Source of the DNA: a virus
Strand: one strand, 5' to 3'
Length of the DNA: 27,567 nt
IMG/VR virus record: IMGVR_UViG_3300021197_000702
Location: 1-27,567 of that record
Part shown: one piece after another, positions 1-27,567 of the stretch
Numbering within the stretch: position 1 is the stretch's first letter
Layout of the letters: every line of letters begins with the position of its first letter
Program-made: the position numbers and the translations under genes
Notes under the pieces: generated by a model
The model's database searches: none
What the model saw: only the letters and a program-made list of their open reading frames with translations
Told to the model about the DNA's origin: nothing

Positions 1-3
1 TAC

Positions 4-20
4 TAAACAACAGAGATATG
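4..20 (+). promoter_or_regulatory. Start-site leader motif, copy 1 (TAA-ACAACAGAGAT-ATG)
   Basis: The 11 bases ACAACAGAGAT lie directly between a TAA (4-6) and the ATG at 18. The same 11-mer occurs before the ATGs at 27089 and 27310, and one-mismatch copies precede 26536 and 26835. The fixed spacing to the start codon suggests a translation-initiation signal. It is not a classical Shine-Dalgarno site. The TAA would be the stop of the gene cut at the other end of the window if the molecule is circular. Confidence 0.75.
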
Positions 21-299
21 GCATACTATACGGGTGAAGAACTAGAGCAAGATTTGAAACAAACGGTCAAAGAATTAAACCGTCAGTTTACAGATGATTT
101 TACTTATAACTTTTATCTTGACCCAAGGTCAGGACTAGCTGAAATTTATATCGAAAACGAACTTATTTTAATTGATGATCCCGAAGATGTCAAGGACGTT
201 ATTTATGATAACGTAGGTTCAATTATGGATATTTTTGTTACAGAGTTAGGTATGGGCGAGTACAGTTTTCAGGTTATTGTAGAATACAACGAACTATAA
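18..299 (+). CDS. Small acidic protein of unknown function (93 aa)
   Basis: I do not recognise this protein. It has 93 residues with 22 Asp/Glu against 5 Lys/Arg, a net charge near -17. There is no cysteine, no signal peptide and no membrane segment. The middle alternates hydrophobic and polar residues (AEIYIENELILI), which suggests beta strands between acidic helices. The ATG at 18 is fixed by the preceding 11-nt leader. It is probably the last member of the acidic array that begins at 26032 and runs across the window ends, and it lies just upstream of the head protease gene. An early accessory or host-interaction role, such as a DNA-mimic inhibitor, is possible but is inference only. Confidence 0.8.
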   Translation: MAYYTGEELEQDLKQTVKELNRQFTDDFTYNFYLDPRSGLAEIYIENELILIDDPEDVKDVIYDNVGSIMDIFVTELGMGEYSFQVIVEYNEL

Positions 300-303
300 A
301 AAA

Positions 304-1221
304 ATGGAGCGTAAACTTGTTGAACTACTTATTGAAGAAGATTCTACTGCATGGGGAGTAGAAGCAATTAGCCTTGTAAAGTTTCCTGCAATCGAGGAGA
401 ACTTTGTTTTTTTCAGTAAGGATGGCAACACACGCGCAATGAGTTTAGCTGCTGTAGACGAAGACCAACGTACAGTAGTGGGTGCAGCTTTAATTCCTGA
501 CAAGCATATACCTCGAATTGACGAGAACACGGATGAAGAATACGATGTGTACTTCAGTAAGGAAACAGTCAAGTTGGCTAGTGAGTTGTTCTTAAAGCAA
601 AATCGTACAAACGATCACACAAAGGAACATCTTGAAAAAGTAGATGATGTAAGCGTAGTAGAGAGTTGGATTGTAGAAGACCCTGAACTAGACAAGAGCA
701 AGGTTTACGGTTTCGCAGTACCTGAAGGAACATGGATGGTAAAGCTACAGGTAGCCAACGATGAAGTGTGGACTGAGATTAAGGACGGAAAACTTCGAGG
801 GTTAAGTATTGAAGGTTACTTTTCAGATAAAGTAGAAGAAATGAGTCAGTCACTATCTATGAAGAAAGTATTTAAAAAGTTGTGGTTTGCTGTAAAGCGC
901 AAATTCTATCAGGAAGTAACCCTGTCACAAGGGTTTACCATTGCTACTGAAGACGAGAATATGACAGCAGGTAGCACAGTATTTAAGATTGATGACGAGG
1001 GATTGCCTACCGAATTAGCAAACGGTAAATACACAACTGAAGGGGGCGTAGAGTTAGAGGTGTACGAAGGTGTATTAACTGAATACAACGGTGAGGTAAA
1101 GGCTGTAGAAGACGAGGTAGAAGAAGAGAATGTAGAAATGGATAAAGTAGAATTGAACCAAAGAAAAGTGAAGTTCTATACAGCGTATCTAAAGCGTAAA
1201 TACTATAACACTTACGGATGA
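304..1221 (+). CDS. Prohead maturation protease, XkdF-like
   Basis: Likely the serine protease that trims scaffold and capsid in the immature head. The core at about residues 56-175 carries the marks of XkdF-type proteases as I know them from Bacteroidota phages: GAALIPDKHIPRID (60-73), YDVYFSKET (80-88), a histidine cluster HTKEH (105-109), VVESWIVEDPELDKSK (118-133), GTWMV (142-146) and LRGLSIEGYF (164-173). His109 and Ser168 are the probable catalytic pair. The C-terminal part (about 180-305) is charged and may be a scaffold-like or targeting segment. The length of 305 aa suits the family. The start follows an A-rich stretch five bases after the previous stop, and the end overlaps the next gene by ATGA. 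It opens the head operon with scaffold and capsid downstream. Confidence 0.85.
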   Translation: MERKLVELLIEEDSTAWGVEAISLVKFPAIEENFVFFSKDGNTRAMSLAAVDEDQRTVVGAALIPDKHIPRIDENTDEEYDVYFSKETVKLASELFLKQNRTNDHTKEHLEKVDDVSVVESWIVEDPELDKSKVYGFAVPEGTWMVKLQVANDEVWTEIKDGKLRGLSIEGYFSDKVEEMSQSLSMKKVFKKLWFAVKRKFYQEVTLSQGFTIATEDENMTAGSTVFKIDDEGLPTELANGKYTTEGGVELEVYEGVLTEYNGEVKAVEDEVEEENVEMDKVELNQRKVKFYTAYLKRKYYNTYG

Positions 1222-1484
1222 ATCCATTAATAAACAGGGTTTGGTCTACATGGACAAACAGCAGTCAGCAGGAGTTGCTAGAAATGCTGCGTGAGTTTCG
1301 ACTAGATTATATTTTTGATGACAGCTTTTTGCATGGTTTAGACATTATAGAAGAAGCTATCCTAGAAGAAAACTATGAACGCGCAATGATCATATTCCAA
1401 GAGATGAAACCCTCAGGTGTTTTTATGCCAAGGGATTTTGATTTGTTCATGGAGATATTAGACGAAGCCAACTATGGGTATTAA
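1218..1484 (+). CDS. Hypothetical protein in head module (88 aa)
   Basis: Not recognised. This 88-residue, largely helical, acidic protein has Trp near its N-terminus and a C-terminal MEILDEANYGY. There is no cysteine cluster and no membrane segment. It overlaps the protease stop by ATGA, so it is probably translated by coupling, and it precedes the scaffold-like gene. The position between protease and scaffold suggests a head-assembly role, but nothing in the sequence proves it. Confidence 0.7.
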   Translation: MNPLINRVWSTWTNSSQQELLEMLREFRLDYIFDDSFLHGLDIIEEAILEENYERAMIIFQEMKPSGVFMPRDFDLFMEILDEANYGY

Positions 1485-1506
1485 CAACCAACATATATTT
1501 AAAAAA

Positions 1507-2031
1507 ATGCGTAAGAAAAAATTCGCAGAAGACGAGGTAGTAGTTGAAGAAGAAACTACCGTGACTGAAGAAACCGTGGAAGAAAGCCCCGACTCCCACG
1601 ATCAATTTGTATCAATTTTAGTTGACATGGGGCTGTCAGCAGAACAAGCTGAAGCTGTGCATACGATGGCTATGGATTTAATCGATGCAGGCGAAGGCGA
1701 AGAAACCACTGAAGAAGTGAAAGAAGAAGTAAAAGTCGAGGCTTCACGCCAACGACGAAACCGACGAAGCCGACGAGCAGAATTTTCTCGTGGGCGTTCA
1801 GCACGACCAGATCGTCGTGAACTGTCCGCTGAGGACAAGATGGAACAACGATTGAACCGCTTGGAGCGTTCGAACCGTGCTTTGCGTAGTCAGCTACGCG
1901 AGTTTGGAGCAGCACCTGCTGCCCGTGGAGTACGAACTGCCCCTACCGAGTTGAGCCAATCGACAGTTAAACGTAACATTCCCAAAGGAACATCTGCTGC
2001 TTTGGATATGATTAATAATTATCAAGCATGA
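1507..2031 (+). CDS. Scaffold-like head assembly protein
   Basis: Probable scaffolding protein that shapes the procapsid and is later removed by the upstream protease. It has 174 residues from this start. A highly acidic N-terminal third (runs of Glu/Val/Thr to about residue 80) is followed by an Arg-rich segment (RQRRNRRSRR), a coiled-coil stretch (EQRLNRLERSNRALRSQL) and a polar C-terminal tail ending ALDMINNYQA. Low complexity, strong charge segregation and a coiled coil directly before the capsid gene are typical of siphovirus scaffolds. I prefer the ATG at 1507, which follows seven A bases. An in-frame ATG at 1474 would overlap the upstream gene and add MGINNQHIFKK. The function is inferred from composition and position. 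Confidence 0.7.
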   Translation: MRKKKFAEDEVVVEEETTVTEETVEESPDSHDQFVSILVDMGLSAEQAEAVHTMAMDLIDAGEGEETTEEVKEEVKVEASRQRRNRRSRRAEFSRGRSARPDRRELSAEDKMEQRLNRLERSNRALRSQLREFGAAPAARGVRTAPTELSQSTVKRNIPKGTSAALDMINNYQA

Positions 2032-3074
2032 GTCGACAATTAACACGACAACGACGAGCCTTTGCTGCTCCTAATGTAAGCCCTACTACTACGTATGCAG
2101 GTGTACACGCAGCACCGTTTGTAGCACCTGCCCTTAAATTGGCAGATACTTTGCAAAAAGGATTTGTTCGTCAAATTGACGGCATCCAAAGCAAGGCTGT
2201 AATTTCTAGCTTGTCATCTACGGGCGTAATTCAACCTGCAAACTGTGATTGGAACAGCAATGATTCCTTGACACTTGGTGAGCGAGTATTGGAACTTAAT
2301 GATATGGCAGTAATGGAGGCTTTGTGCCGTGGTACATTGCTCCCAACATGGGCAGGTATGACGGGCGCACGGGAAACTATGACAGCAGGATCACCTGAAT
2401 TTGTAAACTTTAGCCTTGCTACAGTTGCAGGATATGCAGCACAAGGCGTAGAGAATACAATTTGGACAGGTATTACTGATGGCGCAGCAGTACCTGCTTC
2501 CATTGCAAAAGGATTCTTAGGCAACGATGCGACTTTTGATAACGCAAGCTATTCATCATCTATTCTTGGCACAGGGGGTATCGTAAATGAAGCCACTGTA
2601 GGTGCTACAGGATTTGATGGTGCAGATAGTACAATTGTAGGAGCGACAGGTGCGTTCAATGTAGTTTATGAAAATGCTTTGGCTAATTGCCCTGCCGTAT
2701 TGAACAAGACTGATGTTGCATACTACTGCTCACCAAAAACGGCAGGCGCGTATATGCTCGGTCTTGCCATTTCAGGAGCGCATCAAGGTGTGAATATGCA
2801 ATCTACAGACCAAGCGTTTGACACATTGCAATACCTCGGTATTCCAATTCACGTATGCCCCGGTATGCCTGATGATGCTTTGGTTTTGACGTATGAGTCT
2901 AACTTGGTAGTTGGTTCAAACTTGAACACAGACTACACTACGGCTCAGTATATTGATGCTTGGCAGTATGATGGTTCAGACAACATTAAAATTGCTATGC
3001 GATTTGGACTTGGTATGCAAGTAGGCATTCCTAGTGATGTAGTCGTTGGAGCATTCGCAGCAATCTTTAATTAA
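2028..3074 (+). CDS. Major capsid protein (HK97-fold candidate)
   Basis: Likely the main shell protein. It has 348 residues and sits right after the protease and scaffold-like genes, with an ATGA overlap, as in HK97-like heads. An Arg-rich N-terminus (SRQLTRQRRAF) is followed by a long Ala/Gly/Thr-rich body. The C-terminal half has typical capsid-like elements: a middle helix around PKTAGAYMLGLAISGAH, GIPIHVCPGMPDD, and a final beta strand IAMRFGLGMQVG near the end. No other protein in the window has the size, composition and position of a capsid. The HK97 fold itself is inferred from family practice, not from a recognised diagnostic motif. Expression is expected to be high, and the gene lies before the terminator at 3675. 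Confidence 0.8.
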   Translation: MSRQLTRQRRAFAAPNVSPTTTYAGVHAAPFVAPALKLADTLQKGFVRQIDGIQSKAVISSLSSTGVIQPANCDWNSNDSLTLGERVLELNDMAVMEALCRGTLLPTWAGMTGARETMTAGSPEFVNFSLATVAGYAAQGVENTIWTGITDGAAVPASIAKGFLGNDATFDNASYSSSILGTGGIVNEATVGATGFDGADSTIVGATGAFNVVYENALANCPAVLNKTDVAYYCSPKTAGAYMLGLAISGAHQGVNMQSTDQAFDTLQYLGIPIHVCPGMPDDALVLTYESNLVVGSNLNTDYTTAQYIDAWQYDGSDNIKIAMRFGLGMQVGIPSDVVVGAFAAIFN

Positions 3075-3084
3075 TTAGTGCAAG

Positions 3085-3648
3085 ATGTCTTGCGAAATTT
3101 CAAGCGGACGAGTAGTCGATTGTAAAGATCAAATTGGCGGTATCAGTAAAGTTTTTATTGCAGAACAATTTACTAGCTTGCCTAATCAAACTGAATGGGC
3201 TGAAAGTGGTGATGTAGTTACTGCTGTTGCAACATCAGGTGTAGGCACTGATTTGACTTTTTTTCAATTTGACGTTCGCCCCGAAACTAGTTCTATGACG
3301 GTCACTTATGCAAGTGATCCTGCCAATGGGACTACGTTTTTCGAGCAAGCATTATCTTTAACATTCCAAAAGTTGGATTCTACAGATATTGCTGATATAC
3401 GTTTGCTGTGCCAAGGGCGTCCTAACATTTGGGTTGAAGACAACAACTCTAATGTATGGTTGCTAGGTGCAGAATTTGGATGTAACGTGACGGGGGGTAA
3501 CCTTGTTACAGGTACATCCTTTGCAGATTTAACTGGCTATACTATCGACTTTTCAGGTCGTGAACCTAACCCTGTATTTCTTGCCGCAGCACCTGCTGCT
3601 GGTGGTGATGTATTATCAGGCGTAACGGGTGCAGTTATAGGATCGTAA
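3085..3648 (+). CDS. Tail tube (major tail) protein
   Basis: Likely the subunit of the tail tube. The 187-residue protein has the layout I know from flavobacterial phage tube proteins: an N-terminal CKDQIGGISKVFIAEQF (residues 13-29), a beta-rich middle with GTTFFEQALSLTFQKLD, then IWVEDNNSNVWLLGAEFG followed by TGTSFADLTGYTIDFSGREP. The last motif, a strand pair ending a Gly-rich loop, is characteristic. It directly follows the capsid gene with a short gap and precedes a strong terminator, so capsid and tube, the two most abundant virion proteins, share the highly expressed transcript. It is unusual that the tube gene is far from the tape measure (24109). Confidence 0.75.
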   Translation: MSCEISSGRVVDCKDQIGGISKVFIAEQFTSLPNQTEWAESGDVVTAVATSGVGTDLTFFQFDVRPETSSMTVTYASDPANGTTFFEQALSLTFQKLDSTDIADIRLLCQGRPNIWVEDNNSNVWLLGAEFGCNVTGGNLVTGTSFADLTGYTIDFSGREPNPVFLAAAPAAGGDVLSGVTGAVIGS

Positions 3649-3674
3649 TAAATTTGTTTGTGGGTTAGATAGAA

Positions 3675-3710
3675 GGGGGGGAAGGTTCTGCTTTGCCTTC
3701 CCCCTTTTTT
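3675..3710 (+). terminator. Rho-independent terminator after capsid/tail tube genes
   Basis: A nine-pair stem GGGGGAAGG (3677-3685) / CCTTCCCCC (3696-3704) with a 10-base loop is followed by six T (3705-3710). Two additional G at 3675-3676 may pair weakly with the first T. It lies 26 bases after the tail-tube stop and 17 bases before the next start, so it probably reduces rather than abolishes transcription of the portal segment, because I see no convincing promoter after it. Confidence 0.9.
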
Positions 3711-3727
3711 AATGAAAAAGAAAGAAG

Positions 3728-4090
3728 ATGATACAGCTTACTAATAGTACGGGTTACCAATCATTCTATCTAAAACTAGATGGCTATGATACGACTGCTA
3801 TAACTCCCGTTCGAGTTACGATGGTAAATCAATTAACTAGTAAGTCAACAAATTTTGGATCAGTTACACCTACGGCAGCTAACGGTAGGTATACTACAAT
3901 ACAAATCCAAGTAGCATCTACTCCTAAACTTGTAGAAGGTTTGTATTTATTAAAAGTAAAAAACAGCGGAAACAATGTAACTTACGCTACACGACTTGCA
4001 TTTGTTTCTAGCACACCTGCGTTTAAAGAATCCACATATACACCTTATGGAGAAGAAGACGGAAACGCTTATAACGTATATGCCCCATGA
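3728..4090 (+). CDS. Small beta-rich structural-region protein (120 aa)
   Basis: No firm family. The 120-residue protein alternates hydrophobic and polar residues in a pattern of strands (YQSFYLKLDGYD, YTTIQIQVAS, GLYLLKVKNSG, YATRLAFVSS) and ends in a Tyr-rich tail TYTPYGEEDGNAYNVYAP. I recall similar small proteins beside portal genes in flavobacterial phages, with a G-x-Y/L core and a final T-Y-x-x-Y segment. It overlaps the portal start by ATGA. It may be a minor head decoration or a tail protein. The start is the ATG after a purine-rich leader just downstream of the terminator. Confidence 0.65.
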   Translation: MIQLTNSTGYQSFYLKLDGYDTTAITPVRVTMVNQLTSKSTNFGSVTPTAANGRYTTIQIQVASTPKLVEGLYLLKVKNSGNNVTYATRLAFVSSTPAFKESTYTPYGEEDGNAYNVYAP

Positions 4091-6060
4091 ATAAGCAGAA
4101 CTTTTCGGTTATAGAGTATCAATCACCTTTGCTTCCTATTTTTAAGGAAAGCCAAAACAAGTTGTGGATTGATATGGGCGCGGACAACCTATACCCACAC
4201 TACCTAGAAGAACTGTATGCTAGTTCTAGTATGCACGGTGCAATCATTAAAGGCGTAAGCGAAATGATTTATGGGGAAGGCTTGAATGCCATTTCCAAAG
4301 ATCAACACGTCGAACAATGGTTAAAGGTTAATTCTATTTTTGGTGATGGAACGTGTTTAAAGAAAGCAGCCTTTGACCTAAAGCTGTACGGTCAATGCTA
4401 CTTAAATATAATTTGGTCACAAGACAGGACTACAGTAAGTCGAGTGCATCATTTGCCTGCTGCAACTATGCGATGCGGTATAGCAGATGATGAAGATAAA
4501 GTGCCTCTATTCTACCACAAAAAAGATTGGGCAAAGCAACAAGAAGAGCCGTTAGTCATTCCTGCGTATGACACAAACGATCGAGCAGCAGCATCACAGT
4601 GTTTGCATATTAAAATGTATTCGCCACTTTCGTTTTATTACGGGGCGAGCGATTATGAGTCAGGAACGGCATACGCACAGATAGAGGCAGACTTGGCAGC
4701 TTACCATCTTTCTTCGATAAACCAAGGATTTTTTCCCTCAACTATCATGAACTTCAATTCGGGCGTACCGACAGAAGAAGAACGTGCTGAACTAGAAAGG
4801 TTGGTTTACAATAAGTTTGGAGGGGCAACAAACGCAGGGAAAATCTTGATGACGTTTAATGACTCACAAGACACAGCACCCACAATTGAAAGTTTTAATT
4901 TATCTGATGCACATCAGGTATTTGATTACCTGAGTACAGAGTGCAGTAAAAAAGTATTGTCAGCGCATAGAGTTACAAGCCCGTTGTTGTTTGGCTTGCG
5001 CGATACAGGAGGTGGTTTTGGAAACAATGCCGACGAGATGAAAGAATCGTATGACTTGTTTTACAATACAGTTGTACTTCCTTTTCAACGTCTATTGCTT
5101 GATGGTTTAAGACCTGTTTTTGCAGCAAGTAACATTACGCTTGAATTGTACTTTACACCTATGAAGCCTGCATCATTTGTAGAGGTAGACAATTTGTTTG
5201 ACCCTGTACGAGCAGGTGACACTTCAGATAAAGACGCTAGTTACAACGGAGCGCAAATTTCAAGTGCTGTTGACGTGTTAGTTAAAGTGCAAGAAGGCTT
5301 AATTACTACCGATCAAGCTAAGGTGTTCTTGGTGCAGATGTTGCAATTTACACCTGAAGTAGCAGATGCTTTGTTTGTGGAAGGCGTAGACGCAATTACG
5401 AAAGTACAAGAAGAAGAGGTTCAGGAAGAAGCAATTGCAGAAACGCAGTTAAAAAAAAAAGATAGCGAATTACAAAAGCGTATGCGAGCAATAGACGCTA
5501 GGCTTGGAGATGATTTCTATTACGTAAAATCTGAGTTAGTCGAAGATGATTATCTTGATGAAATGCTACACGCTAAGAAGCATTTGTTTTATGCTGAATA
5601 CTCAAATGTAGAAGATGTTTCTGATTACGGAGATGTAATTGGAAAAGATGACTACTTGTTTGCCGTAAGGTATCGATACGCAGAAACAGCCACAACGCCT
5701 GCACAGAGTAACGAAAGCAGGGACTATTGTGTAGAGATGATGGAACTTTCAGATGATGGGGTTATCTATCGCTACGAAGACATACAAGATATGTATTATG
5801 AAAACCCTGAATTTAATCATCCCGGCACTTCAGGTTTTGACAAGTTTACTCTAAAAGGCGGTATCTACTGTAGGCACGGATGGCAAAGAGAAATCTTTAT
5901 TTACGCTCCTGACGGAGAGCCAAAAGAAATGGAGATGATAGAAATAGAGGGCAATTGGGATGATGTAATGCGTAGGGTTGGCAATAACCCTGACGTAGTA
6001 CAAAAGGGAGAAGAATACACAGCACCTATTGATATGCCTAATAGGGGCGCATATAACTAA
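4087..6060 (+). CDS. Portal protein with C-terminal Cys/His domain
   Basis: Forms the dodecameric DNA channel at the head vertex. Residues 1 to about 430 look like a phage portal: NLYPHYLEELYASSSMHGAI near the start, LKLYGQCYLNIIW, a central HLPAATMRC, and the segment KVLSAHRVTSPLLFGLRDTG followed by GNNADEMKESYDLF, which fits the crown/clip-to-wing region of Bacteroidota phage portals. An acidic linker (about 430-480) leads to an extra domain. It contains SRDYC (544-548), IYRYEDIQDM, KGGIYCRHGW (Cys595-Arg-His597) and a final DMPNRGAYN. That pattern resembles the C-terminal part of MuF-type minor head proteins. The length of 657 aa is large for a portal and agrees with a fusion. It overlaps the upstream gene by ATGA. 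Confidence 0.8.
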   Translation: MNKQNFSVIEYQSPLLPIFKESQNKLWIDMGADNLYPHYLEELYASSSMHGAIIKGVSEMIYGEGLNAISKDQHVEQWLKVNSIFGDGTCLKKAAFDLKLYGQCYLNIIWSQDRTTVSRVHHLPAATMRCGIADDEDKVPLFYHKKDWAKQQEEPLVIPAYDTNDRAAASQCLHIKMYSPLSFYYGASDYESGTAYAQIEADLAAYHLSSINQGFFPSTIMNFNSGVPTEEERAELERLVYNKFGGATNAGKILMTFNDSQDTAPTIESFNLSDAHQVFDYLSTECSKKVLSAHRVTSPLLFGLRDTGGGFGNNADEMKESYDLFYNTVVLPFQRLLLDGLRPVFAASNITLELYFTPMKPASFVEVDNLFDPVRAGDTSDKDASYNGAQISSAVDVLVKVQEGLITTDQAKVFLVQMLQFTPEVADALFVEGVDAITKVQEEEVQEEAIAETQLKKKDSELQKRMRAIDARLGDDFYYVKSELVEDDYLDEMLHAKKHLFYAEYSNVEDVSDYGDVIGKDDYLFAVRYRYAETATTPAQSNESRDYCVEMMELSDDGVIYRYEDIQDMYYENPEFNHPGTSGFDKFTLKGGIYCRHGWQREIFIYAPDGEPKEMEMIEIEGNWDDVMRRVGNNPDVVQKGEEYTAPIDMPNRGAYN

Positions 6061-6065
6061 ACAAC

Positions 6066-6650
6066 ATGGCTACGACACTATATATTAGTTCAAGCAAGCT
6101 AAAGCGTGATACGGCTTTAGGAAGCACAGTTGATGACAACCTGTTACAGCCTTACATTAAGATTGCTCAGGACAGATGGATTCTACCTGCTTTAGGCACA
6201 GAACTAGAAACCAAAATTAGCGCATTGATTGATGCAGGAACAGTGGCAGACGCAGGTAATGAAGCCTACGCAACCTTGTTAAATGATTACATACAGCCGT
6301 GTTTAGTGCAACTTGCATTTACAGAAGTTGCCTATGTAGTTCGTATGAAGTTTGCAAACAATAGCGTAGTAGTCAACGGATCAGAACAAGGTTCTGCTGC
6401 AAGTCTGACGGATATTAAAGTTGTAGTAGAGCAGTCGAATGAAATCGGTATGTTTTACCGTCAGCGTATGATTACGTACCTTCAGTTTAACAGCGGTTCA
6501 TTTCCTGAATACACAACTAACACAGGTGCTGATCTTTCACCTTCTCAACGTAATTACTTTGGAGGACTCAATGTATACCCACGGATTCCCACTGACAATC
6601 AAATCAAGTCAATTGCAACAGCTTTGGGCATTAGATATTACAACTCGTAA
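6066..6650 (+). CDS. Head-tail connector protein (DUF6712-like)
   Basis: Likely the adaptor that sits under the portal. The 194-residue protein carries a pattern I associate with DUF6712-type head-tail connectors of Bacteroidota phages: DDNLLQPYIKIAQDRWILPA (residues 23-42), LGTELETKI, then YATLLNDYIQPCLVQLAFTE and YVVRMKFANNSVVV. The all-helical N-terminal two-thirds agrees with gp6-like adaptors. It starts five bases after the portal stop behind AAACAAC, and the portal neighbour supports the role. The family assignment is from memory. Confidence 0.7.
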   Translation: MATTLYISSSKLKRDTALGSTVDDNLLQPYIKIAQDRWILPALGTELETKISALIDAGTVADAGNEAYATLLNDYIQPCLVQLAFTEVAYVVRMKFANNSVVVNGSEQGSAASLTDIKVVVEQSNEIGMFYRQRMITYLQFNSGSFPEYTTNTGADLSPSQRNYFGGLNVYPRIPTDNQIKSIATALGIRYYNS

Positions 6651-6679
6651 TCATTGGAAACTACAGAAATACTTAGATA

Positions 6680-8218
6680 ATGTCAACGAAAGTAACAGAT
6701 TTAACGCCATTAGTAACGACTGATGATGCAGACGTACTGCACATTGTAGATGTAGGAGATGAAACAGGAGGCACAGCAGGGACAAGTAAAAAGATTACAG
6801 TAAGCAACCTGTTGGCTAGTGCAGGATCAGTTGATTCTGTCAATGGGCAAACGGGTGTTGTGGTTCTTGAAATGAATGATATAGATGATGTAAATGCAAG
6901 CACACCTGCTGACAACATCGTTTTATCATACGACACAGCAACAAGCAAGTATATTGCCGACACAAGACTAACTACACTTTACACCGAGTTTCGTAACGGG
7001 ACTGCTGTTAACGTTTATGCTGACGGAGTTACAGCAACGCAAGGTCGATTAGAGTTAACATCTACAACTGCCAACGTTAAGTCAGGGGTGACGGGCATGA
7101 CTGTTACTGAAACAAGCCCAGGCGATGTACAGTTCGCTGTAGCAACAGGCTCATCGGGTGGCACGGCTTTTACTGCTCTTCATTTAGATGGGACAACAAC
7201 CGCAAGCGAAGCGAACCTCATTGTAAAGCTAGGATGTTTTTTAGCTATAGAAGGGAGTGGTGGCGCACAGGCTAAATTCAGAAGCACTAACTCAGGCAAC
7301 ACGCTTTACAACGTTCCTGCTTCGTCAGGCACTCTAGCTTTAACGTCAGATATTCCATCAGCAGGAATTGCCGCTGTCGTAGATGACACAACACCACAGC
7401 TTGGAGGCAATTTAGATGTTCAAGCCCGTGAGATAGACACGTCAACGACGAACGGAAACATAGTAGTTGCTCCTAATGGAACGGGTGTTTTAGAAGTTAA
7501 GGGTGACACGAACGATGGAGCTATTCAACTTAACTGCAATCAAAACTCACACGGAGTAAAAATTCAATCTCCTCCGCATAGCGCAGCAGCTAGTTACACG
7601 CTTGTTCTTCCTGATGACACAGGTACGAATGGACAGGTTCTGACTACTGATGGCTCAGGCAACTTGTCTTTTACTACCGTAAGCGGAGGAGGAGGAGGAA
7701 CAATTACAGCCGTTACAGGCACAGCACCAATTGTAAGTTCAGGCGGTAACACACCTGCTATTAGCATTACAGCAGCGACAACAAGCGCGGCAGGTTCAAT
7801 GAGTAGTGCTGATAAAACTAAGTTAGACAATGCTACTGCATCATACGAGGAGGACGAGTTAAAGACAGGCATGAACGCTACGATGAACACGAGCGTAAGT
7901 GTTGCGTCAAACAAGATTGTAGATATTATGGGTGATGCTTTAGCTGACACAAGCAACGCCAACAGTAAGAAATTTTTAGGCTTTCACACAGGCAGTAGTG
8001 TTTGTGTTTTGCAAGGCATGGTAGATGCAGTAGCTAGCATAAGCGGAGCATCAGCAGGTAGTCCTTTGTGGATCGGAGCAAGTGGTGCGTTCAGCGCAAC
8101 AGCACCGACAACTACCAACTATTACTCACGAGTAGTTGGTCATTACATAGGTACAGGTCAAGGAGGAGAAGAGTTAGTTTACTTTAATCCTTCCCAAGAT
8201 TGGGTTCAAATTAGTTAA
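6680..8218 (+). CDS. Tail fibre / appendage protein
   Basis: Likely a trimeric tail fibre. The N-terminus VTDLTPLVTTDDADVLHIVD followed by KKITVSNLL is common to fibre-type proteins of marine and flavobacterial phages and probably attaches the fibre. The shaft holds repeated Gly/Thr/Ser-rich strands: SVNGQTGVVVLEMNDIDDV (about 53-71), DDTTPQLGGNLDVQAREID, NGQVLTTDGSGNLSFTTVSG, a run of five Gly, then VTGTAPIVSSGGNTPAISI and AAGSMSSADKTKLD. These modules recur in many unrelated phage fibres. The C-terminal part (about 400-512) is a separate beta-rich domain ending FNPSQDWVQIS. It could contact the receptor, or display the protein encoded just downstream. Confidence 0.75.
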   Translation: MSTKVTDLTPLVTTDDADVLHIVDVGDETGGTAGTSKKITVSNLLASAGSVDSVNGQTGVVVLEMNDIDDVNASTPADNIVLSYDTATSKYIADTRLTTLYTEFRNGTAVNVYADGVTATQGRLELTSTTANVKSGVTGMTVTETSPGDVQFAVATGSSGGTAFTALHLDGTTTASEANLIVKLGCFLAIEGSGGAQAKFRSTNSGNTLYNVPASSGTLALTSDIPSAGIAAVVDDTTPQLGGNLDVQAREIDTSTTNGNIVVAPNGTGVLEVKGDTNDGAIQLNCNQNSHGVKIQSPPHSAAASYTLVLPDDTGTNGQVLTTDGSGNLSFTTVSGGGGGTITAVTGTAPIVSSGGNTPAISITAATTSAAGSMSSADKTKLDNATASYEEDELKTGMNATMNTSVSVASNKIVDIMGDALADTSNANSKKFLGFHTGSSVCVLQGMVDAVASISGASAGSPLWIGASGAFSATAPTTTNYYSRVVGHYIGTGQGGEELVYFNPSQDWVQIS

Positions 8219-8220
8219 TC

Positions 8221-9423
8221 ATGGCAGAAATTTCAGGAGTATCAACAGCAGACATAGATAACGTAGACGGATTCTTTACTACGCAGGGAGGAAGCGGTAT
8301 ATCGCCAAACAGTATGCCTGCATCAGGAGTTAATGGTACGCTATTAATTGGTAACGGTTCAATACCGGCAAATCCTGCTGTGACAGCAGATTTCAACATT
8401 GGTACTACGGCTTCAGTAAGTTTTGTAAAAGTTCAAAGCGGGTATATTAACTCAGCTAACACAACTGCATTTTTAGGACTTACAGCGAACGGTGAATTAT
8501 GGTATAATTTGCAGCCGAGTGTAATTTGGAAGGCATGGGCAACTGCCGATGGCACATGGCGTAGATATGGAACTGCTACGGATTACGATGATATAGCCGT
8601 AGACCCTGACTGTAACTGTTTTGCAGCAATACGCAGTGGTGATTTATGGTTTGTAGGCTATGGTTCGAGTGGTCAAAGAGGAGATGGTTCAACATCATCT
8701 TCTAGTAGTTGGATCATAGTTAACAATTCTTTGACTTGGACATCTGTTTCTTTAGGTTCGCAGAAAATGGGCGCAGTTGATTCTAATGGCCACGTTTATT
8801 TTACGGGCAGGAACTATGATTACATGACCGGACAGGGTACTACTTCAGGAACTTTAACCACATTAACACGGGAACAAAATAACCTGACAGGAGTAACTTA
8901 TGTATTTGCAGGACCTTACAGAACTAGCTTAATTATAGCAAGTGGGAATATGTATGTTACAGGCAGGAACTATAATTATAAGGGAGGTGGTTTAGTTGGA
9001 ACTAATGGTACTATTAACGGACCAACATTAAGCGATAGTAGCGGAGATTTTGTATCTGTCCAATGCAATTATTGGTGTTCAATGGCAATTACTACAACAG
9101 GAACTTTGAGATTTGCAGGTGCTAATAGTTACAAAGCGCGTCCTGATAATGGAGCTAGTCAACAAACAGCAGCTACGGCTTTTGATGTAATTGATGGTGG
9201 GGCTACAGGCTATACCTATTTTTACCTTGGCGGTAAATCGTCAGATGGACAATTCCCTGCTTTTGCTATTAAGGGTGGGCAACTTAAAATGGGAGGAGGT
9301 ACTTATAGTTACGATGTAAAAGTAGCGTTAGGTTATCCAAGCAATAATAGTTGGGTAGACGTTGGGTATACAGGAGCAATAGCTGCTGCTAGTAGCAGAT
9401 ATATAAATGCACTATCATGGTAG
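8221..9423 (+). CDS. RCC1-like beta-propeller virion protein, candidate receptor binder
   Basis: Six spaced copies of a G-x-L/V-aromatic-x-x-G strand motif are visible: GELWYN (91), GDLWFVG (140), GHVYFTG (190), GNMYVTG (242), GTLRFAG (294) and GQLKMGG (353). The 49-59 residue spacing is that of RCC1-type propeller blades. Two blades share TGRNYxY at both protein and DNA level. An N-terminal segment (1-60; GVSTADIDNVDGFFT) differs and probably docks on the fibre encoded immediately upstream. RCC1-like repeats are known in some large phage virion proteins. Placement after the fibre and before lysis suggests a receptor-binding or adhesin tip, which is inference. It overlaps the next gene by 7 bases. 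Confidence 0.7.
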   Translation: MAEISGVSTADIDNVDGFFTTQGGSGISPNSMPASGVNGTLLIGNGSIPANPAVTADFNIGTTASVSFVKVQSGYINSANTTAFLGLTANGELWYNLQPSVIWKAWATADGTWRRYGTATDYDDIAVDPDCNCFAAIRSGDLWFVGYGSSGQRGDGSTSSSSSWIIVNNSLTWTSVSLGSQKMGAVDSNGHVYFTGRNYDYMTGQGTTSGTLTTLTREQNNLTGVTYVFAGPYRTSLIIASGNMYVTGRNYNYKGGGLVGTNGTINGPTLSDSSGDFVSVQCNYWCSMAITTTGTLRFAGANSYKARPDNGASQQTAATAFDVIDGGATGYTYFYLGGKSSDGQFPAFAIKGGQLKMGGGTYSYDVKVALGYPSNNSWVDVGYTGAIAAASSRYINALSW

Positions 9424-9668
9424 AAGGAACTTACAAAGTCATAGTTGACGAGAACACAAATTTTGCAGAAGGATGGACTGATTCAGGTACGCCTAATATG
9501 CTGTACAATTATGACCAAATGTCTTTAGATGAATGCGAAGAGATTGATGGCGTTTATTATGCTACCTATGAAACTTGGATAGTGGAAACTGAAAGGGTTA
9601 TTGAAATGGCTACTGCCAACGGCATTGAATTTTTTACCATACAAGCAGGTGAATACGGAAAATTATGA
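9417..9668 (+). CDS. Small acidic hypothetical protein (83 aa)
   Basis: Not recognised. This 83-residue acidic protein is rich in Tyr and Glu (GVYYATYETWIVETERVIEMA). The start overlaps the propeller gene by 7 bases and the end overlaps the next gene by ATGA, so it is translated with them. In many phages a small gene directly after the fibre genes encodes a fibre assembly chaperone. That is a plausible role here, but only position supports it. Confidence 0.65.
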   Translation: MVEGTYKVIVDENTNFAEGWTDSGTPNMLYNYDQMSLDECEEIDGVYYATYETWIVETERVIEMATANGIEFFTIQAGEYGKL

Positions 9669-9871
9669 ATTACGAACTGATTAGCGTAGCGGTGGGTGCA
9701 GTTGGTGGGATAATCGGAACTTACGTGAAGATGGAGAACGAACTTACAAAAGTGAAGAGCCGTCTTCTCAGCTTGGAAAAGCAAGAAACGAGGGTGCAAC
9801 AATCCTTGGACGTTTTGCTTGAAGGCGTGAACGAGATTAAAATCTTACTAGCTAAAAAAGGAATAGAATAA
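9665..9871 (+). CDS. Membrane-anchored coiled-coil protein, lysis cassette
   Basis: A 68-residue protein. An N-terminal hydrophobic Gly/Val/Ile segment (about residues 5-20, ISVAVGAVGGIIGTYV) is followed by a coiled coil (about 22-64) with heptad-like Leu/Val/Ile positions. This is one membrane anchor plus a soluble helix. The topology resembles inner-membrane spanin or XhlA-like lysis accessory proteins, although XhlA has its anchor at the other end. It begins by ATGA overlap and lies upstream of the phosphoesterase, amidase and a small holin-like gene. It could be a holin partner, a spanin-like part or a membrane tether. Confidence 0.65.
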   Translation: MNYELISVAVGAVGGIIGTYVKMENELTKVKSRLLSLEKQETRVQQSLDVLLEGVNEIKILLAKKGIE

Positions 9872-9879
9872 AAACTGCC

Positions 9880-10725
9880 ATGAATAGTCTAATTACCAAG
9901 GACAAGGACATTCACGTTCTGCCACTTGATTTTAAAACGAACACCGATAAAAAGACTATTTACTTGCTTTCAGATGTACATTTTGATTCGGTCAAATGCG
10001 ACAGAAAAATGTTCTTTAAACATTTGGATATGGCAAAAGAAGAAGGTGCTTCTGTTTTTATTTTGGGAGATTTATACGACTTGATGCAGATGCGCTTTGA
10101 TCCTCGTGGGGATTACGGCTCGTTAAGACCTGAACTTAAAGCGTCTGCATACATTGATGAGGTAATTAAAGATTGTTCGGAAAAACTGATGCCTTACAAG
10201 GATGTAATTAAACTCATCTCATTAGGCAACCACGAAACAAACATAATAAAACGGCATGGTGTCGATTGCATACAGCGAACTGTAGGCATCTTAAATAACG
10301 AAGGCGCAGAAATTGTTGCAGGATATTATGCAGGATGGATAATTTTAAAATGCGCTATGCCAAATGGAAATCGAGGCAGCATACCATTGCATTATCATCA
10401 CGGTTACGGAGGCAATGCAAAACGATCTAAGGGCGTTCTTAATGTGGACATAGACATGAAGGACTACCCACAAGCACGCATTATAGCACGTGGACACACG
10501 CATCAAAAATGGTATGTCCCTGTTATGCGTGATGTGTTAACTTCAAACTTCAACCACGCACAAGAAACAGTTCACGTAGTGCAAACGGGATCATATAAAA
10601 AGAAAGACCGTTCGATTGGGTGGGAAGTTGAGAAAGGTTTTTCTGTTCCTAGATTAGGTGGGTGGAAGTTTGACGTTGAGTTTGTCAAGAGAAAATACGT
10701 AGTAAGTGCAGTAGAGTTGAATTGA
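9880..10725 (+). CDS. Calcineurin-like metallophosphoesterase
   Basis: A two-metal phosphoesterase. All blocks of the family are present and in order: DVH (32-34), GDLYD (63-67), GNHE (116-119), HYHHGYGG (171-178) and GHTH (205-208). The catalytic core is therefore complete and the enzyme should be active. The substrate cannot be read from the sequence; nucleic acid, nucleotide or phosphorylated wall-derived substrates are all possible. There is no signal peptide or membrane segment, so it is cytoplasmic unless released by the holin. It lies inside the lysis cassette, and its stop TGA overlaps the amidase start (TGATG), which indicates translational coupling and shared late expression. The length of 281 aa fits the family. 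Confidence 0.88.
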   Translation: MNSLITKDKDIHVLPLDFKTNTDKKTIYLLSDVHFDSVKCDRKMFFKHLDMAKEEGASVFILGDLYDLMQMRFDPRGDYGSLRPELKASAYIDEVIKDCSEKLMPYKDVIKLISLGNHETNIIKRHGVDCIQRTVGILNNEGAEIVAGYYAGWIILKCAMPNGNRGSIPLHYHHGYGGNAKRSKGVLNVDIDMKDYPQARIIARGHTHQKWYVPVMRDVLTSNFNHAQETVHVVQTGSYKKKDRSIGWEVEKGFSVPRLGGWKFDVEFVKRKYVVSAVELN

Positions 10726-11138
10726 TGAGAGAACTAAAACGAATCATTTTGCATTGCACTGCTACACAATTAGAACAACAAGTCAATGTATCAAAAATTG
10801 ATAGTTGGCATCGTAACAGGGGATGGTCGGAAATTGGCTATCACTATGTCTTGTATCTTGATGGGACAATAGCAACTGGTAGGGACATTAGAAAGCAAGG
10901 CGCACACGCTAAAGGGCATAACCATGATAGCGTAGGTGTAGCATACGTAGGAGGACTTGACAACAACCTAGTACCACAAGACACAATGACCATGCAACAG
11001 GAAATGGCTTTTTTACATTTGGTCAATTCACTACGTGTTGTTTTTGGTGAGCTGTCAGTGCATGGACACAACGAGTATTCAAGTAAAGCCTGCCCTAGTT
11101 TTGATGTGCAGGTTAAGTATAATTTTTTAAATAAATAA
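10725..11138 (+). CDS. N-acetylmuramoyl-L-alanine amidase (endolysin)
   Basis: A zinc amidase of the Amidase_2/PGRP fold (T7 lysozyme-like) that cuts the bond between muramic acid and L-Ala in peptidoglycan. The zinc ligands can be placed: His10 in IILHCTAT, His115 in VHGHNEY and Cys123 in SKACPSF. The eight-residue spacing from His115 to Cys123 matches T7 lysozyme (His122, Cys130). GYHYV (38-42), DGTI and GAHAKGHNHDSVGVAYVGG complete the fold. The length of 137 aa is a bare catalytic domain with no wall-binding module and no signal peptide, so it needs a holin. I choose ATG 10725, overlapping the upstream TGA by one base, rather than the TTG one codon earlier. Confidence 0.93.
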   Translation: MRELKRIILHCTATQLEQQVNVSKIDSWHRNRGWSEIGYHYVLYLDGTIATGRDIRKQGAHAKGHNHDSVGVAYVGGLDNNLVPQDTMTMQQEMAFLHLVNSLRVVFGELSVHGHNEYSSKACPSFDVQVKYNFLNK

Positions 11139-11140
11139 AC

Positions 11141-11305
11141 ATGGAATTTTTAACGATGTACTGGAGTGAGATTTTAAATGTTTTTCTTGTCGCAGCAGGA
11201 ACGCTGACTGCTTTGACTGAAACAAAAAAAGACGATCGGATTGTAAACGTACTATCAAGAATCTTACAAGCCGTTGTGCTTGGAAAAAACAGAAAGAGCA
11301 AGTAA
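11141..11305 (+). CDS. Small holin-like membrane protein (54 aa)
   Basis: A short gene directly behind the amidase, starting two bases after its stop with ATAAATAAAC before the ATG. The protein has 54 residues: a hydrophobic N-terminal segment (about 10-25, EILNVFLVAAGTLTAL), then TETKKDDRIVNVLSRILQ and a basic tail GKNRKSK. Small proteins with one hydrophobic segment and a T-x-T-K-K-D-D-x-I-V motif next to the endolysin are common in Bacteroidota phages as I know them and are presumed holins. The function is inferred from position and shape. It is the last gene before the terminator at 11353. Confidence 0.75.
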   Translation: MEFLTMYWSEILNVFLVAAGTLTALTETKKDDRIVNVLSRILQAVVLGKNRKSK

Positions 11306-11311
11306 ATTAGT

Positions 11312-11348
11312 TTTGCTTACTGGCAAACCTTAGTGTAACAGATTACAC
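11312..11348 (+). repeat. Two short inverted repeats upstream of terminator
   Basis: TTTGC (11312-11316) and GCAAA (11323-11327) form one small hairpin. GTGTAA (11333-11338) and TTACAC (11343-11348) form a second, perfect 6-bp one around CAGA. With the terminator at 11353-11381 they make three successive hairpins between the lysis cassette and the early promoter. They might assist termination or RNA processing, or the second could be an operator for an HTH protein. Neither role is shown. Confidence 0.55.
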
Positions 11349-11352
11349 GCAG

Positions 11353-11381
11353 AAGCCCTACCTAACGAGGTGGGGTTTTTT
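11353..11381 (+). terminator. Rho-independent terminator after lysis cassette
   Basis: The stem AAGCCCTACC (11353-11362) pairs with GGTGGGG plus the first T residues (11369-11378), with one G-T wobble inside and one at the base. The loop is TAACGA, and the T run is 11376-11381. This is a typical Bacteroidota phage terminator. It ends the late transcript that carries portal, fibre and lysis genes and separates it from the early promoter 12 bases downstream. Confidence 0.9.
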
Positions 11382-11392
11382 GTGCCGTATAA

Positions 11393-11424
11393 TTTGCAGT
11401 ATTGATTACTTTACACTATATTTG
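11393..11424 (+). promoter_or_regulatory. Bacteroidota-type promoter for early/replication genes
   Basis: TTTG (11393-11396), 20 bases, then TATATTTG (11417-11424). This is an exact match to the Bacteroidota sigma-ABfr consensus TTTG-N19/20-TAnnTTTG. Transcription should begin about four bases after the second element, near 11428, while the first ATG is at 11429, so the mRNA would be leaderless or almost so. It stands right behind the lysis terminator and is the best promoter in the window. It should be read by the host's primary sigma factor immediately after entry. Confidence 0.85.
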
Positions 11425-11428
11425 ATTC

Positions 11429-11677
11429 ATGACACACAACAAAATAGACATTTACAGGGAGCAGAGATGGGTTGATAGAAGCAAAGAGTTGTATGAGTTG
11501 TACAACGGTTTGAAGGAATCGAAAGATGATCCTCAAATGCAAGCGGAAGTAAAGGCGTTGCTTGGTAAAGCAGAGGCAAAATTAGCAGACTACGCAAGGC
11601 TGCGTGAAGTACACGCAAAAACAGTGGCAGACAATTTTATGCTAGGAGTACACAGGTTAGTAGAAAGCATAAAGTAA
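11429..11677 (+). CDS. First early gene, helical hypothetical protein (82 aa)
   Basis: Not recognised. An 82-residue, charged, almost entirely helical protein (REQRWVDRSKELYELYNGL near the start; QAEVKALLGKAEAKLADYARL in the middle) that may form a helical hairpin or coiled coil. There are no cysteines and no membrane segment. It is the first gene behind the early promoter, with an apparent leader of only 0-3 bases. It overlaps the next gene by TAATG. Early position suggests host interaction or a replication accessory role. This is inference from position only. Confidence 0.75.
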   Translation: MTHNKIDIYREQRWVDRSKELYELYNGLKESKDDPQMQAEVKALLGKAEAKLADYARLREVHAKTVADNFMLGVHRLVESIK

Positions 11678-11919
11678 TGGATACAAAATACATAGAGGTA
11701 AGCGAAACGCATCACTTAGAGGTAGCTTATAGATACTACCCACAAACAGCGTCAAATGATTATGACGTACCGTCTGACCCTGAAGAGTACGAGATAGTAA
11801 GGATTGAATTGGTGAGCGAGTCAGGCGTTCGCATGGATATAACTAACGTAACAGAAGATTTACTAGGTGTATTGCCTTGGGATAAAATCAACGAAGAAAT
11901 TTCTAATCAACATAATTAA
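11677..11919 (+). CDS. Acidic hypothetical protein, early operon (80 aa)
   Basis: An 80-residue acidic protein with a beta-rich N-terminal half (YIEVSETHHLEVAYRYYP), an acidic loop DVPSDPEEYEIVRIELV, then DITNVTEDLLGVLPWDKINEEI. I recall small phage proteins with an I-x-D-V/I-T-x-x-L tail of this kind in early operons, but they have no established function. It starts one base inside the previous stop (TAATG) and is followed by the ssDNA-binding protein gene. Confidence 0.7.
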   Translation: MDTKYIEVSETHHLEVAYRYYPQTASNDYDVPSDPEEYEIVRIELVSESGVRMDITNVTEDLLGVLPWDKINEEISNQHN

Positions 11920-11920
11920 T

Positions 11921-12370
11921 ATGAGCAAAATAATTCAAATGCAGTCATGGGGTAAGCCTTGGAAAAATGATCAAGGAGTAGATTGTTTTAACTATGAGGT
12001 GCTGTTAGATGATCAACGCAGCGGAGTTGTTACTGCACAGAGCGAGAAGCGATGGCAAGTAGGTGATGAATGCGAGGTTACAAAAGAGTGGACAGACAAA
12101 GGAGGCAACAAACGTATGTCGCTAAGTAAGCCAAAGTCAGAATGGCAAAGCAAAGGAGGTGGGGGTAAACTTAGTGCTGAAGATCAATTGCGCATTGGTA
12201 GGCAGTGGGCTATTAATACTTCCATTAATTACTTGCAATTGGTAACAACATCATCAGGGCAATTAACACCTGATGAAATAGCTAGGGCAGCACGTATGTT
12301 TATTGATATGCGCGATGGCTTAGATGACTTTAAGTACGATCAAGCAAACGATGATGACCTGCCTTTCTAA
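11921..12370 (+). CDS. OB-fold single-stranded DNA-binding protein with DDDLPF tail
   Basis: Probable phage SSB-like protein. Residues 1-70 form a short strand-rich, OB-like domain (GKPWKNDQGVDCFNYEVLLD, VVTAQSEKRWQVGDECEVTK). A Gly/Ser-rich linker (about 73-84) leads to a helical segment IGRQWAINTSINYLQL (92-107) and LTPDEIARAARMFIDMRDGL. The C-terminus is NDDDLPF, which matches the acidic tip (DDDIPF-type) through which bacterial SSB binds partner proteins. The OB part is shorter than in E. coli SSB. The ATG at 11921 is preferred over an upstream TTG because it begins right after the previous stop and avoids a 50-base overlap. Next to the replication genes it probably coats displaced strands and recruits host replication proteins. 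Confidence 0.75.
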   Translation: MSKIIQMQSWGKPWKNDQGVDCFNYEVLLDDQRSGVVTAQSEKRWQVGDECEVTKEWTDKGGNKRMSLSKPKSEWQSKGGGGKLSAEDQLRIGRQWAINTSINYLQLVTTSSGQLTPDEIARAARMFIDMRDGLDDFKYDQANDDDLPF

Positions 12371-12570
12371 TGGGAAAATTGAAACAAACACTTGAGGACG
12401 GCTATACAATAGAATACAAGTACATTCATGAACCATTGCCTGAAGACCTAAAATGGGCGATTGGTCATGCGTCAACTTTTTCAAATAGCCCTGAAGAAAC
12501 GAAGCAGAACGCTTTGTTGTTATTGCAAACTTTAGACGAATTAAGAAATGACTTTAGAAACTTTCATTAA
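12370..12570 (+). CDS. Hypothetical protein (66 aa)
   Basis: Not recognised. A 66-residue helical, mildly acidic protein (EDLKWAIGHASTFSNSPEET, then a Leu-rich helix ALLLLQTLDEL). It is too short and too charged to be a membrane protein. It begins one base inside the SSB-like stop (TAATG), and its end overlaps the HTH gene by 23 bases. It is probably an early accessory protein; no function is assigned. Confidence 0.65.
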   Translation: MGKLKQTLEDGYTIEYKYIHEPLPEDLKWAIGHASTFSNSPEETKQNALLLLQTLDELRNDFRNFH

Positions 12571-12778
12571 GATTAAGTTTGGCACACAGAACAAACTAGG
12601 TGAAGCCTTAGAAGTTGGGCAAAACACCGTAAACCGATGGTACAATCAAGACCCGAAAAAATTCTTTTTGCACGTACAGCAGCTATCTAAATGGGGTGAT
12701 ATACCTGTAGAAGAAGTAGTGGATATGATTGAAGAGAGATGTACAGATGTTCGACACTTACAAGCTGAGCGTAAATGA
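12548..12778 (+). CDS. Cro-like helix-turn-helix protein
   Basis: A small DNA-binding protein of 76 residues. TQNKLGEALEVGQNTVNRWY (residues 13-32) fits a helix-turn-helix of the Cro/C1 type: a first helix with Leu-Gly-Glu-Ala, a turn at Val-Gly, and a recognition helix with Asn-Thr-Val-x-x-Trp. A helical remainder (FFLHVQQLSKWGDIPVEEVV) could dimerise. With no integrase in the window it is more likely a regulator of early/late switching than a lysogeny repressor. Possible operators are the inverted repeats at 11312-11348. The start overlaps the previous gene by 23 bases and the end overlaps the next start. Confidence 0.65.
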   Translation: MTLETFIKIKFGTQNKLGEALEVGQNTVNRWYNQDPKKFFLHVQQLSKWGDIPVEEVVDMIEERCTDVRHLQAERK

Positions 12779-12920
12779 GTTGCGCTTACTACGGGTGCAG
12801 CTTTATTACTTGCACGATCAGATACATGGGTATAAAAAAAGTATACTAGTTGAGGAGTTGAATAAAATAAATAAGCACCTGAAGGAGTTAACAGGTAAAA
12901 ACCAATATCTATACCTATGA
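12747..12920 (+). CDS. Small helical hypothetical protein (57 aa)
   Basis: Not recognised. A 57-residue helical, Leu/Tyr-rich protein (VNELRLLRVQLYYLHDQI and VEELNKINKHLKEL). The ATG at 12747 is chosen over the in-frame TTG at 12729. The gene overlaps the HTH gene by 32 bases in another frame and the next gene by ATGA. The pattern suggests a helical hairpin. Its tight packing between a regulator and the replication protein argues that it is translated. Confidence 0.6.
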   Translation: MFDTYKLSVNELRLLRVQLYYLHDQIHGYKKSILVEELNKINKHLKELTGKNQYLYL

Positions 12921-13573
12921 GCAACAGAGAATTTAAAGGCGTTTGGATACCAAGGGCTTTGTATTTGAACGAAGAATTAAATTGGACAGAGAAGTTAATA
13001 ATTTTAGAAATTGACTCTTTCTCTAGAAACGGTATGCCATGTTTTATAAGCAATGAACATTTGTGCAAACACCTAAAGGTTTCCGCAAGCACAATTGAAA
13101 AGGCTTTAAAAAAAACTGAAGACTTAGGTTACATAATCAGAAGTCATGCAGTTATTGATGGCCATAACCGTAGAATTCTACGAATGCAAGCCGTAATAAA
13201 CGATGGGTCTATACCATCAAAAACTACGGTTCAGACCCGTAAAAAAGTACGACATAACAATACAAGTATGAATACAAGTAACAATACAATGAATGAAGGG
13301 AAGCCTACAAAAATTCCTAATGCTCAAGAATGTTATTTGTACTTTGCAGAATTAGGAGTTGAAAATCATTACGACGAAGCAGACGCATTTAAAGATTGGT
13401 ACGATCAGACGGGGTGGAAATTAAAGGGTGGAAACAAGATCAAAGACTGGAAAGCAACAGCACGAAATTGGGTACGCAGACAAAAAAAATATCAGGATGG
13501 AAAAGACACTAAAGGTTTCAAGCAATCAAACTTTAACGCTGACAACATTAAGTCATTCGTTGCTGAAGGATAG
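12917..13573 (+). CDS. Winged-helix replication initiation-like protein
   Basis: Likely replication initiator or replisome organiser. Residues 1-95 form a helix-turn-helix domain of the HTH_36/DnaD-associated kind: FKGVWIPRALYLNEELNWTE (6-25), LIILEIDSFSRNG, ISNEHLCKHLKVSASTIEKA (44-63) and LGYIIRSHAVIDGHNRRI. A polar, basic linker (about 96-132, with QTRKKVRHNN) joins a C-terminal domain with WYDQTGWKLKGGNKIKDW and DWKATARNWVRR (177-188), a combination I know from phage replication proteins of Bacteroidota and Firmicutes. It probably binds the origin and helps load the host helicase, because no phage helicase or polymerase is encoded. It overlaps the previous gene by ATGA. Confidence 0.75.
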   Translation: MSNREFKGVWIPRALYLNEELNWTEKLIILEIDSFSRNGMPCFISNEHLCKHLKVSASTIEKALKKTEDLGYIIRSHAVIDGHNRRILRMQAVINDGSIPSKTTVQTRKKVRHNNTSMNTSNNTMNEGKPTKIPNAQECYLYFAELGVENHYDEADAFKDWYDQTGWKLKGGNKIKDWKATARNWVRRQKKYQDGKDTKGFKQSNFNADNIKSFVAEG

Positions 13574-14084
13574 CAGCATTTCTTTGTCACCTGTTCAAGC
13601 ATGGGAAGAAGGCACTAACATACAGAAAGCAATCAAGGTTGCGCCTGAAATTGTACGGGGTTGGATTGTGTCAGAAGTAGGGCGAATGATAAAAGAGTTG
13701 AACTACAAGGTCACCATACAAAGCGACGAAGAACTAATGTTCTGCTGTAGGTCAATCATAGATGAGAACCCTACATTGAAGCTAGAAGAAATACGGGTAT
13801 GCTTTGATATGATCCGCAAAGGCAAATACGGTAAGATGTTCGAACGATTTAAAACGCCTGAAATACTTACGTGTTTATCTACGTACCAAGGAGAAACTCG
13901 TGCTGAGATGTTAGAGCGCAAAGTAGCTGAAGATCAACAACAAAAAATAGAACGTGCAGATGAGTTGTTAGAGCCTTTAGGTTTAGTAGAGTTGTACGAC
14001 AAGCTGCAAGTAAAAGACCATGTGCCAAAGAAAGAAGGCATAGGTACTAGGTTAAAAAAGAAAAACGGATGGGACAATGAATGA
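13560..14084 (+). CDS. Conserved replication-region protein, start uncertain
   Basis: The conserved part begins near SPVQAWEEG and continues through VGRMIKELNYKVTIQSDEEL, LKLEEIRVCFDMIRKGKYGK and EILTCLSTYQGETRAEMLER. A helical protein with an L-K-L-E-E/D-I ... G-K-Y-G-K motif is recurrent next to replication initiators in Bacteroidota phages, function unknown to me. The open frame has no ATG near the conserved start. TTG 13560 gives a 14-base overlap with the previous gene; ATG 13497 would give a 77-base overlap and an atypical Ser/Thr/Leu-rich leader. I favour 13560 with low confidence. The C-terminus is basic (GIGTRLKKKNGWDNE). It may be a helicase-loading or initiator-partner protein, by position only. 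Confidence 0.65.
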   Translation: MLKDSSISLSPVQAWEEGTNIQKAIKVAPEIVRGWIVSEVGRMIKELNYKVTIQSDEELMFCCRSIIDENPTLKLEEIRVCFDMIRKGKYGKMFERFKTPEILTCLSTYQGETRAEMLERKVAEDQQQKIERADELLEPLGLVELYDKLQVKDHVPKKEGIGTRLKKKNGWDNE

Positions 14085-14190
14085 AGAATTACTAAGTGTT
14101 TGTTGTGGAACGCCACAAGTAGGTGACTATGAGATTTGCGTATCGTGTGGTGAACATACAGTTTTTGAAGATGGTAGTGACCAAGAGTAA
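14077..14190 (+). CDS. Zinc-ribbon microprotein (37 aa)
   Basis: A 37-residue gene overlapping its neighbours at both ends (8 bases with the gene before, 20 with NinG). The protein contains Cys-Cys (residues 9-10) and Cys-x-x-Cys (21-24): SVCCGTP, eleven residues, then CVSCGEH. The spacing fits a single zinc ribbon. Tiny CCG...CxxCGE proteins are common in early regions of phages. The likely role is protein or nucleic-acid binding. The retained cysteine pattern and coupled start argue that it is real despite its size. Confidence 0.7.
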   Translation: MNEELLSVCCGTPQVGDYEICVSCGEHTVFEDGSDQE

Positions 14191-14581
14191 AGCGAAAGCG
14201 AAATTAGACAAGGCGTTAAGCGATTATGTTAGGAAGTCTAGCGCAGATGAAAATGGCATAGCAAATTGTTTCACTTGCCTTGATCGCAAAAGTTGGAAAC
14301 TTATGGATTGCGGACATTTTATTACGCGAGCCAAGATGAGTACACGATGGCTTTACAAACCGTCTGAAGGATTAGTGAATGTCGCTTGCCAGTGTAAACG
14401 GTGCAACGGTTTTTTAGGGGGGCAGCAATATGTGTTTGCAAAAAGGTTAGACGCTATTTACGGTAAAGGAACAGCAGATAAAATTTTGTTAATGAGCAAT
14501 CAAACTACTAAATTCAGCATTGCTGACCTGCAAGAAATGACTGCACACTACAATGACCTGTTTCGAAAACTTCCTCAATAG
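14171..14581 (+). CDS. NinG-like recombination protein (HNH-type zinc nuclease fold)
   Basis: Resembles lambda NinG, the Rap Holliday-junction recombinase/endonuclease that resolves branched DNA. From Met14171 (136 aa): a Lys-rich N-terminus (KSKAKAKLDKALSDYV), a first zinc pair CFTC (33-36), the hallmark DCGHF (Cys47, His49), then a second cluster with Cys73, Cys75 and CN at 78-79 (ACQCKRCNG), followed by the C-terminal helix region. The pattern CxxC ... DCGHF ... CxxCN matches the family. The ATG at 14171 is chosen over a GTG at 14123 because it starts the typical basic N-terminus; this makes a 20-base overlap with the microprotein. It probably acts on replication intermediates. Confidence 0.82.
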   Translation: MVVTKSKAKAKLDKALSDYVRKSSADENGIANCFTCLDRKSWKLMDCGHFITRAKMSTRWLYKPSEGLVNVACQCKRCNGFLGGQQYVFAKRLDAIYGKGTADKILLMSNQTTKFSIADLQEMTAHYNDLFRKLPQ

Positions 14582-15074
14582 GGAATACAATACACTGCTC
14601 AGATATGCAGTATATCTTGTTGGCGAAACTTGGTCAAAGGATTTGCTGCACGATATGGCAATTACCCTACTAGCAAGATCGGAAGCATTAGAGCCTTTGT
14701 GCGAACGAAAAGAAATGCTACCTTACATGAAACGAGCAATGAGAATTGCAAGTTGGCATAAAGAAGGTAACTTTTTTAAACAGTACAGAGAGTACGAAAG
14801 ACGAAAGAAAAACGTGGACATTGAGCAGGTATTGCTAAATGACCATGAACTTATTGAATTAGAAAAAAAACAATTAGGCACAGCCTACAAAATGCTTGAA
14901 GAAATTAACTGGTTCGACAGGGAGATATTCAAGGCATATTATTTACATAGTCACACTTTAACAACATTCAGCGATGCCACAGGAATCAACAGACAAACAA
15001 TCTACAGAAGCATTAGGAAAGCCCAAGCGCACCTACAAGAAAAAAGCCAAGAAATCAAAAGGGCTAGGGGATGA
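14553..15074 (+). CDS. Sigma-factor-like transcription regulator
   Basis: A 173-residue protein with the outline of a minimal sigma-70/ECF-type factor. Residues 6-45 (FLNREYNTLLRYAVYLVGET, then DLLHDMAITLL) resemble region 2. Residues 120-165 (WFDREIFKAYYLHSHTLTTF, then TGINRQTIYRSIRKAQAHL) form a region-4-like helix-turn-helix. The two are joined by a basic stretch YRRYE-like at 78-86. Similar proteins are common in phages of Bacteroidota. It may direct host RNA polymerase to late genes, since no host-type promoter is evident before the terminase/tail or head genes. It overlaps NinG by 29 bases and the next gene by 101 bases. Confidence 0.7.
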   Translation: MTCFENFLNREYNTLLRYAVYLVGETWSKDLLHDMAITLLARSEALEPLCERKEMLPYMKRAMRIASWHKEGNFFKQYREYERRKKNVDIEQVLLNDHELIELEKKQLGTAYKMLEEINWFDREIFKAYYLHSHTLTTFSDATGINRQTIYRSIRKAQAHLQEKSQEIKRARG

Positions 15075-15414
15075 TATTGAGAAGTTCACAGAAGCCACAG
15101 GAATTAAAAAGGTGGTTGAAAAAGTGTCTGAGATAACAGGCAAAGATTGTGGATGTGCCAAGAGAAAGGAGTATCTTAATAATCGATTCCCTCGTTATGA
15201 TAGCATGAGTGAAGCCGATCAGAAGTTATGGGTTGATGTGCTAAAGCCTAAGTTTTACGAAGGAGCGCAAATTAACTTAGGTTTTCAAGACACGTTGATT
15301 GATGTGTATCAAAGGACGTTTGGTGTACGCTTGAAGAAAACACGGTGCGGAAGTTGTATGTTAGGTAAGTTGGAGCAACTAGAAAAAGCATACGCTATAA
15401 GCTGTGACAAATGA
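14974..15414 (+). CDS. Cysteine-containing conserved phage protein (146 aa)
   Basis: Function unknown. The family is recurrent in flavobacterial phages as I remember it: a Lys-rich N-terminus (KPKRTYKKKAKKSKGLGDDI), FTEATGIKKVVEKVSEITGK, the pair CGC (Cys59, Cys61), a helical part LNNRFPRYDSMSEADQKLW, then VYQRTFGVRLKKTRCGSC (Cys125, Cys128) and a last Cys144. The Cys spacing suggests one metal site shared by both ends. The first 101 bases are read in another frame as the end of the sigma-like gene. No later ATG in this frame keeps the Lys-rich and GLGD segments, so the long overlap seems genuine. It ends with ATGA overlap to the next gene. Confidence 0.75.
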   Translation: MPQESTDKQSTEALGKPKRTYKKKAKKSKGLGDDIEKFTEATGIKKVVEKVSEITGKDCGCAKRKEYLNNRFPRYDSMSEADQKLWVDVLKPKFYEGAQINLGFQDTLIDVYQRTFGVRLKKTRCGSCMLGKLEQLEKAYAISCDK

Positions 15415-15776
15415 AAATCCTATGCCCTGCAATCCTTGATGGATACCAACGCAGAAAGGATAGAAGCGTAAGTTTACGTTTGCTTACACAAGAGCAGACG
15501 AGCCAAGACCTAATGAACATTGACAGTTTATTAGATACATTCGGCATACTGTACTTCAGGGCTGATGATTCGCCTGAAGAGAGCGTACCGTTTGAAGAGT
15601 TAGACAGCATAGAGTTAGACTTGTACGACAAGAAGAAGACACAGAGCCAAAGGTTACGTGCTGTACTATACAAGCTGTACAAGCAGGAAGGAGGAGAGGG
15701 AGAATTTAAGGACTACTACAAGGTAAAGACAGAGAAAATAATAGAACATTTTAAAAGCAAACTAGAAGATGAGTAA
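15411..15776 (+). CDS. Conserved hypothetical protein (121 aa)
   Basis: Function unknown. A 121-residue acidic-then-basic protein: an N-terminal beta/helix part with LLTQEQTSQDLMNIDSLLDT, an acidic middle DDSPEESVPFEELDSIELD, and a C-terminal helical part KTQSQRLRAVLYKLYKQ followed by FKDYYKVKTEKIIEHFKSKL. The last pattern (SQRLRxVLYxLY ... DYYxxKxEKxIEHxKxKL) is one I recall in early genes of Bacteroidota phages and may fold against DNA or a host protein. It overlaps the previous gene by ATGA and the next by 8 bases. Confidence 0.7.
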   Translation: MKILCPAILDGYQRRKDRSVSLRLLTQEQTSQDLMNIDSLLDTFGILYFRADDSPEESVPFEELDSIELDLYDKKKTQSQRLRAVLYKLYKQEGGEGEFKDYYKVKTEKIIEHFKSKLEDE

Positions 15777-16212
15777 AGCAAGCTATCAAGCCCACGAAGA
15801 AATCAAGCCTAAGAAACAATCTATGCAACAGCAGATACATTCTTACTTGGAAGCCAAAGGAGCAACTAACCTACAAATGATTGAGTTTCATTTGGGGCTA
15901 AAGAATCAAACAGCATCAGCAAGACTAAGTGAGATGCACGACAAAGGCATAGTTACCTTTGATCCATACGGAGCATACAGACTGACTTATGATGATGCAG
16001 AAAGGCTAGAGGTAATTAAACAACGATGTGCTGAGAAGTACGGAAAGTGGGCAAGACAAGGTGAAAAGAACGGATGGATAGGCACAGCCAAATTAAAGGC
16101 AGACATAATTAAACTTCGTGGAATAGGAGATAGCGGAAGTTTATTTAACGATTATGCTCAAGGCAAACGCGATGCTTACGATTTGGTCTTGCACTTAATA
16201 GATCAACAATAG
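15769..16212 (+). CDS. Winged-helix DNA-binding protein
   Basis: A 147-residue protein. Residues 20-70 look like a winged helix of MarR/DprA-WH type: QQIHSYLEAKGATNLQMIEF, LGLKNQTASARLSEMHDKGI (recognition helix at QTASARLSEM), then a wing VTFDPYGAYRLT. A second half (RCAEKYGKWARQGEKNGW, LFNDYAQGKRDAYDLVLHL) is helical and conserved in feel but not recognised. As the last gene before the terminase genes it may regulate the switch to packaging and tail expression, or take part in DNA replication. It overlaps the previous gene by 8 bases. Confidence 0.65.
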   Translation: MSKASYQAHEEIKPKKQSMQQQIHSYLEAKGATNLQMIEFHLGLKNQTASARLSEMHDKGIVTFDPYGAYRLTYDDAERLEVIKQRCAEKYGKWARQGEKNGWIGTAKLKADIIKLRGIGDSGSLFNDYAQGKRDAYDLVLHLIDQQ

Positions 16213-16262
16213 GTTTACCCTTCTTGGACTTGAACCTCTGTAAATAACAGAAAAAAACAGAC

Positions 16263-16580
16263 ATGGCTAAGTACGATAAAGGACAATCAGGAAACCCTAA
16301 CGGAAGACCGAAAGGTGCTAAGGGCAAAATTTCTAGTGAGGCACGAGAATTGTTTGTGCAGGTTATGGAAGGCGAGATAGATAAGATCAGAGATTCATTG
16401 GGTGTATTGCGTGAGAACAGTGATGAGAAATACCTAAAGGCTTTAAGCAGCTTGATGCCATACTTTATGCCTAAGCAAGTAGAAACTGACGTAACCATTC
16501 TAGAGGCTTCTAAGCCGCCTTCGTGGTTCGATGAGGTATTGGATAGGACAGACCAAGAAGAAGAGAACCTGACTACGTGA
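16263..16580 (+). CDS. Terminase small subunit (DUF5681-like N-terminus)
   Basis: Likely the DNA-recognition subunit of the packaging motor. It has 105 residues. The N-terminus GQSGNPNGRPKGAKGK (8-23) is the DUF5681-type basic motif found in small terminase-like proteins. The following helical part (ARELFVQVMEGEIDKIRDSL, YLKALSSLMPYFMPK) could be an oligomerising coil, and the acidic C-terminus SWFDEVLDRTDQEEENLTT may contact the large subunit. The start follows CAGAAAAAAACAGAC, a typical A-rich Bacteroidota start context, and the end overlaps the GTG start of the large subunit. A 50-base gap upstream shows a poor promoter-like pair only. Position supports the role strongly. Confidence 0.8.
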   Translation: MAKYDKGQSGNPNGRPKGAKGKISSEARELFVQVMEGEIDKIRDSLGVLRENSDEKYLKALSSLMPYFMPKQVETDVTILEASKPPSWFDEVLDRTDQEEENLTT

Positions 16581-17728
16581 AACAGCCCAAAGCGTACTAC
16601 GATGTAAAGGGCAGCAAAGCACGTATAGTTTGCCTGCAAGGTGGTAGTCGGAGTGGCAAGACCTATTCGGTTTTACATTGCCTATGTGAGTGGTGCTACA
16701 CGTACCAAAACTCACAGTTTACAATTACGATTATACGCAGAAGTTTTCCTTCGCTTCGTGCCAGTGTCATGCGTGACTTCTTCAATATCATACAGGAGGC
16801 AGGATGGTATCAAGAGAAACACCACAACAAGACCGAGAACACATACAATCTATTTGGCAACCTAGTTCAGTTTATAAGTGCCGATCAGCCTGACAAATTC
16901 AGAGGTGCTAAACACCACTTCGTTTTTCTTAATGAGTGTACAGAGTTACAGAAAGAAGTTTTTGTTCAAATTTCTATGCGTACCCTGTACAAGATATTCA
17001 TAGACTTCAACCCGTCAGAAGAATACCATTGGCTGTACGACACGGTAATACCTAGGGATGACTGCGACTTCTTTAAGTCTACCTACCTCGACAACCCGTT
17101 CTTAAATAAGGAGGTAGTAGATGAGATTGAAAGACTCAAGGACACAGACGAGAATTACTGGAGAATCTATGGACTAGGGGAAAGAGGCATAAGTAAGGAA
17201 ACAATATTTCAAACTCACGTCTACGATGAACTACCTGAGAACGCAAAGCACATAGCCTACGGGTTGGACTTTGGATTTGCTGCTGATCCTGCCGCCTTAG
17301 TTCGAGTTAGTCAAAGGGGAGATGAACTGTACATGGAAGAGTTAATCTATAGTGGAGGACTGACTAACCAAGACTTAGGGGAGAAGTTTAAGACATGGGA
17401 TATAGGGAGGCACGATGAAATTATTGCAGACAGCGCAGAACCAAAAAGCATTACCGAGTTATCGCGCATGAACTTTAACGTAAAGCCTGCACGTAAAGGA
17501 GCAGACAGCATACGCAATGGCATTGACATAATGAGAAGGCACAAGTTGTTTATTAAGTCAGACAGCTTGAACTTGCAGAAGGAGTTTAGAAACTACAAAT
17601 GGAATACCGATAGGGATGGGCGTATACTGCCACACCCGAAGGACGCATGGAATCACGGAATCGACGCTGTGAGATATTGCTGCCTTAACAAACTAGCCCA
17701 TAGAAACCGTTCATACTACGTAAGATGA
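16577..17728 (+). CDS. Terminase large subunit (packaging ATPase/nuclease)
   Basis: The motor that pumps DNA into the head and cuts the concatemer. Walker A GGSRSGKT (22-29), a Walker B-like strand HFVFLNE (114-120, Asn-Glu catalytic) and a coupling motif IDFNPSEEYHWLY (142-154) make the ATPase. The RNase H-like nuclease shows YGLDFGFAADPAALVRV (228-244), IIADSAEP (282-289) and DAWNHGIDAVRY (356-367), the three acidic sites. It is of the PBSX/Terminase_3 kind. The length of 383 aa is a little short for the family but all blocks are present. The start is GTG at 16577, overlapping the small-subunit TGA; no ATG occurs before Walker A. It overlaps the next gene by ATGA. Confidence 0.95.
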   Translation: MKQPKAYYDVKGSKARIVCLQGGSRSGKTYSVLHCLCEWCYTYQNSQFTITIIRRSFPSLRASVMRDFFNIIQEAGWYQEKHHNKTENTYNLFGNLVQFISADQPDKFRGAKHHFVFLNECTELQKEVFVQISMRTLYKIFIDFNPSEEYHWLYDTVIPRDDCDFFKSTYLDNPFLNKEVVDEIERLKDTDENYWRIYGLGERGISKETIFQTHVYDELPENAKHIAYGLDFGFAADPAALVRVSQRGDELYMEELIYSGGLTNQDLGEKFKTWDIGRHDEIIADSAEPKSITELSRMNFNVKPARKGADSIRNGIDIMRRHKLFIKSDSLNLQKEFRNYKWNTDRDGRILPHPKDAWNHGIDAVRYCCLNKLAHRNRSYYVR

Positions 17729-18351
17729 AAGTAAGTCTACCTGAAGGTTACCACGAAATAACTATTGAGCAATACCAAAACGTTTGGAAAGCGTATGAAA
17801 AATCTACTCACGCTCACGAGTCAGTAAGATTAGCAATTGAATGTTTAGCAGGGTTGGAGCAAGGAGCATTGCAAAACGCTCAATGGCATGAAATAGAAAA
17901 GGCAGGCGAATTGCTTGCGTGGTTTATATCTGATCCCGATGCTTCAACTTTAAAGCAGCCATTACAAAACAAGATTAAGCTAAATGGTAGGTGGTATGGT
18001 TTTATCCCTAACTGGACAACGCTAACAGTAGGAGAGTTTGCAGACCTTGACACGTACTGCAACCAAGGGATGTTTGAAAACCTGCACATCATTATGTCTA
18101 TTCTTTACAGACCAATTGCGCTTGAACGCCATGACAGTTACGAGATAGAATCATACGTCCCAAGCAAGGAAAGGAAGGCAGAAATGCTTAACTTGAAGAT
18201 GGACGTAGCTATTGGAGCATTGGTTTTTTTTTGCAACATCGAAAAGGAATTAGCTATCACTATGGAACGCTCTTTGAACGGAAAGACGCAGATGAAAAAG
18301 CCAAGACGATTCACAGCAAGTGGGGATGGTACGCCACTATCTACGAACTAG
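17725..18351 (+). CDS. Tail assembly chaperone, short form (gpG-like)
   Basis: Likely the chaperone that coats the tape measure during tail assembly. The 208-residue protein has the layout I know from flavobacterial phages: LPEGYHEITIEQYQNVWKAY (5-24), KLNGRWYGFIPNWTTLTVGE (85-104), FADLDTY, NLHIIMSILYRPI, YEIESYVPS and VAIGALVFFCNIEKEL (161-176), followed by a poorly conserved tail. A run of nine T in the VFF codons (18224-18232) lies before the end, and the -1 frame is open from 18192 to 18485, so some ribosomes probably make a longer G-T form. It starts within the terminase stop by ATGA. The role is inferred from family memory and the frameshift layout. Confidence 0.7.
   Translation: MKVSLPEGYHEITIEQYQNVWKAYEKSTHAHESVRLAIECLAGLEQGALQNAQWHEIEKAGELLAWFISDPDASTLKQPLQNKIKLNGRWYGFIPNWTTLTVGEFADLDTYCNQGMFENLHIIMSILYRPIALERHDSYEIESYVPSKERKAEMLNLKMDVAIGALVFFCNIEKELAITMERSLNGKTQMKKPRRFTASGDGTPLSTN
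18224..18232 (+). promoter_or_regulatory. Probable -1 ribosomal frameshift slippery site (T9)
   Basis: Nine consecutive T (18224-18232) in the frame GTT TTT TTT TGC contain the slippery heptamer T TTT TTT. A -1 slip leads from residue 169 (Phe) into the frame read from 18231. The -1 frame has a stop at 18189-18191 and stays open to 18485; the zero frame stops at 18351. RNA-polymerase slippage on the T run could give the same product. Confidence 0.75.
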
Positions 18352-18485
18352 CAAATGAGAATCCTTTAAGTATTCAGAGTGTAACAGAACTTTATATAGA
18401 AGATGTACTGACTTTTCTTTCATACGAAAAAGACGTTCGGGTATCGCAAAACATTAAAATGAATGCAGACAATACAGGACATTAA
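18231..18485 (+). CDS. Frameshift extension of tail chaperone (gpGT T-domain)
   Basis: The -1 frame part of a probable 253-residue G-T fusion: 169 residues read from 17725 up to the T run, then 84 residues from 18231. The frame has no ATG until its last codons, so it can hardly be translated alone; it only makes sense as an extension. Its body KTIHSKWGWYATIYELANEN (about 27-46 of this part), SVTELYIEDVLTFLSYEKD looks like the T domain of tail chaperones, which binds the tape measure (W-G-W-Y ... L-x-F-L-x-Y-x-K-D). The last bases overlap the next gene start at 18463. Confidence 0.75.
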   Translation: MQHRKGISYHYGTLFERKDADEKAKTIHSKWGWYATIYELANENPLSIQSVTELYIEDVLTFLSYEKDVRVSQNIKMNADNTGH

Positions 18486-18924
18486 CAACGCCTTACAAGC
18501 CATTGTAGATAATCACTTAACGCTAAAAAGTTTTCATACGTCTACCATTGATACGTTGGACATGGAAAAGTTAAACGTGACTGACTACCCGTTATTGTAT
18601 GGTCAATGTACAGGCGCAACGATGGAAGGTGGGGCTACTGTATTCACGTATGAAATTATAGTAGGTGATCTTGTAATAGAGAAACAGCAGGAAATCATTA
18701 CACAGATATACACGGAAACTTATCTGTTGCTGCAAGACGTAGCGAGCCAGTTTGTATTTAACGTCAACCAAGGCAGCGATATATCTAATGCTTGGAGTTT
18801 TCAATTACCCTTGAACTGCACACCGTTTACAGCTAGGTTCGACAATCTGCTCACAGGGTGGAGTACGCAGTTTGAGATTAAACTACCTACGCCACTAAAC
18901 CTTTGCATTGCTCCTTATGACTAA
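18463..18924 (+). CDS. Tail completion / terminator-like protein
   Basis: Likely a tail-terminator or neck-type protein. The 153-residue protein has N-terminal helices (IQDINNALQAIVDNHLTLKS) and a beta-rich body: YPLLYGQCTGATM, VFTYEIIVGDLV, ETYLLLQDVASQF, and the final segment RFDNLLTGWSTQFEIKLPTP followed by LNLCIAPYD. The last pattern (D-N-L-x-T-G-W ... P-x-x-x-N-L-C) is one I recall from the tail-completion gene of flavobacterial phages. It overlaps the frameshift product by 23 bases and the next gene by 8. The exact place in the virion is not known from the sequence. Confidence 0.65.
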   Translation: MQTIQDINNALQAIVDNHLTLKSFHTSTIDTLDMEKLNVTDYPLLYGQCTGATMEGGATVFTYEIIVGDLVIEKQQEIITQIYTETYLLLQDVASQFVFNVNQGSDISNAWSFQLPLNCTPFTARFDNLLTGWSTQFEIKLPTPLNLCIAPYD

Positions 18925-19528
18925 GTTAGAAGTAGAAATCAACGTAGGGCAAAATAGGTACTTGCTAAAGATGCCTAAGTTTTTGAAAGCTATCAAAGAC
19001 TTGGGAGGCTATGTTGTGTCGGAGGCACGAAGCATTTTAGCGGAAAAGGATAAGGTGGTTACGGGTGCTTTGTCTGAATCACTTGGGTTTGAACTATCAG
19101 AAACGGCTACGGGTCTAACTATGTCGTTTGGTGCTGATGTCCCTTATTGGGATTTTGTTGAGCAAGGGGTAAAAGGCGCAGCGTCTTCTACAAAAGCACC
19201 TGACAGCGAATATCAATTTGGAAGTGGGACAGGACAGAAGGGAGCGTTAAAGCCTGCGATTAGAAAATGGATAACTGATCGAGGCATAAGCAATCAAACA
19301 TGGAGGGATAAAAAAGGAAGGTTTTTGTCTTACGATGCTATGTCGCAAAGAATAGCGAGAAGCGTTTACTTGACAGGCATTAAGCCTACTGGTTACTATG
19401 CCCTAGCGTTTGACCATGCAGAAAAACAAGCACAGCGAAAACTAGGCATAGCATTAACAAAGGACTTGCAGCTATTCTACAACAGCAACTTTGGCAAAGA
19501 GTACACAGTCACAATTAATTTAGGGTAA
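18917..19528 (+). CDS. HK97 gp10-like neck / head-tail joining protein
   Basis: A probable tail-joining protein of the HK97 gp10 type. The 203-residue protein begins with beta and helix (LEVEINVGQNRYLLKMPKFL) and contains the characteristic VVTGALSESLGFELSE ... MSFGADVPYWDFVEQGVKG, matching the T-G-x-L/A-x-x-S ... Y-x-x-F/x-V-E-x-G pattern of gp10. A C-terminal helical region (DAMSQRIARSVYLTGIKPTG, YYALAFDHAEK) follows. ATG 18917 is chosen over TTG 18908. The end overlaps the next gene by TAATG. Beside the completion protein it completes the neck module, although the portal-side connector lies elsewhere (6066). Confidence 0.75.
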   Translation: MTKLEVEINVGQNRYLLKMPKFLKAIKDLGGYVVSEARSILAEKDKVVTGALSESLGFELSETATGLTMSFGADVPYWDFVEQGVKGAASSTKAPDSEYQFGSGTGQKGALKPAIRKWITDRGISNQTWRDKKGRFLSYDAMSQRIARSVYLTGIKPTGYYALAFDHAEKQAQRKLGIALTKDLQLFYNSNFGKEYTVTINLG

Positions 19529-20901
19529 TGGCATATAACGTAAGACAAACAAGCACGGGTTTACGCGGTTCGTATGATGAACTAATCTACGTGGTTGAAG
19601 ATACAGACAACACAGGAGAACCTAAATACAGGTATGCTTGCTCAGTGAATATAGACGGAACTACAGTTGCTGATTCAAAAGCAATTCTTCGTCAGTTGCC
19701 TAACAACGCAGATTGTGCGGTATTTAACCCAAGGATCGTAGCAGCGCAATTTGTAAAGCCTGACGAGAACAAATGGTTTTTAGGTCAGTCAGCAGGCAAC
19801 TTACTAAGCACAAACACATCTGCATTTAAGACCGTAACAATTCAGTTTGGTTATCAGTACGCAGCAAGTGCTTCGTTAGAACCTGTACTTACTTTGCTGT
19901 CTGCAACCGATCAAACAGTTCAGTTGGTATCAGGCAATTTTACCCTGCCTACGTCAACGGTAATTGAAACAACAGATAGCGATTCATACATACCCGATGA
20001 TGCTAACGCTTTGTTTCTTTCTGACACACCTTTAGTCGGAGGAGTTTACAAAAATTACGTGGTGTATGATACAGGCAAAACGACTTGGGCAACACTGGCT
20101 TTCATTAACACTACAGATTCTGATGCGAATTACATAAGCATTCGATATTACAATGGAACTACAGTGTTAAGTCAAAACACATTTGCTAACGAAACTGCCA
20201 ATGGAGGTGCAACACCTAGCACTGTAACAGCAGACACTGAAAGGCTTCTTTATCTTGGTATTGGTACAGCGAATCTAAATGGTCAATCAGGCACGTATTC
20301 ACCTGCAAATCCAACCAATGCAGGGTGGACACATTATGACATTATTTTATCAGATAACTTAGGTGACCCTTGGGGAAACGCATCTTCAGCTACCTACAGG
20401 TTTGAACGTTTAGACTGCAACAAGTTTCAGCAAGCAGGCGAGTTTTACACCTTGCACTGGTGGAACAGCAAAGGTGGATTGGATAGCCTTGTGTTTAATG
20501 GCAAGTCAGAGTTAAGGCAAAACATTAAGCGAACAGAGTACAGAGAGATTGGAGGTAACAGCTATGATGCAAACGGACAAGGAGTAACAGCTTACAGCAA
20601 GTACAGCTACGAAGGAGGCAAGACACAAGCAAGTAGCGTAACGACTACCACGTTTCGATTAAATACAGCGTTTGGTGACCCTGCTACATTAAGTCCTTTG
20701 ATGATGTCGCTTATGAATAGCGAGCGAGTATACATGACAGGCAGCGATAACTACGGCACAAACTCTACAGGGGCAGACAAGAACAAAGCTGTACGAGTCG
20801 TAGTGGCAGATGGTTCGTTCCAACGCAAAACATCTGTTAATGATGGCTTGACTTCTTATGAGTTACAGGTAGATATTTCACGATTACGACCAACTAGGTA
20901 A
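19528..20901 (+). CDS. Tail protein, distal-tail/baseplate candidate (457 aa)
   Basis: No firm family. The 457-residue beta-rich protein has an N-terminal domain (residues about 10-110: YRYACSVNIDGTTVADSKAI ... VFNPRIVAAQFVKPDENKWF), a Ser/Thr-rich middle, and a C-terminal domain with YRFERLDCNKFQQAGEFYTL followed by HWWNSKGGLDSLVFNGKSEL (about 300-330) and repeated aromatic strands. The Trp-Trp-Asn-Ser and N-G-K-S-E motifs recur, in my experience, in tail proteins encoded between neck and hub genes in Bacteroidota phages, which would place it at the distal tail. It starts with TAATG behind the neck gene and ends in the same way before the hub candidate. Confidence 0.6.
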   Translation: MAYNVRQTSTGLRGSYDELIYVVEDTDNTGEPKYRYACSVNIDGTTVADSKAILRQLPNNADCAVFNPRIVAAQFVKPDENKWFLGQSAGNLLSTNTSAFKTVTIQFGYQYAASASLEPVLTLLSATDQTVQLVSGNFTLPTSTVIETTDSDSYIPDDANALFLSDTPLVGGVYKNYVVYDTGKTTWATLAFINTTDSDANYISIRYYNGTTVLSQNTFANETANGGATPSTVTADTERLLYLGIGTANLNGQSGTYSPANPTNAGWTHYDIILSDNLGDPWGNASSATYRFERLDCNKFQQAGEFYTLHWWNSKGGLDSLVFNGKSELRQNIKRTEYREIGGNSYDANGQGVTAYSKYSYEGGKTQASSVTTTTFRLNTAFGDPATLSPLMMSLMNSERVYMTGSDNYGTNSTGADKNKAVRVVVADGSFQRKTSVNDGLTSYELQVDISRLRPTR

Positions 20902-23900
20902 TGGTACAATTAATAGCTACCTCACAAGACGGAAGCGATCAGGTACAGTTAGATACGCCTAAAGTACCGATTCAGTTAAACTTCCATTTCCAAGACTTAG
21001 CAAAACCATTTGCCAACAGAACGCCTTACAGCTTTAATTTTAAGCTACCTGCTACCCGTGAGAATCTAAAGTTCTTCTCTTTTTACTATGACTACAACGT
21101 CAACTTAGGAACATTCAAAGCAACCAAGCGTACTAACGTTGATGTGTACGACAACGGGGTTTTAGTTATGTCGGGTATTATGCAGCTTCTAAACGCAACA
21201 GAAGAAGAGTATACGGTTGTGGTATTTGAAGAGTTGGCAAAGCTGTTTGAAACAATTAAAGATTTGTCATGGGAGCAGCTATTTATTACTGAAGCAGGCA
21301 CAGTAGATACTGATTTAGATCATTCGCTTTCGTGGACAAACATAATTGACAGTTGGACGTTAACAAATGATGTAACGTCAGGCAGTGTAGGAAACGGAGT
21401 AATTGTTTACCCGTTAGCTGACTATGGACTAAACGCCACAAACAACGCGAACAACGAAGGAACGAGTACGGGGTTTACATACAATGGGGCAGGAACAGGC
21501 ATGGACAATGCCAATAACTACACCCAATCCTTAGCAGCAAAAAACCTGAAGCCTGCCATACGAATACAGTACCTAATCAAATATATTTTTGAGTACGCAG
21601 GTTTTGTATACAACAGTAATTTCTTTGATAGTGCAGACTTTCAAAAAATCTATATGTTTCTTGCTACAGAAACAGAACGGGTAAAATCAAGGGCAACTTA
21701 TGGATTTCGCACAGGACTAAGTAGCGCAGTAGACATACTGATTGCTCAAGCAGGCATTTATCAAGACCTTGTGTTTGACTATGAAACAGGCAGTCCATAC
21801 TATGACCCTGACGCATTAGTAACAAACGGAGTATTTACAGCACCTTATGATGGCTCATACCTTTTAGCTACACGCCTATTTGTTAAAACGATTGCAACTC
21901 CACCTTCACCTACACCTCTAGCAGTTACGTTTGATGTAAAGGTGCGTATGCAAGTCAACAACGCAGGAACGCAGGGTTATAGCGTACCATGTGACTCAAC
22001 AGTAGTAAACACAGTTGATCATCAATACTGGCTAGACTTAAACGCAGGAGATATAGTATCTGTTTCTGTGCTATCTGAAAACTCGTATGATACAGTTCAG
22101 ATTACATCAGACGCAACTAATGGACAATCGTTTTTTAACCTCATTAACTTCTCAGGCTCTGTTGGTTTTGTAGATGTGTCGGCTAATTTCCCAAATGATG
22201 TCACTGTAGACAAATGGCTAAAAGCTGTATTTGAGAAGTTTAACTTACGCATGGTTACTGATCGAGATGCTGTAGGCACAATATATGTTGAGCCTTGGGA
22301 AACATGGTGGGATTCAGGGGTAAGTAAAGATTGGACAAATAAAGTAGATGCAGACAGCATAACGATTGAGCCAACGACAAAGTATCAGCAGAAGTCAATT
22401 ACGTTTTCGGACGGTGAAGGCGAAGACTTTTTGAATCAATGGTATCAACACCATAACCAAAGAGTCAAAGGAACTTACATATTTGAAAATGAAGACAACG
22501 ACTTTGCTACGGGTGAGATGGAAACTAGCGACATATTCCAACCACTACGCAACAGGAAAATCTTTACTTGGATTCAAAATACAGGTACTAGCTTAGTTCC
22601 AAATGTGCTTTGTCCTGCATTTTGGGTTTGGTCTGATGGTAGTAACGGAAGCATCTACCTTAAAGAATCTGTGTCCTGCAAACCTGTGTTAGCATACTAC
22701 AACGGATTGCAAAACATAGGCAATGGGGCAACGTTTAACTATGGAGGAACAGCAGGTACAACTTTCCCATATTTTGCTGAATACAATACATACGGAGTAA
22801 CAGCTACCACAAAGTCTTTAGAGTGGGGCTACTCCTACCCAAGCAATTTAGATATGCCTGCTGTTGGTGGGTACACGCAGAATTATCTTTTTAATACGTA
22901 CTGGCTACGTATGATGAATGAGATATACAGCGATGAAAGCCGATTAATGACAGCTAGGTTTTCGCTGAATGCTACGGATATATATGACTTAAAGTTTAAT
23001 GATTTACTGTACATAGAAGGCGCATACTGGAAACTGCTAAGTTTGAAAAACTTTACGCTTGACGGTGAGAAGCTATGCAATGCAGAACTGATCAAAGTAA
23101 TTAATGCACCTGCTGCACGAATAGATGGTAACTGCGCTTTACAAGTAGATTCATTTAACGATGATGGAACGGTAAATTTTGTTGACGCTAAAACAGGGGC
23201 TTCAGCATCTGCTACTGCTGACTGCTGCACAATCAATGGCTATGTATGGAGTGAAGCATTAGGTCAATGCTTTATTACAGCAGGTAATGAAAACGGAGGT
23301 GGTGGCACTAATCCAGTAGGCACATACCCTGAGCCGATCAGCGGATTAAACAACGCTCAAAACGATACAGGGATTGGTACAAACGTAATCACCAATGCGT
23401 TTAATGGATTGCAAGTATCAGGTGCTACGTATTCATTAGAATTATTTGCACAAACTACTAGTGCTTCAAGCGTATCAGCCACAACTAACGAAGGGCTTTC
23501 TGATTTTAAAGCAGGCGCAGACACAATAACGTATATCACCTACGACATTACGACTATTGAAGTAGGGGGTAGCAACTCAACGCATGGTAACGCAGCCAAT
23601 TTTACAGCACGAACGGCTATAGCAAATACAAGAACTTCTGCTACAACTGCTTGCACCTTACGTAATATTGGAAATCCAACGATACTAAACAATCAAAGTG
23701 ACGGTGGCACACATGGCACAATTAGCATTCAAACAGCGCAACGTAGTTCAGGGGCAACAGCTACGTATTCATTGCAATGTGCAGGGCAAGCAAACGTTAT
23801 TGAGCAATGGTTTATCCGTGCAACAGTACAAGTAGTTCAAATAAATGATGCTGTTGTAGTGATTGGTGGGGATGCTTATTTTAATAAAACTCCTAACACA

Positions 23901-23948
23901 CAAATTACATTAAATGTCAGCCCTACACAAACCTTAGAATTTAACTAA
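20901..23948 (+). CDS. Large tail hub / baseplate protein (1015 aa)
   Basis: The largest protein of the window, likely the tail-tip hub. The N-terminal domain has IQLNFHFQDLAKPFANRTPY and SFNFKLPATRENLKFF, an FPxY/NxF-like strand pair seen in tail-tip proteins of Bacteroidota phages, then YTVVVFEELAKLFETIKDLS. The middle contains RIQYLIKYIFEYAGFVYNSN and SITIEPTTKYQQKSITFSDG with FENEDNDFATGEMETSDIFQ. A cysteine module (Cys745, Cys775-776, Cys790; CCTINGYVWSEALGQCF) precedes a Gly linker (GGGGTNP), and a beta-rich C-terminal domain (about 810-1015) may be an added adhesin. It overlaps neighbours by TAATG at both ends. The hub role is inferred from size, position and recalled motifs. Confidence 0.65.
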   Translation: MVQLIATSQDGSDQVQLDTPKVPIQLNFHFQDLAKPFANRTPYSFNFKLPATRENLKFFSFYYDYNVNLGTFKATKRTNVDVYDNGVLVMSGIMQLLNATEEEYTVVVFEELAKLFETIKDLSWEQLFITEAGTVDTDLDHSLSWTNIIDSWTLTNDVTSGSVGNGVIVYPLADYGLNATNNANNEGTSTGFTYNGAGTGMDNANNYTQSLAAKNLKPAIRIQYLIKYIFEYAGFVYNSNFFDSADFQKIYMFLATETERVKSRATYGFRTGLSSAVDILIAQAGIYQDLVFDYETGSPYYDPDALVTNGVFTAPYDGSYLLATRLFVKTIATPPSPTPLAVTFDVKVRMQVNNAGTQGYSVPCDSTVVNTVDHQYWLDLNAGDIVSVSVLSENSYDTVQITSDATNGQSFFNLINFSGSVGFVDVSANFPNDVTVDKWLKAVFEKFNLRMVTDRDAVGTIYVEPWETWWDSGVSKDWTNKVDADSITIEPTTKYQQKSITFSDGEGEDFLNQWYQHHNQRVKGTYIFENEDNDFATGEMETSDIFQPLRNRKIFTWIQNTGTSLVPNVLCPAFWVWSDGSNGSIYLKESVSCKPVLAYYNGLQNIGNGATFNYGGTAGTTFPYFAEYNTYGVTATTKSLEWGYSYPSNLDMPAVGGYTQNYLFNTYWLRMMNEIYSDESRLMTARFSLNATDIYDLKFNDLLYIEGAYWKLLSLKNFTLDGEKLCNAELIKVINAPAARIDGNCALQVDSFNDDGTVNFVDAKTGASASATADCCTINGYVWSEALGQCFITAGNENGGGGTNPVGTYPEPISGLNNAQNDTGIGTNVITNAFNGLQVSGATYSLELFAQTTSASSVSATTNEGLSDFKAGADTITYITYDITTIEVGGSNSTHGNAANFTARTAIANTRTSATTACTLRNIGNPTILNNQSDGGTHGTISIQTAQRSSGATATYSLQCAGQANVIEQWFIRATVQVVQINDAVVVIGGDAYFNKTPNTQITLNVSPTQTLEFN

Positions 23949-24112
23949 TGAAATACTGGATAAACGCCATAGGGTATGGAATCCCTTTAGCTGTACGTTT
24001 GGCGCAAGACGAAGAGCAAAAAGGCAAAAAAATGTGGTTGCATTGGTACGGTAGGCACGATTTAAAGGTTAGCGCGTTGAAGAAGATCAACTTAATACTG
24101 AAGAACCGATGA
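23948..24112 (+). CDS. Small basic hypothetical protein (54 aa) before tape measure
   Basis: A 54-residue gene wedged between the hub and the tape measure, overlapping both by 1 and 4 bases (TAATG, ATGA). The protein is basic and Trp-rich (MKYWINAIGYGIPLAVRLAQ, KKMWLHWYGRHDLKVSALKK). Its perfect fit between coupled starts and stops, and the unbroken operon spacing it creates, argue that it is translated. Possible roles are a small tail assembly factor or a virion component; I recognise no family. Confidence 0.7.
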   Translation: MKYWINAIGYGIPLAVRLAQDEEQKGKKMWLHWYGRHDLKVSALKKINLILKNR

Positions 24113-25974
24113 GTAATGACATGAATTTTAACCTAATCGGAGTCGACAAGGTTACACCTGCTGCTGAAAAAGCCACAAAATCATTAGATAATCTGAGCCA
24201 AAAAGCAGATCGTGCAGGTAAACGAGTAGGAAATACAGGCAGAACAGCTACTAAAGATTGGGCAGGGCTTGGAGATTTGTTTCAAGGCGTACTACCTAGG
24301 GGATTAACTCGGACGCTACGACAATTCAAATCAACGCAGCGATCAGTTTCACGATTAAGCAAAGGCTTTAAAGGATTGAAAAGTGCTATTGCTTCAACAG
24401 GAATTGGTTTGCTTGTTGTCGCTTTGGGTGCAATCGTGGGCTATTGGGATGATATATCAGCAGCTATCAGCAGTGCATCAGATGAAACAGATAAGCTAGT
24501 TGAAGAGAACAAAGAGTTAGTTCAAGCTGCAAAAGATCAGTTAGAAGCAATAAGTGCTACTGAGAATATCTTAAAACTGCAAGGGGCAACAGAAGAAGAA
24601 ATTCTAGCAATGCGCATGGCAGCTACAGACGAAGCCATAGCAGCGCAAAGGGTTATGATTGAGTCTTTAAAGACGCAACAGGAAGAACAAACTAAAGCAG
24701 CGCAAACAGCCAGCGATGTAGTCGCAGGTATATTGACCTTGCTTACAGCACCTGTAGCGGCAGCCTTAACAGCTATAGACGCAATAAGCGCAGGGTTGGT
24801 AAAGATTGGCGCACTAGAAGAAGCAACAAATTTTGCAGAAGGATTCTATACAGGCATTGGCGATATGCTGTTTGACCCTGAAGGAATAGAAGAAGACGGT
24901 CAAAAGGCAATTGATGAAGCAGAAGAACAACTTCAGCGTTTAGAAAATACACGAGCAGGCTATCAATTACGAGCCAATAAAAACGAGGAGCAGGCAGAAG
25001 CGGAAGCGCAAAAGAAACGAGATGATGCAGCTAGGAAAAGAGAGCAAGACGCGCAATTTGTAGCTGATCGATTAGCGAAGATACAGGAAGAAATGTATCT
25101 AGCTATGATTGAGGATGACATTATGCAGCAAAAGGAAAGGCGCAGGTTGCAGTACGAAGCAGACCAAGCAGAACTAAAAGCTAGGGGCGCAACATTTTCT
25201 CAGTTGCTAGTTTTAAAGCAACAGTATGATATGGATGTTGAGGCTTTAGATCAAAAAGCACTGGACAGAAGGAACGCTAAAGAAAAAGAACGACTAGATA
25301 AAGAAGCACAACTAGCTGAAGAATTTCGACAGAAGGAATTAACGGATAAGCAGCTAGAAGAAGAAGCAGCCTTTGCTGAATTTGAAAGACAGGAAGAGTT
25401 AGCAGGCACAAACGAGGCTTTGCTACTTGAGGCATTCGAAGCGTATCAAAGTCAAAGAGAAGCGATTAACGATAAATACAGTCAACAAGAAATTGATGCT
25501 AACCAAGAAGTAGTCGATTTAGAGATTCAAGGCAGGCAGGCATTAGCTAGGGGGATAAGCGGTGTGTTTAAGCAAATGGGTAGGTTAGCAGAACAGAACA
25601 GCCAAGAACAGAAACAGTTAGCCGTTGCAGACGTATTGCTTAATCAAGCTATTTCAATGGCAAACGCAGTAAGGGCAGCATCAGAAACAGCTAAAGACCC
25701 TATTTCTTTAGGTGTGCTTATTACTACTATGGTAGGTGGTGTGCTTAGTAGCTTTGCAAATATTAAAGGAATCTTAGACCAAGCAGGAACATCAGGCGGT
25801 AGCGTAGGGGGCGGTTCATCAAGACAAACTCGATCAGGCTTTGACACACAAAGCACAGCACCGATGCCTACACGCTTACAATCAGAAGGAGGGATGCAAG
25901 CCTATGTAGTACAGAGTCAACTTGAAGGACAGGCAATGCAGGCGCAACAACTAACTTCTAAAACTACCCTTTAA
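24109..25974 (+). CDS. Tape measure protein
   Basis: Sets tail length and is ejected with DNA. The 621-residue protein has the classic make-up: an Ala/Lys/Ser-rich N-terminus (VTPAAEKATKSLDNLSQKAD), a hydrophobic helix pair at about 96-120 (IGLLVVALGAIVGYWDDISA) and 203-235 (ASDVVAGILTLLTAPVAAAL), a long charged coiled coil (about 262-480), and a C-terminal hydrophobic region (LLNQAISMANAVRAASETAK, about 509-560) with a Gly-rich tail. At the usual 1.5 Angstrom per residue this predicts a tail about 90 nm long, typical for a siphovirus. It begins with an ATGA overlap. It is the last gene of the tail operon. Confidence 0.88.
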   Translation: MSNDMNFNLIGVDKVTPAAEKATKSLDNLSQKADRAGKRVGNTGRTATKDWAGLGDLFQGVLPRGLTRTLRQFKSTQRSVSRLSKGFKGLKSAIASTGIGLLVVALGAIVGYWDDISAAISSASDETDKLVEENKELVQAAKDQLEAISATENILKLQGATEEEILAMRMAATDEAIAAQRVMIESLKTQQEEQTKAAQTASDVVAGILTLLTAPVAAALTAIDAISAGLVKIGALEEATNFAEGFYTGIGDMLFDPEGIEEDGQKAIDEAEEQLQRLENTRAGYQLRANKNEEQAEAEAQKKRDDAARKREQDAQFVADRLAKIQEEMYLAMIEDDIMQQKERRRLQYEADQAELKARGATFSQLLVLKQQYDMDVEALDQKALDRRNAKEKERLDKEAQLAEEFRQKELTDKQLEEEAAFAEFERQEELAGTNEALLLEAFEAYQSQREAINDKYSQQEIDANQEVVDLEIQGRQALARGISGVFKQMGRLAEQNSQEQKQLAVADVLLNQAISMANAVRAASETAKDPISLGVLITTMVGGVLSSFANIKGILDQAGTSGGSVGGGSSRQTRSGFDTQSTAPMPTRLQSEGGMQAYVVQSQLEGQAMQAQQLTSKTTL

Positions 25975-25983
25975 TTTTACGGG

Positions 25984-26014
25984 TTGGTGTTACGCTTCTT
26001 TATATGTATATTAT
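25984..26014 (+). promoter_or_regulatory. Candidate promoter for acidic gene array
   Basis: TTG (25984-25986), 20 bases, then TATATTAT (26007-26014) approximates the Bacteroidota TTTG/TTG-N20-TAnnTTTG pattern, with the last two bases wrong. A start near 26018 would give a 14-base leader before the ATG at 26032. It lies in the 57-base gap after the tape measure gene, where I see no clear terminator. Confidence 0.5.
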
Positions 26015-26031
26015 AGACATAGAACAAAGTC

Positions 26032-26310
26032 ATGAAAAAAACAAAACTCGGTTATAACGGTTGGGCAAATTATGAAACGTGGAGTGTAGGAGTACACGAT
26101 TACATTGAATTTTTAGCTGAAACAGCTATAGACAATGGGGATTTGCAAGTTGACGCATCGTGGTGTGAAGATTATATGTACGATTTGCTTGAAAGTGAAA
26201 TGCCAAATGACGGGTTGTTACGACAGCTTTTAAATGGCGCATGGTCGGAAATTGATTGGCGAGAAGTAGCTGAACACGTTAACGACACTATCTTAGACAT
26301 TGGTATCTAA
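26032..26310 (+). CDS. DUF7249-like acidic protein
   Basis: A 92-residue protein that I match to the DUF7249 type of phage protein by its core GWANYETWSVGVHDYIEFLA (10-29), corresponding to the family's N-Y-E-T-W-N-V-x-L motif, and by a terminal EIDWREVAEHVND (74-86), corresponding to D-W-R-E-I-A. Function is unknown; such genes occur in accessory parts of phages and plasmids. Net charge by hand count is about -14 (19 acidic, 5 basic). It is the first gene of the acidic array, behind the candidate promoter at 25984, and overlaps the next gene by TAATG. Unlike five of the others it lacks the 11-nt leader (AACAAAGTC precedes its ATG). Confidence 0.75.
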   Translation: MKKTKLGYNGWANYETWSVGVHDYIEFLAETAIDNGDLQVDASWCEDYMYDLLESEMPNDGLLRQLLNGAWSEIDWREVAEHVNDTILDIGI

Positions 26311-26531
26311 TGAATATTCGTAGAGAACAAGATTCATTTGAAGACTACTTAGATTCGGTAGGCATGGAATATGACAGCGTATCAGGACTTACGCAGGTAT
26401 TCATGCGTCAAAATGATTACGATGTGTTCTTTACAGACAGGGGGATTGAGGTAGAAAGCTATGCACCTATGATGGGCAATGTAGAATTTATAAACGCTGA
26501 CCAGTTGATTGATTGGTTTGAAGAACAATAG
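26310..26531 (+). CDS. Small acidic hypothetical protein (73 aa)
   Basis: Not recognised. A 73-residue protein with 17 acidic and 4 basic residues, net about -13. Helical N-terminus (DSFEDYLDSVGMEY), beta-like middle (LTQVFMRQNDYDVFFTDRGI), and a final helix ADQLIDWFEEQ. It starts one base inside the previous stop (TAATG). Its stop codon TAG (26529-26531) forms part of the leader motif of the next gene. Confidence 0.75.
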   Translation: MNIRREQDSFEDYLDSVGMEYDSVSGLTQVFMRQNDYDVFFTDRGIEVESYAPMMGNVEFINADQLIDWFEEQ

Positions 26532-26538
26532 AGATATG
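26525..26538 (+). promoter_or_regulatory. Start-site leader motif, copy 2 (ACAATAGAGAT-ATG)
   Basis: One mismatch (C to T) from ACAACAGAGAT. The change creates the TAG stop of the preceding gene within the leader, four bases before the ATG at 26536. This decides the start of the next gene: ATG 26536 rather than the in-frame TTG at 26509. Confidence 0.7.
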
Positions 26539-26823
26539 ATAGCAGACAGAATCTTACAAAAAGCACTAAAGGGCGCAACCTTTGCCGAAGCGTTAGGTGT
26601 GGTATATAATTGTTTAGAATGGGCGAATGCTCATGCTGAAAACAGAGAATTGGAAAGTGAATTTGGGCAGGCTGATTACAGTTATTTTGAATATGCTTCT
26701 GAAGTCACTAGCAACGTTGATTGGAACATTGACTTAATTTTAGACTTACTAGCTGACAATTTAGATAGCGCAGGTTTTGGACATTTAGCAGATTGGTGTG
26801 ACGAGCAAGCAGCAAAATATTAA
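26536..26823 (+). CDS. Small acidic hypothetical protein (95 aa)
   Basis: Not recognised. A 95-residue protein, almost all helical, with 18 acidic and 5 basic residues (net about -13): DRILQKALKGATFAEALGVV at the start, NCLEWANAHAENRELES, NVDWNIDLILDLLADNLDSA and a final FGHLADWCDEQAAKY. The alternating amphipathic helices could form a compact bundle. The start is set by the leader motif; an upstream TTG start would add nine residues that are read in the previous gene's frame overlap. It has two Cys and several Trp. Confidence 0.75.
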   Translation: MIADRILQKALKGATFAEALGVVYNCLEWANAHAENRELESEFGQADYSYFEYASEVTSNVDWNIDLILDLLADNLDSAGFGHLADWCDEQAAKY

Positions 26824-26837
26824 CCAACAGAGATATG
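26824..26837 (+). promoter_or_regulatory. Start-site leader motif, copy 3 (CCAACAGAGAT-ATG)
   Basis: One mismatch (first A to C) from ACAACAGAGAT. It sits exactly between the TAA of the preceding gene (26821-26823) and the ATG at 26835. Confidence 0.75.
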
Positions 26838-27077
26838 GTTATAGAAATAAAAGGATTATCATTTAACGAAGTACACGACTACTTAGATTCACGAGGTGCA
26901 GGTGAAGGTGATTTGGATATTTACATTGATGACTATGGCTATGTCGATGCTGAGGCAGGAGATATGCGAAGAATGGTTGAGGTAACAGTGAATGATCCTG
27001 ATGCCGAATATATTTTAGATGGGATCATGGCAGACTTGGAAGATGAAGAGCCAGACGCAGAAATCAGTTACCTATAA
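26835..27077 (+). CDS. Very acidic hypothetical protein (80 aa)
   Basis: Not recognised. The most acidic member of the array: 24 Asp/Glu against 4 Lys/Arg in 80 residues, net about -20. It begins with a beta strand (MVIEIKGLSFNEVHDYLDSR), has a Tyr/Asp-rich centre (DLDIYIDDYGYVDAEAGD) and ends in ILDGIMADLEDEEPDAEIS. Charge, size and lack of cysteine recall DNA-mimic inhibitors such as Ocr or ArdA-type antirestriction proteins, but there is no sequence match that I can see. The leader motif precedes the ATG. Confidence 0.75.
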   Translation: MVIEIKGLSFNEVHDYLDSRGAGEGDLDIYIDDYGYVDAEAGDMRRMVEVTVNDPDAEYILDGIMADLEDEEPDAEISYL

Positions 27078-27091
27078 ACAACAGAGATATG
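27078..27091 (+). promoter_or_regulatory. Start-site leader motif, copy 4 (ACAACAGAGAT-ATG)
   Basis: An exact copy, directly between the stop TAA (27075-27077) and the ATG at 27089, in the same arrangement as copies 1 and 5. Confidence 0.75.
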
Positions 27092-27298
27092 GAACGAATT
27101 ATAGTGATGCATGATGACTTAACAGACGTTGTTTCTGACTTGCAAAACGCAGGGGTCTATAGTTTAATCTACTCGGTAAAATATGGTAATCTAGGTAATG
27201 TCATTGTCATGACTGAAGACTTGGACGATATTGAATTTCAAGATGTCATGGACACTTTGTATGACAATTACGGAAGGGAATACGTTACTTACGACTAA
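27089..27298 (+). CDS. Small acidic hypothetical protein (69 aa)
   Basis: Not recognised. A 69-residue protein with 15 acidic and 3 basic residues (net about -12). The pattern is a helix DDLTDVVSDLQNAG, strands SLIYSVKYGNLGNVIVMTED and a helix FQDVMDTLYDNYG, a beta-alpha arrangement somewhat like the 18-299 product (a strand pair followed by a D-V-x-D-x-x-Y-D-N helix). Both carry a YDN near the helix end, so distant relation is possible but unproved. Confidence 0.75.
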   Translation: MERIIVMHDDLTDVVSDLQNAGVYSLIYSVKYGNLGNVIVMTEDLDDIEFQDVMDTLYDNYGREYVTYD

Positions 27299-27312
27299 AC
27301 AACAGAGATATG
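27299..27312 (+). promoter_or_regulatory. Start-site leader motif, copy 5 (ACAACAGAGAT-ATG)
   Basis: An exact copy between TAA (27296-27298) and the ATG at 27310, which opens the gene cut by the window end. Confidence 0.75.
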
Positions 27313-27567
27313 GATTTTAATTTAGTGACCGATTTTGATGAAGGCTATGTTGGAGGAAATTATGGATACCCATTTATGGTTCGGACTTTTGAGATTGAAG
27401 TGAATGGTCAACGGCACGGATACATCAATCAATCTGAATACATTGATATGGTACAAGACGGAATGCCTGAGATAAGCACTTCGACACGCCAAAGGGACTA
27501 TGAAGAAATTGAAATGTTTTTGTTCGACTACGGTTTAATTGAGCGCGATATGGTTTTGAATAGTGTT
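27310..27567 (+). CDS. Small acidic hypothetical protein, cut by window end
   Basis: An open frame of 86 codons runs from the ATG at 27310 to the last base without a stop. It is Tyr/Asp/Glu-rich, 17 acidic against 5 basic residues: DFDEGYVGGNYGYPFMVRTF, a strand IEVNGQRHGYI, then DYEEIEMFLFDYGLIERD. Not recognised. If the molecule is circular, the first six bases of the window (TAC TAA) complete it in frame as Tyr-stop, giving an 87-residue protein followed directly by leader copy 1. This is the cleanest evidence that the ends join. Confidence 0.75.
   Translation, partial: MDFNLVTDFDEGYVGGNYGYPFMVRTFEIEVNGQRHGYINQSEYIDMVQDGMPEISTSTRQRDYEEIEMFLFDYGLIERDMVLNSV

Follow-up and report, generated by a model that had tools for sequence, protein, structure and literature searches.

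A run of nine Ts, close to the 3′ end of an open reading frame termed G in the window (the whole 27,567-nt stretch of DNA, from a Bacteroidota phage, that was analysed), is the site of a change into the −1 frame. That this change is real, and that it is programmed to give a short product and a long one, is strongly supported by comparison of related sequences. The shift would occur mainly by transcriptional slippage on the run, a mechanism somewhat favoured (probability roughly 0.55) over −1 frameshifting by the ribosome. G/GT frameshifting is already known, and so is transcriptional slippage on T runs; what is new here is the run itself, whose length is conserved at T9–T11 regardless of its phase.

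At the run, frame 0 of G reads GTT TTT TTT TGC; in the −1 frame an open stretch begins at 18192 and runs to a stop codon ending at 18485. If reading shifts by −1 at T_TTT_TTT, it resumes with TTG at 18231, then CAA, which puts the junction after residue 169 (Table 1). The coordinates given in a sequence-only reading of the same DNA, for the T9, the 208-aa ORF, the open −1 frame and the 253-aa fusion, all hold. The predicted tryptic peptides at the junction are MDVAIGALVFFLQHR for the fusion versus MDVAIGALVFFCNIEK. No Rfam family was matched in the window. A T9 is expected by chance 1.9 times in the window (both strands), so its mere presence is unsurprising and the case lies in its position at the junction and in its conservation.

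Table 1. Features of the G/T locus, in window coordinates.
Feature	Position	Strand	Remarks
G ORF	17725..18351	+	208 aa, frame 0; conserved domain is residues 1–169
T9 slippage run (candidate)	18224..18232	+	seen in sequence; T9–T11 in 155/156 representatives
In-frame heptamer T_TTT_TTT in T9	18225..18231	+	frame counted from 17725
T extension, −1 frame	18231..18485	+	84 codons and stop; no conserved start codon
G-T fusion (predicted)	17725..18485	+	253 aa via −1 shift at T9
G's own tail past the run	18233..18351	+	frame 0 coding, without protein-level constraint

Homologues were drawn from IMG/VR, GTDB genomes and cultured phages, several hundred being returned. About 440 loci carry a G homologue, and T occupies the −1 frame of G in every one of the 439 in which both domains can be located. 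The run in 156 non-redundant two-frame representatives (about 88% identity) is T9 in 114, T10 in 37, T11 in four and T8 in one, with none at T7. Retention of the run by relatives, with both frames conserved, was one of the checks that the sequence-only reading had proposed for its programmed frame change, and the claim is strongly supported by at least nine Ts in 155 of the 156, by conservation of T in the −1 frame and by a switch in dN/dS at the run. Its further remark, that a run purely of Ts is rather unusual for a flavobacterial phage, is wrong for this group, where T9–T11 is the rule.

The switch is seen within the window's own cluster. Before the run omega for G is 0.01–0.06; past the run it is 0.07–0.15 in the −1 frame versus about 1–2 in the G frame, and coding constraint thus switches frame at the run. 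The latter value means that the 39 C-terminal residues encoded by the G ORF are without sign of selection. For the T extension as a whole omega is 0.07–0.32. As with lambda G/GT, the second ORF overlaps in the −1 frame without a start of its own and the first ORF has a conserved shift site at its 3′ end.

Separate synthesis of T, through reinitiation or coupling where G terminates and with no fusion being made, is very improbable. The annotation of the cultured phage P12024L does have a separate ORF from an ATG that overlaps the G stop codon, but a −1-frame ATG ahead of the KWGW motif is present in just 25 of 151 representatives and absent from 126 (the −1 frame had correctly been described as lacking a usable ATG, and no start is conserved), protein conservation of T begins already at the run (FFLxFR), the T run is itself conserved, and two relatives encode a continuous fusion. 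Hardly credible at all is that this is really one gene, interrupted by a frameshift mutation or a homopolymer sequencing error. A T10 with the fusion in frame (L099) and continuous fused ORFs without the run (L285 and L407) are what could be cited for it, yet the −1 layout is present in several hundred contigs and in two finished phage genomes, and both halves are under purifying selection. Homopolymer sequencing error is ruled out by these contigs and by the finished genomes of the two cultured phages.

A ribosomal heptamer requires just seven Ts, in one phase. The runs of the 156 representatives are found in all three phases relative to G, with phase 1 the commonest, and a tree built without the junction residues has at least 11 phase changes, all rows outside phase 1 having nine Ts or more. 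Phase 2 involves loss of a 5′ T, and there all 34 cases have TTT as the following −1 codon, which amounts to a 3′ extension of the run; of the 115 cases in phase 1, 107 have TTA, TTG or TTC at this codon and 7 have TTT. When Phe codons only are considered, the ratio TTC:TTT is 10:7 in phase 1 versus 0:34 in phase 2 (Fisher 1.5e-6; 2e-4 on 70% clusters). Four independent contrasts for 3′ compensation are well supported (seven on all branches) and none is in the opposite direction; a sign test on the four gives p 0.25, being a test without power. Since loss of a 5′ T is offset by 3′ extension, it appears that length is selected and not merely an in-frame T_TTT_TTT, and we read this as selection keeping the run at nine Ts or more in any phase. 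[The extra Ts of phase 1 can come from a heptamer plus hydrophobic codons on either side; phase 2 is harder to explain by hydrophobic flanking codons.] Elsewhere in the same phages, in 374 kb of coding sequence, runs of at least nine Ts number 0 against about 3–3.6 expected. The sole two-frame relative with a run under nine is L316, with T8 at 2003-2010.

On the transcriptional reading, RNA polymerase would slip on the T9, where the rU:dA hybrid is weak, and some mRNAs would acquire U10 (or U7). An ordinary ribosome would read the U10 (or U7) mRNA as G-T and the U9 mRNA as G, the transcript mix setting the G:GT ratio. The junction residues would be VFFLQ from a U10 transcript, as also from a ribosomal shift, and VFLQ from a U7 transcript. 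A runs above 7 and T runs above 8 are given as programmed transcriptional realignment sites in PMC3711429, and many bacteria avoid A/T runs at nine nt (PMC1088944). The T9–T11 of this family is at or above the published length independently of phase, and compensated. A runs of at least nine are depleted in the other genes of these phages (5 seen versus 21.7 expected). These thresholds, with the depletion of such A runs and absence of such T runs from other genes, favour polymerase slippage, and since the run is kept at nine Ts or more whatever its phase the shift is probably made at transcription and not on the ribosome.

The serious alternative, given rather below an even chance, is that the ribosome makes a programmed −1 frameshift at U_UUU_UUU (18225-18231), the mechanism used for lambda gpG/gpGT. 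Nine Ts would then result from the hydrophobic neighbours of FF in either frame, whose second codon positions are T, or from a boost in efficiency by extra Us. An in-frame heptamer of the form X_XXY_YYZ is present in the window and in relatives, the direction is −1 without exception (which fits both mechanisms), the sister prophage family considered below holds a phase-fixed T7, L316 has T8, and lambda-like phages shift on the ribosome (PMC5009743). Every run contains an in-frame T heptamer, a motif depleted in the phages' other genes (14 versus 35), so ribosomes may slip there too. [By phase, T7 seen/expected in other genes is 12/22 for phase 2, 6/5 for phase 1 and 0/4 for phase 0.] Against ribosomal shifting stands the retention of at least nine Ts across phase changes. 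So does the finding of neither an upstream nor a downstream RNA element around the run: wobble bases upstream are free in the window family, none being frozen, and no extra downstream folding or stem-loop was detected (z about 0 in a pseudoknot-free model); a stimulator of this kind is usual for ribosomal frameshifting, though it can be dispensed with. In E. coli, U_UUU_UUU is also reported to shift far less readily than A_AAA_AAG (PMC5009743). Transcriptional slippage is accordingly the mechanism we prefer as the main one, and it and ribosomal slippage may both contribute.

A distant G/T family is present in prophages; of 301 genomes sampled within a single bacterial family of the same phylum, 64 carry it. 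Its layout is as in the window and its run is phase-fixed (CAT or TAT, then Ts), with T7 in 25 of 30, T8 in four and T9 in one. Ahead of the site, over codons −10 to −4, wobble positions hardly vary (GTA ACG GAG GCN CTG CCC), as an RNA element would require; clear extra folding at the site was not found in this family either. The nucleotide-frozen GTAACGGAGGCNCTGCCC directly 5′ of T7 in these Bacteroidota prophages (L453-L494) is a candidate ribosomal-frameshift stimulator. To judge from sequence, the combination of a fixed T7 and a frozen upstream element looks as expected for ribosomal frameshifting. A wider proposal, which we put only just short of even odds, is that in a large group of Bacteroidota phages the ratio of two morphogenesis proteins depends on polymerase slippage at a length-conserved T9–T11, that related prophages make these two proteins by ribosomal frameshifting on a T7, and that an A10–A12 in a portal linker may act likewise.

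The likeness to lambda gpG/gpGT is in a short protein with a minority fusion, a −1 overlap, a T without its own start and a location in a virion-gene module, but a match of sequence or solved structure between the lambda and window pairs is absent. The lambda pair is just before the tape measure gene, whereas the window pair follows the terminase gene, and lambda has a ribosomal heptamer where the window family has a length-conserved T9–T11. Shigella mxiE has programmed transcriptional slippage on Tn, n > 8 (cited in PMC3711429), and there too a threshold-length T run leads to a product continuing in another frame; however, the gene is unrelated, and slippage in the window is something we infer. 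For dnaX the route is ribosomal frameshifting at a heptamer with stimulators in E. coli and transcriptional slippage on A9 in Thermus (PMC1088944, PMC3711429). The homologues considered here appear similarly split, between a heptamer plus upstream element (the prophage T7) and a bare homopolymer of at least nine (the window family). The dnaX case differs in being a cellular gene with an A run and a measured shift of about 50%, slippage in the window family being a prediction.

Tail-chaperone frameshifts are textbook ribosomal events. The literature searched, subscription papers aside, yielded no account of transcriptional slippage in a gene for tail assembly, and none of likely slippage combined with a G/GT arrangement in a phage assembly gene that has a ribosomal-looking sister family. 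If polymerase slippage is correct, transcription would fix the product ratio of a virion-assembly module, and a switch of mechanism would have taken place between homologous genes within one host phylum, in parallel to dnaX. Annotation is corrected as well, T being entered as a gene of its own even for the cultured P12024L/S.

The terminase gene (16577-17728) directly precedes the pair, the gene past the pair has a weak head-tail connector match, and the tape measure gene is at 24109, 5.6 kb downstream; the pair thus does not occupy the lambda G/GT site immediately ahead of the tape measure gene. No Pfam family matches G or T, and the one PHROG match to G is of unknown function. The AlphaFold model of G has a pLDDT of 90, and its fold matches are to other uncharacterised phage proteins and, weakly, to one predicted protein named tail assembly chaperone (E 5e-3); neither sequence profile nor fold links G to a solved structure. 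The model of T consists of four helices (pLDDT 79), for which there was no structure match. In systems of the lambda type, the binding partners of G and T are the tape measure protein and the tail tube protein respectively. The label ‘tail chaperone’ is a plausible analogy drawn from architecture, the synteny feature being absent, and by the same sort of analogy the pair probably helps in assembly of the virion, most likely of its tail. On the minus strand of Flavobacterium phage 6H (L591:10352-10927), a weak G fold match ends near TGTTTTTTCTAT, where there is TTTTTTC and then an ORF in +1; homology of that ORF to T is not clear, and this could be a different recoding signal.

The Nonlabens phages P12024L and P12024S, whose genomes are finished, have at about 25% identity a T9, the −1 layout and an adjoining terminase gene. 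P12024L_40/_41 and P12024S_38/_39 are the homologous pair, with a GT of 231 aa. In their records (JQ823123.1 23946-24640 and JQ823122.1 23136-23830; L045 and L046) each half is entered as a separate hypothetical protein, with no mention of the T9 frameshift. Queries with the T domain or the fusion revealed no phage isolates beyond these two. A single continuous G-T ORF without a T run is present at L285:1498-2211 and L407:1498-2211. In L099, with T10 near 2976-2985, the fusion is in frame and the G-type frame is open too, the arrangement being inverted or a sequencing error having occurred. Some lineages may have dropped the two-product arrangement or, in L099, inverted it.

Another homopolymer is in the portal ORF (4087-6060), where an A10 at 5451-5460 is in the linker between the portal core and the C-terminal 200 residues. 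It is A10–A12 in many relatives (loci concerned: L512-L524, L572, L576-L590; L498/L518), being kept though A runs of at least nine are depleted elsewhere in these phages. It is possible that the A10 is a second slippage site, leading to a short portal, but such a run is lacking in 28 of 59 relatives. In L518, which is 98% identical, the run is A9 and the portal gene is split.

Follow-up and report, generated by a model that had tools for sequence, protein, structure and literature searches.

The described systems closest to the locus analysed here are the cassettes of integrons, the start-associated sequences of mycobacteriophages, the boundary sequences of lambdoid phages and the start regions of Bacteroidota genes. 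The attC of integrons is a folded site of about 57 bp or more that lies at the cassette end. The cluster K mycobacteriophages carry start-associated sequences (SAS; PMC3203893), for which a survey of 188 genomes is available (PMC12699233). SAS have the consensus GGGATAGGAGCCC, with a Shine-Dalgarno (SD) core and a variable upstream context, and about half are accompanied by upstream 17-bp inverted repeats termed ESAS (PMC3203893). As cited in one account, lambdoid phages have short conserved boundary sequences at gene borders that were proposed to serve the homologous exchange of modules, and such sequences could not be found at most mosaic borders (PMC3029335). In Bacteroidota, start regions show Kozak-like adenines at -3 and -6, and A is also frequent from -14 to -11. 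Work with reporters and ribosome profiling in Flavobacterium johnsoniae has shown that initiation is promoted by A at positions -13, -12, -6 and -3, A at -3 being favourable in Flavobacterium and G at -3 unfavourable in one reporter (PMC6847099).

Here we analyse a 27.6-kb phage genome (IMG/VR record IMGVR_UViG_3300021197_000702, positions 1-27,567, one strand; the whole stretch is called the window) in which small genes are joined by a conserved 17-nt unit, TAA-ACAACAGAGAT-ATG, which takes in one gene's stop codon, a leader of 11 nt (leader A) and the next gene's start codon. This seam is a new variant of start-associated and boundary sequences. Like SAS, it is short and asymmetric, abuts the start codons of numerous small genes that are unrelated to each other within a single group of phages, has a proposed role in translation initiation and comes in lineage-specific variants (in cluster K, of the ESAS repeats); SAS are rare in their host, and the seam is near chance frequency in bacterial genomes. 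It differs from SAS in its consensus, ACAACAGAGAT, which has no SD and does not match GGGATAGGAGCCC, in including the previous stop codon at a fixed distance, in serving genes that form one shuffled array and in a leader that itself differs wholesale between lineages; the inverted repeats of ESAS have no counterpart, conservation stopping at -14. As at lambdoid boundary sequences, module identity ends at a conserved sequence, but here one standard 17-mer stands at nearly every cassette border and its type sorts recent exchangers. With integron cassettes the array shares single-gene units of variable order and mostly unknown function with standard borders; it differs in that no integrase was found among the window ORFs scanned with PHROGs/Pfam, that there is no palindromic attC but only a conserved 17-nt block, that the borders are stop and start codons, and that the cassettes are carried on small phage genomes. 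Finally, leader A resembles Bacteroidota start regions in its adenines at -13, -12, -11 and -6 and in having no SD (no AGGAG), but it is invariant at non-adenine positions too, two of its initiation-favouring adenines belong to the upstream TAA, and position -3 is G in leader A and in the alternative leader C described below (A in leader B). A literature search found no occurrence of the leader A, B or C sequences, and a keyword search found nothing on such cassettes.

The named genes of the window all lie on one strand and comprise a head protease, portal, amidase, replication initiator, NinG/Rap nuclease, sigma-like protein, TerL and tape measure. Because the end of the window joins its start in frame (ORF 27310 continues into TAC TAA at positions 1-6) and the contigs of relatives are permuted, with terL split across the record ends in G001 and G005, we take the window as circularly joined, so that the five leader-bearing genes are adjacent (Table 1). 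The nearest cultured phage found with the same genome plan is Nonlabens phage P12024L, whose protease matches at 43% over half its length; it has no array and a single, chance-like match. Nearly all of these small phages have a NinG/Rap junction endonuclease, and P12024L has Erf and YqaJ in the region corresponding to the NinG/Rap region. The sigma-like gene of the window (14553-15074) encodes a small protein with a region-4-like HTH that is conserved in the whole group, and sigma-70 region 2 is annotated on gp35 of P12024L. The product of 8221-9423, which lies among the structural genes, matches RCC1-like repeats (regulator of chromosome condensation) in PHROGs (E 3e-13). In the relatives, the starts of core genes lack an SD and are rich in A between -14 and -10, and TATATTTG, a promoter element of the Bacteroidota -7 type, lies just upstream of the first leader in some arrays (L088, L093, L096, L117). 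Its presence only before some first cassettes suggests one promoter per array, and these two features, with P12024L as nearest cultured phage, point to hosts that are probably marine Bacteroidota.

Table 1. Array features, bordering genes and the NinG/Rap gene of the window.
Feature	Coordinates	Strand	Remarks
Tail length tape measure protein	24109..25974	+	left border of array region
DUF7249 ORF, without leader	26032..26310	+	left of array
ORF without leader	26310..26531	+	its TAG stop lies inside leader copy 1
Leader copy 1, ACAATAGAGAT	26525..26535	+	C to T at -7
Cassette 1, 95 aa, family 1	26536..26823	+	AF2 model pLDDT 95.7, six helices
Seam 2, TAA-CCAACAGAGAT-ATG	26821..26837	+	A to C at -11
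Cassette 2, 80 aa, family 2	26835..27077	+	
Seam 3, TAA-ACAACAGAGAT-ATG	27075..27091	+	exact
Cassette 3, 69 aa, family 90	27089..27298	+	family only in window
Seam 4, TAA-ACAACAGAGAT-ATG	27296..27312	+	exact
Cassette 4, 87 aa	27310..27567	+	crosses record end to position 6 (TAC TAA); relative in L313
Seam 5, TAA-ACAACAGAGAT-ATG	4..20	+	exact
Cassette 5, 93 aa, family 54	18..299	+	
Head maturation protease	304..1221	+	constant right border of array
NinG/Rap junction-specific endonuclease	14123..14581	+	phrog_5034, E 1.3e-18; widespread in these phages; candidate recombination function

The preliminary description of this DNA had reported an 11-nt leader fused to five start codons, and all copies were recovered as it had listed them: leader A abuts the ATGs at 18, 27089 and 27310 exactly and those at 26536 and 26835 with one mismatch each, giving five matches to the motif plus ATG at no more than one mismatch, against 0.02 expected in dinucleotide shuffles, a number reached in 0 of 100 shuffles. 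In copy 1 the change at -7 creates an in-leader TAG, which is thereby the stop of the upstream ORF, and the same arrangement occurs in L006, L019 and L094. Scanning IMG/VR with the pattern TAAACAACAGAGATATG returned 65 stretches, about half of which hold 3-7 exact copies roughly 250 bp apart. The enrichment before starts that had been proposed as a test was found in 13 relatives, in which all 64 exact 11-mers follow a TAA and none lies inside a gene. The claim of a leader placed immediately before ATG stood for 57 of these 64 copies, while six of the other seven read ...GAGATG and overlap an ATG two bases earlier or nearly so. The 11-nt leader taken as the unit is indeed conserved, but the true block is larger: across 176 motif-led starts of the relatives it extends from the T of the stop codon at -14 to the G of the start codon at +2 and is sharp at both ends, with 1.4-2.0 bits per position inside and at most 0.43 bits outside. 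The preliminary description missed that the motif takes in the stop codon, that it is the border of exchangeable cassettes, and that homologous cassettes follow different leaders according to lineage. Among some 232 pairs of successive genes, 197 have exactly 11 nt between stop and ATG, and TAA ends 256 of 256 array cassettes as against 155 of the 280 ORFs of at least 150 aa in the same genomes; some of the loci in these TAA and spacing counts were found with a TAA-containing pattern, and those found through the protease (L006-L021) behave the same. Within the leader, positions -6 and -2 vary least and -7 most. The suggestion that the motif is kept for itself holds. In the cassette pairs compared, identity is 89% in the leaders and 50% at 4-fold sites, and leader A is retained across phages whose TerL identity to the window falls to 54%. 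Elsewhere in the window, a structural gene at 6066 starts at TAAACAAC-ATG, which corresponds to the first half of the seam without AGAGAT.

The genes behind the leaders are as dissimilar as had been claimed. The 280 ORFs that follow the motif have a median length of 79 aa and sort into 92 BLAST families, the protease being one, and profile-profile comparison placed only 1 of 861 family pairs above 80% probability. The family representatives are very acidic, with a median pI of 4.06 and 99% below pI 5, compared with 47% of the other window ORFs. Among 88 representatives, Pfam matched 3 families, PHROGs 6 and PADLOC 3, most of them weakly; the array products may include anti-defence proteins. 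AF2 models of families 1 and 2 had no PDB match below E 0.001, that of family 2 showing only a faint ferredoxin/PII-like resemblance. In other phages, relatives of family 2 stand behind leaders A, B or C or have no leader, and those of family 54 stand behind leader A in L139 and leader C in L301 and L307; no relatives of either family were found in cultured phages.

In related IMG/VR phages, arrays of 3-11 cassettes usually lie between the tape measure and the head protease, the number of array genes in that interval ranging from none (L049) to about eleven (L127). Content and order vary from phage to phage, with 140 distinct neighbour pairs among 206 adjacencies. The phage L006, whose protease is 98% identical to that of the window, shares only family 2 with it in the array. 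Conversely, cassettes that are 97-99% identical in amino acids occur in phages with only 58-59% protease identity, and cassettes up to 98-100% identical have different neighbours; a family 6 cassette, for example, is 100% identical between L127 and L168, yet both neighbours have changed. When homologous cassettes with different neighbours are aligned, identity is 0.7-1.0 over the 17-mer and drops at either end, with the first base beyond it, to chance-like values of 0.15-0.45. Together these comparisons constitute strong evidence for cassette exchange at the seam.

Two other leaders occupy the same position relative to cassettes in other phages. Leader B (TAA-AACAACTTAAAG-ATG) is found in a sister group in the same tape measure-protease region, and leader C (TAA-ACCACAACGAT-ATG) in another group whose array lies downstream of the protease; aligned on the ATG, leader A agrees with C at 8 of 11 positions and with B at 7 of 11. 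Homologous cassettes of families 71, 35, 57, 2, 54, 8, 9 and 13 stand behind different leaders in different phages, the leader type matching the resident array and not the cassette, and none of the genomes or contigs examined held two leader types. In a tree of eight core proteins, which was quickly made and has some long branches but agrees with the protease tree, the B phages form two separate clades nested within A (SH-aLRT 99-100). GC content is 0.406-0.458 in A phages, 0.355-0.398 in B phages and about 0.43-0.51 in the C array contigs. Location and GC do not strictly fix the leader type, since the GC-rich phage G023 retains a pair of worn A copies, one of them after TAG, on the downstream side of its protease. 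A short, worn array (L317:3000-4282) lies downstream of the protease with leaders of type A, one of which follows TAG, and its cassettes end in TAG or TGA; it is apparently decaying at the location used by C-type phages. Taking a cassette identity of at least 90% (amino acids) with a protease identity below 80% as recent exchange, we counted 35 of 132 A-A pairs, 3 of 6 B-B pairs (exchange between the two B clades included) and 0 of 22 A-B pairs, the pairs not being independent; the best A-C cassette match is 69%. Shared hosts alone may account for exchange within types, and they are a confounder because leader type also follows GC content.

Taken as RNA, the seam most likely provides each cassette with its translation start region, an SD-less, adenine-based signal. 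The suggestion of an initiation signal in the preliminary description holds in so far as the adenines at -13, -12 and -6 fit the Bacteroidota rules, but the motif is not a general host signal, nor a general initiation signal of sequenced bacteria: a scan of bacterial and archaeal genomes totalling 257 Gb gave 33 single matches to the 17-mer against about 30 expected by length. The only array of the 17-mer in these 257 Gb is a 5-kb contig (L168; JAFMIA010000163.1, 1-4977) from a Pseudomonadales MAG, which holds five exact seams and the protease of this group and is probably misbinned phage DNA. Comparison with four rRNA loci gave no 16S rRNA pairing to the leaders beyond that of shuffles, the anti-SD end not being located in the stretches compared, so that this comparison carries little weight. 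The supply of two initiation adenines by the TAA of the previous gene would explain why the spacing is fixed and why TAA alone is used. Furthermore, conservation at C-10, G-5, G-3 and T-1 is similar to that of the adenines; this exceeds what initiation rules need and points to either homogenisation by exchange or a recognising factor.

We consider it probable, from these comparisons of sequence, that the leader is the constant part of a connector, TAA-ACAACAGAGAT-ATG, a translation-start module that doubles as a recombination seam for interchangeable cassettes. The array would be polycistronic, its ATG...TAA units interchangeable and joined by the connector. While we infer both the use of the seam by ribosomes and its use in homologous recombination, exchange through the repeat is the simplest account of the borders, since the repeat is the only sequence shared there. 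As DNA, the repeated 17-mer would thus most likely supply the homology by which phages gain, lose and swap whole cassettes, those with the same leader being able to share cassettes through their matching 17-mers. Such turnover would keep copies alike within a pool or genome and let them drift apart between pools. The NinG/Rap nuclease and an SSB-like protein, also found in these phages, are candidate helpers. Against this reading, homologous recombination would have to work with a stretch of 17 bp, which is short, and the window yielded no recognisable gene for an annealase or recombinase; leaders A and C have G at -3, where A is favourable in Flavobacterium; and the protease has a leader in some phages (the near relatives L006, L007 and L019) but not in others, the window included.

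Among the alternatives, one is that the leader is an mRNA binding site through which a phage or host factor, either a small RNA or an RNA-binding protein, controls all genes of the set. Selection by this factor would keep the copies identical and change them jointly between lineages, which would fit the exactness at non-adenine positions and the wholesale change of leader between lineages. Substitutions are also unevenly spread over the leader (p=0.0017), but they fall mostly at -7 and the unevenness is not significant without that position, and by gene presence no family was found confined to all A or all B phages. We regard this explanation as unlikely; by itself it leaves both the end of cassette identity at the seam and the inclusion of TAA unexplained. 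The precise borders and one-gene units would equally suit an integron-like system whose recombinase targets the seam and cuts cassettes in and out; this is quite improbable given that neither integrase nor transposase was found among the window proteins scanned (PHROGs/Pfam), that the 17-nt block is asymmetric and too short for attC, and that the three leaders would each need their own enzyme when no type-specific gene was seen.

An RNase cutting at the leader to release monocistronic messages would account for its presence at every gene junction at a fixed distance to ATG, but conserved structure-forming flanks are absent and the cassette borders and invariant TAA would go unexplained, making RNA processing very improbable. 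We give still less credence to a promoter before each gene. The TATATTTG element upstream of the first leader in some arrays is of the Bacteroidota -7 type, but its restriction to some first cassettes is what a single operon promoter predicts, the conserved block itself is without TAnnTTTG, and nothing upstream of -14 is conserved. The tandem arrangement might recall the recent duplication of one gene, with the leader as a functionless leftover. This scarcely credible account is refuted by families that are unrelated in profile comparison and by a leader that is conserved while the third codon positions of cassettes have diverged to 50%.

The seam could also be a lineage-specific exchange standard, so that accessory genes are traded only or mainly among phages with the same connector, in an integrase-free cassette pool with the translation signal as compatibility key; this is a tentative proposal that we would place somewhat short of an even chance. 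Two origins have long been debated for phage mosaicism, homologous exchange at boundary sequences and illegitimate recombination followed by selection, and the question has stayed open because boundary sequences are missing at most junctions. With a standard boundary at nearly every junction, three versions of it and homologous cassettes behind each, the question becomes testable here. The array also provides a ready list of about 90-100 families of small, very acidic and almost wholly uncharacterised phage proteins. Finally, it suggests that, where bacteria do not use Shine-Dalgarno sequences, the start signal of a gene can include the stop codon of the gene before it.
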